Origin: Anaerolineales bacterium | GTDB taxonomy: Bacteria > Chloroflexota > Anaerolineae > Anaerolineales > Villigracilaceae | Assembly: GCA_030680795.1 (NCBI GenBank) | Contig: JAUXUL010000025.1 | Span: forward strand, 41,115 to 105,114 | Length of the DNA stretch: 64,000 bases | Direction of reading: 5' to 3' | In this document: positions 1-64,000 of the stretch, one piece after another | Position numbering within the stretch: the first letter of the stretch is position 1 | Layout: each line of letters begins with the position of its first letter | The notes under the pieces: generated by a model | What the model saw: only the letters and a program-made list of their open reading frames with translations | What the model was told of the DNA's origin: nothing | Databases searched by the model: none | Translations under genes and position numbers: made by a program

Positions 1-2
1 GG

Positions 3-170
3 GATGAAGCCAGCGCACACCGATTGTATACAAAATTCTACACGCGCAAATCCATCCCACTCATATCAAAATCAACCGAGAAAAAACTCAACCTCGTACG
101 ACCTGACATTTTTAATGCCGAAACCCTCGGTACGGACATGAACTGGGTGTATGGCAATCGTGAAAAGTAA
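3..170 (+). CDS. C-terminal end of an unidentified protein (partial)
   Basis: An open frame enters from the left edge and stops at a TAA at 168-170, giving about 55 residues that end in MNWVYGNREK. No motif is recognisable in this short piece. It converges with the minus-strand yigZ-like gene. The gene start lies outside the window, so no function is proposed. Confidence 0.5.
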   Translation, partial: DEASAHRLYTKFYTRKSIPLISKSTEKKLNLVRPDIFNAETLGTDMNWVYGNREK

Positions 171-209
171 ACGTAAAGAAGTAATAAAGAAACCGAATTA
201 CCCTCCAGA

Positions 210-845
210 CTACATTGGCACGATCATTTCCCTGGTTTCGATAATTTCCACCTGTAATTTCCCAGCAGAAAGCTCGCGCAAATCATTTTGAATTGTATCG
301 AATGTATCCACGCGGAGTTGCATCGTCAGTGTAATATCCCCCGCAAAATCTTCGCCGAGAACTTCCCCGCGCTGGCGAGCCACGTGCAAACACACACGTT
401 CCAGCAAGTGATACGGAATCACAAGCCTGACCACATGCACTGGGATTCTCATCCCCCGCCCAACGGCATTCACAACCAACTGAGCCGACTCGGTATAGGC
501 CTTCACCAATCCGCCTGTGCCGAGCAAAGTCCCGCCGAAATAGCGCGTAATCACCAGCGCCGCATCGCCGAGTCCACTACCGCGCAGGACGGCTAATGCA
601 GGCTTGCCCGAAGTCCCAGAGGGTTCGCCATCATCGGAAAAATATTCTGTCACTGTATTCCCGCCGCCGATAATATACACAGGCACATTATGCGTTGCAT
701 CTCCAAATTCTTTTTTTACACGCGCAATGAATGCGCGCGCTTCGTCTATGGATAAAGCAGGCGCAAGCGTGGCAATAAAGCGTGAATTGACCACAATATG
801 ATCAAGGCGAATTTCTTTTAGAGGAACAAAATAAGTTTTTACCAT
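210..845 (-). CDS. YigZ/IMPACT (UPF0029) family protein
   Basis: The protein has 211 residues, the usual length for bacterial YigZ proteins. The N-terminal UPF0029/IMPACT domain carries the family signature: SDDGEPSGTSGKP near residue 70, followed by ITRYFGGTLLGTGGL near residues 98-113. The C-terminal part fits the small ferredoxin-like DUF1949 domain. In eukaryotes IMPACT regulates the kinase Gcn2; the bacterial role is not settled. The gene lies downstream of the formate dehydrogenase genes on the same strand, separated by a strong palindrome, so it may or may not share their transcript. Family assignment is firm; function is open. Confidence 0.93.
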   Translation of the reverse strand: MVKTYFVPLKEIRLDHIVVNSRFIATLAPALSIDEARAFIARVKKEFGDATHNVPVYIIGGGNTVTEYFSDDGEPSGTSGKPALAVLRGSGLGDAALVITRYFGGTLLGTGGLVKAYTESAQLVVNAVGRGMRIPVHVVRLVIPYHLLERVCLHVARQRGEVLGEDFAGDITLTMQLRVDTFDTIQNDLRELSAGKLQVEIIETREMIVPM

Positions 846-854
846 AATATGAAT

Positions 855-880
855 GCAGGTCGGATTGAAATCCGACCTGC
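855..880. repeat. Perfect 12-bp inverted repeat between fdhF-like gene and yigZ
   Basis: GCAGGTCGGATT and its exact complement AATCCGACCTGC are separated by two bases. The hairpin lies just after the formate dehydrogenase stop codon. No T-tract follows on the minus strand, so it is better read as a dispersed palindromic repeat, perhaps stabilising mRNA 3' ends, than as a classical terminator. Confidence 0.7.
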
Positions 881-885
881 AAATA

Positions 886-3105
886 TTAGTATCTACCTCT
901 ATTCAAAACCGCATCAGGATTCGGCAGTTCGTTCTCCCTCGCGGGGAAGACCTGCACCGCGCAGGCTTTAAATTCGGGAATCAACGCCTGCGGGTCAAGC
1001 GCATCATTCGTCAACAGATTCGCGGCGGCTTCAGCAAAATGAAAGGGGATGAAGACCACGCCTACGGATGTTTTCTCCGTGACCGTCACGCGCAGGATGA
1101 CTTCTCCTCGTCTGCTTTGGACTTTGACCGGGTCACCGTTTCGAATGCCGTGAATCTCGGCGTCAGCAGGATGAATCTCCACGCGCGCTTCGGGATAGGC
1201 TTCGTTGAGCGACGAGTTGCGAGTCATCGTGCCGCCGTGCCAATGTTCGAGCACGCGGCCTGTGGTTAAGATAAACGGATATTCGTCGCTCGGCTCTTCC
1301 ATCACACGGACATAATCCAACGGGTGGAATTTTCCGCGTCCGCGTGGGAAGGATTCTTTGAAGAGAGTCGGCGTGCCGGGGTGAGACATATCAGGTACGG
1401 GATAGATCAGCCCAACTTTATCAATGCGCTCATAAGTAATACCCGCATAATCTGAATTCACGCTGCCCATCTCGCGCAGAATCTCTTCGGGGTTGGAATA
1501 TTTCCAGTAAGCAGAATCAACCCCGAGCCGCGATTCGAGGCGCTGGGCTAAGTCGCAAATGATCTGCCAATCCACGCGCGATTTTCCGCGCGGGGCATGA
1601 GCCGCCCGCACACGCTGCACGCGGCGGTCTGTATTCGAGAACGTCCCATCTTTTTCGGCGAAGGGAGTCGCGGGCAGGAACACATCCGCAAAGGCTCCGC
1701 TCTCATTCATGAAAATATCCTGCGCAACCAAAAACTCCAGTTGCTGCATGTGCTTGCGCGTTTCATTCAAATTCGGCTCAGACATCATCGGGTTCTCGCC
1801 CATGATATACAGCGCGCGGATGCCGCCTTCATGTGCCTGACTCAAAATTTCAGTGGTGGTCAATCCAAGTTTGCGCGAAAGACCGCCCGATTCGATGTTC
1901 CATGTTTTTTCCCATTTGGCGGCGTTATCTTCATCGTCCACGCGCATGTAGCCGGGATAATGAAAGGGCATACAACCCATATCACTCGCGCCCTGCACAT
2001 TGTTTTGTCCGCGCAAGGGATTCAGCCCCGTACCATCGCGCCCGATATGACCCGTGAGAAAGGCAAGATTAATCAGCGCAAGCGCGCTGGCAGTGCCGTG
2101 TGAAAGCTGTGAGATGCCCATGCCCCAATAGATGGCCGCCTTCTCCGCATTGGCATACATGCGCGCTGCCTTGCGAATATCTTCGGCAGGCACACCGGAA
2201 ATTCCCTCGGCATATTCAGGTGTGAACTTATCAAGCGACTCAATAAAATCATTGAAGCCCTCGGTGCGATTTTGAATAAACTCGCCGTTGATCAAATCCT
2301 CTTTGACGATCACCTGCGCCATCGCAGAGAACACTGGCACATTCGTTCCCGGCTTCAGGGGAAGCCACATCTCGGCAAAATCAACCAGGTCAATGCGGCG
2401 CGGGTCAATCACGATCATCTTTGCGCCATACTTTCTGACAGCTTCCTTCATTTGTAATGCAATGATGGGGTGATTCTCACCTGTGTTCGAACCTGTGACA
2501 ATGAAGACATCATTTTGAATTACCTGTGAAGCCGTATTGCTCATCGCCGAAGAACCAGTCGCCTGTTGAAGGGCAACCACCGAACCCGCATGACACAAGC
2601 GTGTACAGTGATCCACATTATTCGTGCGAAAGATGGCGCGATACATTTTCTGTAAAAGGTAATTATCTTCGTTGGTTGCTTTGGCGCAGGCATAGACCGC
2701 CATCGCATCCGAACCATCGCGTTTGTAAATGCGGACCAGGTTATCGGCAATGACGTTGAGGGCTGTATTCCAGTCGGTTTCGAGCCAATCAGAGAGACTG
2801 GAGACTGGAGGATTGGAGATTGGTTGCCCATTGGCAGAACTAATCTCAAATCTCTGTTCTCTAATCTCTGGTCTCGGTTTTCCTTCCAGTAAATACCGCC
2901 GCATAAGCGGAGTCGTCACACGCTTGGGATGATACACATAATCATAGCCAAAGCGTCCCTTCACGCATAGATTGCCGTGATTAACAGGTGAGTCAAACGG
3001 CGAATTGACTTTGAAGATATGCTCGTCTTTGACATGTAACTGTAAATTACAACCGACGCCGCAATAGGGGCAGGTGGTCGTGACTATTCGGTCTGGTTTG
3101 ATCAT
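886..3105 (-). CDS. fdhF: Formate dehydrogenase catalytic (molybdopterin) subunit, cysteine form
   Basis: Member of the prokaryotic molybdopterin oxidoreductase family that oxidises formate to CO2. From the chosen start it has 739 residues. CPYCGVGC near residue 13 and a later LCVKGRFG supply the four cysteines of an N-terminal [4Fe-4S] cluster. The motif DHCTRLCHAGS puts cysteine where some formate dehydrogenases have selenocysteine; no in-frame TGA is needed. The C-terminal region has the molydopterin-dinucleotide binding fold (LTTGRVLEHWHGGTMTRN). The ATG at 3105 is preferred over 3135 because GAGG sits 8 nt upstream of it. The two downstream partners point to an NAD-linked soluble enzyme. 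A roughly 87-bp repeat tract lies in frame near residue 90. Confidence 0.92.
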   Translation of the reverse strand: MIKPDRIVTTTCPYCGVGCNLQLHVKDEHIFKVNSPFDSPVNHGNLCVKGRFGYDYVYHPKRVTTPLMRRYLLEGKPRPEIREQRFEISSANGQPISNPPVSSLSDWLETDWNTALNVIADNLVRIYKRDGSDAMAVYACAKATNEDNYLLQKMYRAIFRTNNVDHCTRLCHAGSVVALQQATGSSAMSNTASQVIQNDVFIVTGSNTGENHPIIALQMKEAVRKYGAKMIVIDPRRIDLVDFAEMWLPLKPGTNVPVFSAMAQVIVKEDLINGEFIQNRTEGFNDFIESLDKFTPEYAEGISGVPAEDIRKAARMYANAEKAAIYWGMGISQLSHGTASALALINLAFLTGHIGRDGTGLNPLRGQNNVQGASDMGCMPFHYPGYMRVDDEDNAAKWEKTWNIESGGLSRKLGLTTTEILSQAHEGGIRALYIMGENPMMSEPNLNETRKHMQQLEFLVAQDIFMNESGAFADVFLPATPFAEKDGTFSNTDRRVQRVRAAHAPRGKSRVDWQIICDLAQRLESRLGVDSAYWKYSNPEEILREMGSVNSDYAGITYERIDKVGLIYPVPDMSHPGTPTLFKESFPRGRGKFHPLDYVRVMEEPSDEYPFILTTGRVLEHWHGGTMTRNSSLNEAYPEARVEIHPADAEIHGIRNGDPVKVQSRRGEVILRVTVTEKTSVGVVFIPFHFAEAAANLLTNDALDPQALIPEFKACAVQVFPARENELPNPDAVLNRGRY
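2790..2876. repeat. 7-nt-period degenerate tandem tract inside fdhF-like gene
   Basis: On the plus strand the sequence runs gagactg gagactg gaggatt ggagatt, then a related tract built from taatctc and tctctgt words. It encodes a Ser/Pro/Asn-rich stretch between the Fe-S domain and the conserved DWNTAL segment of formate dehydrogenase. The frame stays open. Confidence 0.7.
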
Positions 3106-3135
3106 GTTGGCATCCTCAAAAAAGTAATCCGTCAT

Positions 3136-3177
3136 ACGTGATACGTAAAATGCACGTTACGAATGATGCATAACGAA
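3136..3177. repeat. Degenerate tandem tract between fdhF-like and ferredoxin-domain genes
   Basis: The spacer is composed of near-synonymous words (gatacgt, acgttac, acgaatt) with a rough 7-nt rhythm. It fills the whole gap between the two genes. It appears to be an intergenic example of the tract type seen elsewhere in the window. Confidence 0.5.
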
Positions 3178-3867
3178 TTACGCTTTACGTTTCTTCCTAC
3201 CAGTATTCAAAACACTAATTTCCTGCGGACTCATGCCCTGCTCCAATAAATATTCACGCTTCGGCTTCAACGCACCCGTGGGGCAGACCGCAACACACTG
3301 TCCGCATAAGACACAACTTGTTTCTGGAATTGTTTTATCGAAGAATGTGCCGATCTGGGTTTCAAATCCACGGCCATCGAAGTTGATCGCGAATGTATAT
3401 TGGGCATCCTCAGCGCAAACCTGCACGCAGCGCCAGCATAGCAAACACTTCGAGTAATCGCGGATATACATCGGGTTGTCATCGATAACGTCCGACTCGC
3501 GTCTTTCTGCATCTGGAAAACGGCTTGTATCTGCGCCATATTCGCGCATCATGGTTTGGATTTCTGGTGCTTCAGATAGATCCATTGTGGAGGATAACAT
3601 TTCCAAAATGGTCTTACGCGCACGAATGACTTTCTCGCTTCGCGTCTGCACCTTCATGCCTGCTGCAGCCTTGACGATGCAGGCAGGCTGAAGCACTCTC
3701 TGTCCCTCCACCTCTACCACGCAGATTCGACATAACGCATTCGCTGTCGTCACTTCATGGAAGCAGATCGTGGGAATATCAATCCCATTCTCCCGCGCGA
3801 CTTCGAGCAGGGTTTTATTTTCTTCTACGATTACTTCTTTTCCATCCATTAAGAATGAGATTGTCAT
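3178..3867 (-). CDS. Ferredoxin-domain electron-transfer subunit (HoxU / NuoG-N-terminal type)
   Basis: This 229-residue iron-sulfur protein links the formate dehydrogenase catalytic subunit to the NADH module. Residues C35, C46, C49 and C63 form a plant-type [2Fe-2S] site (CFHE, CRIC, PAC). Two ferredoxin-type [4Fe-4S] motifs follow: [11 protein letters not shown] near residue 141 and [11 protein letters not shown] near 187. The order matches the N-terminal part of NuoG and the HoxU subunit of NAD-linked hydrogenases and formate dehydrogenases. It sits between the fdhF-like and nuoEF-like genes on the same strand. The tail is lysine/arginine rich (GRKKRKA). Function is inferred from domain order and context. 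Confidence 0.88.
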
Positions 3868-3905
3868 AAGTTCACCTTGTTTTTGTCAAAAGTCAATAAT
3901 CTTGT

Positions 3906-5783
3906 CTATTTTTTCTTCGTTGTTTTGGTTGTTGTTTTCTTCTTTATCTTCGCCGCTGCTTTCGTAACCTTTTTTACCGCTTTCGGTTTCACCTTAGACA
4001 CTTTCTTCATAGCTTTCGACACTTTTGAAACCTTTGAAACTTCCTTTTTCACAACAGGCTTCTTTGCTGCCTCCGACACTTTAGACACTTTCTTTTTTTC
4101 ATCCTTCATCCCTCCTCCTTCATCCTTGAACAACTCGGGCCACAATTTCATCGCAGACAACACCGCACTTGCGGCAGTTTGACCCAAGCCGCACAGGGAC
4201 GCGTCTGTCATCGTCCAGCCGACATCTTCCAGGCGAACATAATCATCGGGCAACGCATCACCTACGGCCACGCGATTCAAAATTTCCATCTGACGTTGCG
4301 TACCCATCTGACATGGATAACATTTGCCGCAGGATTCATGCGCGAAGAATTTTCCAAGCCGCTTCAAGACATCGCGGATATCACGGGTTTCGTCGAAGAC
4401 CATTACAACACCGGAGCCAAGCGGTAAACCTGCGGAGCGTAAATCTTCGAACGTTAACTTTACATCCAGATGTTCGGATGTGGCAAAAGCTCCCGCCGCA
4501 CCACCGAATAAAACTGCTTTGAGGGATTTTTTACTAGCGACACCGCTCGCCATGATAATTAGGTCACGGAGGGTGACGCCAAACTCAACTTCATACAACC
4601 CAGGCTTAACTACGTCACCTGAAACGCAAAACAATTTCGATCCCGGTGATTTTTCCGTACCAATCCTGCGATATTCGGTTGAACCTTTTGAAATGATAAG
4701 CGGGACATTGCAAAGTGTTTCGACATTATTAATAATAGTTGGCTTATCGAACAAACCGTTTGTCGTCGGGAAGGGCGGTTTCACGCGCGGGAAACCGCGC
4801 TTCCCTTCGATTGATTCAAATAGCGCGGTCTCCTCGCCACAAATATAGGCACCAGCGCCGACACGAATTTCAATATCAAATTTCTCACCGAGATAACCTG
4901 CATCACGCGCTTCGATGATCGCGTTTTCCAAAACAGGAACAATGTATGGATATTCACCGCGAATATAAATATAGCCTTTGCTCGCACCGATGGCATACGC
5001 AGCAACACACATTCCTTCAATCGTACGATGCGGATCATCCAATAATAAAATTCTATCTTTGAATGTGCCGGGCTCGGATTCATCTGCATTGCAGACGACA
5101 TATTTCTGTGTTCCATCTGCCTCCGCCGCGCCTTCCCATTTAACCCCTGTTGGGAATGCCGCGCCGCCACGACCGACCAATCCGCTGGCTTTAATCTCAG
5201 CGATCACATCCTCAGGTTTCAATGTCATTGCTTTTTTATACGCTGAGTATTCGCCGTATTTTGCAAGAGTCGTTGTGCCTTCGCCGCAATTGGAAGTCAG
5301 CTCACGTATTTGACCGTAGACAGAAGACCGTGGACGATCATCCTCCTTTTCGCCATCACCCACCGTCCACTGTCCATCGTCCATCGTCCACACAGCGGGG
5401 GCTTGTTCGCAAAGCCCAAGGCATGGACTCCGCTCAATGGTTAGAGACAGGTCCTCGGTCGTCTGACCCGGCTTCACATCATAATGATTGCAAAGATGAT
5501 CGAGGAGTCGATCCGCACCTTTGAGCGCGCAGGCGGGGTCGGTACAAACTCTAATGAATGTTTTTCCGACCTGTTCGTTGTAATAGAGTGAATAAAATTC
5601 GATGACGCCATGCACATCCGCCAGAGGCACGTGCAATAATTTTGCAACTTCGCCCGCCACTACCTGAGGAAGCCAGCCATAAATTTTTTGAGCCGCGTGC
5701 AGGGCAGGTAAAAGCCCCGAGCGACCTAGTGGAATGTAAGATTCAATTGCAGGTTTTAGCGGGGTAAGGTCAATTTCAGACAT
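3906..5783 (-). CDS. Fused NuoE-NuoF diaphorase subunit with a lysine-rich tail
   Basis: This 625-residue protein joins a NuoE-type (24 kDa) domain to a NuoF-type (51 kDa) domain and should pass formate-derived electrons to NAD+. NuoE cysteines are visible in RVCTDPAC and SPCLGLC (residues 80-125). The NuoF part has the FMN/NADH glycine-rich motif [27 protein letters not shown], and the [4Fe-4S] motif SCGKCYPC with a downstream SLCGLGQ. The interdomain linker near residues 130-155 is encoded by a 7-nt-period tandem tract. The last 65 or so residues are an odd Lys/Ser/Val/Thr-rich tail ([16 protein letters not shown]). It is the first gene of the minus-strand fdh operon and is divergent from the GntR gene. 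Confidence 0.92.
5311..5392. repeat. 7-nt-period tract in the NuoE-NuoF linker
   Basis: The core reads caccgtc cactgtc catcgtc catcgtc on the plus strand, preceded by related words (gaccgtaga, gaccgtgga). It is translated in frame as the linker between the two catalytic domains, adding residues such as [12 protein letters not shown]. Confidence 0.75.
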
Positions 5784-5850
5784 TAAGTCTCCAATATGCC
5801 GAGTATAACCGATGACATTTTCATGCCGCGATGCACTTCCGAAATTCCGG

Positions 5851-5875
5851 ATGATTATATATAATATATAATCAT
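5851..5875. promoter_or_regulatory. Perfect 25-nt palindrome abutting the GntR start codon
   Basis: Twelve bases on each side of a central A are exact complements (ATGATTATATAT and its inverse), ending in the second base of the GntR ATG. It contains TATAAT, a possible -10 element. With no Shine-Dalgarno sequence before the ATG, this could be an autoregulatory operator and also the promoter of a nearly leaderless mRNA. The shared gap with the divergent fdh operon means it could influence both directions. The palindrome is observed; the role is inferred. Confidence 0.6.
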
Positions 5876-6617
5876 GGCGTCAATAGCCAATAAAGAACTC
5901 ACCCACAAACCTCTTAAACAGGAAATATACGACGCGCTTCATCGTCAGATCATCGCGGGCAAATACGGACCAGGGGATTGGCTGCGACAGGATGATATCG
6001 CCAGCCAAATGGGCGTAAGTATGACCCCCGTGCGGGAAGCGCTTGACCTGCTTGTTTCAACAGGCCTGGCGGAGCGTGTGCCGTATCGAGGCGTGCGTGT
6101 GCGTGATATGTCTACAAAGGATATTGTCGAAGCTTACGGTTTGAGATTGATACTCGAGGCAGTCATTGCCAGGGAAGCGGCTATGAACATTATACCTGGG
6201 CAGGTATCAGGGCTAAAAAAAATAATGGATGAAATGAACAGGCATGTCAAGCTGAGCGAAATGCCGCTCGAGCGCCAATTAAGCCGTGAGTTCCATACTG
6301 CCATTGCCGAAGCTTGTGGAAATGATCTACTGATCAAGTTATATGCCGTTGTTGCAAACGCCTTTCCTGATTGGTTATTATATGAAGCATTGTTCCGCAA
6401 ACCTGAATTGCTGGCCGGCAGCGTAGCTCAAACCCACGATGAACACACTGCAATTTTGGATGCGCTTTCAAAAGGAGATGCCGACTTAGCCGTGCAGGCA
6501 TCGATTGAGCACGTGATGGATTCTGGCAAGTGGCTGGAGGAATATCTCAATATTCCTGCAAAATTGTTAAGAGAAAAAGAAAAGCAAGTAACGCACTTAA
6601 TAAAAAAATCGAAATAA
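5874..6617 (+). CDS. GntR family transcriptional regulator, FCD (FadR) subfamily
   Basis: The 247-residue protein has an N-terminal winged helix (residues 15-80; [21 protein letters not shown] is the DNA-reading segment) and a helical FCD ligand-binding domain. Histidines suited to the FCD metal site are seen in [19 protein letters not shown] and IEHVMDS. Regulators of this subfamily usually sense a carboxylic acid or amino-acid-derived ligand. It is transcribed towards the methyltransferase genes, with 13 bases between it and the corrinoid protein gene, and away from the formate dehydrogenase operon. It is the natural candidate for local control of both. The 25-nt palindrome at its start suggests autoregulation. 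Confidence 0.93.
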
Positions 6618-6630
6618 ACCAGGAGGCAGT

Positions 6631-7284
6631 ATGTCGGAAGAATTATATAAGCAGATGGCACAATGCATTATTGATGGCGACTCGGATATCTCCGTCGAAC
6701 TTGCGAAGAAGTCCATCGAATTGAAGATGCACCCGTTGGAGACGATCACAAAGGGCTTCGTGGTCGGCGTGAATTATATCGGCGATCAGTTTGGCTTGGG
6801 TGAAGCGTTCCTGCCCGAACTGGTGATGGCAGGCGAGGCAATGAAAGCCGCGATTGCCGTGCTGGAACCTGAATTGCTCAAACTCGGTGAAACCCGCCAG
6901 ATGCTGGGACGGGTGGTTCTCGCAACCGTGGAAGGCGACATTCACGAGATCGGCAAGACTCTCGTCGGCACAATGCTGAGCGCCTCCGGCTTTGAAGTCG
7001 TTGACCTGGGCGTGGATCAACCCGCAGACAAGATCATCGGCAAGGCGCTTGAGATCAATGCGGACATCATCGGCATGAGCGCGTTGTTGACCACCACCAT
7101 GGTACGCCAGCGCGAAGTGATCGAAGAGTTGGATAAGGAAGGCTTGCGCCCGCGCATCAAAGTGATGGTTGGCGGCGCGCCGATCACACGCGACTGGGTC
7201 ACGAAGATCAAAGCCGACGGTTATTCAGAAGATGCGATCGGCGCGGTGAAGATCGCGAAGGAATTGATGGGCAAGGCAGATTAG
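6631..7284 (+). CDS. Corrinoid protein of a methylamine-type methyltransferase system
   Basis: This 217-residue protein carries a cobamide and shuttles methyl groups between two methyltransferases. The N-terminal helical cap domain (residues 1-85) is followed by the B12-binding domain with the base-off motif GDIHEIGK near residue 108, which supplies the cobalt-ligating histidine, and later MVGGAPIT. Length and motifs match MtmC/MtbC/MttC proteins. GGAGG lies 5 bases before the ATG. It is the only corrinoid protein seen in the cluster, so both MttB paralogues would have to share it. No reductive activator (RamA-like) gene is seen in the window. Confidence 0.94.
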   Translation: MSEELYKQMAQCIIDGDSDISVELAKKSIELKMHPLETITKGFVVGVNYIGDQFGLGEAFLPELVMAGEAMKAAIAVLEPELLKLGETRQMLGRVVLATVEGDIHEIGKTLVGTMLSASGFEVVDLGVDQPADKIIGKALEINADIIGMSALLTTTMVRQREVIEELDKEGLRPRIKVMVGGAPITRDWVTKIKADGYSEDAIGAVKIAKELMGKAD

Positions 7285-7290
7285 TAAGCA

Positions 7291-7380
7291 GCGTTTTAAC
7301 GTTTGAAAATAAGCATTAAACGTTGAAGGTTGAAATTTGCACGTTATTCACACAACAAACCTGCAACCTTTATTCACTCT
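7291..7380. repeat. Degenerate tandem tract between the corrinoid protein and mttB genes
   Basis: The words aacgttt, taaacgtt and acgttga recur with a 7-nt rhythm in the spacer. No gene or clear promoter is seen. A similar tract occurs at 31511-31541. Confidence 0.5.
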
Positions 7381-7442
7381 CTTCGCCAAAGAGACTAGAA
7401 TTCTGAATTCCTAATTCCTGATTTTTAATTTAGAGGTGTCCC

Positions 7443-8921
7443 ATGCAACCAAAACTCACACTGCTAAGCGATGAGATCATCGCCCGTATTCTGGGAGAAG
7501 CCTACGAACTTCTTCTCAAGCCTGGCATCAAAGTCCAGAATGCCGAAGCGCGTGAAATGTTTGCTGCGGCTGGCGTGATCGTTGACCCGAAAACTGATGT
7601 TGCGCAAATTCCCGCCTCTCTCGTCCACAAGGCATTGGAGAGTGTACCGCGCGAATTTTATCTCTATGATTACGACGGCAATCCAACTGTACATTACGGC
7701 GGTGACTCCGTCCACTTTGACCCGGGCTCATCGGGCATCACAATACTCAACCCCGAAACACTTGAGCACGACACCACTGAAACAGAGCACCTCATTCGTT
7801 TACTAAAAGTCGCAGAACAACTTCCGCAATATGACGCGCAATCCACCGCCGTGATATGCCATGATGTTCCCAAAGAAATTCAAGACTCGTACCGCCTGTA
7901 TCTGGTTTTACTTCACTCAAAAAAACCGATCGTCACTGGCGCGTTCACAAATAAGACCGTGCAAGAGATGATAGACATGCTCTCCGTCTTCGCGGGTTCA
8001 GCGGAAGCCGCACGCGAAAAACCACGCGCCATCTTTGACGTGTGCCCCGCGCCGCCTCTTATTTGGAGCAATTTCGGCGCAGGCAATCTGATTGCGCTCG
8101 CGCGCGCAGGTGTCCCTGCGGAGATCGTCTCGGTGCCTCTTTCAGGCGCAGCGGCTCCAGTCACCATGCTTGGCACAGTTACCCAGCACACAGCGGAGTG
8201 TTTCGCGGGCATTGTCATACATCAACTTGCACATCCAGGCTCGCCGGTTGTTTGGGGCGGCGCAGCAGCGATCTTTGACATGCGCAAAGGTGCAACTCCC
8301 ATGGGCGCTGTTGAAACCACCATGCTTGATTGTTCTTACGCACAAGTCGCGAAGACGCTCAACATGCCCACGCACACCTATCTCGGCGCAACAGATTCAA
8401 AACTCGTTGACGCGCAGGCAGGACTCGAAAGCGGAATCTCAGCCATGGTCGGCGCGTTAAGCGGCATCAACATGATCTCTGGCTCAGGCATGTTGGATTT
8501 CCTTGCCTGCCACAGCGCGGAAAAACTCGTCGTGGACGCGGAAGGCATCTCCATGGCGAAGCGCATGATTGGCGGCGTGAAACTCCACACCGATACACTT
8601 GCCACAGGTTTTTTCGATCACAACATTGATTTCAAAGGCGGGGATTTCCTCAAGCAGAAAGCCACCATGCAGCTATTCCGTGAAGAACAGCACCTGCCGA
8701 GCAGCGTGATTGACCGCGACTCGATTCGCGCATGGAAAGCGGCCGGCTCATTGGATGCCTTTGGCAGAGCCAAACTCCGCGTGAACGAACTACTCGCTTC
8801 ATACAAGCGACCTGAAATTGATCCTGCCCAGGAGCGCAGACTCCACGCCTTTATGCTTGACCTCACTAAAAAAGCTGGCGTCGACATATTGCCACTGCTG
8901 GAACATTATCAACCCGCATAA
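7443..8921 (+). CDS. MttB superfamily methyltransferase (non-pyrrolysine), first copy
   Basis: The 492-residue protein is of the trimethylamine methyltransferase (MttB) superfamily. It has no internal amber codon, so it belongs to the pyrrolysine-free branch that includes the glycine betaine, proline betaine, carnitine and related betaine:corrinoid methyltransferases. It is expected to transfer a methyl group from a quaternary amine to the neighbouring corrinoid protein. GAGGT lies before the ATG. The exact substrate cannot be read from the sequence. The second MttB copy at 10882 is clearly different in sequence, so this is not a recent duplication. Confidence 0.9.
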   Translation: MQPKLTLLSDEIIARILGEAYELLLKPGIKVQNAEAREMFAAAGVIVDPKTDVAQIPASLVHKALESVPREFYLYDYDGNPTVHYGGDSVHFDPGSSGITILNPETLEHDTTETEHLIRLLKVAEQLPQYDAQSTAVICHDVPKEIQDSYRLYLVLLHSKKPIVTGAFTNKTVQEMIDMLSVFAGSAEAAREKPRAIFDVCPAPPLIWSNFGAGNLIALARAGVPAEIVSVPLSGAAAPVTMLGTVTQHTAECFAGIVIHQLAHPGSPVVWGGAAAIFDMRKGATPMGAVETTMLDCSYAQVAKTLNMPTHTYLGATDSKLVDAQAGLESGISAMVGALSGINMISGSGMLDFLACHSAEKLVVDAEGISMAKRMIGGVKLHTDTLATGFFDHNIDFKGGDFLKQKATMQLFREEQHLPSSVIDRDSIRAWKAAGSLDAFGRAKLRVNELLASYKRPEIDPAQERRLHAFMLDLTKKAGVDILPLLEHYQPA

Positions 8922-8923
8922 TT

Positions 8924-10762
8924 ATGCTTAATCTCTCTCAACTTCTGCGTGTCCCACATGTAGATAGCGGATTAAAATTTGATATCTCACCCGACGGGCA
9001 GAGGTTGGTCTTTGCATGGAATAAAACAGGCAGATGGGAATTGTGGCAAATGTCATTGCGAGGAGGGCGCTCCCCCCGACGAAGCAATCCCCAACACGAC
9101 GAGGAGATTGCTTCGTCGCAACAAACGCTCCTAGCAATGACATCACACAACCAAGGGAGCAAGTTCTCCCCGCTTCATTCTCCCGATGGCACAATGCTTG
9201 CATATGCCTTGGATCTTGATGGCAGTGAGTCCTATCACATCGTCGTTCATGATCTAAGCACCAACACATGCACTGACCTCACACCCCAAATTGCCTACGC
9301 GCACCAACCAAACTTCTCGTGGTCACCTGACGGCAAAATGCTGGCCGTGCTATCTGATAAGCATGGACAATTTGCCTTGCACTTGCTCCCCGTTGACGGC
9401 ACTCCAAGTCGAATGATAAAAAATGTCTTCCACCCCTGCTGGGATGCAAAATGGTCGCCCGATGGTCAATGGATCGCAATCGAGGCTGAGTCAACTGCGA
9501 GTGACCGAAGCATTTATGTGATGCCTGTCAATCGTCCGCGCAAAGCGACTAAAGTCGCTACTACGCAATTGAAATTGAACGCGCAAAATCCTGCGTGGTC
9601 GCCTGATTCTAAATTCTTTGCCTTCTCTGGCGAAAATGGTGAATGGCACGATATTGGATTGTTCAATGTTGAGTCACAGGAAATTACATGGGTCAATCAA
9701 TCCGTTGGCGATGACATGCAACCTGCTTGGTCGCGGAGCGGAGAAGCCATCGGGTGGGTTCATTCCGAGGGCGCTGTCACCAGCTTTCAGTTTAAGAAAA
9801 GAGGCGCTGACATTAAGCAGGTTCAAGTCGGGGCGGGCGTCCATCATTTTCCGCAGTTCACTGCCAATGGCGCTGTAATTCTCTATGAAGATCCGCGTCA
9901 TCCATGTGACTTGTGGAAAATAAATCTTGAAGATGGTTCGATGCAGCAATTAACGAATTCATTGCCCGATGAGTTGTTCAATGCGGAATTCATTCAGCCT
10001 GAAGAAATTTGGTACGCAGGCAAAGATGGGACGCAAATACCCGCTTTGTTATATCGCCCGAAAAATGCAAGCAAGGATTCACCTGCTGTCGTAAATATTC
10101 ACGGCGGACCAAATTGGTTATATCAATTTTTATGGGAACCGATGATGAGTCATCTGGCTTCGCGCAGCTGGACGGTGCTCGCGCCAAATTATCGCGGCTC
10201 AACAGGCTATGGCAAAAAATGGCAGAACGCCAGCCGCTACGATATGGGCGGCGTGGACACTGACGATTGCGCAACGGGCGTGAAATATCTAATTGAGAAC
10301 GGACTGGCTGACAAAACTAAAATCGCAGTGACGGGGCGGAGCCATGGCGGCTATCTGACAATGACGTGCATGACGATGTATCCTGAATTATGGGCGGTCG
10401 GTTCGGCGATCGTGCCATTCTTGAATTGGATGAAGTCACATAAAAATTCACGGGAAGACTTGCAGCATTGGAATATCGAAAACATGGGCGACCCCGAAGA
10501 GAACCGCGAGTTATGGATCGCGCGTTCGCCCTATTTCTTTTTGGACAAAGTAAATGCGCCCGTGCAAATGATCTGCGGGGGAAATGATCCACGCTGCCCC
10601 GCGTCTGATTCGATAGATGCCCGTGATAAACTGATTGAATTGGGCAAGGAAGTTGAATTAATAATATACAAAGATGAGGGGCATTCATTTTTGGATATGG
10701 ATAATGTGATCAATGCGGAAGAAAAGTGCGTGGAGTTTTTGGCGAAGGTTTTGGAGAAATAA
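8924..10762 (+). CDS. S9 family serine peptidase (prolyl oligopeptidase/acylaminoacyl-peptidase type)
   Basis: This 612-residue enzyme has an N-terminal PD40-type beta-propeller (repeated SPDG motifs, residues 10-330) and a C-terminal alpha/beta hydrolase domain. The catalytic serine lies in TGRSHGGYLT, the aspartate in GGNDPRCPAS and the histidine in DEGHSFLD. No signal peptide is visible, so it is probably cytoplasmic. It starts two bases after mttB and is flanked by methyltransferase genes, suggesting that it releases an amino-acid-like substrate. A 90-bp dispersed repeat is inserted in frame near residues 44-73, in a loop of the first propeller blade. Confidence 0.91.
   Translation: MLNLSQLLRVPHVDSGLKFDISPDGQRLVFAWNKTGRWELWQMSLRGGRSPRRSNPQHDEEIASSQQTLLAMTSHNQGSKFSPLHSPDGTMLAYALDLDGSESYHIVVHDLSTNTCTDLTPQIAYAHQPNFSWSPDGKMLAVLSDKHGQFALHLLPVDGTPSRMIKNVFHPCWDAKWSPDGQWIAIEAESTASDRSIYVMPVNRPRKATKVATTQLKLNAQNPAWSPDSKFFAFSGENGEWHDIGLFNVESQEITWVNQSVGDDMQPAWSRSGEAIGWVHSEGAVTSFQFKKRGADIKQVQVGAGVHHFPQFTANGAVILYEDPRHPCDLWKINLEDGSMQQLTNSLPDELFNAEFIQPEEIWYAGKDGTQIPALLYRPKNASKDSPAVVNIHGGPNWLYQFLWEPMMSHLASRSWTVLAPNYRGSTGYGKKWQNASRYDMGGVDTDDCATGVKYLIENGLADKTKIAVTGRSHGGYLTMTCMTMYPELWAVGSAIVPFLNWMKSHKNSREDLQHWNIENMGDPEENRELWIARSPYFFLDKVNAPVQMICGGNDPRCPASDSIDARDKLIELGKEVELIIYKDEGHSFLDMDNVINAEEKCVEFLAKVLEK
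9052..9141. repeat. 90-bp palindrome-ended dispersed repeat inside the S9 peptidase gene
   Basis: The element begins GTCATTGC and ends with the exact complement GCAATGAC. Inside are gaagcaatc and gattgcttc as a second inverted pair. Its 90 bases are 30 codons, so the frame is kept. Relatives occur at 10767, 26592 and 41539. Confidence 0.85.
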
Positions 10763-10766
10763 TTCC

Positions 10767-10860
10767 GTCATTGCGAGGAGGCGCTCTTCCCGACGAAGCA
10801 ATCCCTTTGGTGGTGTGGGAGATTGCTTCGGGCAAAGAGCAAGTGCGCTCTCACAATGAC
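10767..10860. repeat. Dispersed palindrome-ended repeat, intergenic copy
   Basis: This 94-bp relative of the 9052 element starts GTCATTGC and ends ACAATGAC, with the inner gaagcaatcc / gattgcttcg pair. It fills the gap between the S9 peptidase and the second mttB gene and ends about 12 bases before the latter's GAGG ribosome binding site. Confidence 0.85.
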
Positions 10861-10881
10861 ATAATTTATTGAGGAGCGCAG

Positions 10882-12306
10882 ATGGAGCCACTTAAATTTC
10901 TTAGCGACGACGACTTAAAAGCCATGCACGAAGCCACACTTCACATCATGAGTGAAGTAGGCATTATTTGGACACACAAACCGAGTTTGGATATTTTGCT
11001 CGGCGCGGGCTGCACAGTAAAAGGAAACCGAATATCCATGCCCGCAGAACTTGTCATGGATAGTGTTGCAAAGGCTAATAAACGCCCGAAGATCCGCGGG
11101 CGCAATGGGCAGGTGAATGAACTGGGCGGCGGAAATTTATATTTTCACAACCTCGGCGGGGCGCGGGATGTCTTTGACGCCAGGGCTGGCACCCGGCGTA
11201 TTGCGACCGACCAGGATGTCATAGATGCAACCCGTGTATTGGATGCATTGCCAAATTGCCACACCGTTACTCCTTTCTTCACACCCCAGGATGTGCCAGG
11301 CGAGTTGATGTCTTTATTTATGTATCGTCATTCGCTTCCGCACACCACCAAACCATTGCAGGGACCCGGCATTCAATTTGCAGAAGAAGTAAAGCACGCG
11401 GTTGAAATGGCGCAAGTGGTTGGCACAACACCCGCAGAACTGACACTTTCGCTTTCCCCAGTCAGTCCGCTGACTATTCACGATCCCGCGGCGGCGGCAA
11501 TTGTGGAGATGGCAAAAGCGGGTGTGATCTGCGCAAATCTCCCAGCCCCGATTGGCGGCGCAACTTCACCGATGACGATCTCCGGCAGTTTGGTTCAGCA
11601 AAGCGCAGAATCACTCGCCTTGTTGGTTCTCGCGCAGATCGTCAACCCTGGTTGCGGTGTTGTCTATTGCGGAAGACTCGGAATGCTGGAACCGCGCACT
11701 GGATTAATTTGGGGCGGCGTGGAACTTGGCATGTCATCTGCCGCCACGGTTCAACTCGGACATTATTACGGGTTCAGCGTCAATGTATATGGGTTTTCAA
11801 CGAACGCCCATACCCTTGATGCACAAAACGCCTTCGAGCGCGGACTCAATGCGACCATCCCTGCGTTGGCTGGCGCAGACGAACTCTCCGGCATCGGCGA
11901 AATGGAAGCGGGCGTGATGGGTTCGTACGGCCAAATGGTATTGGATAACGAACTCGTCGGCAGTGTCATGCGCTTGCGAAGCGGCTTATCGGCCGACGTG
12001 GAACATCTGGCGGTTGAGATCATCGGCAACGTGATGAACGGCACACGTAATTATCTCGGTCAAAAGCACACACTTAAACACCTGCGCGCCGGCGAACTGG
12101 CTCTGACAAAATTGGCTGAACGCAACTCATGGGAAACCTGGGAGGGTAAATTAGAGCGCAAACAGATGGCGGATCATGCCGTTGATGAAGCCGAGAGAAT
12201 CCTGCGTGAACATCAAGTCCCGCCGCTGGAGCCGCAGCAGGAAAAAGAACTTGATAAGATCATGGCGGCGGCTGAGAAAGAAATGGTAAAGAAGAAGAAG
12301 AAGTAA
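10882..12306 (+). CDS. MttB superfamily methyltransferase (non-pyrrolysine), second copy
   Basis: This 474-residue MttB-family protein also lacks an amber codon. It starts MEPLKFLSDDDLKAMHEATLH and ends in a poly-lysine tail (KEMVKKKKK). It should form methyl-cobamide from a quaternary amine or a related methyl donor. The ATG follows GAGG by 6 bases. Two divergent MttB proteins beside a single corrinoid protein suggest either two substrates or a heteromeric enzyme; the sequence does not decide. Family assignment is firm and the substrate unknown. Confidence 0.9.
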   Translation: MEPLKFLSDDDLKAMHEATLHIMSEVGIIWTHKPSLDILLGAGCTVKGNRISMPAELVMDSVAKANKRPKIRGRNGQVNELGGGNLYFHNLGGARDVFDARAGTRRIATDQDVIDATRVLDALPNCHTVTPFFTPQDVPGELMSLFMYRHSLPHTTKPLQGPGIQFAEEVKHAVEMAQVVGTTPAELTLSLSPVSPLTIHDPAAAAIVEMAKAGVICANLPAPIGGATSPMTISGSLVQQSAESLALLVLAQIVNPGCGVVYCGRLGMLEPRTGLIWGGVELGMSSAATVQLGHYYGFSVNVYGFSTNAHTLDAQNAFERGLNATIPALAGADELSGIGEMEAGVMGSYGQMVLDNELVGSVMRLRSGLSADVEHLAVEIIGNVMNGTRNYLGQKHTLKHLRAGELALTKLAERNSWETWEGKLERKQMADHAVDEAERILREHQVPPLEPQQEKELDKIMAAAEKEMVKKKKK

Positions 12307-12318
12307 TTTATACTCCGC

Positions 12319-12438
12319 TGGTCGAGTGCGCGATGCTCTTTCGCCGTATCGAGACCAGCAGTTAGAATCCTATTTATTGTTGGCAAGTTACACGGTGGTC
12401 TCGGTACGCTCGCAAAGAACGCTCACTACTCGACCACC
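12319..12438. repeat. GGTGGTCTCG...CTCGACCACC palindromic repeat
   Basis: Two inverted units (ctggtcgag...gagaccag and ggtggtctcgg...ctcgaccacc) occupy the gap between mttB2 and the M20 gene. Relatives are at 23062, 23764 (inside a gene) and 59903. No gene is seen in the gap. Confidence 0.65.
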
Positions 12439-12469
12439 GAAGCATATTAGAAATTAGGAGAGAAAACAC

Positions 12470-13627
12470 ATGCTCAAACAAGCACATGCAATTTCAGAAG
12501 AATTGATCGAATGGCGGCGCGATTTTCACATGCACCCCGAAACGGGTTTCGATGTTCATCGCACGGCGGGGATCGTGGCGGATGAATTGGAGAAGATGGG
12601 CTATCGCGTTACGCGCGGCGTTGGAAAGACCGGCGTTGTGGCAGAGATCGGCGCAGGCGGAAAGCTGGTCGCCATCCGCGCGGATATGGATGCGCTGCCG
12701 CTGCAGGAGTTAAATGAGTCCGAGTATAAATCCACAGTGGAAAATAAAATGCACGCCTGCGGACACGACTCACATACAGCCATGGCGCTCGGTGCGGCGC
12801 GAATCCTTGCAAAGGAAAAACTGAATGGACGCATTCGCTTCCTCTTCCAGCCATCTGAAGAGGCGGCCGATGAAGAAGGAAAAAGCGGCGCAGTACGCAT
12901 GTCTGAGGAAGGCGCAATGGAAAGCGTTGACTATGTCATCGCGCAGCATGTGGATCCCACCCAACCCGTCGGCACGATAGCAATCAATGCAGGTCCATGC
13001 TCGGGTGGTGTAGACTCATGGTATGGGATCATCAAAGGCAAGGGCGGACATGGCGCATATCCCCACACAACGGTTGACCCATTCTATCTGCTTGCTCATG
13101 TCATCATGGCATTGAACGCCATCACCTCGCGCAGGCTGGATCCCTTTACGCCTGCAGTTGTGAGTATAGGATCGCTCAATGGCGGTTTTACAGAGAATGT
13201 AATTCCAGATAGTATCAAGATCACTGGAACACTGCGCTTCACAACACAGGAAGCGCAGAAACAGATCCATGATGAGATCAAGCGCGCCTTCGAAATCGCA
13301 AAAACGCTCGGCGGCGATTATGAACTAAAACTTGAAATTGGCGCGCCGCCCATGATCAACAATGAAGAAGTATCTAATTTAATAGAAGCGGTTGGCAAAG
13401 ATTTGCTCGGCGCAGATAATGTACAGGAATTGCACAAATCTCTCGGGGCGGAGGATTTCGGGTCATTTATGGCACATGCCCCGGGCGCAATGTATACATT
13501 AGGCGTGCAGAAGAGCGGACATGAGGGGTATTTGCTTCATCATCCAAAATTTGATATGGATGAACGCGCCCTGCCAATCGGCACAGCGATGTTGACGGAA
13601 ACAGCATTGAGGTTTTTGAAATCATAA
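12470..13627 (+). CDS. M20 family metallo-amidohydrolase (N-acyl amino acid/hippurate hydrolase type)
   Basis: The 385-residue enzyme belongs to the M20D branch (hippuricase, IAA-amino acid hydrolase, N-acyl-L-amino acid amidohydrolase). Metal-ligand and catalytic residues are seen in ACGHDSHTA (near residue 101), PSEEAADEE (near 135), QHVDP and LHHPKFD. The dimerisation lid domain is in the middle. AGGAG precedes the ATG. Its place between mttB2 and the methyl-THF methyltransferase suggests that it frees an acylated methylated amino acid, or deacylates the product after demethylation. That link is inference. Confidence 0.9.
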   Translation: MLKQAHAISEELIEWRRDFHMHPETGFDVHRTAGIVADELEKMGYRVTRGVGKTGVVAEIGAGGKLVAIRADMDALPLQELNESEYKSTVENKMHACGHDSHTAMALGAARILAKEKLNGRIRFLFQPSEEAADEEGKSGAVRMSEEGAMESVDYVIAQHVDPTQPVGTIAINAGPCSGGVDSWYGIIKGKGGHGAYPHTTVDPFYLLAHVIMALNAITSRRLDPFTPAVVSIGSLNGGFTENVIPDSIKITGTLRFTTQEAQKQIHDEIKRAFEIAKTLGGDYELKLEIGAPPMINNEEVSNLIEAVGKDLLGADNVQELHKSLGAEDFGSFMAHAPGAMYTLGVQKSGHEGYLLHHPKFDMDERALPIGTAMLTETALRFLKS

Positions 13628-13632
13628 CAGGC

Positions 13633-13665
13633 AAACCTGACAGGTCTCGGAGACCTGTCAGGTTT
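13633..13665. repeat. Palindromic hairpin between M20 and methyltransferase genes
   Basis: AACCTGACAGGTCTC pairs with GAGACCTGTCAGGTT around a small loop, followed by a weak T-run. It could attenuate transcription or be a dispersed palindrome. The downstream gene has its own GGAGG just after it. Confidence 0.65.
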
Positions 13666-13687
13666 TAATATTTTTCGGAGGGCACAT

Positions 13688-14560
13688 ATGCACACCATAC
13701 TAAAAACAGAAAAGAAAGAAGTCATCATCGGCATTGACAAGCCATTTGTCATCATCGGGGAGAAACTCAACCCGACGGGTATGAAAAAGCTGGGACAGGC
13801 CCTGGTGGATGGCAATATGGATTACGTCGTTCAACTCGCGCAAAGACAGGTCGCCTGGGGCGCGGATGTTTTGGATGTGAATGTCGGTCATCCGCAAATT
13901 GATGAAGCGGCGATGATGCCAGTCGTTGTCGCAGCAGTCAAATCTGCTGTAGACTTGCCGCTTTGCATCGACTCTAATGACCCGAAGATTCTGGAAGCAG
14001 GGCTAAAAGTTGCTCCGGGCAAGCCGTTGGTCAACTCTGTCAACGGAGAGGAAAAACAATTGAGCGCTGTCCTGCCGATCGTTAAAGAAAGAGGCGCGGC
14101 TGTCATCGGGCTGACGATTGCCGATGAAGGCATCCCCGCCACAGCGGAGTTGCGTCTCGCCGCAGCGGGGAAGATCATCGAGCGCGCCGCCAAAATGGGA
14201 ATCCCGATTGAAGATATTATTATTGACCCGCTGGTAATGACGGTGGGGCACAACAGCAGCGCTGCAACCGTGACACTTAAGGCGATTGAATTGATCAGGA
14301 AAGAATATGGCGTAAATATGAGTCTGGGCGCGAGCAATGTTTCGTTCGGGCTGCCTGACCGTCATTCAGTGAACAGCGCATTCCTGGCTCTCGCCATTCA
14401 AGCGGGGGTGACCTGTTCGATCACTGATCCGATCAAATTGGGAAGTTCGATCCGCGCGACAGATCTCTTGCTTGGCAAGGATGCGAACTCGATGCGCTAT
14501 CTCAAATATTTCCGCGCGACGGAAAAGTTGCGGGAGCAGGAAGCGGTGGCGAAGGCGTAA
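13688..14560 (+). CDS. Methyltetrahydrofolate:corrinoid protein methyltransferase (pterin-binding family)
   Basis: This 290-residue protein has the DHPS-like pterin-binding TIM barrel of AcsE, MtgA and MtvA. Typical segments are GEKLNPTG near residue 22, DVLDVNVGHP near 60, CIDSNDP near 97 and LGASNVSFGLPDR near 223. In this context it should take the methyl group from the corrinoid protein and make methyl-THF, completing the three-part demethylation system. GGAGG lies before the ATG, and a terminator follows, so it looks like the last gene of the operon. Direction of the reaction is inferred from the cluster. Confidence 0.9.
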   Translation: MHTILKTEKKEVIIGIDKPFVIIGEKLNPTGMKKLGQALVDGNMDYVVQLAQRQVAWGADVLDVNVGHPQIDEAAMMPVVVAAVKSAVDLPLCIDSNDPKILEAGLKVAPGKPLVNSVNGEEKQLSAVLPIVKERGAAVIGLTIADEGIPATAELRLAAAGKIIERAAKMGIPIEDIIIDPLVMTVGHNSSAATVTLKAIELIRKEYGVNMSLGASNVSFGLPDRHSVNSAFLALAIQAGVTCSITDPIKLGSSIRATDLLLGKDANSMRYLKYFRATEKLREQEAVAKA

Positions 14561-14586
14561 AGACGGATACAAGTACACAGGTAAAC

Positions 14587-14621
14587 AAGAGGCGGTAATA
14601 AACTGCCTCTTATTGTTTTCT
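14587..14621 (+). terminator. Rho-independent terminator of the methyltransferase operon
   Basis: AAGAGGCGGT and ACTGCCTCTT form a 10-bp stem (one G-T pair) around AATAA and are followed by TATTGTTTTC. The position just after the last operon gene fits. Confidence 0.85.
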
Positions 14622-14642
14622 TAATGGATAAGGAGTTCTGCC

Positions 14643-15719
14643 ATGAAAAAAACTTTATTGGTTTTGGTAAATATCTCCCTTTTTGTAACCGCGTGCGCCC
14701 CGCAGTCTACTGCCCTTGAAATTATATCCGTTCCGAGGACGGAAATTCCAGGGGCTGCAAATACATTTAATCCTGCGGCAACACTCACGCTGACACCGCT
14801 GCCAACGGCTGCGGCAACGCCTATTCCCCACTCGATGAGCATCGAATATATGCGCGCGGGCGCTTACCCGGGCAGTGAAATCGCGATCGTAAAGGAATTG
14901 AATGGGGGTTTGAATTATCGCCGCTATTATGCATATTATCTTTCAGAAGGATTGAAGATTTACGCACTCCTTACCATCCCAAAGGGTGACGCACCCGAAG
15001 GCGGCTGGCCGGCCATTGTGTTCAATCACGGATACATTCCACCCAACGTTTATAAAACGACGGAACGTTATATCGCCTATGTAGATGAAATTGCAAAAGC
15101 CGGGTATGTTGTTTTCCGAATTGATTACCGCGGGCACGATGCCTCCGAAGGCGAAGCCACAGGCGCGTATGGCAGCCCTGGTTATCAAATCGATGTGCTG
15201 AACGCAGTCGCATCCATCAAACAATTGCCTGAAGTGAACCCGGAAAAAATCGGCATGTGGGGACATTCCATGGGAGGCTATCTCACACTGCGCGCGATGG
15301 TCATTTCAAAGGATGTAAAAGTTGGGGTGATCTGGGCGGGCGTGGTTGCCTCGTATACCGACCTGCTTTATAACTGGCGGCGCAGCGGCTCGTTTATACC
15401 GTCGCTCAGTCCACGCGGGGTGGGCTGGCGCACCGGCTGGATCGAAGCATTTGGCACGCCACAAGAGAATCCTGTTTTTTGGGATTCTATCTCAGCCACC
15501 ACTTATCTCGCCGATCTATCTGGACCGTTGGAACTGCACCACGGAACCGAAGATGAAGACGTCCCTTTGGCATTCTCCATCCGCCTGGCTGAACAGGCGC
15601 GCAATGCAGGCCAGATCGCCGACCTTTATACTTACCAAGGCGATAACCACAATATTTCCAAATATTTCTCAACAGCCATGCAGCGGACGATTGAATTCTT
15701 CGACGCTTATTTAAAATGA
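14643..15719 (+). CDS. Lipoprotein alpha/beta hydrolase (S9-like)
   Basis: The 358-residue protein starts with a lipoprotein signal peptide ending in LFVTAC, then a Thr/Pro/Ala-rich linker (TLTPLPTAAATP) and an alpha/beta hydrolase domain. The catalytic serine is in GHSMGGYLT, the aspartate in HGTEDEDVP, the histidine in GDNHNISK. It should be anchored to the outer face of the membrane and act as an esterase or peptidase of unknown specificity. AAGGAG precedes the ATG. The linker closely resembles that of the lipoprotein at 20404. Confidence 0.88.
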   Translation: MKKTLLVLVNISLFVTACAPQSTALEIISVPRTEIPGAANTFNPAATLTLTPLPTAAATPIPHSMSIEYMRAGAYPGSEIAIVKELNGGLNYRRYYAYYLSEGLKIYALLTIPKGDAPEGGWPAIVFNHGYIPPNVYKTTERYIAYVDEIAKAGYVVFRIDYRGHDASEGEATGAYGSPGYQIDVLNAVASIKQLPEVNPEKIGMWGHSMGGYLTLRAMVISKDVKVGVIWAGVVASYTDLLYNWRRSGSFIPSLSPRGVGWRTGWIEAFGTPQENPVFWDSISATTYLADLSGPLELHHGTEDEDVPLAFSIRLAEQARNAGQIADLYTYQGDNHNISKYFSTAMQRTIEFFDAYLK

Positions 15720-15723
15720 TCTT

Positions 15724-16608
15724 TTATTTTACAGCGTTTCTTAATTGCTCAATGTGTTCAGGCGTAGTGCCGCAGCAGCCACCGATTATTTTGGCAGGCC
15801 AGTGGATAGCGTGTTCGCAATAGGCTTTGGGGTTTTCAGAGTCCGTGTTGACCCAGCCGACTTTTTCATCAGAATAGCCGATGTTGCCGTAAGCGATGAG
15901 AGGGAAATCTTTTCCACATGCATTTTGTAATTCAGCAAGTGGCCTGGCGAGATTTGGAGTTGGTCCACAGTTGACGCCGATGGCAGAGATGCCAAGGGGG
16001 AGCAATTGGTTGGCCGCGTCGGTGAGGCTTTCGCCCGAAAGTATTTTTCCTTCACGGTCACAAACAAAACTGACGACAACGAGTGTACCAGTGATCGTGG
16101 CAAGTTTCGCCATGCTGACTGCTTCACGAATCGTGTTGATGGTTTCGATCAGGATCAAATCCACGCCGCATTCGATGAGATGATGGATGCGTTCGGAGTG
16201 TTCACCGCGGAGTTCGTCATCAGGTGGGACGAGGTCGGGACGATAGCAATCTTCGAGTGTGGAGATCGAGCCAGCCACAAAGCGCGGCTTATCCGATGGA
16301 ATGTTCACACTCGCGGCGCGGGCTATATCCACTGCGCGACGCGTGAGTTCGAGGGCGCGGCCTGTATTTCCGCTGGGAGCAAGCGCGCGGCGATGCGTGC
16401 GGAATGTATTCGTGGTGATAATGTCTGCGCCTGCGCGAAGATAATCCTCATGGATTTGTTGCAGGATTTTCGCGTCGCGGTCATTCATTAAAGCATTGGC
16501 TGACCAAAGCGGCAAGCCCGTATCCACACCGCGGCGGTTGAGTTCCGTGCCTGTGGCGCCGTCGAGGATGAGAGGGTAAGTTTGTGAAAGAGAAATCGAG
16601 AAAGTCAT
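15724..16608 (-). CDS. Homocysteine S-methyltransferase family protein
   Basis: This 294-residue single-domain enzyme transfers a methyl group to homocysteine. The zinc-binding cysteines are in GVNCGPT (near residue 210) and GGCCGTTPEH (near 275); LDGATGTELNRRG lies at the N terminus. It has the length of MmuM/BHMT-type enzymes rather than cobalamin-dependent MetH. The donor could be S-methylmethionine or a betaine, and the nearby methyl-transfer cluster makes the latter worth testing. It converges with the lipoprotein gene. Confidence 0.9.
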   Translation of the reverse strand: MTFSISLSQTYPLILDGATGTELNRRGVDTGLPLWSANALMNDRDAKILQQIHEDYLRAGADIITTNTFRTHRRALAPSGNTGRALELTRRAVDIARAASVNIPSDKPRFVAGSISTLEDCYRPDLVPPDDELRGEHSERIHHLIECGVDLILIETINTIREAVSMAKLATITGTLVVVSFVCDREGKILSGESLTDAANQLLPLGISAIGVNCGPTPNLARPLAELQNACGKDFPLIAYGNIGYSDEKVGWVNTDSENPKAYCEHAIHWPAKIIGGCCGTTPEHIEQLRNAVK

Positions 16609-16675
16609 CAGTTAGCAGTGTTCAATTATTGGGATCGTGAAAAAGGGTGAAAGTGGAAAGAATTGTGGATAGTAA

Positions 16676-17101
16676 TCAGGCAGTTATATCAAATTTTTCC
16701 ATCCAGCGAGGAGGGTCACTGAGTTCGGTAAAACCGAATTGACTGTAAAGCCCGTGCGCGTCGCGCGTGACGAGAGACCATCGGCGAAGTCCCTGCAAAT
16801 CGGGGTGAGCCAGGATGGACTCCATCAGCCATTTGCCGAGGGATTGTCCGCGATAATCTTCGTGGATGAATACATCGCAGAGATAGGCAAAGACTGCATA
16901 GTCTGTCACAACGCGGGCAAAGCCTATTTGAATTTCGCCATCATACATGCCAAAATTCAATGAGTGTCTGATGGATCGTTCAATGGTCGGGCGCTTGCGT
17001 TGGTTTGCCCAATAGGCACGCGCGAGGAAATCACAGATCGTGTCGATTTTGAGACGTGAAACATCATCAGAAATCGTGAAGTTACCTTTTTTGTATTCCA
17101 T
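16676..17101 (-). CDS. GNAT family N-acetyltransferase
   Basis: The 141-residue protein shows the acetyl-CoA binding signature HEDYRGQSLGKWLMESIL near residues 80-97. Length and layout fit a single-domain GNAT enzyme. It starts one base after the moeA stop codon, so the two are almost certainly cotranscribed. The substrate is unknown. Confidence 0.87.
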   Translation of the reverse strand: MEYKKGNFTISDDVSRLKIDTICDFLARAYWANQRKRPTIERSIRHSLNFGMYDGEIQIGFARVVTDYAVFAYLCDVFIHEDYRGQSLGKWLMESILAHPDLQGLRRWSLVTRDAHGLYSQFGFTELSDPPRWMEKFDITA

Positions 17102-17102
17102 T

Positions 17103-18380
17103 TTAGACCAACATCACTTCCACCATCTCGCCCGCGCTTAACCCTGTTGCGTCTGGGTGAATGCGTAGGAGTCCATCGGCGGAGGCGAGGGTGAAGATCA
17201 AATTGCTTTTTCCAAAGATCGGCTCGGCGGAAAAGCCCTCACCCTGCCCTCTCCCGAAGGGAGAGGGTAATAGTCGCACTGGCCACCAGTCTTCGCGGCC
17301 TGCTTGAGATGGGAGGTTGACGGTCAATTTCGCTTGAATAGTTGCTTTTGGTTTTGGCAACGCTCCCAAACATTTTTCGATGACTGGCACGATAAATAAA
17401 TATCCATTAACCAATGCGCTGACGGGGTTGCCGGGCAAGCCGATCACAGCTTTGCCGTTGCACACGCCCAGGATGGTTGGCTTGCCGGGGCGCGTGTTAA
17501 TTCCATGCACAAGCACGCCGGGTTCGCCCAATGTGCGGATGACATCGGCGGTCATATCTCTTGTGGATGCGGATGAGCCGGCGGTGATGATGACCAAATC
17601 ACATTCGGATAGCGCCTTCGCCGCCGCTTCTTTCAAGACCTCAAACTGGTCACTAAAAATCCCATAGCGGACTGCTGCGCCTCCGCTTTTTTCGACAAGC
17701 GCGCCGAGGGTATACGAGTTGATATCGCGGACTTGTCCAGGCCGCGGAGCTTGGCCTGGCTCAATGACTTCGTCGCCAGTTGAGATCAACCCTACGCGCG
17801 GCTTTTTTGCGACATTGATGGACTTGAATCCCAGTGCCATTAATCCGCCAATTTCTGCGGGGCGGATTAGTGTGCCTTTGGGAATGACCAATTGTCCTTG
17901 TGCAACATCTTCGCCAATGCGGATCACGTTCTCGCCATCGGCAACGGATTTGAAGATTTCAATTTCGGTTTGGGTAGGGGCGGAGCGACGCTCCGCCCCT
18001 ACGATATGTTGTGTGTATTCGATCATCACAGCCGCATCCGCGCCCTTGGGTAGCATTCCGCCTGTGTGGATCAATGCGCATTGACCAACGCCAATTTCAA
18101 ATGACGGCGTATCGCCCATCGGCACCTCACCGATGAGATCAAGATACGCGGGAAGCGAGTCGCTTGCGCCGAAAGTATCCTTTGCTCGGACAGCGTAACC
18201 GTCTACGGTAGTACGTTGGAAATCAGGCAAGGGGTGCGGCGCGAATGTATCCGATGCGGTGAAACGGCCCAAGGCCTGGACAACGTCTATTGATTCAGGA
18301 TCAATTTTCGGCGCGGCAAGATGCGAGAGCAATTTGTCGCGCGCTTGATCGGGAGGGAGGAGAGTTAAAAATTCGGGCAT
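17103..18380 (-). CDS. moeA: Molybdopterin molybdenumtransferase MoeA
   Basis: This 425-residue enzyme inserts molybdate into adenylated molybdopterin. Family segments visible are TTVDGYAVRA near residue 57, GDEVIEPGQ, ITAGSSASTRDMT near 250 and IGLPGNPVSALV near 315. It would serve the formate dehydrogenase and the molybdenum hydroxylase in this window. Two different palindromic repeats are translated in frame: a 27-nt one encoding VGAERRSAP and another encoding PSPFGRGQGEG, both in regions where MoeA proteins tolerate loops. Confidence 0.94.
   Translation of the reverse strand: MPEFLTLLPPDQARDKLLSHLAAPKIDPESIDVVQALGRFTASDTFAPHPLPDFQRTTVDGYAVRAKDTFGASDSLPAYLDLIGEVPMGDTPSFEIGVGQCALIHTGGMLPKGADAAVMIEYTQHIVGAERRSAPTQTEIEIFKSVADGENVIRIGEDVAQGQLVIPKGTLIRPAEIGGLMALGFKSINVAKKPRVGLISTGDEVIEPGQAPRPGQVRDINSYTLGALVEKSGGAAVRYGIFSDQFEVLKEAAAKALSECDLVIITAGSSASTRDMTADVIRTLGEPGVLVHGINTRPGKPTILGVCNGKAVIGLPGNPVSALVNGYLFIVPVIEKCLGALPKPKATIQAKLTVNLPSQAGREDWWPVRLLPSPFGRGQGEGFSAEPIFGKSNLIFTLASADGLLRIHPDATGLSAGEMVEVMLV
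17246..17267. repeat. CCCTCTCCC...GGGAGAGGG palindrome in moeA
   Basis: An inverted repeat (CCCTCTCCC / GGGAGAGGG around GAA-type loop) lies in frame near the 3' end of moeA. The same family occurs in the cofD-like gene (34494) and at the tail of the integron integrase (61594). Confidence 0.75.
17975..18001. repeat. Perfect 27-nt GC-rich palindrome in moeA
   Basis: TAGGGGCGGAGCG and its complement flank a single central base. The 27 bases equal nine codons and are translated as VGAERRSAP without breaking the gene. Confidence 0.85.
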
Positions 18381-18413
18381 GGGTCAATTCCGTAATTCGT
18401 AATTGGTGATTGG

Positions 18414-19385
18414 TTAGCGGAGCCAGAAGGTGAGAGTCAAAAAGTAGGTGGTTAATCCAAAGACAGCGAGGGCGGTGACGGTTAGGAGAGTCCAGTTTGG
18501 TTTGCCACCGAGGGAGATATGATGAAGAAAGATAATTTGCAAAACAGCAAAAGGCAGGGTGAGGAAGGCGGGCCAGATAAGATTAAATGAAAAGCCAAGC
18601 AGTGGCGCGAGGGCAAACATCGAATAGGCAAAAGAGACGAGACTGTGATGAAATGGCACGGCGCGTTCCCAGGTCAGGCTGCGCAGGAGGGTGGCACGTT
18701 GATATTTTTGGTCAGCGGTGAATGTTGTGAAGTTGAGTATTAGGAAATATGCAAGAGCCAGAGCCGTGAGGGGAAAAACAAGGATAGTGAGCAAGCGATG
18801 ATTTTCACCAGCTTGAAGTAAAAACGCGATGGATGGAATCAGATAGGCGATGTGTGCGGCAAGTGCTAATTCGCCGAAGCCGCGATTGGCCAGGCGAATG
18901 GGAGGCATGGCATAAGCGAGGACGAGGATGATGGATAAAAGAAGAAAGAGGAAAGCGCCGCCCTGAGGCTCTCGAAGGGAAGGGAGAACGAGGGCTTGAT
19001 TGATATAAAGAAGATAGATGATGAAAACTGTGACGGTCAGCGCGGCGACTGAAATATAAAGCATGCTGTTGCGGAGAGTCTCTTTTTGCTGGGGAGTCTC
19101 ACCTTCCACCAGCGGTTCGTTGTGCGGACGAAAGACTTCAGCAAGCAAAGCCATGCACAATTGCGCGAGGAGCACACCCGCAAGTCCAAGCGCAAAAGCG
19201 ACAGGTTGAAACGGCTTACCCAGATAGGCAGGGATACTCGCGCCGAGAGTGTAAGTCAGAGCGGCGAGCAGCAGGTGGAGAGGACGGGAGAGTTTGAGCA
19301 ATTTACGATTTCCGATTTTGAAAGAATAATAGAAGAAATGTGAATGGCGATGGAAATGGAGCAAAAAGCATCCGAGGTTTTGCAA
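18414..19385 (-). CDS. UbiA-like polytopic membrane protein lacking the Asp-rich motifs
   Basis: The product has about eight hydrophobic segments and fits the UbiA prenyltransferase superfamily by pattern: SRPLHLLLAALTYTLG at the start, YAMPPIRLANRGFGELALA in the middle, and QKYQRATLLRSLTWERAV where MenA-type enzymes have the second Asp-rich loop. Neither catalytic motif (NDxxD and DxxxD) is present, so ordinary prenyl transfer is doubtful. The TTG at 19385 lies inside a terminator stem. A TTG at 19301, just before LKLSRPLH, is a more likely start. A diverged fragment of the same 5' end is repeated at 20150-20234. Confidence 0.7.
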   Translation of the reverse strand: MQNLGCFLLHFHRHSHFFYYSFKIGNRKLLKLSRPLHLLLAALTYTLGASIPAYLGKPFQPVAFALGLAGVLLAQLCMALLAEVFRPHNEPLVEGETPQQKETLRNSMLYISVAALTVTVFIIYLLYINQALVLPSLREPQGGAFLFLLLSIILVLAYAMPPIRLANRGFGELALAAHIAYLIPSIAFLLQAGENHRLLTILVFPLTALALAYFLILNFTTFTADQKYQRATLLRSLTWERAVPFHHSLVSFAYSMFALAPLLGFSFNLIWPAFLTLPFAVLQIIFLHHISLGGKPNWTLLTVTALAVFGLTTYFLTLTFWLR

Positions 19386-19405
19386 GGTCTCGGATGCTTT
19401 TTGCG
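19361..19405. terminator. Bidirectional-looking terminator hairpin
   Basis: GCAAAAAGCATCCGAG pairs perfectly with CTCGGATGCTTTTTGC around 12 bases. Runs of T or A at the stem ends suit termination on either strand. It follows the DUF5615 gene stop on the minus strand. Confidence 0.8.
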
Positions 19406-19411
19406 ATGGTT

Positions 19412-19800
19412 TTACCCGCTTTCACGAATTCGTATCCGATTTCTTTCCACGGTTACGATCGCGCCATCCGAAAGCGCCTCGCCATATCGTTTCAACGCTT
19501 CAAGGCAAAATGCGCCTTGTTCTTTGGCAGGCAAATTTACGAGTCGCATGATGCCTGAATGTGGCAAGTCAAACACAATTGCCAACTCGCCAAAATCTTT
19601 ATCAAGGGTGACCAAAACCCTGCCTTCGCGTTCTGCATAGTTAAGGATTTCTTCATCGCCTGGGTCTTTTTCCCAATCCCCAGTCCATATCACGTCATGA
19701 CCCGCACAGATACAAGGTCATTCTTCGCACCGCCCCACACCTGCCCTGGCGGGCGGTGCCAGGGAACGCATGTGTCCAGCAATACTTTCGTATTGCGCCG
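19412..19800 (-). pseudogene. DUF5615 PIN-like toxin gene, N-terminus out of frame
   Basis: The 93-residue open frame (19412-19693) holds the core of a DUF5615 PIN-like nuclease: GDEEILNYAEREGRVLVTLDKDFGEL. The expected N-terminal strand KVLLDTCVPWH is encoded just upstream but in another frame, ending near 19765. Between them is a GC-rich inverted repeat (GCACCGCCC ... GGGCGGTGC) that makes this stretch about 30 bases longer than the family norm. The would-be start reads ATACGAAAG rather than ATG. The simplest reading is a toxin inactivated by a small insertion plus start loss. It lies next to its usual DUF433 partner. Confidence 0.6.
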
Positions 19801-20039
19801 GCAACGATGAATTCAATCCGTTCATGGCTGACCAGGCGATTGGCATAAATAAGGCAGGCTTGAATATCCTCCGCTTCAAGCCAGGAGTATCCCTGCAAAA
19901 TGACATCCGCAGAATCGCCTGCGGCAAGCATTCCCAAAATATGTTCAACGGCAAGCCGCCTTCCGCGAATAATTGGCTTACCGCCAAAAATTGAAGGGTT
20001 GACGACAATTCGAGAGAGAAGTTTATCTTCGTTTGTCAT
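19695..20039 (-). CDS. DUF433 family antitoxin-like protein
   Basis: Residues 1-75 are a clear DUF433 domain (RIVVNPSIFGGKPIIRG near residue 10, then an HTH-like VEHILGMLAAGDS). These proteins accompany DUF5615 PIN-like toxins. The frame continues for 35 more residues through the toxin gene's N-terminal region and its inserted repeat, so the tail is probably not native. The gene precedes the damaged toxin gene on the same strand. Confidence 0.75.
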   Translation of the reverse strand: MTNEDKLLSRIVVNPSIFGGKPIIRGRRLAVEHILGMLAAGDSADVILQGYSWLEAEDIQACLIYANRLVSHERIEFIVAGAIRKYCWTHAFPGTARQGRCGAVRRMTLYLCGS

Positions 20040-20149
20040 GGTTATTTCTCCAAATGTTCAAAGCGATTACAAAATATTATAGCGCAATTTGAGGATGCTA
20101 TATATTACTTATGTTCACCGGGGCCCACACAAAGGTTGCCATAAAAAAT

Positions 20150-20234
20150 GCCCGCACCGAGGGTGTAAGTCAGCGCGGCGAGCAGCAGGTGGAGGGGGCG
20201 GGAAAGTTTAAGCAATTTATGATTTCCGATTTTG
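20150..20234 (-). pseudogene. Diverged fragment of the UbiA-like gene 5' end
   Basis: About 85 bases match 19232-19320 with roughly ten differences, and they encode KIGNHKLLKLSRPLHLLLAALT-like sequence before falling out of similarity and stopping. It lies upstream of the DUF433/DUF5615 pair, so the pair is bracketed by two copies of the same gene end. The rest of the 20040-20403 gap shows no gene. Confidence 0.75.
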
Positions 20235-20403
20235 GATTTACAATCAATGTTTGAAGAAAGAAGGGAGATGTATTAATTTCCTGATAACTCTGCTATTCGA
20301 GTAGCCTGAGCGTTCTTCGCGAAGATTGTACTGAGATCATCAAGGTTATTTTTTAGAGATTTATCCGATTTTATTTTCGAACTACATAAATCGCAGAGGA
20401 AAG

Positions 20404-21339
20404 TCAAGGATAATTAATTTGATTCTCCAATTTACCCGCGCGAGAATTTGGGTTGTCAAAAACAAACTTAATCGCAGCACTGTAACCATTGGGGAAACGT
20501 TGAGTTGCAATAACTTTCAATAATTCTTCGTCAACCCCCGGTTTTTTTTGACTCATCCACAAAGGTATCCATGTCAAACTTCTAGCTACCACAGTTGACA
20601 TACTTGTATTCGTTACTGCAACAGATTGGATTCCATTATAAATAATAAGATCGCCTTCATCAATACTAGTCCCCATTCCAAGAGTCGATTCTTCACTAAA
20701 AAACGATATATTCTCCATTTTGTTTGCATAAACAAAAGCTACAATAAATTTATCTATTCCCTTTACTCCTTCTGGCGTCGGCCCGGCCCACATCGGATAA
20801 ATCACCATCTTTTCCAGTTCGTATCCAGCAACGGCTAAATCATTTACCTTTATAGTAATCTGGACAGCATCCCACAAACCACCATTTTGAGCATCTGCCC
20901 ACATCTGCATAAAAGTTTCAAAATCGACTTTTTCAGACGGTCCAGTACCATTTAAACCACCATTTTTTAACCAGACTTTGTAAAACACTCTTGCTGTAAA
21001 TTCAGTCAAAGCGTCTTCTGAATTCTTACCAGCAAAGTTATTCCATCCATTGTGAATTTGAATTTCTGTAATTGATGATGAGGATAATGATTTATCCGTA
21101 ACTAACTCTGTTGTAATTTTCACACCATACAGCTCACTCGTAATTGTTTCTGTGTAGACCGGATTTAGATCTCTTTTAGCCGGCACCGGTGTAGATGTAA
21201 GAGTAAGAGTTGGGGTTACAGTTGGGATTAAAGTTAGCGTCGAGGTTGGCAATGGCGTGAGTGTTACCGTTGAAACGCCTGATTGTATTGGCGCGCAAGC
21301 AGTCATAATACAAATCACAAGTACAAGAAGCTTTTTCAT
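20404..21339 (-). CDS. Hypothetical lipoprotein
   Basis: The 311-residue product has a lipoprotein signal (LVICIMTAC) and a Thr/Leu/Pro-rich spacer (VTLTPLPTSTLTL) like that of the hydrolase at 14643. The rest is a globular domain with no recognised motif. Its ATG overlaps the stop codon of the upstream aminotransferase gene (ATGA), so the two are translationally coupled. The function is unknown; it should sit on the outer face of the cytoplasmic membrane. Confidence 0.8.
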   Translation of the reverse strand: MKKLLVLVICIMTACAPIQSGVSTVTLTPLPTSTLTLIPTVTPTLTLTSTPVPAKRDLNPVYTETITSELYGVKITTELVTDKSLSSSSITEIQIHNGWNNFAGKNSEDALTEFTARVFYKVWLKNGGLNGTGPSEKVDFETFMQMWADAQNGGLWDAVQITIKVNDLAVAGYELEKMVIYPMWAGPTPEGVKGIDKFIVAFVYANKMENISFFSEESTLGMGTSIDEGDLIIYNGIQSVAVTNTSMSTVVARSLTWIPLWMSQKKPGVDEELLKVIATQRFPNGYSAAIKFVFDNPNSRAGKLENQINYP

Positions 21340-22445
21340 AAATCCTCCAGATATTCTTCCAATCTCTCCACAGCCTGTGGAAGATTCTTCCTTCCCAACC
21401 CCAATCGAAAATGATTTCTCGAATCATCATACATCGTTCCAGGTAAAAGCAACACTCCCGCCTTCCTGACAAGGCCATCACAGAAGTCTTCGATGTCACC
21501 TTTCAGTAGTTTTGGGAATCCCATTGAACCAGCCTGCGGACGCACCCAATGGAACAAGTCTGCGTGGCGGGAGAAGAGTTCGTCTATCACGTTCAGGTTA
21601 TGTTTGATAATGCCGAGATTGCAGTCAACCAACGCTTGGCGATTACGCATGGCGACTTCTGCAAGAAATTCACTTGGCGCAGAGTTGCAGATGGTGGTGT
21701 AGTCTTTGAGCGCGGCCATATTCTCGTAGACTTTTTTATTTTTCGTGGCAACCCAGCCAATGCGCAGGCCTGCAAGTCCGTATGTTTTGGATGTAACACC
21801 AAGCGAAACGGCATGTTCGCCATAGTCACACGCGGCGGGCAGGCGCGCCGCAGGGTCGTATTCAGATTCGCGGTAGACCTCATCGGAGAAGAGCAGCAGT
21901 TTATTCTCTTGCGCAAATTTATTCAGTTCGTCAAAATCCGCGCGGGACATGAGGTGACCTGTCGGGTTGTGCGGCGTGTTGATGATGATTGCTTTCGTGG
22001 TTGTGCGCATGAGATGACGAAGTTCGTTCAGATCGAGCGCCCAGTCATTCTCTTCGCGCGCCAGCCACGGGCTGACCTGACAGCCGATCCCTTTTGCGAC
22101 TTCGCTCAGGGATTGATAGCTCGGTGCATGCACGATGACATGGTCATTTTCTTTCAAGATGGCATGCATGAAAAGATAGATCGCCTCGCCTGCGCCCGTA
22201 TGAACAAGGATATTCTCAGGCTGAATGGTAGTGTAAAGATTGCAGATCTCTTTTCGCAAAGCAGGACTTCCCTGTGATTCGGTGTAACCGAGCCAGACGT
22301 TTTGGAGTTTCTCCGCCGCGCCTTCTTCAAACGCGAGCAAATCCGCAATGGACATGGCTTCACAATCCGAAGAGCAAAGCAGGAATTCGGCGTTGAATTC
22401 ATATTTGGCAAAGTAGCGTTCGAGTTTGAAGGGAGGAAGATTCAT
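21336..22445 (-). CDS. PLP-dependent aminotransferase, class I/II
   Basis: This 369-residue fold-type I aminotransferase shows NTPHNPTGHLMS, the aspartate and tyrosine of FSDEVYRE, and the PLP-lysine motif SLGVTSKTYGLAGLRIGW. The ATG at 22445 is preferred to the TTG at 22484, because the extra 13 residues are encoded by a dispersed CTTTGTG-type repeat. The amino donor and substrate are unknown. It ends in an ATGA overlap with the lipoprotein gene. Confidence 0.9.
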   Translation of the reverse strand: MNLPPFKLERYFAKYEFNAEFLLCSSDCEAMSIADLLAFEEGAAEKLQNVWLGYTESQGSPALRKEICNLYTTIQPENILVHTGAGEAIYLFMHAILKENDHVIVHAPSYQSLSEVAKGIGCQVSPWLAREENDWALDLNELRHLMRTTTKAIIINTPHNPTGHLMSRADFDELNKFAQENKLLLFSDEVYRESEYDPAARLPAACDYGEHAVSLGVTSKTYGLAGLRIGWVATKNKKVYENMAALKDYTTICNSAPSEFLAEVAMRNRQALVDCNLGIIKHNLNVIDELFSRHADLFHWVRPQAGSMGFPKLLKGDIEDFCDGLVRKAGVLLLPGTMYDDSRNHFRLGLGRKNLPQAVERLEEYLEDL

Positions 22446-22463
22446 GGAATACCTATTAAACAC

Positions 22464-22552
22464 GAAGGACACAAAGACCACCAAGGTTTGTTGATTTGCT
22501 CAACAAGAGAACTCTTTTTGGATTTTCCTTTGTGTACGTCGCGTCCTTTATG
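22464..22552. repeat. CTTTGTG-type dispersed repeat
   Basis: Words such as ctttgtg, tccttcgtg and cctttgtgta recur here with roughly 9-nt spacing. The same style of tract is seen at 35462-35520 and 55845-55975. No gene is seen in this spacer. Confidence 0.55.
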
Positions 22553-22553
22553 T

Positions 22554-23027
22554 TTAATTCTTTAAAGCCTTTTTCAAATCACGGTAATGGATCTGGTTGT
22601 GCAGATACAGCATCTTCACCATTTCACGAATGGTGGTCACTTCAAGATATGGATGGCGGCCTTTGATCTCAAGGTCTTCCTCGTTCAGACCGGCGACCCA
22701 CGTCACAGAATTGGCGCGCACTTCCTTGTATTGCTCAAGCAATTCGGCTGGCGTGAGATCTTTCGTCTTTTCCTGCTGTGATTCGTTGTAACGGTCAATT
22801 GAAAAATCTTCCTTCGCGCCTTTACCACCCAACCGAATGGATTCAAATAATTTTACAAGTCCACGCTCGGAGGTAACGAAATGTGAAAGCACATTGCGAA
22901 TGCTCCAGATTGTGCCTTCGGTGTAGACTTCGGCTTTCCATTGCTCTTCTGTCAGGTTGGAAAATATTCCAACAAATTTTTCACCTTCAGATTTTAGTTT
23001 TTCGGCAAGTTCGGTTGTGACGGACAT
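22554..23027 (-). CDS. DinB-like four-helix protein
   Basis: The 157-residue protein fits the DinB/YfiT metal-binding four-helix superfamily. Histidines at the expected spacing are in VLSHFVTSERG near residue 49 and LYLHNQIHYRDLKKAL near the C terminus. Members often bind a divalent metal and some are thiol-dependent transferases. No partner gene suggests a specific role. Confidence 0.85.
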   Translation of the reverse strand: MSVTTELAEKLKSEGEKFVGIFSNLTEEQWKAEVYTEGTIWSIRNVLSHFVTSERGLVKLFESIRLGGKGAKEDFSIDRYNESQQEKTKDLTPAELLEQYKEVRANSVTWVAGLNEEDLEIKGRHPYLEVTTIREMVKMLYLHNQIHYRDLKKALKN

Positions 23028-23061
23028 GGGTGACTCCTATAAAATGTTGGTGTCGATAAAC

Positions 23062-23113
23062 AGGTGGTTTCGATACACCCTCGAAAACCACTCGGGCTAC
23101 TCAAGCACCGGCT
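23062..23113. repeat. GGTGGTTTCGATAC-type palindromic repeat
   Basis: ggtggtttcgata and later ccactcgggctactc form an imperfect inverted repeat in the gap between dinB-like and glycosyltransferase genes. Same family as 12319, 23764 and 59903. Confidence 0.6.
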
Positions 23114-23123
23114 AAATATCAAA

Positions 23124-24800
23124 CTAGGGTTCAGGAAAATTTACGTAATTTATCGAGCGTTTTCCCGTTGTCGGATAATAATAATTCCTCATCTCAGAAA
23201 TTTTCTCGATCAATCTTTCGCTGTCTTCAAAATCCGTCCGCACGTAATAGGAATGCGTGTCATACGGGCTGTCGCCAAAGACCGCCGCAAGTACATATCC
23301 ATGCGCTTCGGCATAATCCTTCATAGTGATCGTCATGCTAAACCAGCGCTGCGCGAGGTTGGCTTCGGTCAACTTTGGCGGGACAAGCGGCGAGTAATAA
23401 TCATGGAACATTATGATCTGTGGTTTGTATTGATCAAGATATTCCGCAGTCAAACCACCGTTGTGCGCGATCCATTGATCATTTAAGCCCCAGGTGTCAA
23501 TCGCATCCCAGCCCGAATAATATGGAAGCAAGCCTGCCTCGGTCGTCGCGATCAGATAGCCTTTGCCGCGATACTCCGCCAACATCTTCGCCATCTCCAA
23601 GCGACCATCGCGTTCGTAAGGACGGTCACAGGCTTGCTGGAAGGAAGTGAGAAAACAATTCTGGAACCACGAATAATAAACGAGACTGGCCGACAAACCG
23701 ATCAACGCGACGAAGTACACGCTTCTTTGCCGCCCTGATAGTTGGTTCAGCCACGAAAAAGTTTTGTCTCGATACGGACTGGAAGAATCACTCAGCCCTA
23801 CTCGACCACCACCATGCAAAAGCTGAATCCATGACATGAGCGCAATTGGCACGATTGCGTATTGAAAGCGCGCGCCGTAATTCATCTCATCCGAGATCAA
23901 CACGAATGCGGATGCAAAGCCCAGAATGGGAATCAGATATGCCAGCGCCTGCCTGGTCATCTCACGCGAGCGGAAAGCGACGATGAACGCAAATGCCATC
24001 GGCAGACTCAATCGTAATGTGTTCAGCAGGGATTGATTAAACGAGTCCCAGTGCAGGCCGCTATCCCCTTTTTTATAATATGGATTCGGCAATGGATAAC
24101 CGAAGTAATCCCATCTCCATAAAAAGTACGCGCCGCCTAACAATAGAAAGACCGCGCTAAATATCGTAATTATCGAAATGGAATTCTTTAGTCCGCGCAT
24201 AACGACGATGGAGAATAACATTAACGAAGCGAGGATGACGCCTTCTGGGCGAATGAGCCCAGTGACGAGTCCGCTCAGGGCGAAGGCGAGAATCAGCCAA
24301 AAGCGTGGATTCTCTTTTTTAATCAGAAGCAGGCCCAAGGTCCAGGTGGATGCGGCGGCGAGGGCAAAGAAAGGCGTCCCGAAGTAAGCGGACACATAAG
24401 AGAGTCCAGTGCCTACGGCGAGGTAAAGTCCGCTTAAGAATGAAAGGGGAATGTTTGCGTTAGTGATGCGGCGATTCGTCCAATAAACAACCAGCACGGT
24501 AAGGAGGTGAGAAGCAAAACCGACGCCGCGAACGGATTGCCCAACCGTAAGTCCAAGTTTGATGAACCCGGCGGAAGTGACCATAAAAAGGAAATCGGTT
24601 GCGCCATCCACAGGCTGGCCGCCGATGTTCCAAACAATGCCGTAGCCACCAGCGAGGTGCTGGGCATAACGCATGAGCATGGCCGCATCTTCGAAGGGTG
24701 GGATGGAAAAATTAACATATCTGGCCGCGTAGTAAAGCGTGGAGGCAGTGAGGAGGATGCTGAGCAGGATATCGAGGAGGAGAGTTTTTTTGGAAGTCAT
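23124..24800 (-). CDS. GT-C fold membrane glycosyltransferase (ArnT/arabinofuranosyltransferase-like)
   Basis: The 558-residue polytopic protein begins with a membrane segment, then an acidic loop PPFEDAAMLMRYAQHLA and GYGIVWN, typical of GT-C enzymes that use lipid-linked sugars. About ten further hydrophobic stretches follow, and the C-terminal 170 residues form an extracytoplasmic domain. It probably glycosylates a cell-surface molecule. A dispersed repeat is translated in frame near residues 330-347 (GGRVGLSDSSSPYRDK). Family by pattern only; substrate unknown. Confidence 0.78.
   Translation of the reverse strand: MTSKKTLLLDILLSILLTASTLYYAARYVNFSIPPFEDAAMLMRYAQHLAGGYGIVWNIGGQPVDGATDFLFMVTSAGFIKLGLTVGQSVRGVGFASHLLTVLVVYWTNRRITNANIPLSFLSGLYLAVGTGLSYVSAYFGTPFFALAAASTWTLGLLLIKKENPRFWLILAFALSGLVTGLIRPEGVILASLMLFSIVVMRGLKNSISIITIFSAVFLLLGGAYFLWRWDYFGYPLPNPYYKKGDSGLHWDSFNQSLLNTLRLSLPMAFAFIVAFRSREMTRQALAYLIPILGFASAFVLISDEMNYGARFQYAIVPIALMSWIQLLHGGGRVGLSDSSSPYRDKTFSWLNQLSGRQRSVYFVALIGLSASLVYYSWFQNCFLTSFQQACDRPYERDGRLEMAKMLAEYRGKGYLIATTEAGLLPYYSGWDAIDTWGLNDQWIAHNGGLTAEYLDQYKPQIIMFHDYYSPLVPPKLTEANLAQRWFSMTITMKDYAEAHGYVLAAVFGDSPYDTHSYYVRTDFEDSERLIEKISEMRNYYYPTTGKRSINYVNFPEP
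23764..23813. repeat. GGTGGTCGAG-type repeat inside the glycosyltransferase gene
   Basis: ttgtctcgatacgg at one end and ctactcgaccacc at the other match the family seen intergenically at 12319, 23062 and 59903. Here it is translated without breaking the frame. Confidence 0.65.
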
Positions 24801-24816
24801 GAAGAATACAGAGGTT

Positions 24817-25548
24817 TTATATCAAAGAATACCCACCATCTACAACAATGGTTTGCCCAGTAATATACTCGTTTTTGATAAGAAATTCGAGAGTGGATGT
24901 GATCTCTTCCAAAGCAGCGGCGCGTTTTAGAGGCAGTTTTTGCACAAGTTTATCCCACTGCTCGGGTGTGACCAAAGCCGAAGGAAGTACCAGTCCCGGC
25001 GCAATGGCATTGACGCGAATCTCAGGTGCGAGGGCGCGGGCGAGTAATTTGGTCAGTGATTCCAAACCTGCCTTACTGATAGTGTAGGATGGGTAGCGGC
25101 TCCAGGTTTTTTGTGCGCCAATGTCGGTGATGTTGACGATCAGCCCGCCATTTGTCATTCGCCTGGCGGCTTCTTGCGCGAGCAGAAACGGGGCGCGTAG
25201 GTTGAGGTCAAGAGCGGAATCCCAATCCTGTATTTTTAGTTCACGCGGATTTCCAACGGACATGATGGCGGCGGAGTTGACGAGCAGGGGTAATTGGTAA
25301 TTGGTAAGTGAAAGATGTGAATCGAGATTGGAGAATAGAGATTGGATTTGGTCGGGTTGGGTTAAGTCTGCTTTAAAGAGATGAACTTTTACGCCGAGGG
25401 ATTCGATTTCATTTTTTGTTTGTTGCGCCTGTTCCTCAGCAGAGTGATAGTGCAAAAGCAGGTCATAGCCCATGCGCGCTAGGGACAAGGCGAACGCTTT
25501 ACCCAACCTGTGAACGCCCCCAGTGACGAGGGCCATGGATTGGGTCAT
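24817..25548 (-). CDS. Short-chain dehydrogenase/reductase, pteridine reductase-like
   Basis: This 243-residue SDR has the cofactor motif TGGVHRLGKAFA (the R suggests NADPH), LVNSAAIM, and the catalytic YPSYTISKAG. The HRLG variant resembles pteridine reductases/FolM-type proteins. A 7-nt-period tract is translated in frame as SNLDSHLSLTNYQLP near residue 80, immediately before the conserved LVNSA strand. It follows the glycosyltransferase gene upstream on the same strand. Confidence 0.87.
   Translation of the reverse strand: MTQSMALVTGGVHRLGKAFALSLARMGYDLLLHYHSAEEQAQQTKNEIESLGVKVHLFKADLTQPDQIQSLFSNLDSHLSLTNYQLPLLVNSAAIMSVGNPRELKIQDWDSALDLNLRAPFLLAQEAARRMTNGGLIVNITDIGAQKTWSRYPSYTISKAGLESLTKLLARALAPEIRVNAIAPGLVLPSALVTPEQWDKLVQKLPLKRAAALEEITSTLEFLIKNEYITGQTIVVDGGYSLI
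25289..25346. repeat. 7-nt-period tract inside the SDR gene
   Basis: The plus strand reads ggtaatt ggtaatt ggtaagt and then gagattg gagaata gagattg. It is translated in frame between the cofactor-binding half and the LVNSAA strand. Confidence 0.75.
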
Positions 25549-25608
25549 GCGAAGATTGTAAATGGACAGACGTCCGCGTGCCTGGATTTGTGCATGTTAA
25601 TTCTTATC

Positions 25609-26568
25609 TTATCCTTTAAAGAAATTCGTAATAAAGAACCAGATATTCGCGGGTCTCTCCGCCAAACGCCTCATAAAGTACGGATACCAATGCCTGCCAA
25701 AGGGGACGTAGACACGCACAGGGTAACCTTCCTTGGCCAACTTCTCCTGCAAATCACGGCGAATGCCGTAGAGCATTTGGAATTCCAAACCATCTTTTGG
25801 CAAGCCTGCTTTCTCAGCATAGGATTTTGCAAAAGTGATGCGCTTTTCATCATGAGATGCAATTGCGGAAATAGGAGGTACGCGGCCATCTTTGGATAAT
25901 TTTGACTGAGCGGCAAGGGATGCGTCAATCAAGATTTTAGCAAGTAAATCGTAGTTTGCGTCCACATCCACTTTTTTGGGAAAGGCTTTATCAGGCGGCT
26001 CATTGTATGCGCCCTTCACCAAACGGATCGGCGTGGCATTCTGGGTCATGCGGCGTGTATCCGCTTCGGCGCGATACAAATAGGACTGCACAACCGCGCC
26101 GACATTTTCATATCCCTTTTCACGCATGGCGTAATACAAGTTGATGGTTATATCTGTGTAGGGCGTATCTTCAAGATCAATGCGGATGAAAGTCTTGTTC
26201 TTTTTTGCGCGGGCGAGGATGTGTTCAAGGTTTTGGGCACACAGGCTTTCATCAAGACCAAGGCCGATCTGCGTCAGCTTGATGGAGACATTGCTCCTTG
26301 CAGCAGAGTCGGCTCCCAGCGCGTCCAGAGTCGCGAAAATGTCATCTGTGGCTTGCTGGGCTTCTTCGAGGGTATTGGTATGTTCGCCCAGGTGGTCAAG
26401 GGTCGCATTGATCCCCTGGGCATTCAATGTGCGCACAACGCGCATGGCGTCTTCAAGTTTTGTGCCCGCAACAAAACGGGAGGCGGTGCGCCAGGCAAAT
26501 CCCAAACTTGTGACAAGTTTTTGCGCCCAGGCGGCTTTGGAAAGGTAGATGAAAAAGGAGCGTAGCAT
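25609..26568 (-). CDS. Proline dehydrogenase
   Basis: The 319-residue protein is a stand-alone FAD-dependent proline dehydrogenase (PRODH barrel) that makes pyrroline-5-carboxylate. Visible family segments are SIKLTQIGLGLD, IRIDLEDTPYTD, IRLVKGAYNEP and the C-terminal YVPFGRHWYPYFMRRLAERP, which holds the two arginines that bind the substrate carboxylate. The length is that of bacterial monofunctional enzymes. No pyrroline-5-carboxylate dehydrogenase gene is nearby. Confidence 0.93.
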   Translation of the reverse strand: MLRSFFIYLSKAAWAQKLVTSLGFAWRTASRFVAGTKLEDAMRVVRTLNAQGINATLDHLGEHTNTLEEAQQATDDIFATLDALGADSAARSNVSIKLTQIGLGLDESLCAQNLEHILARAKKNKTFIRIDLEDTPYTDITINLYYAMREKGYENVGAVVQSYLYRAEADTRRMTQNATPIRLVKGAYNEPPDKAFPKKVDVDANYDLLAKILIDASLAAQSKLSKDGRVPPISAIASHDEKRITFAKSYAEKAGLPKDGLEFQMLYGIRRDLQEKLAKEGYPVRVYVPFGRHWYPYFMRRLAERPANIWFFITNFFKG

Positions 26569-26591
26569 ATTCGTCCTAAAATATGAATAAT

Positions 26592-26685
26592 GTCGCTGCG
26601 AGGCGCTTTTGTTCTTAGCCGAAGCAGTCTCTAAACAACATGGGATTGCTTCGTCGGGAAGAGCAAATGCCCTCCTCGCAAAGGC
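26592..26685. repeat. Dispersed palindrome-ended repeat, degenerate copy
   Basis: It starts GTCGCTGC and contains gaagcagtct and gattgcttcgtcgg, matching the inner inverted pair of the 9052 element. The right end is decayed. It fills most of the gap between the proline dehydrogenase gene and the next promoter. Confidence 0.75.
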
Positions 26686-26800
26686 ATATTGAGAATTGTT
26701 TTATTCTAGCACAAGCCATCTAATTCGGTGTGTTATACTTTTTACGTGATTTTTGCCTGCACTGGGCCGCAGTCACACATGTCATTATTTTGGAGGCAGT

Positions 26801-28291
26801 GTGAGAAACCGCAATACCAACACCATCCTACGGGGTCTATCCATTTTATTCCTGACAGCCGCGCTCGTACTTACGATCACTTCCTTAATCAGTTACAGCC
26901 GCCAAAGAAATAGTTACCCAGCCGGCATGACAATTGCAGGCGTATCCGTCGGCGGATTAAATCCGGCGCAGACCTCTCAAAGACTGCTCGAAGTTTACAC
27001 ATCCCCCATTGAAGCTCTTTATAACCAGGCGGTCATTCATATTGACCCCGGCGCTGTCGGGTTTCAAGTGGATGTTGAAACCATGCTCGCCGCCGCAGAC
27101 CTTAGGCGCACAGGTGGTTCCTTCTGGGGCGGATTTTGGGACTCCCTCTGGAATCGCATCCCGCCTGAAACGCAAATCCCATTGAGTTCTTCGATCTCTG
27201 ATGAGCGCTTGCGCGAATACCTGCAAAACGAGATCGCCGCACGCTACGACCAGCCGCCCGCTCCTGCACAACCGATTCCAGGCGGGACCTCGTTCCTGCC
27301 CGGCGAACCTGGGCAGACTCTTGACCTTGACCGCGCTGTTCTGCTCCTCAGCGACTCATTAAGATCGCCGACCAATCGCTCGATAGCGCTTTCTTTTATC
27401 CGTAGTTCTGCCGCAAGACCAACGCTTGAAAACCTCGAGATCCTGCTCAAACAAATTGTAACTATCTCCAAATTCGACGGCTTGATCGGCTTTTATATGA
27501 TCGACCTGCAAAACGGGCAGGAAATCCATTTTGCCATCAATAATAAACAGGAGATTTCAACAGAGCCGGATATCGCCTTCACAGCCTCCAGCACGATCAA
27601 AGTTCCCATCGTCGCCTCCTACCTGATCAATCGTGGAAGCGACCTCGATGCCGACACAACCGATGATATCTCGCGCGTGCTGGGCAGGTCGGATAACTCT
27701 GCGACAGACCTGGTCCTCAAACGGATTGACGAATTTAACGGGCCCGTCATCGTCACCCGGGATATGGAATCGATCGGCTTGCAAAGCACATTCCTGGGAG
27801 GTATGTTCTACCTGGGCGCGCCAAATCTATTGCCCGGTCATTTAACGCCCGGTAACCAAAGGGATGATGTCTTTGCCGACCCGGACCCATATTCACAAAC
27901 CACACCCTCAGAAATGGGTATCCTGCTTGCGGATATTTATCAATGCGCTCAAAACAGAGGCGGCGCACTGATTGCTGCATTTCCAGATAAAATGAGCCCG
28001 GATACCTGTCAACTACTGATTGATTTCATGGCACAGGATAAACTTGGCGCGCTCATCCAGGGTGGCGTTCCGGATGGTACGCTCGTGCCGCACAAACACG
28101 GCTATGTCCTTTCCAGAGACGGCATCCTGCACGACACAAGTGACGTCGGAATCGTTTACTCTCCCGGCGGAAATTTTGTACTTTCCATATATACTTATCA
28201 TCCTGTACAAAACATCTGGGACATCACAAACCCGTTGTTCGTGAGCCTGACGCAGGCTGTGTATAACTATTTCAACATTTCAATTCGATAG
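26801..28291 (+). CDS. Membrane-anchored serine hydrolase with VanW-type peptidoglycan-binding domain
   Basis: From the GTG at 26801, preceded by GGAGG, the protein has 496 residues. The ORF-track start at 26753 is a TTG and adds no conserved sequence. An N-terminal membrane anchor (LSILFLTAALVLTITSLIS) is followed by a VanW/YoaR-like peptidoglycan-binding domain (AGMTIAGVSVGGLN). The C-terminal domain has the class A beta-lactamase fold with SSTIK as the SxxK motif and GRSDNSATD as the SDN motif; KHG stands in for KTG. It probably acts on the cell wall outside the membrane rather than on drugs. Confidence 0.85.
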   Translation: MRNRNTNTILRGLSILFLTAALVLTITSLISYSRQRNSYPAGMTIAGVSVGGLNPAQTSQRLLEVYTSPIEALYNQAVIHIDPGAVGFQVDVETMLAAADLRRTGGSFWGGFWDSLWNRIPPETQIPLSSSISDERLREYLQNEIAARYDQPPAPAQPIPGGTSFLPGEPGQTLDLDRAVLLLSDSLRSPTNRSIALSFIRSSAARPTLENLEILLKQIVTISKFDGLIGFYMIDLQNGQEIHFAINNKQEISTEPDIAFTASSTIKVPIVASYLINRGSDLDADTTDDISRVLGRSDNSATDLVLKRIDEFNGPVIVTRDMESIGLQSTFLGGMFYLGAPNLLPGHLTPGNQRDDVFADPDPYSQTTPSEMGILLADIYQCAQNRGGALIAAFPDKMSPDTCQLLIDFMAQDKLGALIQGGVPDGTLVPHKHGYVLSRDGILHDTSDVGIVYSPGGNFVLSIYTYHPVQNIWDITNPLFVSLTQAVYNYFNISIR

Positions 28292-28489
28292 TCAATCCGC
28301 CCCTTTTCAAACAACGCAGCTATTTCCAATTTGAAATCCTGTTATCCACAGATTCGACAGATTTAGTAGATTTTTCATTCTTAATCTTCGTAATCTGCGA
28401 CATCGTACCCGAATCGGTAAATCCGCGGATTGATAGAGAATTACTGACGAAAACAGGTTATTTATTCACACTTCGTATATAATCCAATC

Positions 28490-29191
28490 ATGAGCGCATC
28501 CCTGGGAATATACCGCTTGCAGCAAGTGGATCGTCAAATTGACCACGCCCGCGCACAATTGGACACGATCCGCAAGACCCTCGAAAATGACGCGGAATTA
28601 CGCGCAGCGCTTTCCCAGGTCGAAACTACACAGACCCAAAACCAGCGCGCCCTGCACGAAATGAAAAATGCCGAAGCAGGAGTGGATTCGCAAAAAATAA
28701 AGATCGAACAAGCCGAAGCCAGTTTATATGGCGGCAGTGTCAAAAATCCCAAAGAATTACAAGACCTGCAAAAAGATGTGGCTTCATTAAAAAAATATTT
28801 TGCCACACTCGAAGAGCGTCAACTCGAAACCATGCTAAAAGCCGAAGCCGCGGAATCTGAATTGCAAATTGCAGGAACAGAGCTTGAAAAAATACAAGCA
28901 CGGCTCGGTAGTGAGCATGGGAAGTTGATCCAGGAACAATTAACACTCTCAAAACAACTCGAAAGACTCACTGAAGAACGCGAAGCTGCCCACGCCCCAA
29001 TTGAAAGCAGCCTGCTTCAAACCTATGACGGGCTTCGTCAGCAAAAGCGCGGTGTGGCAGTCGCAGAGATCAACGACAATGCCTGCGCCTCCTGCGGCAC
29101 AACCTTGAACGCCTCCATCCAACAAAATGCGCGTTCTCAAAAACAACTGGTAAATTGTCCATCCTGCGGACGCATATTGTTCGCAAACTAA
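28490..29191 (+). CDS. Coiled-coil zinc-ribbon protein (C4-type, CT398-like)
   Basis: The 233-residue product is almost wholly a long coiled coil (residues 10-180, rich in Glu, Gln and Leu) ending in a C4 zinc ribbon: CASCGTTLN and CPSCGRIL. Proteins of this build (DUF164 / zf-RING_7) occur in many bacteria, often next to DNA- or RNA-handling genes, but a precise function is not established. TATAAT at about 28476-28481 could be its -10 element. Confidence 0.87.
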   Translation: MSASLGIYRLQQVDRQIDHARAQLDTIRKTLENDAELRAALSQVETTQTQNQRALHEMKNAEAGVDSQKIKIEQAEASLYGGSVKNPKELQDLQKDVASLKKYFATLEERQLETMLKAEAAESELQIAGTELEKIQARLGSEHGKLIQEQLTLSKQLERLTEEREAAHAPIESSLLQTYDGLRQQKRGVAVAEINDNACASCGTTLNASIQQNARSQKQLVNCPSCGRILFAN

Positions 29192-29200
29192 ACATTAAAT

Positions 29201-29410
29201 ATGTTCCAATCTTTTATTGACCCCTTATCATTCATCCTCGGCTTCGTACCCGCATCCATCTTCTGGCTGCTCGTTTCGCGGGCGCAGGCGCTTTGGGATG
29301 AAATGCGAACAGGCTGGGCGGAACAGCGCGAAGCCGCATACAACACACTTTGGGAAATCGGCGCTTCCGGAGTAAAACCCCTGCACCCCAGTCAATTTGG
29401 ATTCGATTAA
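29201..29410 (+). CDS. Small single-span membrane protein
   Basis: This 69-residue product starts FQSFIDPLSFILGFVPASIFWLL-like, one membrane helix followed by a charged amphipathic tail (RAQALWDEMRTGWAEQ). It sits between the zinc-ribbon gene and the amidohydrolase gene with almost no spacing. It is too short to classify. Confidence 0.6.
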   Translation: MFQSFIDPLSFILGFVPASIFWLLVSRAQALWDEMRTGWAEQREAAYNTLWEIGASGVKPLHPSQFGFD

Positions 29411-29412
29411 CC

Positions 29413-30765
29413 ATGCTTATTACAAACGCAAATATCATCACCTGGGAATCGCCTAACCGCGTGCTGCAAAACCACGCAATCTTTACTGAAAGCGACCGCA
29501 TCAAAGAGGTCGGCACAACCAAAGCGCTGACTGCAAAATACCCCAAGGTAAAAACAACCGATGCAAACGGGCAATATGTGATGCCTGGCAATATCTGCGC
29601 GCACACACATTTTTATGGAGCGTTCGCGCGCGGCATGGCCATCCCCGGCCCTGCGCCGAAGGATTTTCCTGAGATTCTGCAAAAGTTGTGGTGGCCGCTA
29701 GACCGTTCGCTGGATGCGGAAGCCGTGCGTTACTCCGCGCTTGTTTGCCTTGTGGACGCGATCAAGCACGGCACAACAACACTTATTGACCATCACGCCT
29801 CGCCAAATTTTATTGATGGCTCACTTGACCTGCTCGCCGACGCCGTTGATAAAAGCGGGTTGCGCGGTGTGCTTTGCTATGAAGTCACTGACCGCGATGG
29901 GGTTGAAAAGGCCAATGCCGGCATCAACGAAAACATCCGCTTCTTAAGAAGGCTTGCAAGTGACCCACACCCGCGTCTGGCTGGGACCTTTGGCTTGCAC
30001 GCCAGTCTGACGCTTTCCGGCGCCACTTTACAGGCTTGCCGCGCCGCCGCAACCGAAGGGACGGGTTTCCACATCCACACGGCTGAACATGAATCGGATG
30101 AATATGACAGCCTGGGCAAAAGCGAAATGCGTGTGATTGACCGTTTGCAAAAGCATGGCATTCTCGGATCCAACACCATCGCTGCGCACGGCGTCCATTT
30201 TGATGCGCGTGAAATGGAAATTCTCAAAGAAACGGGCACATGGCTTACCCATCAGCCGCGCTCGAACATGAACAACGGCGTGGGCGTGGCGCCCATCGAA
30301 TCGATGCTCCGGCTGGGAATTAAAGTATGTTTGGGAAATGACGGTTTCTCCAACGCCATGTGGGAAGAATGGAAGACCGCATATCTTTTGCACAAAGTTC
30401 ATCACCGTGACCCGCGCCGCATGGGTGGATATGATGTGACTCAAATGGCTGTCTACAACAACGCCGCGCTTGCAAATCAGTTCTTCCCCGCAGCGCCGAT
30501 CGGACAGATCGTGGAAGGCGCATTTGCTGACTTAATTTTCGTTGACTACCATCCCTACACACCGCTGACCGATGGCAACCTGCCCTGGCATATCATCTTC
30601 GGCTTCCAACAAAGTATGGTGACGACAACCATTGTAGCAGGCAAATTCCTAATGAAAGACCGTCAATTGCTCACGTTGAATGAAGAGGAAATTGCTGCGC
30701 GCGCGCGTGAAATTGCGCCACGCATCTGGAAGAAGTATGAGGAAGAATTATCCAAAGTATCGTGA
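29413..30765 (+). CDS. SsnA/TrzA-type amidohydrolase
   Basis: The 450-residue metal-dependent hydrolase has the family ligands: CAHTHFYG (HxH), HIHTAEHESDE, IAAHGVHF and LGNDGFSN. It most resembles the SsnA / chlorohydrolase group that deaminates heterocycles and often accompanies purine-degrading molybdenum hydroxylases. The ATG at 29413 is chosen because the upstream extension in the ORF track overlaps the previous gene and has no conserved sequence. The fused molybdenum hydroxylase and XdhC in this window are possible functional partners, though 20 kb away. Confidence 0.87.
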   Translation: MLITNANIITWESPNRVLQNHAIFTESDRIKEVGTTKALTAKYPKVKTTDANGQYVMPGNICAHTHFYGAFARGMAIPGPAPKDFPEILQKLWWPLDRSLDAEAVRYSALVCLVDAIKHGTTTLIDHHASPNFIDGSLDLLADAVDKSGLRGVLCYEVTDRDGVEKANAGINENIRFLRRLASDPHPRLAGTFGLHASLTLSGATLQACRAAATEGTGFHIHTAEHESDEYDSLGKSEMRVIDRLQKHGILGSNTIAAHGVHFDAREMEILKETGTWLTHQPRSNMNNGVGVAPIESMLRLGIKVCLGNDGFSNAMWEEWKTAYLLHKVHHRDPRRMGGYDVTQMAVYNNAALANQFFPAAPIGQIVEGAFADLIFVDYHPYTPLTDGNLPWHIIFGFQQSMVTTTIVAGKFLMKDRQLLTLNEEEIAARAREIAPRIWKKYEEELSKVS

Positions 30766-30775
30766 TCGAATCGGA

Positions 30776-30835
30776 ATGTGGACTTTAGTCCGCTCATTTT
30801 GTGTAAAGCGGACCAAAGTCCGCATTCCATGTTTT
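30776..30835. repeat. Imperfect inverted repeat before the npdG-like gene
   Basis: GGAATGTGGACTTTAGTCCGCT is matched by AGCGGACCAAAGTCCGCATTCC. It occupies the gap and produces a spurious N-terminal extension in the ORF track. Confidence 0.7.
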
Positions 30836-30846
30836 TTGGAGATCCC

Positions 30847-31521
30847 ATGACCAACTCCCATCTCATATTATGCATCGCTGTTTTAGGCGGGACAGGCAAG
30901 GAAGGCAAAGGACTTGCGTATCGTTGGGCACGCGCTGGCTACCATGTACGCATTGGCTCACGAAGCGCGGATAAAGCCGTTGCCGCCGCGAATGAGATCA
31001 AGGAAATGCTTGGGGAAGGAATCTCTATCGGAGGATTGAGCAACCCCGAGGCGGCGCGCGAAGCAGACATTATCGTGTTGACAGTTCCATATTCCGCCCA
31101 TCGCAATACTTTGGAATCGGTCAAAGATGAACTCAAAGGAAAAATCCTGATAGACGTGACCGTCCCGCTTGTTCCCCCAAAAGTTGCCACCGTGCAAATG
31201 CCGGCGGCTGGCTCTGCCGCTCAGGAAGCAAAAGAGATCGTTGGTGATGACGTGCAGGTATGCGCCGCATTCCAAAACATTTCGCATGAACATTTGCTGG
31301 ACAATGCGGAAATTGAATGTGATGTGATGGTCACAGGTACCAGTAAGGAAGCCCGCGCTGAAACGATCAAACTGGTTGAAGCCGCAGGTCTGCACGGCTG
31401 GGACGCTGGCCCGATTGAAAACTCAGTCGTTATCGAGGGAATGACGAGTGTATTAATTGGGATAAATAAAAAATACGGTTCAACATACGCAGGGATCAAG
31501 ATCACAGGTGTTGAACGTTAA
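30847..31521 (+). CDS. npdG: NADPH-dependent F420 reductase
   Basis: This 224-residue enzyme interconverts F420H2/NADP+ and F420/NADPH. It has the N-terminal Rossmann motif VLGGTGKEGKGLAYRWA, IGSRSADKA for NADPH phosphate recognition and TVPYSAH. The ATG at 30847 has GGAG six bases upstream; the longer ORF start lies in a repeat. It opens the F420 gene block, immediately before cofE, which supports the assignment. Confidence 0.91.
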   Translation: MTNSHLILCIAVLGGTGKEGKGLAYRWARAGYHVRIGSRSADKAVAAANEIKEMLGEGISIGGLSNPEAAREADIIVLTVPYSAHRNTLESVKDELKGKILIDVTVPLVPPKVATVQMPAAGSAAQEAKEIVGDDVQVCAAFQNISHEHLLDNAEIECDVMVTGTSKEARAETIKLVEAAGLHGWDAGPIENSVVIEGMTSVLIGINKKYGSTYAGIKITGVER

Positions 31522-31541
31522 ACGTTTAACGTTCAACGTTT
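31511..31541. repeat. 7-nt-period tract overlapping the npdG-like 3' end
   Basis: ttgaacg ttaaacg tttaacg ttcaacg runs through the npdG stop codon and up to the cofE start. It may have supplied the final residues GVER of the protein. Confidence 0.65.
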
Positions 31542-31547
31542 ACTCGC

Positions 31548-32321
31548 ATGTCTCTCACTCTCACCCCTCTCCAAAACATTCCCATCATCCGCCAAGGTGA
31601 CAACTTGGCGGACATTCTTGTTGATGCCCTGCAAAGTTCTAACCTTCAATTTGCAAATGATGACATTCTTGTTATCACGCAAAAGATCGTGAGCAAAGCC
31701 GAGGGGCGCATGATAAACCTCGCAACCATTACGCCAAACGCAAGAACCATTGAACTCGCAAAAAAAGCCGATAAAGATCCGCGGGTTGTGGAACTTATGC
31801 TTCAGGAAAGCAATGAAGTGTTGCGAGTACGAAAAGGGACGATCATCGTTGAACATAAACTCGGATTCGTATGCGCCAACGCAGGCATTGACCATTCCAA
31901 TGTTGTCCCGCCTGTCGAAGCAATGAGGGCAGAAGAATATGTTTTACTTCTTCCTGAAGACCCCGATCGATCTGCACGGATTATTCGTGAACAAATCAAA
32001 CAAAAAACGGGCATGGACATCGGCGTGATGATCATTGACTCACACGGCCGCGCATGGCGCAACGGCACAGTGGGTATTTGCATCGGCTTGAGCGGACTAC
32101 CCGCGTTGATAGATGAGCGCGGCTGGAAAGACCTGTTCGGTTACACACTCAAGATCACAGTCGTTGGTGTGGCAGACGAACTCGCCGCCGCCGCATCGCT
32201 GATGATGGGGCAAGCCGCCGAAGGAACTCCCGTTGTGCATGTGCGCGGCTTCCCCTATCCTCTGGGCGAAGGCTCGCTCAAAGAACTTATCCGACCAAAA
32301 GACCAGGATATGTTCCGCTAA
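31548..32321 (+). CDS. cofE: Coenzyme F420-0:L-glutamate ligase CofE
   Basis: The 257-residue GTP-dependent ligase adds glutamate residues to F420-0. Family segments are VITQKIVSKAEGR near residue 45, RVRKGTIIVEHKLGFVCANAG near 95 and IDSHGRAWRNGTVG near 163. It is a stand-alone ligase, without the C-terminal reductase domain of actinobacterial FbiB; a separate gene at 32748 appears to encode that domain. No strong ribosome binding site precedes the ATG. Confidence 0.95.
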   Translation: MSLTLTPLQNIPIIRQGDNLADILVDALQSSNLQFANDDILVITQKIVSKAEGRMINLATITPNARTIELAKKADKDPRVVELMLQESNEVLRVRKGTIIVEHKLGFVCANAGIDHSNVVPPVEAMRAEEYVLLLPEDPDRSARIIREQIKQKTGMDIGVMIIDSHGRAWRNGTVGICIGLSGLPALIDERGWKDLFGYTLKITVVGVADELAAAASLMMGQAAEGTPVVHVRGFPYPLGEGSLKELIRPKDQDMFR

Positions 32322-32368
32322 TATAATTCCAATATTCGTCTGGTATCTTTAAATAATAACGAGGCGCA

Positions 32369-32761
32369 ATGAAAAACTTTCCTCAAGAATATCTCGACCT
32401 GCTCAAAAACGAAACAAAAGCCTATCTCTTTCTTGCGACAACGATGCCCGATGGCTCGCCGCAAGTCACACCGATATGGTTCAATACAGATGACGACTAC
32501 ATCCTCATCAACACCAACGAGGGGCGCATAAAAGACCGCAACATGAAAGCGCGCCCGAATGTGGCGCTCGTCATTCAAGACCCCAAAACCCCTTATCGTT
32601 ATATTCAGATCCGCGGCAAGATCTCTGAGCACACCACGCAAGGCGCGGATGAACACATAAACCAACTCGCACTTAAATATGACAACGAACCGTGGAAATA
32701 CCGCGAGGGACAAAAGCGGATCATCTTCAAAATTAGACCGATTTCCATTGACCCCCATTGA
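32369..32761 (+). CDS. PPOX-class F420-dependent enzyme
   Basis: This 130-residue split beta-barrel protein belongs to the pyridoxamine phosphate oxidase-like family. The pattern ATTMPDGSPQVTPIWF followed by NTNEGRIKDRNMKARPNVALV is typical of members that use F420 rather than FMN. GAGG precedes the ATG. Location inside the F420 block supports F420 use. The substrate is unknown. Confidence 0.87.
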   Translation: MKNFPQEYLDLLKNETKAYLFLATTMPDGSPQVTPIWFNTDDDYILINTNEGRIKDRNMKARPNVALVIQDPKTPYRYIQIRGKISEHTTQGADEHINQLALKYDNEPWKYREGQKRIIFKIRPISIDPH

Positions 32762-33356
32762 TCTCCACACCTTCCTGCGGACTCGCCGCTCGATCCGCCG
32801 CTTCAAAGCGGACCTGATACCTGATTCGGTTATCGAGCGCATTCTCACCACTGCAACATACGCCCCCTCCGCGCATCACCGTCAGCCGTGGAGATTCGCT
32901 GTGATAACGGATTTATCCGTCAAAGAAAAACTTGCAGATGCAATGGGGATCGAATTCCAACGTGACCTCGAAGCCGATGCTATTTCATCTGATGCTGTAG
33001 AAAAAAAGGTTACCCGCTCTCGCGACAGGATCATCAACGCACCTGTGGTTATCATCATAAGTATAGATATGAGCGACATGGATTCATATCCAGATAAACG
33101 ACGCAAAAAAGCCGAATACATCATGGCAGCCCAATCCGCCGCAAACGCAGGCATGCAGCTGCTCCTGGCCGCACATGCAGAGGGATTGGGGAGTGTCTGG
33201 GTATGCAGTCCGCTGTTTGCACAGGAAACAGTGCAAGCTACATTGGGTTTACCAAAATCATGGGAGCCGCAAGCCATGTATTTATTGGGTTATCCAGATG
33301 AAATACCAAAAATCAAAGAGATGAAGGATATGCAAAATTTGGTGAAAATCTTTTGA
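32748..33356 (+). CDS. Nitroreductase-family protein resembling the FbiB C-terminal domain (probable dehydro-F420-0 reductase)
   Basis: The FMN-binding nitroreductase-fold protein has RRSIRRFKAD, APSAHHRQPWRF, SYPDKRRKKAEYIM, and LPKSWEPQAMYLLGYP. These segments closely parallel the C-terminal domain of actinobacterial FbiB, which reduces dehydro-F420-0. With cofE three genes upstream as a separate ligase, this looks like a split FbiB. The start is uncertain: the ORF-track ATG at 32679 overlaps the previous gene deeply, while TTG at 32748 begins LTPIDLHTFLRTRRSIRRF. Assignment to FbiB-C is from remembered family patterns. Confidence 0.8.
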   Translation: MTPIDLHTFLRTRRSIRRFKADLIPDSVIERILTTATYAPSAHHRQPWRFAVITDLSVKEKLADAMGIEFQRDLEADAISSDAVEKKVTRSRDRIINAPVVIIISIDMSDMDSYPDKRRKKAEYIMAAQSAANAGMQLLLAAHAEGLGSVWVCSPLFAQETVQATLGLPKSWEPQAMYLLGYPDEIPKIKEMKDMQNLVKIF

Positions 33357-33357
33357 C

Positions 33358-33385
33358 CGTGGACGGTAGACTGTAGACCGTATTT
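33358..33385. repeat. 7-nt-period tract before the four-helix-bundle gene
   Basis: gaccgtg gacggta gactgta gaccgta fills the start of this short gap. It is of the same word family as 5311 and 33834. Confidence 0.65.
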
Positions 33386-33415
33386 TCAAACCATGATTCA
33401 AAACAAGGAGTTGAA

Positions 33416-33826
33416 ATGTCTTTCAAATTCGAACAACTGGATGTTTGGCAATTATCTCTGGATTACTCTGATTTGATTTACGGTTTGGTGGAGAAACTTC
33501 CAGACAGCGAGCGCTTCAATCTAAAGTCACAAATCACTCGCGCGGCTACATCTGTTTCGCTAAACATTGCGGAAGGGTCAACGGGTCAGAGCGACTCAGA
33601 ACAAAGCCGCTTCCTCGGTATGGCAATTCGTTCACTAATCGAAACTGTAGCCTGCCAAAGACTGATTTCCCGCCGAAAATACGTGACTGATAAAGCCTTC
33701 ATGGAGCAGTTGGATTTGAAAGCACAAGAACTCGCCAAACGTCTTCATGCCTTTCGCAAGTCACTTGCGAATCCCAAAAAATCAATTGGCGAAGAACAGG
33801 CCCTTTATGATGCCAACGAAAACTAA
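33416..33826 (+). CDS. Four-helix-bundle protein (S23/23S rRNA intervening-sequence type)
   Basis: The 136-residue protein carries the family signature [12 protein letters not shown] at the start, [35 protein letters not shown] in the middle (quoted in part here), and helical ends. Such proteins are best known as ORFs in 23S rRNA intervening sequences but are often free-standing, as here. AAGGAG precedes the ATG. It interrupts the F420 gene block and overlaps the cofD start by about 20 bases. Confidence 0.88.
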
Positions 33827-34805
33827 AGGCGCGCTCCACCGTCCACCGTCCACCGTCCACCGTCGAATAGTCGCCCTTGCGGGCGGAGTCGGCGGCGCGA
33901 AACTTGCGTACGGACTCGCCCAAATCCTTGCACCTGAAGACCTGACCGTCATCGTCAACACGGGCGATGACTTTGAACATTTAGGTTTATACATTTGCCC
34001 CGACCTGGATACGGTTTGTTATACACTGGCAGGACTGGCCAACCCCGAAACAGGCTGGGGACGTGTAAACGAAACCTGGAATACGATCTCGAATATAGAA
34101 AAACTTGGCGGACCGAATTGGTTTCGGTTGGGTGACCAGGATATCGCCACACATCTTGAAAGAACAAGAAGATTGAAAGGAGGCCAATCCCTATCTCAAA
34201 TCACAAAAGACTTCTGCAAAGCCTGGGGCATCAAACATACAGTTTTGCCGATGACCGATTCGCCTGTGCGGACAATTGTAGATACAGACGAAGGCGAGTT
34301 GGCTTTTCAGGAATATTTTGTCCACAGGCGCTGTGAGCCGAGAGTCAAAGGCTTTCGGCTCGACGGAGTCCAGGTCGCTGAACCAGTGATCGGGGCGCGC
34401 GAGGCGATTGAGTCGGCGGAGGCAATTGTCATTTGCCCGTCGAATCCCTGGGTGAGCGTGGATCCGATTCTGCGCATCATCCCCCTCACTCCAGCCCCTC
34501 TCCCTAAGGGAGAGGGGCGAAGGGATAAGGGAAAAAAAGTTGTCGCGGTTTCGCCCATTATCGGCGGAAAGGCAGTAAAAGGGCCTGCCGCAAAAATGTA
34601 TTCTGAGTTGGGTATTGAACCTTCGGCGCTGGCTGTGGCTGAGCACTATCGAGGTTTGCTAAGCGGGTTTGTGCTGGATTCGATTGATGCGGAACTTTCA
34701 ATGAAGATAGCTGTAAAAACTCTTGCCACTGATACACTTATGAAAAATCTTTCAGATCGCGCCCGATTGGCGACGGATGTGCTACACTTTATCGGGAGTT
34801 TATAA
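33807..34805 (+). CDS. cofD: 2-phospho-L-lactate transferase CofD
   Basis: This enzyme joins the lactyl-phosphate moiety to Fo, forming F420-0 (or its dehydro form). Typical segments are [38 protein letters not shown], and [22 protein letters not shown]. Between the ATG at 33807 and the conserved RIVALAGG core lies a 7-nt-period tract translated as [11 protein letters not shown] second, palindromic repeat is translated as [15 protein letters not shown] near residue 210, just before the VAVSPIIGG strand. Both insertions keep the frame. The cofC gene follows two bases after the stop. Confidence 0.93.
33834..33865. repeat. 7-nt-period tract at the cofD N-terminus
   Basis: ccaccgt ccaccgt ccaccgt ccaccgt is read in frame as residues following the start codon. 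Confidence 0.8.
34494..34516. repeat. CCCCTCTCCC...GGGAGAGGGG palindrome in cofD
   Basis: An inverted repeat around CTAA-type loop, same family as 17246 and 61594, translated in frame. Confidence 0.75.
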
Positions 34806-34807
34806 AC

Positions 34808-35422
34808 ATGACACTTTGGGCAATCGTCCCTGTAAAGCCATTGCGACGAGGAAAATCTCGTTTGGCTGGAATGCTGACGGAAGATGAAAGAACCGTATTA
34901 AACCAGGAACTTTTGGAGCGAACACTAAAAACACTTTCAAGCTTGAAAGAGTTGGATCAGGTTTTAGTAGTGAGCCGCGACCCACATGCGTTGACCATTG
35001 CACGTAACCACGGCGCAAAGACCGTGCAGGAAGATGGTCAACCGCACTTGAATACCGCGCTGACGCGTGCGACAGTTGTGGCACAGGTCCATGCAATACA
35101 AGGCGTTTTGATCCTGCCTGCGGATTTACCTTTGCTTACTCAAGAAGATGTGCTTACATTAATTGACCGCGCGGCGAAACCGCCTGTGGTTGTGATCGCG
35201 CCCGACAGGCATGGCAAAGGGACAAATGCGCTGCTCATGGTTCCTGCCGGGCAAATTGAATATGATTTCGGCAAGGGTTCCTTCCAACGTCATTGCGACC
35301 GCGTAACAAAATCTGGTGCAAGGCTGGAGATCGTTGAATTGCCTTCTCTTGGATTGGACCTGGATTTGCCAGAAGATCTGGAAATGGTACGTAAGTTGGA
35401 AAGGATAAAAGAGCAAGGATGA
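34808..35422 (+). CDS. cofC: 2-phospho-L-lactate guanylyltransferase CofC
   Basis: The 204-residue nucleotidyltransferase activates phospholactate (or phosphoenolpyruvate) with GTP. The N-terminal nucleotide-binding motif is IVPVKPLRRGKSRLAGML; LPADLPLL holds the metal-binding aspartate, and later APDRHGKGTNALL and DLDLPEDL are typical. It follows cofD with two bases between stop and start. Confidence 0.94.
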   Translation: MTLWAIVPVKPLRRGKSRLAGMLTEDERTVLNQELLERTLKTLSSLKELDQVLVVSRDPHALTIARNHGAKTVQEDGQPHLNTALTRATVVAQVHAIQGVLILPADLPLLTQEDVLTLIDRAAKPPVVVIAPDRHGKGTNALLMVPAGQIEYDFGKGSFQRHCDRVTKSGARLEIVELPSLGLDLDLPEDLEMVRKLERIKEQG

Positions 35423-35461
35423 AAGATAAAGGATGAAAAACTCAAGAAAGGGTTAAACTTT

Positions 35462-35520
35462 TTAAGGTTTCCTTGAATTTTCCTTTGTGTACTTTGTGAC
35501 CTTTGTGTTTGAAAAGGTAT
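35462..35520. repeat. CTTTGTG-type dispersed repeat
   Basis: tcctttgtg tactttgtg acctttgtg ttt shows a clear 9-nt rhythm in the gap after cofC. Related to the 22464 and 55845 tracts. Confidence 0.65.
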
Positions 35521-35554
35521 TGCAATAATCTCGTTTATCCAAAAGGAGAATCCC

Positions 35555-36553
35555 ATGACCGAACGTGTTGCCCTCTACCTGCAAGATTCGCATGACCTGC
35601 GTGATGGACTGGATTACGCCAAATACGCAGAGGAAAAAGGTTTTGAAGCCGTATGGCAAGCCGAGAGTCGTTTGGTGCGCGATGCGATCGTGCCGATGGC
35701 GGCTTATGCTGCGGTGACCGACAAAATTAAAGTCGGCTCAGGTGTGATCAACAACTGGACGCGCAATATCGGATTACTTGCCGCCACTTTCCTAACGTTA
35801 GATGACCTTGCTCCGAATCGCATCATCTGCGGGATAGGCGCCTGGTGGGATCCGCTGGCGAAGAATGTCGGTATTGACCGCAAGAAGCCCCTGCTGGCCA
35901 TGCGCGAAACTGTCCAAGTAATGCGCAGGTTGCTGAACATGGAACGTGTCACCTTTCACGGCGAATTCCACCACGTGGACGGCATCGAACTGGACGTAGT
36001 GCATGGCCGCCGGGAACCGCGCAACGTGCCGATCATGATCGGAGCGACCGGCGACTTGATGATGGAAATGACAGGCGAGATCGCAGACGGCTGTGTGCTG
36101 AATTACTGCGTCGCGCCCGAATACAATGACAAAGCGCTTGAGCTGCTTGAAAAAGGTGCAAAAAAAGCCGGGCGCAAAATCGAAGACATTGATCGTCCTC
36201 AGTTGATCGTGTGCTCGGTGGACGAAGATCATAACAAGGCAATTGAGTACACCAAAGAACTGCTCTGCCAATATCTCGCGCAACAACCACACATCGCCAA
36301 GGCTTCGAATGTTTCGCAGGAAGTCATTAGCAATATTCAATCCACCTTGGGTTGGCCTGCCACAAAGGAACAGATCAACAAAGCCAAACACTTCGTCCCT
36401 GACGAATTGGTTCACAAGATCACCGCTTCTGGCACACCCGCCGAAGCCCGCGCCAAGGTTACGGAATATGTCAAGCGCGGATGCACCTGCCCCATTCTGT
36501 ATCCCGTCGGTGGGAATTTCAAGTTGTTGATTGATACGTTCGCGCAAAAGTAA
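35555..36553 (+). CDS. LLM-class F420-dependent oxidoreductase (Mer-like)
   Basis: The 332-residue luciferase-like TIM barrel protein has [26 protein letters not shown] (in part) and [19 protein letters not shown], typical of 5,10-methylene-tetrahydromethanopterin reductase and related F420-dependent enzymes. AAGGAG lies before the ATG. It is next to the F420 synthesis genes. Whether it works on a one-carbon pterin or another substrate cannot be read from sequence. A terminator follows. Confidence 0.88.
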
Positions 36554-36582
36554 GTTTACGATGTGATTGCCGCCAGTTTTCC

Positions 36583-36620
36583 AAAAACGCGAGTGAAAAA
36601 ACACCCGCGTTTTTCTTTTC
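36583..36620 (+). terminator. Rho-independent terminator after the LLM gene
   Basis: AAAAACGCGAGTG pairs with CACCCGCGTTTTT (one mismatch) around a short A-rich loop, followed by a T-rich run. Confidence 0.85.
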
Positions 36621-36739
36621 CCACAAAAATCATCATAAAAAGCGGCTTTTCTACCCAAACATAACATTACATTTATCAATTACCAGTTGATTGTCGTAAG
36701 GCTAGAATTTCATCATTACATTTTGTAAGGAGAAATATT

Positions 36740-38725
36740 ATGAGCGAACTTGCCCGACCTGTGGGTATTGGCTTTGCTGCGCGCGGCAAAGTATCTGATG
36801 TTGTACGCTGGGCAGATAATGCCCAACAACGCGGCATACACTCGGTGTGGATGCATGATAGTTTGTACGAACGCGACGCGGTCAGTTACGCGTCCGCGAT
36901 CGCAGCGCAGGTACCGAACATCCGCGTGGCGCTCGGCGCGTTGAGTTCATACACGCGCACGCCGGCTCTGATCGCCATGACCATTTCCGCGTTGGATGAA
37001 ATGGCTCCAGGGCGGATCATTTTAGGAATGGGGACAGCCCTGCCATTGCGTCTCGCGCAACTGGGAATTCCATACAAACCAGACGAAGGCGTTGAAAATG
37101 TTAGCAAGGCGATTGATTTTATCCGCGCAATGTGGGCGGGACAACGCATCCCATCTGCGACGCCAAACCTGCCGCCCATTCAAGCGATGTTCCCGCCTGT
37201 TCATCGCGTGCCGGTTTATATCGCTGCGTATCGAACCCCCTTCCTGCAACTCGCTGGTGAAAAAGCGGACGGCTACCTGGCTCGCCCGGCAGAATCAATC
37301 CCCAACATGCAGCGCCTGATCACAAAATTACGCAAATCGTCGGTTGAGACGGGACGCGATGAAAATGTTGTGGATGTGGCAGGTTATCTGCTTACACATG
37401 TTGACAAGTCACGCCACGAAGCGTTAAACCGCGCCAAACGCGAACCGTTCGTCATCTACATGATGAGCGTGCTATCGAATTTCTCGTTGGAACAAGCGGG
37501 ATTCGAACCCGCCTTACGCGACCAGATCATGGCAGCATGGCGCGCGGAAGATTATCACAAAGCCGCACAGATCATCCCGGATGACATGCTCGACACGTTC
37601 ATGTTGTGCGGCACGCCTGAAGAGGTGGCTGAAGGCGCGGCAAAATTCAACGAAGCGGGCATGAACACGCCCATCATCCAACCCGTTATCCAGGAAGACG
37701 ACCAGGAAGAACTCGCGCTGGAAGCCGCGGCGTTGTACGGCTCGGTGGCTGTCAGGGAGGCGGTCACTGCACGGGAAACGGCAACAGTTTTGAGGTCCGA
37801 AGGCGAGCGCTTGAACGTCTTCGAACGCGCATGGCGTCGGTTTGGCGCGTGGACCGAGATCGCGCGTCCGTTCTCATTCACCGCATCCGCAATCCCAGTG
37901 CTGAGCGCAGGCGCGCTGGCTTTCATCCAAAATAAATTCTCATTCCTTCCATTTATCATTTCGCTTGCGGCTTCGGTTTTACTGCATGTCGGCACAAATG
38001 TGACCAATGAAATTTACGATGTGCGTAACGGCATCGACTCGATCACATCCCCGCGCGCAAGCCGGGCTTTGCTTAAAGGACGGTTGACCGAAAGCGAGGC
38101 GTTTGGACTCGTACGCGGGTCTTTCATATTGGCAATTCTCTTCGGCATCGCGTTAATCGCCATGCGCGGCTGGCAGGTAGCGCTGCTTGGGTTTTTAGGA
38201 TTGACTCTCGGCTATGGATACACCGCCCCACCCTTCCAATATAAATATAAAGCGATCGGCTTGCCGGTAGTCTTCATATTGATGGGACCCTTGATGGTGA
38301 TCGGCGCATATTACACAACCACCGGCGGGTTCGATTGGTCGGCGCTGATCGTCAGCATTCCAATTGGCTTATTGGTCACAGCCATCCTGCACGGCAATGA
38401 ATGGCGCGACATCACCGACGACGCGCGTTACGGCATTGGCACGCTCTCCGCACTAATGGGACGCAAGTGGGCGCACATTGTTTATGTTTCGCTGGTCACC
38501 AGCGCGTATCTTGTGGTTGTCATCGGAATTCTCGCGCACGCCCTGCCCGCAACAAGTTCACTGGCGTTTCTCTCCCTGCCTTTCTTTGTCTATTTGGTTG
38601 GAAACTCCCAACTTGGCATCCAAGGGCAGCAGCGCGCCATCGCAAAAATCGATCTTGAAACTGCAAAACTCCACGCCACCTTCGGCATTTTATATATCGT
38701 GGGCTTGATGATGGGAAAGGTGTAA
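36740..38725 (+). CDS. Fusion of an LLM-class F420-type oxidoreductase and a MenA/UbiA-type prenyltransferase
   Basis: A single 661-residue open frame holds two complete domains. Residues 1-345 are an LLM TIM barrel (VRWADNAQQRGIHSVWMHD, LDEMAPGRIILGMGTALP). After a 25-residue linker, residues 370-661 form a polytopic UbiA-superfamily domain with the first Asp-rich motif NVTNEIYDVRNGID and the second HGNEWRDITDDARYG, as in 1,4-dihydroxy-2-naphthoate prenyltransferase. A CPBP protease gene and a ubiE/menG gene follow with no spacing, supporting menaquinone synthesis. AAGGAG precedes the ATG. The reading frame is continuous and no internal start with a good ribosome binding site is evident. Confidence 0.9.
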   Translation: MSELARPVGIGFAARGKVSDVVRWADNAQQRGIHSVWMHDSLYERDAVSYASAIAAQVPNIRVALGALSSYTRTPALIAMTISALDEMAPGRIILGMGTALPLRLAQLGIPYKPDEGVENVSKAIDFIRAMWAGQRIPSATPNLPPIQAMFPPVHRVPVYIAAYRTPFLQLAGEKADGYLARPAESIPNMQRLITKLRKSSVETGRDENVVDVAGYLLTHVDKSRHEALNRAKREPFVIYMMSVLSNFSLEQAGFEPALRDQIMAAWRAEDYHKAAQIIPDDMLDTFMLCGTPEEVAEGAAKFNEAGMNTPIIQPVIQEDDQEELALEAAALYGSVAVREAVTARETATVLRSEGERLNVFERAWRRFGAWTEIARPFSFTASAIPVLSAGALAFIQNKFSFLPFIISLAASVLLHVGTNVTNEIYDVRNGIDSITSPRASRALLKGRLTESEAFGLVRGSFILAILFGIALIAMRGWQVALLGFLGLTLGYGYTAPPFQYKYKAIGLPVVFILMGPLMVIGAYYTTTGGFDWSALIVSIPIGLLVTAILHGNEWRDITDDARYGIGTLSALMGRKWAHIVYVSLVTSAYLVVVIGILAHALPATSSLAFLSLPFFVYLVGNSQLGIQGQQRAIAKIDLETAKLHATFGILYIVGLMMGKV

Positions 38726-39357
38726 TGAAAAAATCCCTACCCATGCTTGGGTTTGCAACAGCCCTGGCCGCGATCCTCTTCGCACTGACATTTTGCGGCC
38801 CAAAGAAAAAATTTTGGGATCGCATGACAGGAACAGGACTCTCCCTCGGCGGATTGTCGCTGGCGACCCAGCCGGAATTACGCCGCACCAAAATCGGACT
38901 CAAAGAGATCATCCTTGGGCTTGGGTCGGCCGCGGCGTTATATGGCATTTTCCACGCTGGAGACCGCATCTCGCGCCAGATCGTGCCAAACGGCGGAAGA
39001 CAAATCGAAGACATTTACGCGCTCAAACGCATTCGCCCAAAAAAGGAATTGATGATGAGGCTTGGCTTCATCATCGGCCCCGCAGAGGAATTTTTCTGGC
39101 GCGGCTTTTTGCAGGACGGTTTGATGAAAAAATTTGGACGCGTGTGGGGGTCGCTCATGGCAATCGCAGCGTATGGCGGGGTTCACATCGCCAGCGGCAA
39201 CTTCATGTTGGTCGGCGCGGCAACAGTGGCGGGCGCATTCTGGGGCGGCTTGTATGCGCTGGGCTTTCCTCTCGGCGCGCTGATTGTCAGTCACATCGCC
39301 TGGGATAACATTATCTTCCTCATCGCGCCAACCACAAAACTGGAAGAAGAAAAATAA
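38725..39357 (+). CDS. CPBP (CAAX/Abi) family intramembrane metalloprotease
   Basis: The 210-residue membrane protein has the CPBP motifs AEEFFWRGFLQ (EExxxR), GGVHIASGN and HIAWDNI near the C terminus. Its ATG overlaps the stop codon of the LLM-MenA fusion gene (TAATG), and ubiE begins immediately after its stop. A role beside quinone synthesis is not obvious; CPBP proteins process prenylated peptides in eukaryotes and have varied roles in bacteria. Confidence 0.9.
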   Translation: MKKSLPMLGFATALAAILFALTFCGPKKKFWDRMTGTGLSLGGLSLATQPELRRTKIGLKEIILGLGSAAALYGIFHAGDRISRQIVPNGGRQIEDIYALKRIRPKKELMMRLGFIIGPAEEFFWRGFLQDGLMKKFGRVWGSLMAIAAYGGVHIASGNFMLVGAATVAGAFWGGLYALGFPLGALIVSHIAWDNIIFLIAPTTKLEEEK

Positions 39358-40050
39358 ATGTCGCTACTCACAGGCAATGAACGCGCGGCATACGTCCAAA
39401 ATATGTTCACGCGTATCGCGCATCGCTACGATTTGATGAATCGCCTGATGACCGGCGGACAGGATATCCGCTGGAGGAAACAAGTCATCAAACTCGCGCG
39501 GATGGATGTCAACGCCTCATTACTTGACCTGGGAACCGGTACCGGTGATTTGGCACGCGAGGCCGTTTTGCAGTTTCCCCAGGCCAAGGTGACCGCCGCA
39601 GACTTTACCCTCGAAATGATGCGCGTGGGACAAAAGACCAGCCCGCTCAACTTCTCCAGCGCAGATGCGCTCCGCCTGCCCTTCAAGGACTCAACCTTTG
39701 ACGCAGTCATTTCTGCCTTTCTCATGCGCAACGTGATTGATTTACAAAAGGGGATCGAGGAACAATTCCGCGTGCTAAAGGAAGGCGGACGAATTGTCAT
39801 TCTCGACACCACGCACCCGAAAAAAAATATCCTCTCCCCGTTTATCTGGATCCACATGCACTTCATCATCCCGGCACTCGGCGGTTTGTTGACAGGCGTC
39901 AGCGAAGCCTATCGTTACCTGCCTGAAACCACAGAAGAGTTCGTCAACGCGGAGGAAATGGTCGCGTGCATGGCTTTGGCGGGATTTAAACAGATTGGAT
40001 TTAAGCGATTGATGTTTGGAACGATTGCTATTAACTGGGGAGAAAAGTAA
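39358..40050 (+). CDS. ubiE: Demethylmenaquinone methyltransferase UbiE/MenG
   Basis: The 230-residue SAM-dependent methyltransferase has FTRIAHRYDLMNRLMTGGQD at the start, motif I LLDLGTGTGDLA and the MRNVIDLQKGIEE segment diagnostic for UbiE/MenG. It makes menaquinone (or ubiquinone) from its demethyl precursor; menaquinone is the likely product here because of the linked MenA-type domain. It is the third gene of a tightly packed operon. Confidence 0.93.
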   Translation: MSLLTGNERAAYVQNMFTRIAHRYDLMNRLMTGGQDIRWRKQVIKLARMDVNASLLDLGTGTGDLAREAVLQFPQAKVTAADFTLEMMRVGQKTSPLNFSSADALRLPFKDSTFDAVISAFLMRNVIDLQKGIEEQFRVLKEGGRIVILDTTHPKKNILSPFIWIHMHFIIPALGGLLTGVSEAYRYLPETTEEFVNAEEMVACMALAGFKQIGFKRLMFGTIAINWGEK

Positions 40051-40177
40051 AAGTTCAGTCCTCCGAGTTTTTGCCCACAGGGCGCTTTGCGAAAAACCCA
40101 GAGGCCTGCTTTATGAAATGCTCTGGCTCGTTTCCACGTGTTGAAATTTTTCCTTCGCACCAAGGTAGGACTTTTGT

Positions 40178-41062
40178 CTATTCAGAAACCAACATCCATT
40201 TGGCGTAGCGTCCATGCCATGTGCCAATAAACTTTCCGATGTGCATGGTGACTGTCCACAGCAAAAAGCCGACCAGCACAAAAACTGGCATCGACCAGAC
40301 AGGCAGGAAGTATCGTACCGAGCCAAAGCTGACAATAGGAAAACGGAAAATCAATTGCAAAAGCAGCGCGGACATCAATCCAATTGATAGAGAAAACAGG
40401 GTGACTGTCATGGTAAAGTAAATAATGCCAAGCGGCATTTGCAGGAACAGGTAGACCAGCGCAAGCCATACATGCTTATCCATCAGGTTGGTTTTCAAGC
40501 TTTCAAACCAGGTTGTGCCTTTTTGAATGAACAATGGACGGCGCGGCATCCGCACTCCCAATAAACTCTCGACGAGCCTTCCTTCGAGTAAGGCCAGGCC
40601 GCGCAACGAGAAGATAAAGAATATCGCAAACACCAAGCCAAAGATAAATATCGCCAGTGACAGGGAAAGCGAAAGTCCCGTCACGACCCAGGTGAAGTAA
40701 ACAATTCCAGTCACAAGGGAAATCAACATGTATAGTAATGAACCCCAGGCTTTTGGGTCTTCGTAAATGCCGAAAAAGCGACTCAATACCGAGCGCGGTT
40801 TGCCAGACTGTTTTATGGATGGCGACGTGCGCCGCTCCACTTCCTTGTACGCGGATGCGGTTTCTTCAGGGGTTCCATATTCATCCACGATGGTTTTCAA
40901 CGCATCAGCTTCATTCAACTCAGCGTTTAATTGGCGGGCTATATCCAATGCAGTGGATAAATGCTCACGCGCATCGGCCAGCGCATCCTGAAGAAGAGCA
41001 GAGTCGCTTCCCTTCATTTCGGCTTTCAAAGCATCAAGATATTCTTCAATTGTATTAAACAT
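40178..41062 (-). CDS. HAAS-domain membrane protein
   Basis: The 294-residue protein starts with a HAAS/DUF1700-like helical domain (EYLDALKAEMKGSDSALLQDAL and DEYGTPEETASAY, residues 5-75) followed by six or so membrane segments. HAAS proteins are regularly encoded next to PadR regulators, as here (gap of four bases), and are thought to sense or transduce membrane signals. It converges with the ubiE operon. The exact ligand is unknown. Confidence 0.82.
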   Translation of the reverse strand: MFNTIEEYLDALKAEMKGSDSALLQDALADAREHLSTALDIARQLNAELNEADALKTIVDEYGTPEETASAYKEVERRTSPSIKQSGKPRSVLSRFFGIYEDPKAWGSLLYMLISLVTGIVYFTWVVTGLSLSLSLAIFIFGLVFAIFFIFSLRGLALLEGRLVESLLGVRMPRRPLFIQKGTTWFESLKTNLMDKHVWLALVYLFLQMPLGIIYFTMTVTLFSLSIGLMSALLLQLIFRFPIVSFGSVRYFLPVWSMPVFVLVGFLLWTVTMHIGKFIGTWHGRYAKWMLVSE

Positions 41063-41066
41063 GGCA

Positions 41067-41423
41067 TCATCCTTTCAAAATCGCATCTACAAATTTTTTC
41101 GTCTGCTTCCAGATTTCCAGCCATTCTTTCAAGGCGCTTCGACCATCTTCGGTAATTTTATAATAGCGGCGCGGCGGACCAGAAACTGAAGGTTCAACTG
41201 AACTTTCCAGCAAGCCATTCTCCTCCAGCGAACGAAGCACAGGATACAAAGTCCCTTGCTTCATTAAGGGCAGGTCCGGCCCATTATCTTCGAGCATCTT
41301 TGCAATCTGATACCCATACATGGGCTCGCGACTGCGACTCAAAACGCTGAGCAATACCAGCGAAGACGTACCCGCGTTCAGTTCCTTTTGGAATTTTTTC
41401 GATTGTGTGGTGAGATCACTCAT
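41067..41423 (-). CDS. PadR family transcriptional regulator
   Basis: The 118-residue protein is a PadR winged helix: EPMYGYQIAKMLEDNG and the wing motif KQGTLYPVLRSLEENGLLESS, RRYYKITEDGR. It is the first gene of a two-gene unit with the HAAS membrane protein and probably represses it. GAAGGAG-like sequence lies before its ATG. Confidence 0.93.
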   Translation of the reverse strand: MSDLTTQSKKFQKELNAGTSSLVLLSVLSRSREPMYGYQIAKMLEDNGPDLPLMKQGTLYPVLRSLEENGLLESSVEPSVSGPPRRYYKITEDGRSALKEWLEIWKQTKKFVDAILKG

Positions 41424-41538
41424 GTTTGCTCCTTCCTTTTGGAAGTAATATCAATTCAATACTAGTAACAACTTGATAATAATATAAATCTATTAATATG
41501 TCAAGAGTTAAACAATAGCAATTCGCAATATGAACAAT

Positions 41539-41629
41539 GTCATTGCGAGACGGTGCTCTCCCGAAGAGGTGGAAGCAATCCCCTATTTTTGCGAGGCGAT
41601 TGCATCGGGAAGAACGCCCTCGCAACGAC
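41539..41629. repeat. Dispersed palindrome-ended repeat, intergenic copy
   Basis: This 91-bp copy begins GTCATTGC and ends GCAACGAC, with ggaagcaatc and gcgattgcatcggg inside. It lies in the 440-bp gap between padR and the dehydrogenase gene; the rest of that gap holds only short repeats and no gene that I can see. Confidence 0.85.
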
Positions 41630-41801
41630 ACACCCACTGGCGTACGGCGCAAGTGTATTTATACTTGCTGGTTAAATAAATAGCCCCGCCTCGCGACGGG
41701 ATTGATCACTAGTTACTATACTACCTGAACAGAGCCACACGTTCTTTGTGCGGCATAGTCGAAAGACGAGGATTCAAGATAGGTAGCGTTCGGGTTAAAT
41801 T

Positions 41802-41848
41802 GTCCTTCGACTGCGTCCCTTGAAGCCTGTCCTGAGCCTGTCGAAGGG
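41802..41848. repeat. Copies of the CCTTCGACAAGCTCAGGACAGG repeat
   Basis: A partial unit (tccttcgactgcg) is followed by a full inverted one, CCTGTCCTGAGCCTGTCGAAGG, at 41826-41847. The same 23-nt family occurs inside several genes in this window. Confidence 0.75.
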
Positions 41849-41865
41849 AGCGCTCGTCACTCCGC

Positions 41866-42867
41866 TCACATTGTCCCGATGGAATTTCGGGAGGACAAAG
41901 CGTTATACACTTCGGGATTTACACAATTCGGCAATCGCTCGCCTTTGAGTCCCGCGACCAGGTTTTGCGCGGCGAGAAGCGACATCATATCACGCGTCTT
42001 TTTGCTGGCGCTTCCGAGGTGAGGCACGATGATGCAGTTTTCCAACTCAAGCAATGAACTATCCATAGGAAGCGGCTCAGGATCGGTGACATCCAGCGCG
42101 GCGGCGAAGATTTGATTGGATTTCAGCGCGTGATGTAAAGCGTTTTGATCGAGCACACCGCCGCGCGCGGTGTTGACCAAAACTGCGTTCGGTTTCATCT
42201 TTGATAAAAATTCTGCATTCACTAAATGTTTTGTTTCAGATTTAAGCGGGACATGAATGGATACAAAATCGGATTCGTGCAACAGTGTATCAAGGTCAAC
42301 TGGGTGCGCGCCATAAGCAGGTTTTGCATAGGGGCTGTGATAAAGCACGCGCATATCAAACCCCTGTGCGCGTTTGGCTACAGCTTGACCAATTCTGCCA
42401 AAACCGATAATGCCCAAAGTTGAGCCTGCGAAGTCTGCACCGAGCAGAAGACTCGGATGCCATGTCACCCACTTGCCTGCTTTCAGGAATCTATCCGCTT
42501 CCACAATGCGGCGCGCGGCGGATAACATCAATGCAAAAGTTTGGTCGGCGGTCGCGTCTGTTAGAACGCCGGGTGTGTTTCCTACGGGAATTCCGCGCAA
42601 AGTTGCGGCGGCTACGTCAACATTGTCCACACCGACGGCCATGTTGCTGATGACCTTAAGTTGCGGACCGATCGCGTCCATCACTTCGCAGTCAATGTTA
42701 TCGGTGAGCAGGCAGAGCAAGCCATCCACGCCGCGTGCAAGTTCGACAAGTTCAGTTCGTGAGGGAGGGAGGTCTTGAACCCAAATGTCGGGGAGGAAAT
42801 GTTCCTTGACGAGATTCAAGCCAGGGTCAGGGATGAAGCGGGTGATGAAAATTTTTGGTCTAGTCAT
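41866..42867 (-). CDS. D-isomer-specific 2-hydroxyacid dehydrogenase (glyoxylate/hydroxypyruvate reductase type)
   Basis: The 333-residue NAD(P)H enzyme has the nucleotide motif LGIIGFGRIGQAVAKRA, VNTARGGVLDQNAL with the catalytic arginine, and VPHLGSASKKTRD with the histidine. The ATG at 42867 starts MTRPKIFITR, the usual N terminus; the longer ORF start would run into the divergent thioesterase promoter. It is divergent from that gene with only 22 bases between the start codons. Confidence 0.9.
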   Translation of the reverse strand: MTRPKIFITRFIPDPGLNLVKEHFLPDIWVQDLPPSRTELVELARGVDGLLCLLTDNIDCEVMDAIGPQLKVISNMAVGVDNVDVAAATLRGIPVGNTPGVLTDATADQTFALMLSAARRIVEADRFLKAGKWVTWHPSLLLGADFAGSTLGIIGFGRIGQAVAKRAQGFDMRVLYHSPYAKPAYGAHPVDLDTLLHESDFVSIHVPLKSETKHLVNAEFLSKMKPNAVLVNTARGGVLDQNALHHALKSNQIFAAALDVTDPEPLPMDSSLLELENCIIVPHLGSASKKTRDMMSLLAAQNLVAGLKGERLPNCVNPEVYNALSSRNSIGTM

Positions 42868-42889
42868 GTCCCAGAGTATAATCGCACAC

Positions 42890-43390
42890 ATGTCAAAAAT
42901 AAAACAACCAAACTCGCGTCACTGTTTCATTTGCGGAATGGAAAATCCAATCGGTTTGCATTTGCATATATATGAAGTGGAGCCAGGCGTTGTAGAAACG
43001 CAATACATCGCGCCCGATCATTTTCAGGGGTATCCCGGCGTGCTGCATGGCGGCATTGTGGCGGCGATCGTTGATGAAGTGAGCGGACGCGCGCATATGG
43101 GCAGCGATGGAAACAATCCGCGTTTTATGTTCACGGGTAAGTTGGAAGTGAAGTATCGTAAAAATGTGCCGATCGGAAAAATGCTGAAGATCATCGGCAA
43201 GGCTGGCAAAAGCAAAGGTAAGATCGCCGAAGCATGGGCAGGCATTTACGACGCAGAGACCCATGAACTTCTGGCGGAAGGTACGGGCATGCACATTGAT
43301 GTGCCAAACGTGCAAGACGCGCAATTTGATAAATCACACTTCGAAGAATTGGGGTGGCGGGTGTACCCCGATGAACCCAGCGGTTTATAA
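42890..43390 (+). CDS. PaaI/YigI-type hotdog-fold thioesterase
   Basis: From the ATG at 42890 the protein has 166 residues, a single hotdog domain. The segment YPGVLHGGIVAAIVDEVSGRA is the PaaI-like active region. An unusual N-terminal HCFICGMENPIGLHL contains a CxxC of unknown role, common in one branch of the family. The substrate is probably an acyl-CoA. The longer ORF in the track is mostly shadow of the opposite-strand gene. Confidence 0.86.
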   Translation: MSKIKQPNSRHCFICGMENPIGLHLHIYEVEPGVVETQYIAPDHFQGYPGVLHGGIVAAIVDEVSGRAHMGSDGNNPRFMFTGKLEVKYRKNVPIGKMLKIIGKAGKSKGKIAEAWAGIYDAETHELLAEGTGMHIDVPNVQDAQFDKSHFEELGWRVYPDEPSGL

Positions 43391-43414
43391 TCATTCCACT
43401 CACGGAGACTTAAT

Positions 43415-44197
43415 ATGATAACTGCCTATCACAGACCTCAAACATTGGATGAAGCCCTGGCGCTTTTGACCCAACCAAATACCGTCCCCCTGGGAGGCGG
43501 CACGCTTCTCTCCCAGCCGAGGCCCGATTCTATTGAAGCAGTAGATTTACAATCCCTCGGCCTTGACTCCATCAACAAAAAAGGTACCGACCCTTCGACA
43601 CGCTCAGGGCAGGTTCTTGAGATCGGCGCGACGGCCACACTTCAAGCATTACTTGAAAGTGAACATTGCCCCGAAGCCTTGAAAACCGCCATCAAACTTG
43701 AAGCCCCGATCAATATCCGCAATTCGGCTACCGTAGCTGGGACACTTGTCTCAGGTGACGGGCGTTCCCCTTTTGCAACAGCCTTGCTCTCACTTGATGC
43801 GAAGCTGACTCTCGACCGAGGACCGAGGACCGAGGACGGTTTTTCCTCTTCCGTCCTCGGTCTGGGTGAATTCCTCCCCCTCCGCCCGCGCGGACTAATC
43901 ACCTCCATCGCCATCCCGCTCAATACAAAATTCGCCTTTGAATTCGTCTCCCGCACGCCAGTCGATAAGCCCATTATTTGCGCCGCGTTGACCCAGTGGG
44001 CTTCAGGCCGTACACGCCTCGTCCTCGGCGGATATGGCAAGAGTCCTATGCTTGCTATGGACGGCACAGAAGCCGATGGCTTGGAAATCGCTGCGAGTAA
44101 CGCCTACCACGAAGCCACCGACGAATGGGCATCTGCTGAGTATCGCATGGATGTTGCGGCGGTGCTGGCGAAGAGATGTTTGGAAGGATTGAAATAG
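43415..44197 (+). CDS. FAD-binding subunit of a molybdenum hydroxylase (CoxM/XdhB type)
   Basis: The 260-residue protein matches the FAD-binding domain of molybdopterin dehydrogenases: FAD loops at PLGGGTLLS near residue 26 and NSATVAGTLVSGDGRSPF near 105, plus a CO-dehydrogenase flavoprotein C-terminal domain. GGAG precedes the ATG. Two different short repeats are translated in frame: TDPSTRSGQ (the 23-nt family) and LDRGPRTEDGFSSSVLG (a 7-nt tract). The Mo/Fe-S partner is probably the fused protein 7 kb away at 51296. Confidence 0.87.
   Translation: MITAYHRPQTLDEALALLTQPNTVPLGGGTLLSQPRPDSIEAVDLQSLGLDSINKKGTDPSTRSGQVLEIGATATLQALLESEHCPEALKTAIKLEAPINIRNSATVAGTLVSGDGRSPFATALLSLDAKLTLDRGPRTEDGFSSSVLGLGEFLPLRPRGLITSIAIPLNTKFAFEFVSRTPVDKPIICAALTQWASGRTRLVLGGYGKSPMLAMDGTEADGLEIAASNAYHEATDEWASAEYRMDVAAVLAKRCLEGLK
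43591..43613. repeat. 23-nt CCTTCGACA...GGGCAGG repeat inside the FAD subunit gene
   Basis: CCCTTCGACACGCTCAGGG and AGG follow each other; the copy is read in frame as DPSTRSGQ. Confidence 0.8.
43812..43863. repeat. 7-nt-period tract with inverted return arm in the FAD subunit gene
   Basis: cgaccga ggaccga ggaccga ggacgg is followed after a short T-rich loop by ccgtcctcggtc, so the tract is also palindromic. Translated in frame. Confidence 0.75.
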
Positions 44198-44301
44198 TTC
44201 GATAAAATATCTTTAAGGATTCAAAAAAGTTTGCGATGCAACCATCCCTGCTGGGCAGGCCGTTTAGAGGAGAGCTGTGACCCATCAGGTACAATAAATA
44301 C

Positions 44302-44577
44302 ATGGATAAAATCAAACCCTCTGAAAAGATAGCATCACAATTCCAGATTTCACAAGAAAGCTCCAAATATTTCCTCGGCCGTGTTCAGAAAAGTTTCAAA
44401 ACAGAAAAACCACCCCATAAATTAATTCTGGAATTTATTGAAGCGCAAAAACTTGAGTTCCTGCTCACCCCTTATGAGATTGCATCCATGATGAATGGAA
44501 GTGGTGTTTGGGACTATGCGCTAAATACCGCACCTCCCATCTTCGAAGATGATGAGGATTTGGATGAGTTGCCGTAG
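44302..44577 (+). CDS. Hypothetical protein
   Basis: This 91-residue product (MDKIKPSEKIASQFQISQ...) is rich in charged residues with an acidic end (DDEDLDELP). No domain is recognised. It lies between the FAD subunit gene and the zinc-ribbon gene. Confidence 0.55.
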   Translation: MDKIKPSEKIASQFQISQESSKYFLGRVQKSFKTEKPPHKLILEFIEAQKLEFLLTPYEIASMMNGSGVWDYALNTAPPIFEDDEDLDELP

Positions 44578-44715
44578 TGTTAAGACCCCTACCTTTTGGA
44601 TTCTCCCAAAGGCATAATTCGTTGAGTGACCAAACTCCCCATCAACCAAATAATGAGCGAGGAATCAGTCTAACAATCTCATTGTCAATGCAAGTGAGTC
44701 AAAAGTCGAAATCCC

Positions 44716-44988
44716 ATGTCTCAAACATCACAACACTGCCCGATTTGTTCAAAACCCGTAACGCCCTCCGAGCGATATGCGTGCTATGTCTGCAGTGAAT
44801 GTAAATCAAAAGCGCAATCCAAAGAGGGCCGACTGTTGATTTTCCTTAACGAAAGTATGTCCGGTGGATTTGCCGCTCAATATGCCGACACAGGTGAGCC
44901 ATATCAAAGTCACGAATGTTACATTGATGGAGTCTTGTGCCGTGCGGATGAAGCCCGGTTTGGCGGCATCGTAATACAACCGGTATAG
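44716..44988 (+). CDS. Small zinc-ribbon-like protein of unknown function
   Basis: The 90-residue protein has two CxxC pairs near its start (HCPICSKPV and CYVCSECKSKA) suggesting a zinc ribbon, followed by a small beta-rich domain (GGFAAQYADTGEPYQSHECYIDG). It ends three bases before the next gene. The function is unknown. Confidence 0.6.
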   Translation: MSQTSQHCPICSKPVTPSERYACYVCSECKSKAQSKEGRLLIFLNESMSGGFAAQYADTGEPYQSHECYIDGVLCRADEARFGGIVIQPV

Positions 44989-44991
44989 AAT

Positions 44992-45594
44992 ATGTTACCC
45001 ATCCCTCACACACTTGCCCCATTCTTTCAGGAATATGAATTCTCCAAACTAAGTCCACAAAAAGATTCTCACACGATCATTGAGCGCACTCTGCAATTCG
45101 GGAACCGCTCGGAAATCCACTGGCTATTCACGGTTTATTCGCGAGAGCAAATCACTGCATGGATCAGGCAATTTGGAAAAGACAAACTTCCCCAGCCGCA
45201 TCGGGCATTCTGGCAAATTATTTTGGAAATCAGTGATGGATACGGCTTTCCGCTCATTGCTCCAATGATCGAGTCTGAAGGAATCCGCCTTGCCTCTGTC
45301 GAAGATATTGCTTTAATGAAACTTGACGCCATGCTCTCACGCGCCGCGCGCAAGGATTTCTACGATCTTTATTTCATCTGCAAAAAAATTCCTTTGCCCC
45401 AACTATTTGAAAAGGCTCCTCAAAAATATCCATCTGTGCGAGACTTTGAAGCACAAACCACCAAGCGGTTGGTTTATTTTGAAAATGCAGAAAATGAGAG
45501 CGAGCCGTCACTAATTGAAAGTGTTTCATGGCAAACTGTAAAAGAGTATTTCATTGAACAAGTTAAAGAGATTGAACGGAGTTGGCTAAAATAA
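44992..45594 (+). CDS. Chimera of a DUF6922-like antitoxin start and an AbiEii-type nucleotidyltransferase C-terminal half
   Basis: Residues 1-80 (FFQEYEFSKLSPQKDSHTII, EIHWLFTVYSREQI, AFWQIILE) look like a DUF6922 protein, which normally stands alone before an AbiEii-type gene. Residues 85-200 (LASVEDIALMKLDAML, SRAARKDFYDLYFICKK, LVYFENAENESEP) are the C-terminal half of an AbiEii/DUF1814 nucleotidyltransferase. The N-terminal catalytic half with its GSxxxD motif is missing. A deletion that fused the two genes is the simplest reading, and nucleotidyltransferase activity should be lost. Confidence 0.7.
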   Translation: MLPIPHTLAPFFQEYEFSKLSPQKDSHTIIERTLQFGNRSEIHWLFTVYSREQITAWIRQFGKDKLPQPHRAFWQIILEISDGYGFPLIAPMIESEGIRLASVEDIALMKLDAMLSRAARKDFYDLYFICKKIPLPQLFEKAPQKYPSVRDFEAQTTKRLVYFENAENESEPSLIESVSWQTVKEYFIEQVKEIERSWLK

Positions 45595-46661
45595 ACCTTC
45601 CTCTCAACCAGATCCTGCCAGGCAACTGCATCGAGATTCTCAACGCGCTCCCTGAGAATTCGGTGGATTTGGTATTCGCCGACCCTCCCTATAACTTGCA
45701 ACTACAAAATGACTTGTATCGTCCCGACTTTAGCAAAGTGGATGCGGTGGACAATAAGTGGGACAAGTTCAGCAGTTTCGCAGAATATGATGCTTTCACA
45801 CGCGCGTGGCTTTCCGCAACTCGGCGGGTGATGAAAGAGACGGGTACGATCTGGGTCATCGGGTCGTATCACAATATCTTTCGTGTTGGCGCGATCATGC
45901 AAGACCTGGGGTTTTGGACTCTCAATTCTGTAATTTGGGAAAAAGGCAATCCAATGCCAAATTTTAGAGGAGTTCGATTTACAAACTCGCATGAGATTTT
46001 AATTTGGGCGCAAAAGAAAAAGGGTTCGAAATATACTTTTAATCATCATTCGATGAAAGCATTAAATGATGATTTGCAAATGCGCGCAGATTGGTTTTTG
46101 CCATTGGCAACAGGCAAAGAGAGAATAAAGTCCAACGGTGTGAAGGCACATCCCACACAGAAGCCTGAGTCATTGCTGTATCGGGTGATAATGTCGAGCA
46201 GTAATTTTGGGGATGTGATCCTTGATCCATTTTTTGGGAGCGGCACAACGGGCGCAGTGGCGAAGAAGTTGGGCCGAAACTTCATCGGTATTGAGCGCGA
46301 CAAAAAATATATCAAGGTCGCGCAGAAACGCATTGAGGCGGTCAAGTCCTCCCCTGCTGAGGCGTTGGAACTGCCAGAGAAACGGAATCAGGTACGGGTC
46401 CCGTTTGGGGCGCTGCTCGAGAACGGGTTATTAAATGTCGGGCAGAAGTTATACTTCGTGAAAGACAAACGTGAAGCCGTCGTGCTTGCCAATGGACATA
46501 TCAAGTGCGGAGAGGTAAGCGGTTCAATTCACACTGTAGCCAAATCTTTGATGAACGGTTTACCGGCTAATGGATGGGATCTTTGGTACTATAAAGAAGG
46601 CAACAAAAAACATTCGATCAACCAGCTACGCGAGTCAATCCGCTCTCGAATGGAGAAATAA
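45582..46661 (+). CDS. CcrM-like N6-adenine DNA methyltransferase
   Basis: The 359-residue enzyme has DPPYNLQL, the target-recognition run of CcrM-type proteins (KVDAVDNKWDKFSSFAEYDAF, in part; IWVIGSYHNIFRVGAI; NPMPNFRGVRFTN) and the SAM motif DPFFGSGTTGAVAKKLGR. A C-terminal RAMA-like domain (residues 275-350) follows, as in CcrM. The expected target is GANTC. No restriction endonuclease gene is adjacent, so it may be an orphan regulatory methylase. The start is unclear: TTG at 45582 overlaps the previous gene and there is no nearby ATG. Confidence 0.88.
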   Translation: MAKINLPLNQILPGNCIEILNALPENSVDLVFADPPYNLQLQNDLYRPDFSKVDAVDNKWDKFSSFAEYDAFTRAWLSATRRVMKETGTIWVIGSYHNIFRVGAIMQDLGFWTLNSVIWEKGNPMPNFRGVRFTNSHEILIWAQKKKGSKYTFNHHSMKALNDDLQMRADWFLPLATGKERIKSNGVKAHPTQKPESLLYRVIMSSSNFGDVILDPFFGSGTTGAVAKKLGRNFIGIERDKKYIKVAQKRIEAVKSSPAEALELPEKRNQVRVPFGALLENGLLNVGQKLYFVKDKREAVVLANGHIKCGEVSGSIHTVAKSLMNGLPANGWDLWYYKEGNKKHSINQLRESIRSRMEK

Positions 46662-48269
46662 ATGTCAGAAATTTTTGTCATAGAAGAAATTGCTGTGGGA
46701 TTGCTTTTGATCGCAACATTTGTCGGCATCCTTGCACGCCGATTACGAATGCCATACACGGTTGGTTTAGTACTTGTAGGCGCAGCGCTGGCAATCCTGA
46801 ATCAGGAACTTCATATTGAATTGGATTCCGAAATTATTTTAGGAATCTTTGTCCCCCCTTTAATCTTTGAAGCGGCATTTCATTTGCCCATCCCCGACCT
46901 GAGGCGAAATATTGTTGCGATTCTGATCCTTGCAATCGCCGGGGTATTATTGACCACTTTGCTTGTCGGCGGTATCGTCTCATATGGTACAGGAATGCCG
47001 ATCGGGTATGCCATAATATTTGGATCGATCATCGCAGCAACCGATCCGATTGCTGTGATTGCATTATTCAAATCGCTGGGTGTTCCAAAAAGGCTTCAGG
47101 TTCTGCTGGAAGGGGAAAGTCTGCTAAATGATGGCACAGCCATTGTGATCTTCAATATTGCCATCGTCGCTGCTATAACGGGGCACTTTAATCTGGTTGA
47201 GGGGTTCAACGACTTTATTGTCAGCGCTGGCTTTGGATTGGGGGTGGGTTTTGTTTTAGGCATTTTAGCCTCGATCATGATTGCGCGAATCGATGATCAC
47301 CTGATTGAAACAGCCATCACTTTTGTGCTGGCGTATGGAGCATTCATCGTCGCTGAATCTCTTCATGTCAGCGGCGTGCTTGCCGTAGTGGCCGCAGGCC
47401 TGGCCAACGGCAATATCGGCCCGCGCGGCATGTCACCGACCACGCGCATTGTTGTATTCAATTTCTGGGAATTTATGTCGTTTATCACGAACTCATTCGT
47501 GTTTTTATTAATCGGCCTGATAACGGATATATCCCTAATAGTTAACAACTGGCAGGCAATCGTCTGGGGAATTTTCGCCGCTCTGGTTTCGCGCCTTCTG
47601 GTTATCTACGGATTACTCCAGCCGTTCAAAAATATCTCCATGAGATGGAAACATGTCATTTACTGGGGAGGCTTGCGTGGGGCGATCTCACTGGCGCTCG
47701 TTATAAGCCTGTCATCTAAACTCGATTCAGAAATCAGTAAACAACTTATGGCAATGGTCTTTGGGCTGGTGCTTTTCACATTGCTAATCCAGGGCACGAG
47801 CATGAATTGGGTCATCAAAAAATTAAAAATCATAACTCGCAGGGAAGATCGTACAGAATATGATATTAGCCGCGCGCGCGCCGTATCGACCAGGGCAAGT
47901 TATGAGCATTTGGAAAAAATCTACAAAAGCGGTATGATCTCCAAACATGTCTGGGAGATTTTGATAGGCGTGCTTGACCCATATACAAAAAATTTAACCA
48001 CTGAAGTCAGGGCAATCCTGAAAAAACACCCGGAGGTGAAAGCGGAGGAATTGGACACAGCCTGGCGCGAATTCCTCAGCTTTCAACGGAATCAGATCAC
48101 CGAATTATTGACCAATAATATAATCAACAATGATGTATATTCGGATCTGGTCAATCAAATTGATTATGCACTTGATCTGCGCGAAATCAAATGGGATGAT
48201 GTCAGGCATCTAAATGAACTTTTCCTGACTGCCCATATCGAAAACGAGCAACAGATCCCTGACGCTTAA
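46662..48269 (+). CDS. CPA1-family Na+/H+ antiporter (NhaP type)
   Basis: The 535-residue protein has about twelve membrane segments. The ion-binding motifs IAATDPIAVIALFK near residue 122 and LEGESLLNDGTAIV near 149 are typical of CPA1 antiporters, as is the RGAISLALV segment near 344. A 140-residue cytoplasmic helical tail follows. It starts directly after the stop codon of the DNA methyltransferase gene. Confidence 0.92.
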   Translation: MSEIFVIEEIAVGLLLIATFVGILARRLRMPYTVGLVLVGAALAILNQELHIELDSEIILGIFVPPLIFEAAFHLPIPDLRRNIVAILILAIAGVLLTTLLVGGIVSYGTGMPIGYAIIFGSIIAATDPIAVIALFKSLGVPKRLQVLLEGESLLNDGTAIVIFNIAIVAAITGHFNLVEGFNDFIVSAGFGLGVGFVLGILASIMIARIDDHLIETAITFVLAYGAFIVAESLHVSGVLAVVAAGLANGNIGPRGMSPTTRIVVFNFWEFMSFITNSFVFLLIGLITDISLIVNNWQAIVWGIFAALVSRLLVIYGLLQPFKNISMRWKHVIYWGGLRGAISLALVISLSSKLDSEISKQLMAMVFGLVLFTLLIQGTSMNWVIKKLKIITRREDRTEYDISRARAVSTRASYEHLEKIYKSGMISKHVWEILIGVLDPYTKNLTTEVRAILKKHPEVKAEELDTAWREFLSFQRNQITELLTNNIINNDVYSDLVNQIDYALDLREIKWDDVRHLNELFLTAHIENEQQIPDA

Positions 48270-48294
48270 TATTCGTCAATCCCTTGGAGACCTC

Positions 48295-51204
48295 ATGCCC
48301 AAAGCATTTACATTAATCAAAGAACAACACATCACCGAAATCAACTCGGACGCAAAACTCTACCTGCATAAACGCACAGGCGCGCGCCTGCTTTCGATCA
48401 TCAACAATGACGAGAACAAAGTTTTCAGCATCAACTTCCGCACCACGCCCAGGGATTCAACAGGTGTGGCGCATATCCTCGAACATTCTGTGCTGGGCGG
48501 CTCGCAGAAGTATCCTGTCAAGGAGCCGTTCGTTGAATTGCTGAAAGGCTCGCTGGCGACCTTCGTCAACGCCTTCACATATCCCGATAAAACCTGCTAT
48601 CCCGTTGCCAGCCAGAATGCGCAGGATTTTTACAACCTGATTGATGTGTACATGGACGCGGTTCTTCATCCGCTGATCAGCGAGCAGACCCTGATGCAAG
48701 AAGGCTGGCATTACGAACTCAACGATGTTTCAGCGCCGCTTACTTATAAAGGCGTGGTGTTCAATGAAATGAAAGGCGCGTATTCTTCGCCTGAAAATTT
48801 ACTGGCGCGCACCATTCAGCAATCACTTTTCCCAAAACATATCTACGGCATGGATTCCGGCGGCGACCCTGCGGACATTCCCGATCTCACCTATGAAAAC
48901 TTCAAAGGCTTCTGGGAGAGTTATTACCACCCGTCCAACGCGTTCATTTTCTTCTATGGAAACGACAACCCCGAAAAACGTTTGAAGTTAATGGAAGGTT
49001 ACCTCAAGCCATACAAAAAGAAAAAAGTCAAATCGGCTGTGCCGCCTGCCAAACCGTTCAAACGCGCCAAAAAAATCATTTACACTTACGATGCAGGCAC
49101 AGATGCGGATATCGAAAAGAAACACTACCTGACGGTCAATTGGAAATTGCCCGATACCACCGACCCGGTCTTGAATTTCAGTTTTCAAATTTTAAGTCAC
49201 GCGCTGATCGGCACACCCGCGTCCCCGCTTAAGCAAGCCTTGCTTGATTCAGGTCTCGGCGAAGACTTGGCCGGGCTTGGTCTCGAATCGGATTTGCGTG
49301 AGCTGATTTTTTCCACAGGTCTCAAAGGCACGCGCGCGCGCCATGCAAAAAAAATCGAAACATTGATTTTCGCTACCCTCATCCGACTCGTCCGCGACGG
49401 CATTGACCCGGAGATGATCGCGGCTTCGTTCAACACGATTGAATTTGCCTTGCGTGAAAACAACACAGGCGCCTTCCCGCGCGGCATGGCCGTCATGCTG
49501 CGTGCGCTCACCACCTGGCTGCACGAAGATGAGCCCTTCAAACTACTGACCTTCGAAACGCCGTTGAATGAGATCAAAACAAGACTGGCAAATGACAAGC
49601 GCTACTTCGAGAAAATGATCCAGACCTATTTACTTGATAACGTCCACAGGACGACCATCCGTTTCAAACCCGACCCTGAGCTTGCCCGTCGTTTCGAGGG
49701 GGAGGAGAAAACCCGACTCGCCGCCCGCCGCGAAGCGATGAACGAAGACAAATTGCGTGAGTTGGTTGAGAATGCCAAACAACTCAAACTTAAGCAGGAG
49801 ACTCCCGACTCCGCTGAAGCGTTGGAGTCCATTCCTGTGCTGGAGTTGAAAGACCTCGATCAGCAAGTCAGGATTATTCCAATTGAAGAGTTACAAGTTC
49901 AAGATACTAAAGTCTTGTATCACGACATCTTCACGAACGGTATTCTCTATTTCGATCTCGGCTTTGACCTGCGCGCCATGCCGCAGGAATTACTCCCGCT
50001 CACCGAAATCTTCGCGCGCGCCTTGTTCGAAATGGGTACCGAGACCGAAGACTACGTCAAACTCTCGCAGCGCATCGGAAAAAGCACAGGCGGAATCCAC
50101 GGCTCCTCGATCACAGCCACAGTTCAAAAGTCCAGAGAGAGCGTGGCCATGCTGATGATCCGCGGCAAGTCCATGGTCGGCAAATCCATCGAGATGATGA
50201 ATATCCTGAGAGATGTGCTGCTGACCACGAAATTCGATAACCGCGAAAGACTCAAACAAATAGTGCTGGAGGAAAAATCAGGGCTTGAGTCTGGGTTGGC
50301 TCCCGCAGGGCATCGCTTTGCGAACACACGCCTGCGCGCACAATTTGGCGGCGCTGGCTGGATCAACGACCAGACCAAAGGCATAGGTTATCTTTTTGCA
50401 TTGCGCGAACTGGCCAGAGATATTGACCAGAAATGGCCGCAGGTTTTGAAGAAACTGGAAGACATGCGCGAGGCGTTGATCAACAGCAAGACCCTGCTTT
50501 GCAACGTGACGCTTGATTCTGCAAACTGGAAAACCATCCGCCCGCATTTGGAGAATTTCATTTTTGCACTGCCTGTCAAAGACGTGCAGTTGAAAGATTT
50601 TGAAACTGAAACAAAGACCGAAAGAGAAGGTCTTGCGATTCCCGCGCAGGTCAATTACGTGGGCAAGGGCGCGAACCTGTACGAACATGGCTACGAATTT
50701 GATGGCTCCTCGCAAGTGATTATCGGATATTTAGGAATGACACATCTTTGGGAAAAAATCCGTGTGCAAGGCGGCGCGTACGGCGCCTTTGCTCAATTTG
50801 ACGACAGCACAGGTGTGTTCAGCTTCCTTTCGTATCGCGACCCGAACATTGCCGCAACGATTGAGAATTACGATAAAGCCGCCGCCTTCCTGAAAGGACT
50901 CGCTGCCTTGCGTTTGTCTGATAATGAGTTGAAGAAAGCCATCATCGCCGCCATTGGCGACCTGGATGCCTATCAACTGCCAGACGCAAAAGGATATACA
51001 TCCATGATGAGAACCATCACTCAGCGCACAGATGAAATGCGCCAAAAGATCCGCGATGAAGTATTATCCACCAACGGCGAAGATTTCATCGCATTTGGCG
51101 ATGTGCTTGAAAAAGCTGCCCAATCGAATGCGGTCGTTGTGGTCGGTTCACAGCCTGCCCTTGAAGGCGCAGATGCTGGATTGAAAGTGACGAAAGTTTT
51201 GTAA
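48295..51204 (+). CDS. M16C family zinc metalloprotease (presequence protease type)
   Basis: At 969 residues this is a full-length PreP/Cym1-like protease made of four homologous domains. The inverted zinc motif HILEHSVLGG near residue 62 supplies both histidines and the catalytic glutamate; the third ligand is expected in FNEMKGAYSS near 157. The C-terminal half has GGAYGAF, typical of the inactive-domain R/Y region. GGAG precedes the ATG. It degrades short unstructured peptides. No signal peptide is visible. Confidence 0.94.
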   Translation: MPKAFTLIKEQHITEINSDAKLYLHKRTGARLLSIINNDENKVFSINFRTTPRDSTGVAHILEHSVLGGSQKYPVKEPFVELLKGSLATFVNAFTYPDKTCYPVASQNAQDFYNLIDVYMDAVLHPLISEQTLMQEGWHYELNDVSAPLTYKGVVFNEMKGAYSSPENLLARTIQQSLFPKHIYGMDSGGDPADIPDLTYENFKGFWESYYHPSNAFIFFYGNDNPEKRLKLMEGYLKPYKKKKVKSAVPPAKPFKRAKKIIYTYDAGTDADIEKKHYLTVNWKLPDTTDPVLNFSFQILSHALIGTPASPLKQALLDSGLGEDLAGLGLESDLRELIFSTGLKGTRARHAKKIETLIFATLIRLVRDGIDPEMIAASFNTIEFALRENNTGAFPRGMAVMLRALTTWLHEDEPFKLLTFETPLNEIKTRLANDKRYFEKMIQTYLLDNVHRTTIRFKPDPELARRFEGEEKTRLAARREAMNEDKLRELVENAKQLKLKQETPDSAEALESIPVLELKDLDQQVRIIPIEELQVQDTKVLYHDIFTNGILYFDLGFDLRAMPQELLPLTEIFARALFEMGTETEDYVKLSQRIGKSTGGIHGSSITATVQKSRESVAMLMIRGKSMVGKSIEMMNILRDVLLTTKFDNRERLKQIVLEEKSGLESGLAPAGHRFANTRLRAQFGGAGWINDQTKGIGYLFALRELARDIDQKWPQVLKKLEDMREALINSKTLLCNVTLDSANWKTIRPHLENFIFALPVKDVQLKDFETETKTEREGLAIPAQVNYVGKGANLYEHGYEFDGSSQVIIGYLGMTHLWEKIRVQGGAYGAFAQFDDSTGVFSFLSYRDPNIAATIENYDKAAAFLKGLAALRLSDNELKKAIIAAIGDLDAYQLPDAKGYTSMMRTITQRTDEMRQKIRDEVLSTNGEDFIAFGDVLEKAAQSNAVVVVGSQPALEGADAGLKVTKVL

Positions 51205-51290
51205 AAAAGGTCAAAAGGCGAAGGTTGCAAGCCGAAGGTCAAAGCCTGACTTTAGATTTTTGACCTTCGACCATTGTCAAGACCAAGGAG
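51205..51290. repeat. 7-nt-period tract before the molybdenum hydroxylase gene
   Basis: aaaggtc aaaaggc gaaggtt gcaagcc gaaggtc aaagcct and then gaccttc gaccatt fill the whole gap. The ribosome binding site AAGGAG lies at the tract's edge. Confidence 0.65.
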
Positions 51291-51295
51291 TTCAC

Positions 51296-54200
51296 ATGAA
51301 CATCACCCTAAAAATCAATGGCACTGAACATACAATAGAAACTCCCATCTCCACCACCCTGCTCATAGCCCTGCGCGGACTTGGTTATCACGGAGTCAAG
51401 TTTGGCGATGAAGGCGGCCTCACTGGTGCAGACACGATTCTACTAAACGGCAAACCCGTCAACGCAGGTTCGATCCTGGCCGCGCAGGCGGAAGGTCACA
51501 ACATTGCCACTATCGAAGCGCTCGGCGAACATCCCGAACAGGGCTGGAAGAAAACCGACGGCCTGCATCCGCTTCAAAAGGCCTTCGTCGAGTCAGGCGC
51601 GATTCAATGCGGTTACTGCACGCCCGCGCAAATCCTGGCAGCGAAATCTTTGCTGGAGAAGAAACCAAACCCAAGTGAAACTGAAGTTCGTGAGGCGATC
51701 TCTGGTGTCTTATGTCGTTGCACGGGCTATCTCAAACCTGTGCAGGCTGTCTTGAAAGCCGCGGCAGAAATCCGCGGCGATGAACCTGTGGAATGGAATG
51801 CGGTCAATTGGGATTTCGGCGACTCGCCCAAGGATGCCCCAAGCGGCGATTTCACCACGCCGCAAACTACAGGCGTAATGACACGCCCCAAAGTTGTGGT
51901 TACTCCCGAATCAAAAACATGGCAAACCGTCGGCAAGCCTGAAATAAAAGTGGATGCCGTCAAGCTCGTGCAAGGTAAGCCTGCTTTCACTGGTGATTTT
52001 GAAAAACGCGGCTTGCTGCATGCCAAAGTTTTACATTCGCCGCATGCTCATGCTCGAATTAAAAAAATTGACACAAGCAAAGCCAAAGCGCTCGAAGGCG
52101 TCGCGGCCGTGCTGACATGGCAGGATATTCCACGAGTGGTGTATTCCACGGCAGGGCAATCGGACCCGATCCCCGGGCCTTTGGATACATTTTCTCTGGA
52201 TCATAAAGTCCGCTTCGTGGGCGACCGGGTGGCCTTCGTGGCCGCAGAGACTGCCGAAATTGCAGTGAAGGCATTAAGTCTCATTGATGTCGAATACGAA
52301 GTTCTACCGGCCATTTTGGACTCACGCGAGTCTATGAAACCAGAATCCATTCGAATACATGAAGAACCTGAATATGTAAATTTCGCAGATTCAAACGCCG
52401 AAAAGAATCTCGCCGCTGAAATCCGCATTGACATTGGCGATGTGGAAAAAGGATTTGCCGAAGCCGATGAAATCTTTGAAGCCGAATATGAAGTTCCCAA
52501 AGTACAACAGGCGCATATCGAACCGCATATCGCCGTCACTTATTGGGATGAAGATGATCGCCTGGTCATCCGCACCTCCACGCAAGTGCCTTTCCATGTG
52601 AGAAGAATGCTCGCGCCTGTTTTGAGGCTGCCAGTCAAACGCATCCGCGTCATCAAACCGCGCATTGGCGGCGGCTTTGGCGGCAAACAGGAAGTGTTGA
52701 TGGAAGACGTGCCCGCACATCTCACCATTGCCACCAAACGCCCCGTCATTTACGAATACACCCGCGAAGAGGAATTCATCGCCGCGCGATCACGTCACCC
52801 CATGCGCGTGAGAATGAAAACAGGCGTCAAGAAAGATGGAACGATTACCGCAAATTCGATGTATGCGCTTTCTGATACAGGCGCGTATGGTTGTCATGCC
52901 CTGACCGTGACGGGCAACACAGGTCACAAGGCCATGGCTCTGTATGTCGGCGACGGAGCATATCGCCAGGCGCCCAACATCCGCTTTTATGCCGATGTGG
53001 TCTACACCAACACTCCACCGGCTGGCGCATTTAGAGGCTACGGCGTGCCGCAGGGATATTGGCCGCTTGACCGTCACATGGAAAAAATTTCCCGCGCCAT
53101 GGGCTTTGACCCGATTGACTTCCGCTTGAAGAATGCCGTTCACCCAGGAGAATATCATCCATTTTCAACGGCATGGAATGAAGGCCGTGAACCGCGCCCG
53201 GAGATCATTCATACCGTTGGTCTCGAACAATGTGTGGCACAAGGGCGCGCCGCGATTGGATGGGATTCGAAATACGGGAATGAGGAATGGCGCAATAATG
53301 TGCCAAGCGCCAGGTATCAGGTATCAGGTATAAGCCTGACACCTGACACTGGAACACATGGCAAAGCGAAGCGTAAAGGCATTGGGATAGCCATGGTCAT
53401 GCAAGGCACGGCGATTCCCTACCTAGATATGGGCGGCGCGTCCATCAAGATGAACGATGATGGTTCATTTAATTTATTAGTCGGCGCAACCGACCTGGGG
53501 ACAGGCTCGGATACCGTCCTGGCGCAAATGGCGGCGGAGATATTAGGCGTCCCTCTAGAAGATATGATTACATATTCATCCGATACAGATTTCACGCCCT
53601 TTGACAAAGGCGCATACGCTTCTTCAACAACATACATCTCAGGCACGGCGGCTGTCAATGCGGCCAAGGTCGTGGCGTGGAGGATCAAAGTCCGCGCGGC
53701 GATGATGTTGAAACTGGATAAGCATGACGATATCAGACTGGAAAATCGGCAGGCCATCGCGCCAGATGGACGATCAGTTTCCATGGCGGAGATTGCCCTT
53801 GATTCACTTCACAAAAACAACCAGGAACAGATCATGGGTGTGGCAAGTTACGTCTCACCCGTATCGCCGCCGCCTTTCGCCGCGCAATTTGCTGAAGTGA
53901 CTGTGGATACAGAAACTGGTCAGGTCACAGTGGACAGGCTGGTGATGGCGGTTGATTCGGGCGTCATTGTGAATCCGCTGACAGCCTCAGGTCAAATCGA
54001 AGGCGGTATGACTCAAGCATTGGGTTATGCGGTCTGCGAAGAAATGCGCTACGATGAAAAAGGCAGGGCCATCGAAAGAGACTTTGACCGTTACCACATC
54101 TTCCGCGCGGATGAAATGCCCGAACTCGAAACCATCTTTGTGGAAACCTTCGAGCCAAGTCACCCATTTGGCGTGAAAGCCGTAGCGGAGATACCGATGG

Positions 54201-54310
54201 ATGGAGTTGCACCTGCGGTTGGCAATGCCGTGCTGGATGCACTAGGCGTGAATGTGGATGAAATACCCATTACCCCGGAGAAAGTTTGGAGGGCGATCAA
54301 ACATCAGTAA
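51296..54310 (+). CDS. Fused Fe-S / molybdopterin subunit of a molybdenum hydroxylase, with one Fe-S cluster lost
   Basis: The ATG at 51296 follows AAGGAG, giving 1004 residues. Residues 1-75 have the fold of the plant-type [2Fe-2S] domain but read FGDEGGLTGADT and end AGSILA: the four cysteines are replaced by D38, T43, D46 and G58. The second [2Fe-2S] domain is intact (QCGYCTPAQ and LCRCTGYLKP). From about residue 210 comes the xanthine dehydrogenase/CoxL-type Mo domain with GGGFGGKQE and the active-site glutamate in AEIPMDGVAPAVGNA. A 7-nt tract is read in frame near residue 675. Substrate is unknown; the FAD partner may be the 43415 gene and XdhC the 57780 gene. Confidence 0.9.
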   Translation: MNITLKINGTEHTIETPISTTLLIALRGLGYHGVKFGDEGGLTGADTILLNGKPVNAGSILAAQAEGHNIATIEALGEHPEQGWKKTDGLHPLQKAFVESGAIQCGYCTPAQILAAKSLLEKKPNPSETEVREAISGVLCRCTGYLKPVQAVLKAAAEIRGDEPVEWNAVNWDFGDSPKDAPSGDFTTPQTTGVMTRPKVVVTPESKTWQTVGKPEIKVDAVKLVQGKPAFTGDFEKRGLLHAKVLHSPHAHARIKKIDTSKAKALEGVAAVLTWQDIPRVVYSTAGQSDPIPGPLDTFSLDHKVRFVGDRVAFVAAETAEIAVKALSLIDVEYEVLPAILDSRESMKPESIRIHEEPEYVNFADSNAEKNLAAEIRIDIGDVEKGFAEADEIFEAEYEVPKVQQAHIEPHIAVTYWDEDDRLVIRTSTQVPFHVRRMLAPVLRLPVKRIRVIKPRIGGGFGGKQEVLMEDVPAHLTIATKRPVIYEYTREEEFIAARSRHPMRVRMKTGVKKDGTITANSMYALSDTGAYGCHALTVTGNTGHKAMALYVGDGAYRQAPNIRFYADVVYTNTPPAGAFRGYGVPQGYWPLDRHMEKISRAMGFDPIDFRLKNAVHPGEYHPFSTAWNEGREPRPEIIHTVGLEQCVAQGRAAIGWDSKYGNEEWRNNVPSARYQVSGISLTPDTGTHGKAKRKGIGIAMVMQGTAIPYLDMGGASIKMNDDGSFNLLVGATDLGTGSDTVLAQMAAEILGVPLEDMITYSSDTDFTPFDKGAYASSTTYISGTAAVNAAKVVAWRIKVRAAMMLKLDKHDDIRLENRQAIAPDGRSVSMAEIALDSLHKNNQEQIMGVASYVSPVSPPPFAAQFAEVTVDTETGQVTVDRLVMAVDSGVIVNPLTASGQIEGGMTQALGYAVCEEMRYDEKGRAIERDFDRYHIFRADEMPELETIFVETFEPSHPFGVKAVAEIPMDGVAPAVGNAVLDALGVNVDEIPITPEKVWRAIKHQ
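53310..53352. repeat. 7-nt-period tract inside the molybdenum hydroxylase gene
   Basis: caggtat caggtat caggtat aagcctg acacctg acactgg is translated in frame as part of a loop (YQVSGISLTPDTGTH) in the Mo domain. Confidence 0.8.
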
Positions 54311-54329
54311 ATGGGAGCAGGTTCGAGTT

Positions 54330-54364
54330 AAGAAAGACGCGCCTGGTTTCGCGTCTTTCTTTAT
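54330..54364 (+). terminator. Rho-independent terminator after the molybdenum hydroxylase gene
   Basis: AAGAAAGACGCG pairs with CGCGTCTTTCTT around CCTGGTTT, ending in a short T-rich run. Confidence 0.85.
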
Positions 54365-54459
54365 AAACAGGGAATTCCCCCACAGGATGATTCGGAAAGG
54401 CGAGATATAATCAGCAACGTAACTGCATTTTTCAATACCGCTGGAGATGAAAGAATTAA

Positions 54460-55803
54460 ATGTCAGACCAAATTTACGTAGTAGGCCACATCAACCCTGA
54501 TACCGACGCAATCGCATCTGCAATGGGTTACGCCTGGCTGCTGCGCGAACGTGACAGCGCAAACGCTATTGCCGCCCGCGCCGGGGCACTTAATGCACAA
54601 ACAGCGTGGGTATTAAAAACCCTCAACATCGAAGCCCCCACCCTGCTGACAAATGCATCGCCTCGTTTCGGCTCTGTCATGCGCCGCCTCGATACTATCC
54701 GCCCGGATTCACAACTTGGCGCAGCGTGGATCCTGGCCAGCAAAACCGGCGGCCTTGCCCCGGTTGTCAGCGAAGACGGCCTGCCCTACGGCATTATCAA
54801 CGGCATGAGCCTTTTTAAATATTTCACCGAAACGCTCGGCCCGCGCCCCGGCGATACAACCGTGCGGGAAATGATGTCTGCCGAATGCAAGGACGCAACA
54901 GATACAGCCGTCCCGAAGTATCAGGCAAATGCGCACATCCGCGATTCGCTCAACAAATTATTACGCGATGAATACAATGAATTCTGGGTCGTGGATGAGC
55001 AGGGTGTCTACATGGGCATTGCATATCAGCGCGAAGTATTGAATCCGCCGCGGCTTAAGATCATTCTCGTGGATCACAACGAACCACGTCAGGCAATCGC
55101 GGCGCTCGAAGAAGCGGAACTGCTTGAGATCCTCGATCATCACCGTCTCGGTAACCCATACACTCATCAGCCGATCCGCTTCACAGTGGATATCGTTGGA
55201 TCAACTTCGACACTGGTGACGGAACTAACCACCGAGGCGGGGCTCTCCATGCCGCCGACGCTGGCGGGCACGCTTCTGGCTGGACTGGTATCTGATACGC
55301 TGATCCTGACATCTCCCACCACCACTGCGCGTGACAAAGACGCAGCCGAACGCCTGGCCCGTTGGGCATTTGTGGGCGGAAGTCTGCTCAAAGGCGAAAC
55401 GATTGAATCCTATGGAAAAGCTGTATTAAGGGCCGGCGTCGGACTCTCCAACCGTGACCCGAAAGACGTGGTCAGCACGGATTTCAAATCTTTCGAAGGC
55501 GGCGGATTCAAATTCGCAATTGCCCAAGTCGAAGTAACAGACATCCTGCAACTGACCGAACATCTTGAACCCCTGCAAAACGCGTTGAACGACCTGCGTG
55601 ACAAACGCGGACTGGATTTCAGCATGCTTTTGGTGACCGACATCGTGCGCGCCACAAGCCGCCTGCTCGTCTCATCTGATGCCCCCACTATTTTGAACGA
55701 CCTGCCTTATCCGCCCCTGCCTGACAACACCCGCGATGCGCAAGGTGTGGTTTCACGCAAGAAGCAATTATTACCTGCCGTGCTCGGGCTGTTAGAGCGT
55801 TAA
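54460..55803 (+). CDS. Manganese-dependent inorganic pyrophosphatase (family II) with CBS domains
   Basis: The 447-residue enzyme hydrolyses pyrophosphate. DHH-domain motifs are GHINPDTDAIASA at the start, LVDHNE near residue 205 and EILDHHRLG near 224; the C-terminal DHHA2 domain ends with SRKKQLLPAV, the phosphate-binding motif. CBS domains are inserted at about residues 70-190 (GGLAPVVSEDGLPYGII, EFWVVDEQGVYMGIA), which in this family regulate activity through adenine nucleotides. A diverged copy of its 3' end recurs at 56887. Confidence 0.93.
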   Translation: MSDQIYVVGHINPDTDAIASAMGYAWLLRERDSANAIAARAGALNAQTAWVLKTLNIEAPTLLTNASPRFGSVMRRLDTIRPDSQLGAAWILASKTGGLAPVVSEDGLPYGIINGMSLFKYFTETLGPRPGDTTVREMMSAECKDATDTAVPKYQANAHIRDSLNKLLRDEYNEFWVVDEQGVYMGIAYQREVLNPPRLKIILVDHNEPRQAIAALEEAELLEILDHHRLGNPYTHQPIRFTVDIVGSTSTLVTELTTEAGLSMPPTLAGTLLAGLVSDTLILTSPTTTARDKDAAERLARWAFVGGSLLKGETIESYGKAVLRAGVGLSNRDPKDVVSTDFKSFEGGGFKFAIAQVEVTDILQLTEHLEPLQNALNDLRDKRGLDFSMLLVTDIVRATSRLLVSSDAPTILNDLPYPPLPDNTRDAQGVVSRKKQLLPAVLGLLER

Positions 55804-55844
55804 TACATTCAAATAATGACTTTACTGCAAAATGCCTGTTCTCA

Positions 55845-55975
55845 CCGCGCAGGGACGATGACCACAAAGATTTTCAAGGGGAAGTTCAAGAATCTAAAGA
55901 ACATCCCCGAGTTTTTTTCTCTTCGCGGTCAATAAAATTCCTTCGCGCCCTTGGCTTCTTCGCGGTAAAAAGTAT
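55845..55975. repeat. Dispersed repeat tract after the pyrophosphatase gene
   Basis: caccgcgcagggacgatgacc, then cttcgcggtc, cttcgcgccctt and cttcttcgcggt form a loose repeat and inverted-repeat mosaic related to the CTTTGTG family. No gene is seen here. Confidence 0.5.
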
Positions 55976-56054
55976 GTTTTTGCAGTGGAGTCAATAATAT
56001 TAATGTAACAAACCCTCATCCGTCACGAGGCGGTTATTACGGTAAAATGGATAT

Positions 56055-56186
56055 ATGATTAACTCTGCAAAAATACTGAACATCGTCCTCCCGAATAAGC
56101 GCCGGGAGGATGTGCGTTCGGTGCAGGGAAAATCGCCCACCAGTCCATTGGACCAAAAAGATAAGGCGGCAACCTATGAGCAATAG
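56055..56186 (+). CDS. Possible small ORF before the HepT-like gene
   Basis: A 43-residue frame (MINSAKILNIVLPNKRRED...) overlaps the next start by 11 bases. It contains an 8-bp hairpin sequence (TCCTCCCG / CGGGAGGA). It could be a remnant of an antitoxin gene or just leader sequence. Weak support. Confidence 0.25.
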   Translation: MINSAKILNIVLPNKRREDVRSVQGKSPTSPLDQKDKAATYEQ

Positions 56187-56505
56187 TGATGCAGCTCTGG
56201 TGCGCCACATTATCAGCGCGATAGAACAGGTCGAGCGCTATACACGAGGTATGTCTGAAAGCGAATTTATCTCCCGCGGCATGGTACGGGATGCAACAGT
56301 CAGGCAGATCGAAATTATCAGCGCAGCCGCCAGCAGCATTTCATTCGAATTTCAGAACGCGCACCCGAAATTAGAATGGTCCAAGATGATCGGCCTCCGC
56401 AAAAAGATCGTCCCGGAAATTTTCAGTGCCAACCCCGCTACTATATGGAATACCATTCAGGATGATCTGCCTCCTCATAAACAAGCCCTCAAAAAGATCC
56501 TTTAG
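56176..56505 (+). CDS. HepT-like (HEPN) protein with a lost RNase motif
   Basis: The 109-residue protein matches DUF86/HepT toxins: MVRDATVRQIEIISAAASSI and IWNTIQDDLPPHK. The catalytic R-x4-H region, usually like RNRIVHEYFG, reads RKKIVPEIFS here, so the histidine is replaced. No intact MntA partner precedes it. It is probably an inactivated toxin. The start ATGAGC at 56176 is chosen over the longer track ORF because conserved sequence begins there. Confidence 0.7.
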   Translation: MSNSDAALVRHIISAIEQVERYTRGMSESEFISRGMVRDATVRQIEIISAAASSISFEFQNAHPKLEWSKMIGLRKKIVPEIFSANPATIWNTIQDDLPPHKQALKKIL

Positions 56506-56553
56506 ACGCCGGTTTACCTTAGGCCGCGTTTTGGAACTGCCAGAAAGAAAAAA

Positions 56554-56886
56554 ATGAACAGAATTCCCAATTCCCAATTAATAGAAAAAGATATTCCATC
56601 CCGCCGCGCAGGCTGGGGCAAAATTGAAACTTTTGCGCATACTTATAACGGCTATACACAGTGGGGTTCCTTCAAGAAATGCCGCGAAGTTGCCAAACAA
56701 GGGATCAACCTTTATAAAGGAAAAAAAGAACTGAATCAATCCTTAACAGACCTGCGGACCTGCCTGTTCTTTGAAGCCCGCCGCTGGAAGCATTTTGAAA
56801 AGGCTCCGAGTAAGAATGGACTGGGTTACATCCACGCGCTGGTTGAAGCCATTCGCACGCGGGTTGCGGCAAGAGAACTTTCATAA
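56554..56886 (+). CDS. Hypothetical basic protein
   Basis: This 110-residue product (AHTYNGYTQWGSFKKCREVAKQG near residue 28) is basic and probably helical. I do not recognise the family with certainty. It ends exactly where a diverged fragment of the pyrophosphatase gene begins, so it may have arrived with the HepT-like gene as one cassette. Confidence 0.55.
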   Translation: MNRIPNSQLIEKDIPSRRAGWGKIETFAHTYNGYTQWGSFKKCREVAKQGINLYKGKKELNQSLTDLRTCLFFEARRWKHFEKAPSKNGLGYIHALVEAIRTRVAARELS

Positions 56887-57005
56887 ATAAACTATCTTGA
56901 ACAATCTGCCTTACCCGCATCTCTCCAACCATACTCGCGATGCTCAAGGCTCAGCATCAGGAAAAAAGTTGTCGCTTGCCGTATTGGGTCTGCTGGAGAG
57001 ATGGG
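56887..57005 (+). pseudogene. Diverged fragment of the pyrophosphatase 3' end
   Basis: In frame, the sequence reads TILNNLPYPHLSNHTRDAQG and SLAVLGLLER, clearly matching the last 40 residues of the pyrophosphatase at 54460 (TILNDLPYPPLPDNTRDAQG). Nucleotide identity is only around 70 percent, so it is not a recent copy. There is no start, and no upstream part of the gene. Confidence 0.85.
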
Positions 57006-57033
57006 ATAAAATACAGGCAAGAGGATCAATGCG

Positions 57034-57408
57034 ATGTTTCAAATTGAAACAAAAATGAATCCAACTGGATTTCCACCTGTAGCAGATACATTGCCGCAGG
57101 CAGTTGAACGCATCGTATCTATGCTTAAGCCTGAGAAAATCGTTCTCTTTGGCTCATACGCCGGTGGAATCCCAAATCATGATAGCGACGTGGATTTATT
57201 AGTTATTTTGGAACTAAATGGAGATTACAAGGAAAAATACCGCGCCATTTCCATGCTGCTTTACCCAAGACAATTTCCAGTGGATATAATATTAAAAACC
57301 CCCAAAGAGGCTGCAGAAGCATTAAAAGGCGGTAAGGATAACACCTTCTTCATTCGCGAAATTCTCAAAAAAGGCAAAGTGCTTTATGACAGAAATAAGC
57401 GAGCTTAA
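57034..57408 (+). CDS. MNT-type nucleotidyltransferase-domain antitoxin
   Basis: The 124-residue protein has the minimal nucleotidyltransferase motif LFGSYAGGIPNHDSDVDLLV near residue 50 (GSxxxG and DxD). Such proteins pair with HEPN toxins and can AMPylate them. Its 3' end overlaps the HEPN gene start by 23 bases, a typical arrangement. GAGG lies upstream of the ATG at 57034; the ATG at residue 8 is an alternative. Confidence 0.85.
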   Translation: MFQIETKMNPTGFPPVADTLPQAVERIVSMLKPEKIVLFGSYAGGIPNHDSDVDLLVILELNGDYKEKYRAISMLLYPRQFPVDIILKTPKEAAEALKGGKDNTFFIREILKKGKVLYDRNKRA

Positions 57409-57772
57409 GTCCTGGATTGAAAATGCAGAGGAAGATTTTTCCGCCGCCGAAGCATTGATTCATCTAAAAAAACCTTTAGCGTCAGCTGCGTGTTTTCATG
57501 CGCAACAATGCGCTGAAAAATATCTCAAAACCCTGCTCATCCTAAAAGATATTGATTTTCCGAAAACTCACGATCTACCTACTTTGGATACGCTGTGTAA
57601 CAATGCAGGCATTCTGACAGGGTTTTCCCCTCAACAACTTATAGACTTAACTGAATATGCAGTCCGCAGGCGTTATCCAGGCGATCAACCAACTTTGGAA
57701 GAAGCGCGGGAAGCCATAGAAATTGCATCATCTGTCCGCCAATTTGCGCTGACATTTTTAGACTTGGCATAA
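57386..57772 (+). CDS. HEPN-domain protein (toxin partner)
   Basis: The 128-residue helical protein has the HEPN pattern WIENAEEDFSAAEALI, CFHAQQCAEKYLKTLLI and YAVRRRYPGD. It forms an MNT/HEPN pair with the preceding gene. Both copies look intact here, in contrast to the degenerate HepT gene 1 kb upstream. A toxin role is inferred from family and pairing. Confidence 0.85.
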   Translation: MTEISELKSWIENAEEDFSAAEALIHLKKPLASAACFHAQQCAEKYLKTLLILKDIDFPKTHDLPTLDTLCNNAGILTGFSPQQLIDLTEYAVRRRYPGDQPTLEEAREAIEIASSVRQFALTFLDLA

Positions 57773-57779
57773 TTTTTCA

Positions 57780-58574
57780 ATGACCAAATCCATTTACCAG
57801 GCCCTCTCTGAAATCGAAAAAGGAAACGGCTGCGCTACGCTGTGCACGGTGACAAGCAGCGAAGGCTCCACACCGCGGCATGTGGGCAGTAAAATGCTGG
57901 TCTACCCCGATGGAAAATTCATCGGAAGCGTGGGCGGAGGCGACCTTGAGCATCGCGTGCTCGATGAAGCGTGGATGGCGATCAGTGACGGCCAGGCGCG
58001 TCTTTTACATTACAACATGGCTGACCCTTCACGCGGCGACCCCGGCGTGTGCGGCGGTCAGGTGGAGGTATTCGTGGAACCGATTCTTCCTTCCCCGCTG
58101 CTGGTCGTGATTGGCGCGGGACACGTGGGCAAGGCAGTAGTCCACCTGGCAAAGTGGCTGGGATTCCGCGTGGCCGTTTGCGATGACCGCGCTGAATTTT
58201 GCACACCTGAAGTAACGCCCGGCGCAGATGCCTACTATCCTGTGACGATGGATAAACTCACTGACCACATCAAAATTGACAAACACACCATCCTGATCCT
58301 GACAACCCGCGGCTCAAACGTGGATGTGGCAGGATTAGCCCCGCTGCTAGACTCCACCGCGGCTTATATCGGCGTGATCGGCTCCCGCCGCCGCTGGGCG
58401 ACCACCGTCAAAGCCTTGAAGGCAAAAGGTATCTCCGGAGGAAAAATCGCAAGAGTCCACTCGCCGATGGGTTTGGAACTGCAAGCGGAAACACCCGTAG
58501 AGATCGCCGTCAGCATAATGGCTGAGGTAATGATGTTGAAAGCCAAAGGGACGGGAAAGCCGATGAAAGGGTAG
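57780..58574 (+). CDS. XdhC/CoxF family molybdenum hydroxylase maturation protein
   Basis: The 264-residue protein has the N-terminal XdhC domain (TSSEGSTPRHVGSKM, GSVGGGDLEH) and the C-terminal Rossmann fold (LLVVIGAGHVGKAVVHLA). XdhC proteins bind and sulfurate molybdopterin for insertion into xanthine dehydrogenase-type enzymes. The fused Mo hydroxylase at 51296 is the likely client. It starts 8 bases after the HEPN gene. Confidence 0.92.
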   Translation: MTKSIYQALSEIEKGNGCATLCTVTSSEGSTPRHVGSKMLVYPDGKFIGSVGGGDLEHRVLDEAWMAISDGQARLLHYNMADPSRGDPGVCGGQVEVFVEPILPSPLLVVIGAGHVGKAVVHLAKWLGFRVAVCDDRAEFCTPEVTPGADAYYPVTMDKLTDHIKIDKHTILILTTRGSNVDVAGLAPLLDSTAAYIGVIGSRRRWATTVKALKAKGISGGKIARVHSPMGLELQAETPVEIAVSIMAEVMMLKAKGTGKPMKG

Positions 58575-58640
58575 TTTAGTTGGGTAGTTGCGCAAAGCGG
58601 TTGGGTGATGGGAAGTTGGGATAGATGGATAGTTCAAAGT
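58575..58640. repeat. 7-nt-style tract after xdhC-like gene
   Basis: gttgggt agttgcg, gttgggt gatggga agttggg atagatg gatagtt are near-synonymous words with a 7-nt rhythm. The remainder of the 195-bp gap has nothing else recognisable. Confidence 0.6.
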
Positions 58641-58768
58641 TATCAGTGGGCGGTTGAGGCGTGAAACGAATCGGGATGGATTTCGTAGAAAAATAAGACA
58701 AACGGTTCTTGTACCAGCAAGTGCATTCGGCTATAATCTGAAAGTTATTATAAAAAAGGAGAGAAACC

Positions 58769-59803
58769 ATGGCTAGAATTTTCGATGTCATTGAATACGC
58801 AAATGAAATGTCCGATGAGATCGTCCACCGCTTTCCGGAGACCGGGATTGGCGATTTCCGCATCGGTTCGCAGGTGATCGTACGCGAAAGCCAGAGCGCG
58901 GTGTTCTTCCGCGACGGCAACGCGCTGGATGTGTTCAAAGCCGGGCGGCACACCATTGCAACAGCCAATATTCCCAAGTTGATTGATTGGATCGGCAGGG
59001 CGTTCAATGATCGCACGCCGTTCCCGGCGGAAGTGTATTTCGTTTCACGCAAGGAATTTGCAAATAAAAAATGGGGCACGCCGCAGCCGATCATTGTCCG
59101 CAATCCGGGAATGGGCCTGGGCGTGGCTTTGCTGCAGGGATTTGGATCATACTCATTCCAGGTGAAAGACCCGCAACAGTTCGTGACGCAAATCGTGGGC
59201 GCGCAGCATGCCTACCGCACCTCTGATATTGAAGAACGTTTACGCACAATGCTGCTCTCGAAGCTGCAGGATACGCTCGGTGAAACCGCAGCGAAGAATT
59301 CCGTGCCTGAAATGATCGGGTTGACGGAGGAGATCGGTGCGGCTGTGCGCGCGAAAGCCAAGGAAGATTTCGAGGCGATCGGTCTGACACTTAAGACTTT
59401 CTATATCGGTAACCTTAAGCCCTCTGAAAAATCAGCCCAGGAATTGCGCGACATGGGTATGCTGGATATGCAAACCTACACCCAATTGCAAGCCGCAGAT
59501 TCAATGCGCGATGCGGCCCAGAACGAAGGCGGCGGGGCCGGTCTGACGGCTGGTATCGGGGCCGGGATGGGCATCGGCAATATTATGGGACAGGCTTTAC
59601 AAAGCGGCTATCAAGGCGGATCATCCGGCGGCGGCGCGGGGACGATGCCTGACATTATGACTCCCGCCGAAGCCGCGAAAGTAATGAAAGTTACCGAGGA
59701 TGATATTCTGGCCGCCATCAAGGATAAAAGCCTGAAAGCCAAGAAGGTCGGCAAGGCCTATCGCATTAGCAAGGATAATCTTGAAGCGTTTATGAATAGT
59801 TAG
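58769..59803 (+). CDS. SPFH-domain protein with a C-terminal excisionase-type HTH
   Basis: The 344-residue protein has an SPFH (virion-core-protein-like) domain over residues 1-230 (GIGDFRIGSQVIVRESQ, TPQPIIVRNPGMGLGVALLQ), then a Gly/Met-rich linker (GGGAGLTAGIGAGMGIGN). Residues 298-344 form an excisionase/MerR-type HTH (MTPAEAAKVMKVTEDDILAAI, in part, and RISKDNLEAFM). Relatives more often end in a zinc ribbon. AAGGAG precedes the ATG and a terminator follows, so it is transcribed alone. Function unknown; it may assemble into large rings and bind DNA. Confidence 0.85.
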   Translation: MARIFDVIEYANEMSDEIVHRFPETGIGDFRIGSQVIVRESQSAVFFRDGNALDVFKAGRHTIATANIPKLIDWIGRAFNDRTPFPAEVYFVSRKEFANKKWGTPQPIIVRNPGMGLGVALLQGFGSYSFQVKDPQQFVTQIVGAQHAYRTSDIEERLRTMLLSKLQDTLGETAAKNSVPEMIGLTEEIGAAVRAKAKEDFEAIGLTLKTFYIGNLKPSEKSAQELRDMGMLDMQTYTQLQAADSMRDAAQNEGGGAGLTAGIGAGMGIGNIMGQALQSGYQGGSSGGGAGTMPDIMTPAEAAKVMKVTEDDILAAIKDKSLKAKKVGKAYRISKDNLEAFMNS

Positions 59804-59810
59804 TGAGGGG

Positions 59811-59867
59811 ATGGTGATTGGTGAAAAGAGAGTGGAGAATTAGAGATTGGTAATGGGTGATTGGTGA
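59811..59867. repeat. 7-nt-style tract after the SPFH gene
   Basis: gtgattg gtgaaaa gagagtg gagaatt agagatt ggtaatg ggtgatt ggtg shows the same word family as 25289 and 2790. Confidence 0.65.
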
Positions 59868-59901
59868 AGAGGCTTTCCGAGAGGAGAGTCTCTTTTTTTT
59901 T
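59868..59901 (+). terminator. Terminator of the SPFH gene
   Basis: A stem with small bulges (AGAG / CTCT and TCC / GGA around GAGA) ends in an uninterrupted run of nine or ten T residues. Confidence 0.8.
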
Positions 59902-59902
59902 C

Positions 59903-59996
59903 CGGTGGTTTCGATACGCCGCTGGGTTTCGATCCGGAATTCGATACGCTCCGCTACTCAATCCTAATCAACCAGCACCGGCTACACAACCACCGG
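59903..59996. repeat. GGTGGTTTCGATACG-type palindromic repeat
   Basis: ggtggtttcgatacg at the left and ctactcaatcc, accaccgg towards the right form an imperfect inverted repeat of the family seen at 12319. Confidence 0.65.
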
Positions 59997-60005
59997 GGTA
60001 ATTTG

Positions 60006-61580
60006 TTATTCCAATTCTGCAAGCACATCTGGGACGGCATCCAGCACGTCGCTGGCAAGGACAGAGGCAGTTGTGCCGAGGATTTCGGCAGCGCGCAGAC
60101 CGGCCTGGGCGTGGATAAATGCGCCTGCAACGGCGGCAGCATAGGCAGCCAGTCCTTGTGCGCGGAGACCGACGATCAAACCTGCCAGCACGTCGCCAGT
60201 GCCGGCGCTGGCCAGGGCTGGTGTGGCCACGGGGATGAGGGTGATATGCCCGTCCGGGGAGGCGATGACGGTGAAGGCGCCTTTCAAGACGACGACGTGG
60301 CCCCATTCTTTTGCATACCTGCCTGCAACTTCTGCGCGGTGATTTTGAATCTCTTCTTTTGATAAGCCAGTCAAGACGGACATTTCGCCAGGATGCGGGG
60401 TTAATATTGCGGGCGCAAATAATTTTTTATGCCAATCCCTGATGTGAGATAAATGCCTCAAGCCATCTGCGTCCACAACCATTGGCAATCTAATAGAGGG
60501 GATTATTTTTTCGATAAAGGTTCTGGTTGAAGGTTTATCGCCGAGGCCGGGTCCAACCAGGAAGGCTGTGGCACGTTGCAATCCTTCGACTAAGCTCAGG
60601 ACAGGGCTTTGTAATACGTCGTCTGAGGCTTTGTCTGAAATAAATCCGTTTTCGTGCGGGAGCAAAACCCAGATCGCTTCGGGCAGGTGACCTGCGAGAG
60701 CGGCGTGTAAGGGTTCAGGGACGGCCATTGCAACGAGTCCCGTGCCGATGCGATAGGCAGCCCTGCCCGCCAACAGCGCGGCGCCGGTGTAGGATGTGGA
60801 ACCAGCCACAACGAAGGCGGTACCAAATGTCCCTTTGTGTGAGGCGGGCGTTCGCTCAGGCAAGAGGGCAGAGACCATGTCCCAATCCGCAACCTCGGAT
60901 TTGATCGCATGCCATGAATCCAAATTTTCCGGCAAGCCGATATCCACGACCTGCAAGCCGCCGACGAATTCAAAGGCGGGTAATATTAACAAGCCCTGCT
61001 TGACGGCCGCCATCGTGACGGTGATATCGGCAGGGATGGTTTCAGGGGCGGCTGTGCCTGTGTCGCAATCCACGCCAGAGGGACAATCCACGGCGATGAC
61101 AAGGGGCGGAGAATGTAGTTCGGAGAGGATCAGGCTGCAGGTTTGGAGGAGGCGCGCCGCTTCTTTCTTTAACGGGAGCTGGAGGCCGGTGCCAAGCAGT
61201 CCATCCAGGAGGACATCTGACTGATCAAGAAAGGCGGTAAGGGTTTCATCATTTTTTTCATGCGCGGATTCGGATATCCCGCCGCCGGCAGACAAATAGC
61301 GCGTGATGAGTTCGTCATGCTGTGATTTGCGGTTGACGAGGCAGGCATGCGTACGCCAGCCTGCATTCGCAAGCCAGGCCAGGGCGACGAGGGTATCGCC
61401 GCCATTATTGCCCGAGCCGACCAGGCCGGTGACTTCATGCCAGCCATATTCCCCCCCAAGGGCATGGATGAGTTCGGCCAGCCCGCGCCCGGCATTTTCC
61501 ATCATCTGAGCATAAGAGAGGCCGCTTGCATCGGCTTCTTTTTCGATGGCGCGCATTTGGGCCGTAGTTACTAGTTTCAT
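60006..61580 (-). CDS. nnr: Bifunctional NAD(P)H-hydrate epimerase / ADP-dependent dehydratase Nnr
   Basis: The 524-residue protein repairs hydrated NAD(P)H. The N-terminal epimerase half has VGSGNNGGDTLVAL near residue 52 and VDCPSGVDCDTG near 164. The C-terminal kinase-like half has VDADGLRHL, ILTPHPGEMSVLTG and GTGDVLAGLIVGL. A copy of the 23-nt repeat is translated in frame as SPVLSLVEG near residue 325. The ATG lies directly after the TAA of the integron integrase gene, so the two could be cotranscribed. Confidence 0.94.
   Translation of the reverse strand: MKLVTTAQMRAIEKEADASGLSYAQMMENAGRGLAELIHALGGEYGWHEVTGLVGSGNNGGDTLVALAWLANAGWRTHACLVNRKSQHDELITRYLSAGGGISESAHEKNDETLTAFLDQSDVLLDGLLGTGLQLPLKKEAARLLQTCSLILSELHSPPLVIAVDCPSGVDCDTGTAAPETIPADITVTMAAVKQGLLILPAFEFVGGLQVVDIGLPENLDSWHAIKSEVADWDMVSALLPERTPASHKGTFGTAFVVAGSTSYTGAALLAGRAAYRIGTGLVAMAVPEPLHAALAGHLPEAIWVLLPHENGFISDKASDDVLQSPVLSLVEGLQRATAFLVGPGLGDKPSTRTFIEKIIPSIRLPMVVDADGLRHLSHIRDWHKKLFAPAILTPHPGEMSVLTGLSKEEIQNHRAEVAGRYAKEWGHVVVLKGAFTVIASPDGHITLIPVATPALASAGTGDVLAGLIVGLRAQGLAAYAAAVAGAFIHAQAGLRAAEILGTTASVLASDVLDAVPDVLAELE
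60583..60605. repeat. 23-nt repeat inside nnr
   Basis: CCTTCGACTAAGCTCAGG followed by ACAGG; the gene remains in frame through it (SPVLSLVEG). Confidence 0.85.
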
Positions 61581-61593
61581 TTATCCCTGACCT

Positions 61594-61618
61594 TGCCCTC
61601 TCCCTTTGGGAGAAGGGG
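61594..61618. repeat. CCCTCTCCC...GGGAGA palindrome at the integrase tail
   Basis: Same family as 17246 and 34494. In the restored integrase frame it encodes [10 protein letters not shown] just before the stop codon. Confidence 0.7.
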
Positions 61619-61691
61619 AATCGAGGGGGGATTTGACGGCGAGGCCGCCGCGTTGTAAGACATGCGTATAAATCATAGTGGTTTTTACGTC

Positions 61692-61714
61692 CCTTCGACG
61701 AGCTCAGGGCATGC
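61692..61714. repeat. 23-nt repeat breaking the integrase gene (3' copy)
   Basis: CCTTCGACGAGCTCAGGG and CATGC lie between the codons for LLGHK and DVKTT of the integrase. Its 23 bases shift the frame just before the catalytic tyrosine. Confidence 0.88.
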
Positions 61715-62134
61715 CTTGTGGCCGAGGAGTTCCTGGATGGTACGGATATCATAACCGTTTTGGAGGAGTTGGGTGGCGAAGGAATGGCGGAAGGTATGAG
61801 GCGAGACGTGTTTATCTATTTTGGCGAGCAGGGATGCTTGACGAACTGCTTTTTGCAAGACGCTTGGGTCCATGTGGTAACGCCTGGTTTTTTTGGTTTC
61901 GGGGTCAACAGAACGCGCATAGGCAGGGAAGAGATATTGCCAGATCCATTCTTTAGGGGCGTTGGGATATTTTCGGGCGAGGGCATAAGGCAGGTAGACC
62001 TCGCCATAGCCTGCCTGGAGGTCTTGGTGATGAATGTCACCAACGGTTTTCAAGTGAGTTTGCAGGTCTGGGATCAGCGCATCAGGTAACATGGTGGCGC
62101 GGTCTTTTTCGCCTTTGCCATCGCGGACGATGAT

Positions 62135-62157
62135 ACTTCGACAAGCTCAGCACAAGT
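62135..62157. repeat. 23-nt repeat breaking the integrase gene (central copy)
   Basis: ACTTCGACAAGCTCAGCAC and AAGT lie between codons for DFGDHQ and [12 protein letters not shown]. The 23 bases shift the frame. Confidence 0.88.
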
Positions 62158-62592
62158 CTGGTGGTCGCCGAAGTCAATATCCTTGACGCGCAGGCGCATA
62201 CATTCCATCAGGCGCAGGCCGCTGCCGTAGAGAAGCTTTGTCATTAACTGGGAAACGCCTGTCATTTTATTGATGACGGACATGGCTTCCGGGTGGGTGA
62301 GGACAACTGGCAGGGTTTCAGATCTTCGGGCGCGGATAATATCGGAGGGAAGGGTGATGTCTATTTTCAGGACGAAGCGATAAAGGAAGATGACGGCACT
62401 CAAGGCCTGATTTTGGGTGGAGGCGGCGAGTTGTTTTTGGTTGGCAAGATGGGCGATAAATGCTTGTATTTCCTCTGCGCCCATGTCTTTGGGATGGCGT
62501 TTATTATGGAACAGGATGTAGCGCCTGATCCAGTCTATGTATGTTTTTTCGGTGCGGGAGGAGTAATGTTTGATGCGAATGGCATCGCTGAC

Positions 62593-62616
62593 ACGTTCGA
62601 CAAGCTCAGTGCAAGC
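62593..62616. repeat. 24-nt in-frame repeat copy in the integrase N-terminus
   Basis: ACGTTCGACAAGCTCAGTGC and AAGC encode ACTELVER between LLEQ and VSDAIR, keeping the frame. Confidence 0.8.
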
Positions 62617-62708
62617 TTGTTCGAGAAGTTTTTTCGCTTTTCCTCTTTCGGGGGTCTTCGAGGGGGAAGATGTAGGTTGTGGTTGCATGTATTCACCTGT
62701 TTAAGTTT

Positions 62709-62718
62709 GTGCTATACT
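62709..62718 (+). promoter_or_regulatory. Possible extended -10 promoter between intI and the first cassette
   Basis: TGCTATACT fits an extended -10 element reading towards the cassette. It lies 54 bases upstream of the ferredoxin-like gene. No convincing -35 is seen. By position this gap should hold the integron attI site, but I could not assign the core. Confidence 0.4.
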
Positions 62719-62771
62719 GTGCTCCATGTTTCAGGGATTCGACCCCATACAACCATTGAAAGGAGAGCAAA

Positions 62772-63656
62772 ATGTGCGAGTTCTGTACTGAACACGGCGA
62801 GGGAAAGAAATGGTATCTCCAGATGAAGAACTACACCGACGAATTACTCCATGAGGAACTTTCTTCCGCCCAGAAGGACATCGAAGGAGTCACAACGCGT
62901 TTCGAGTGGTACAACCGCTTCTGGGAGAGCTTTGTGATGCCAGCCGTCGGTGGCGTAACCAAGACGGAAGGGGAACCACGAGAAGCTCCGCCACCGACTG
63001 AGCTTTCTAAGGCCCAACCCAGCGAAGATGAGATCGTGGCACAGCGGAAAATCACGCATTTCGGTCAGGTACTGCCCATCGAGGACGTTGAGCAAGTGAT
63101 AGATATGGTGAGCTCTATCACGAGAATGCCTTGTGGATGCCGGTTCATCACGACGGGGAAAGCAGACAAACGATACTGCTTTGGCTTGGGGATCGACAGA
63201 TTTGGTATACTTGGTAATTTTCCTGATGCCGCTTCGTCCCTGGAGGTGCTTGACAAGAAGGAGGCCAAGAGAATCTTCCGTAAATACGACGAGGAAGGGC
63301 TGATGCACAGCATTTGGACAAGCCTAACTCCCCACGTAGCAGGCTTATGCAACTGTGATCGCGATTGCGGGGTTTACAAGAGCTACATCGAGAAGCGAGG
63401 GACCCCGACTTTTTTCCGAGCGGAGTACATCTGCCAAATAAACTGGGACCTCTGCACGGGGTGCAAGGAATGTATGAGCCAATGCCAGTTCGGAGCTCAG
63501 TTCTACTCGTCTGCGCTTGCCAAGGTCTATATCGATTCGACTAGGTGCTTCGGGTGCGGCGTATGTAGAGCGGCATGCCCATACGATGCCATTGCGCTCA
63601 TTCCAAGGCAGGAAAACCCTGAGACGGCGAACGTTTGGCTGAGAAATACAGTGTAA
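62772..63656 (+). CDS. Cassette-borne ferredoxin-type [4Fe-4S] protein
   Basis: The 294-residue protein has an N-terminal CEFC, a central region with MPCGCRF and LCNCDRDCGVY, and a C-terminal pair of ferredoxin motifs: CTGCKECMSQC and CFGCGVCRAACPYDAI. GGAG lies before the ATG. The codon choice looks unlike that of the neighbouring core genes. It lies between the integrase and an attC site, which marks it as an integron gene cassette. It probably serves electron transfer; the partner is unknown. Confidence 0.85.
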   Translation: MCEFCTEHGEGKKWYLQMKNYTDELLHEELSSAQKDIEGVTTRFEWYNRFWESFVMPAVGGVTKTEGEPREAPPPTELSKAQPSEDEIVAQRKITHFGQVLPIEDVEQVIDMVSSITRMPCGCRFITTGKADKRYCFGLGIDRFGILGNFPDAASSLEVLDKKEAKRIFRKYDEEGLMHSIWTSLTPHVAGLCNCDRDCGVYKSYIEKRGTPTFFRAEYICQINWDLCTGCKECMSQCQFGAQFYSSALAKVYIDSTRCFGCGVCRAACPYDAIALIPRQENPETANVWLRNTV

Positions 63657-63742
63657 TAACGTTCTGTAAGTCGAAGCAGACTCACTGCACAAGCCGATGC
63701 TTAGCTGGCAACTATGCTTCTACATACAAGAAGAACAGCGCA

Positions 63743-63874
63743 GCCCAACACGCGCTTGGAGCCGACCGCCCTTCGGGCGTGTTATATCGAAGGTCGCTTT
63801 CGTTGTTGCGGTTGATGCTGGATTTAGGTAAACTCAGTTCAGCCAAGCGGCGGCTCAAGCGCCACCCGTTGAAA
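63743..63874 (+). other. attC recombination site of the integron
   Basis: R'' core GCCCAAC (63743-63749) fits RYYYAAC; the 3' core GTTGAAA (63868-63874) fits GTTRRRY except for the last base. Inside, GCGCTTGGAGCCG (63752-63764) pairs with CGGCTCAAGCGC (63851-63862), leaving a single extrahelical G, as in true attC sites. The 86-base variable loop holds no gene. The site lies 87 bases after the ferredoxin gene stop. Confidence 0.78.
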
Positions 63875-63937
63875 CTGTCGAAAAAGTGGGGGAATAACTA
63901 GCACAAAGCTACAGGGTTCTATAAGATAGAGGAACCT

Positions 63938-64000
63938 ATGGCAAAATTCAAACCATGCAATGAAGATCAATTGGTCATGCTCCCGATTTCCCTGCAGGAC
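63938..64000 (+). CDS. Start of a transposase gene (IS1182/IS5-like), cut by the window edge
   Basis: The last 21 codons read MAKFKPCNEDQLVMLPISL and QD, matching the N terminus of IS1182-family-type transposases. AGAGGA precedes the ATG. The insertion sequence would start between the attC site and this codon; its terminal repeat is not resolved here. It lies where a second cassette would be expected. Confidence 0.55.
   Translation, partial: MAKFKPCNEDQLVMLPISLQD

What the first reader, a model, noticed from the sequence alone, without database searches (positions are those of the whole stretch)
62700..63874. Chloroflexota-type integron with a ferredoxin cassette and attC site
The order integrase (minus), short gap with a possible promoter, plus-strand gene, and attC with a one-base bulge is the standard integron layout. 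The cassette cargo is a [4Fe-4S] protein rather than a resistance gene. A transposase gene starts just past the attC. With the integrase broken, the array may be frozen.
Basis: partly seen in the sequence, partly recalled or inferred. Interest (0 to 1): 0.7.

Follow-up and report, generated by a model that had tools for sequence, protein, structure and literature searches.

The report
Dead integron with IS1182 in attC
The end of this contig holds the wreck of a bacterial gene-capturing platform (an integron), with a ferredoxin-like gene of foreign origin and a real cassette recombination site (attC) that a transposable element has entered at the very bases where cassettes are normally joined; related elements sit in the same sites in nine genera, which appears to be undescribed.

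Summary
Observation confirmed, interpretation partly. 61617-62688(-) is an integron integrase (TIGR02249, 187+181 bits) broken by two frameshifting 23-bp insertions of a dispersed repeat. 62772-63656(+) encodes a 294-aa 4Fe-4S protein. 63743-63870 is a genuine attC (R'' box, 12-bp L stem with one bulge, R' GTT; no equal in 640 kb of shuffled sequence), though divergent from the host's other attCs. The layout is not standard: attI is missing. A close intact relative has attI where the window runs straight into the ferredoxin gene, so capture at attI is not shown. The gene is foreign: 77% identical to relatives outside the family, about 45% to family homologues. The 'transposase past the attC' is the left end of an IS1182-family element inserted in the attC R' box (GTT on both sides, IR GARACTGTCGAAAAA). 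Its ends mark 18 contig ends of this genome; related copies in nine genera sit at the same point of attC or its 3' half. attC-targeting IS1111 elements and group II introns are known; I found no report for IS1182. Four integron platforms in this genome are dead, each with the IS in its first attC. Whether the IS reads attC structure or only sequence is open.

The parts
61617..62688 (-). Integron integrase pseudogene (intI)
   Evidence: TIGR02249 187.2 and 181.2 bits in two frames; N-terminal part 94% identical to the intact L057 integrase
62134..62156 (-). 23-bp dispersed-repeat insertion in intI, frameshift
   Evidence: gap in the alignment to L057; repeat core has 75 copies in the genome, control 0
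61692..61714 (-). Second 23-bp repeat insertion in intI, frameshift just before the catalytic-tyrosine region
   Evidence: alignment to L057; the same insert at the same place in the C27 integrase
62596..62609 (+). Third copy of the repeat core, in the N-terminal part of intI, no frameshift
62710..62718 (+). Extended -10-like TGCTATACT, conserved with the intact relative; possible cassette or intI promoter (inferred)
   Evidence: 42 of 44 bases shared with L057 around it
62735..62771 (.). Junction where relatives have attI and the window runs into the ferredoxin leader; attI absent
   Evidence: comparison of intI upstream regions; no GTTRRRY box in 62689-62771
62772..63656 (+). 294-aa double 4Fe-4S protein of foreign origin
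   Evidence: Fer4 families; 77% identity outside the family, about 45% within it
63743..63870 (+). attC site: R'' 63743-63749, L'' 63752-63764, L' 63851-63862, R' GTT 63868-63870
63871..64000 (+). Left end of an IS1182-family element (IR GAAACTGTCGAAAAA), cut by the contig end
   Evidence: same left end at 8 contig ends; family from the full-length relative
63938..64000 (+). First 21 codons of the IS1182 transposase
   Evidence: 86% identical to the start of the 514-aa transposase of L123

Best explanation
This is the relic of a chromosomal integron. The integrase gene was knocked out by small 23-bp repeat insertions, and attI was lost by deletion or rearrangement, which joined the old promoter region to a foreign 4Fe-4S gene that still ends in an attC site. 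An IS1182-family element then transposed into the R' box of that attC, duplicating the three bases GTT, the core at which the integron integrase itself cuts, so that a GTT stands on both sides. This group of IS1182 elements appears to use attC R' sites as its preferred address. Shown by sequence: integrase breakage, missing attI, attC architecture, IS position, GTT on both sides, repeated occurrence in attC. Inferred: loss of integrase activity, the order of events, active target choice by the transposase, and expression of the ferredoxin gene from the old promoter.
For: Integrase and breakage. attI absent versus L057 and other relatives. Foreign gene. attC. IS1182 family. Insertion point, 15-bp IRs and GTT repeat in nine complete-copy reads from seven genera. 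Own genome: 8 left ends follow five host-type attCs (51-139 bits), the window attC, one half attC and one gene. Relatives: of 15 distinct left ends in nine genera, 7 directly abut a model-scored attC and one more hit ends 39 bp short; most others keep the 3' half of an attC. The one insertion in a gene (C17/C25) restores a continuous frame when the flanks are joined with one GTT.
Against: The window attC scores only 10.4 bits against the host model. The ferredoxin gene's relatives elsewhere have no attC behind them, so its cassette status rests on this attC alone. One IS copy lies outside attC. The target motif GCNANCCGTTRG occurs 16 times unoccupied in the genome, 9 of them outside attC, so a sequence preference could explain much of the pattern. 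The right-hand partner of the window's IS is unknown.
Confidence: 0.8

Rival explanations
1. A standard integron: the ferredoxin gene is an ordinary first cassette captured at attI by the integrase, and the array is frozen only because the integrase later broke.
For: Order integrase, promoter, gene, attC; gene of foreign origin.
Against: No attI and no GTTRRRY box between integrase and gene, while relatives have one there.
Confidence: 0.12
2. The hairpin behind the ferredoxin gene is not an attC but a chance or terminator-like inverted repeat, and the gene is an ordinary horizontally acquired gene beside an integrase relic.
For: Low model score (10.4 bits); relatives of the gene lack an attC.
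Against: Box order, spacing and 12-bp stem have no equal in 640 kb of shuffled sequence; the IS entered at the same R' position as in strongly scored attCs.
Confidence: 0.06
3. The repeated element is itself a gene cassette moved by the integron integrase, not by its transposase, which would explain why it always lies at G^TT.
For: Junctions at GTT on both sides and constant orientation.
Against: It has transposon inverted repeats and no attC of its own at its 3' end; one copy lies in a methyltransferase gene with a clean empty site; the integrases of this genome are broken.
Confidence: 0.04
4. The IS simply prefers a linear sequence motif around CCGTTRG, and attC sites are hit because they carry it; the folded structure plays no part.
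For: Extended motif is largely confined to attC anyway (7 of 16 unoccupied sites); the non-attC insertion carries the motif.
Against: The short core CCGTTRGSC has 69 sites, mostly outside attC, yet nearly all insertions are in attC; the IS1182 relative IS1272 is reported to target stem-loops (PMC5678879).
Confidence: 0.5

Closest known systems
Chromosomal integrons (IntI TIGR02249, attI, attC arrays)
   Same: IntI-type recombinase, divergent cargo, attC architecture, attC arrays elsewhere in the genome; Chloroflexi integron integrases were already listed in 2008 (PMC2426708).
   Different: Here the integrase is broken, attI is missing and an IS cuts the attC.
IS1111-attC group (ISKpn4, ISPst6; cited in PMC11187229)
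   Same: An IS that targets one end of integron attC sites.
   Different: IS1111 has a DEDD transposase, subterminal IRs and a guiding seekRNA; the present element has a DDE-type IS1182 transposase, terminal IRs and a GTT repeat at both sides.
IS1182 family, IS1272 (PMC5678879)
   Same: Same transposase family; IS1272 is reported to target inverted repeats or stem-loops.
   Different: IS1272 replaces the hairpin and leaves no duplication; here the attC hairpin stays and GTT is duplicated at its 3' foot.
Group II introns associated with attC (PMC7923331)
   Same: Another class of mobile element associated with integrons and attC.
   Different: Retroelement with a ribozyme; unrelated to a DDE-type IS.

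Membership tests
Integron | Integron integrase gene | tested here: met
   TIGR02249 187 + 181 bits, but the gene is frameshifted twice
Integron | attI site between integrase and first cassette | tested here: not met
   present in relatives, absent in the window
Integron | At least one attC site behind the cargo gene | tested here: met
   divergent from host attCs
Integron | Further attC sites in the same array | tested here: inconclusive
   26 attC model hits in the genome but the contig ends in the IS at window 64000
Integron | Recombination activity | not testable with these tools
   needs an assay; the broken gene makes activity unlikely
IS1182 family | IS1182-type transposase | tested here: met
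   full-length relative 261.8 bits on NF033551 (cut-off 270, just below), DUF772 + DDE_Tnp_1_6; the window itself holds only 21 codons
IS1182 family | Terminal inverted repeats | tested here: met
   15-bp IRs GARACTGTCGAAAAA at both ends of complete copies
IS1111-attC group | DEDD transposase and subterminal inverted repeats | tested here: not met
   IS1182-type transposase, terminal IRs
IS1272-type hairpin replacement | Target hairpin replaced, no target duplication | tested here: not met
   GTT on both sides, attC upstream of the IS retained
IS1272-type hairpin replacement | Recognition of a stem-loop target | tested here: inconclusive
   targets are hairpins, but a linear motif could explain most of them

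The most novel reading that the evidence does not exclude
A dedicated IS1182 subgroup recognises the folded attC hairpin and inserts at the integrase's own GTT core, leaving a GTT junction on each side so that the attC upstream keeps its core and the IS becomes part of the next cassette. The habit may reach beyond the own class: a decayed 33%-identical copy in Pseudoalteromonas has GTT on both sides, the IR start GAGGCTGT and an attC-like hairpin with an R'' box beside it.
Probability: 0.35. Interest if true: 0.75.

Novelty: new variant of a known kind. Interest (0 to 1): 0.52.

Why it matters
attC sites are known landing pads for IS1111-family elements and for some group II introns. A DDE-type IS with the same address would be another, independent solution, and would let one test directly whether a transposase can recognise a folded recombination site. 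It would also help explain how chromosomal integrons are split, silenced and lost: in this genome four integron platforms are dead and their arrays are cut up by this IS, which also breaks the assembly at those points. The 23-bp repeat as a cause of integrase death is a second open question.

Tried and rejected
A plain R''/R' complementarity scan did not separate attCs from shuffled sequence, so family motifs and a covariance model were used. The default RNAalifold structure missed the attC stem (model R1) and was replaced by a stated structure (R2). The ferredoxin gene was not found on plasmids. The transposase was not found in viral contigs; the phage collection gave one weak 28% hit, not followed. 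Catenovulum relative L203: AAC (GTT on the other strand) at both ends and a GC-rich hairpin beside it, but no R'' box, so not counted as attC. Pseudoalteromonas L202: no comparable ends found. Pseudoalteromonas L201: DNA fold of its attC-like flank only z = -1.4, so kept as a lead. Literature searches for IS1182 with attC or integron gave only incidental co-mentions, judged by counts and abstracts; the library is open-access only. The IS as a cassette moved by IntI was considered and rejected (terminal IRs, no attC of its own, one copy in an ordinary gene).

Full report
Where it lies. The window is G000:C16 41115-105114, and contig C16 ends exactly at window position 64000. Everything after 63871 is the start of a repeated element at which the assembly stops.

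Integrase. Two minus-strand frames, 62077-62688 and 61685-62092, hit the integron integrase model TIGR02249 with 187.2 and 181.2 bits. A homologue from another genome of the same family (L057; 94% amino-acid identity in the N-terminal part; intact) shows that the gene carries two 23-bp insertions, 62134-62156 and 61692-61714, each shifting the frame, the second just before the catalytic-tyrosine region. Outside the inserts the frame is open, so the breakage looks recent. The inserts belong to a dispersed repeat with core TTCGACRRGCTCAG: 75 copies in the genome against 0 for the reversed control. Six copies lie in two integrase genes; the Poisson chance under random placement is 1e-11, but dead genes tolerate insertions, so that figure overstates the case.

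No attI. In the relatives the region between integrase and first cassette ends in a box like TAGTTRGSC. L057 and the window share 42 of 44 bases around the promoter; then L057 continues into attI, while the window runs into the leader of the ferredoxin gene. No GTTRRRY box exists there. A defining part of an integron is therefore missing, and capture at attI is not demonstrated.

Cargo. 62772-63656 encodes 294 aa with a C-terminal double 4Fe-4S domain. The best matches are 77% to an unnamed bacterial MAG, 76% to an Atribacteria MAG and 72-73% to WOR-3 MAGs. 34 of 152 genomes of the own family match, the window's own genome included, and the family homologues are only about 45% identical. The tree separates the two groups with 100/99 support. 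The gene is foreign. Its relatives elsewhere show no attC behind them.

attC. The boxes are listed under parts. The 12-bp stem with one bulge is the best in the window and had no equal in ten shuffled 64-kb sequences. Seventeen attCs from the family gave a structure with strong covariation. The model finds 26 sites in the own genome and puts its best hit in the 3 kb at 63743-63874, but with 10.4 bits: right architecture, foreign sequence.

The IS. Eight contig ends in the genome carry the same left end, preceded by CCGTT, and ten carry the right end, followed by GTTRGSC-like boxes. The complete element in G008 is 1,706 bp with a 514-aa transposase of the IS1182 family. In complete copies the base after GTT is always G on the left and G or A on the right, and both ends read GARACTGTCGAAAAA inward, so the duplicated bases are most simply GTT; CGTT cannot be excluded. 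The copy in a methyltransferase gene gives one continuous 294-codon frame when the flanks are joined.

Target. In the own genome, left ends follow five host-type attCs (51-139 bits), the window attC, one half attC (C18) and one gene (C17). In relatives, of 15 distinct left ends in nine genera, 7 directly abut a model-scored attC, an eighth hit ends 39 bp short, and most others keep the 3' half of an attC. Orientation is constant in the copies checked within the class. The short core CCGTTRGSC occurs 69 times in the genome, mostly outside attC, but the longer motif GCNANCCGTTRG occurs only 16 times, 7 in attC. Whether the transposase reads structure or sequence is therefore open.

Wider genome. 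Besides the window there are integrases on C27 (three repeat inserts; its first cassette region carries a ResIII-type helicase and a DNA methylase), on C24 (stop codon, truncated attI) and a remnant on C44. On each of these contigs the IS sits in the first attC after the integrase. Two small contigs, C14 and C26, are array pieces with an IS end at each end.

Knowledge status. attC-targeting ISs of the IS1111 family and stem-loop-targeting IS1272 are known (PMC11187229, PMC5678879), and Chloroflexi integron integrases were listed in 2008 (PMC2426708). No report of IS1182-family elements in attC was found in the open-access library. The host's phylum was not tested.

Noticed in passing
window 61694, 62137, 62596, 41832; 75 copies across G000: A dispersed 23-bp repeat (core TTCGACRRGCTCAG) with hairpin-like ends, inserted in integrase genes and inside several attCs; the insert sits at the same integrase position in C16 and C27, and at another shared position in C27 and C44.
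   Followed up: partly
G000 contigs C16, C24, C27, C44: Four integron platforms in one genome, all with broken or truncated integrases, each with the IS in the first attC.
   Followed up: partly
L013:5024-10484 (G000:C27): First cassette region of the C27 integron carries a ResIII-type helicase, a 302-aa unknown protein and an N6/N4 DNA methylase, probably a type III-like restriction-modification set.
   Followed up: no
L014:2569-3163 (G000:C26): MazE/PemK-type antitoxin-toxin pair in an array piece flanked by IS ends.
   Followed up: no
L010 end and L095 start (G000:C17 and C25): The one IS copy outside attC interrupts a SAM-methyltransferase-like gene at a CCGTTGGCC lying in a small hairpin (CGCGGC, 15 nt, GCCGCG).
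   Followed up: partly
L201:1379-3219 (Pseudoalteromonas piscicida NZ_CP074588.1): Decayed distant IS1182 relative with GTT on both sides beside an attC-like hairpin; suggests the habit may reach beyond the own class.
   Followed up: partly
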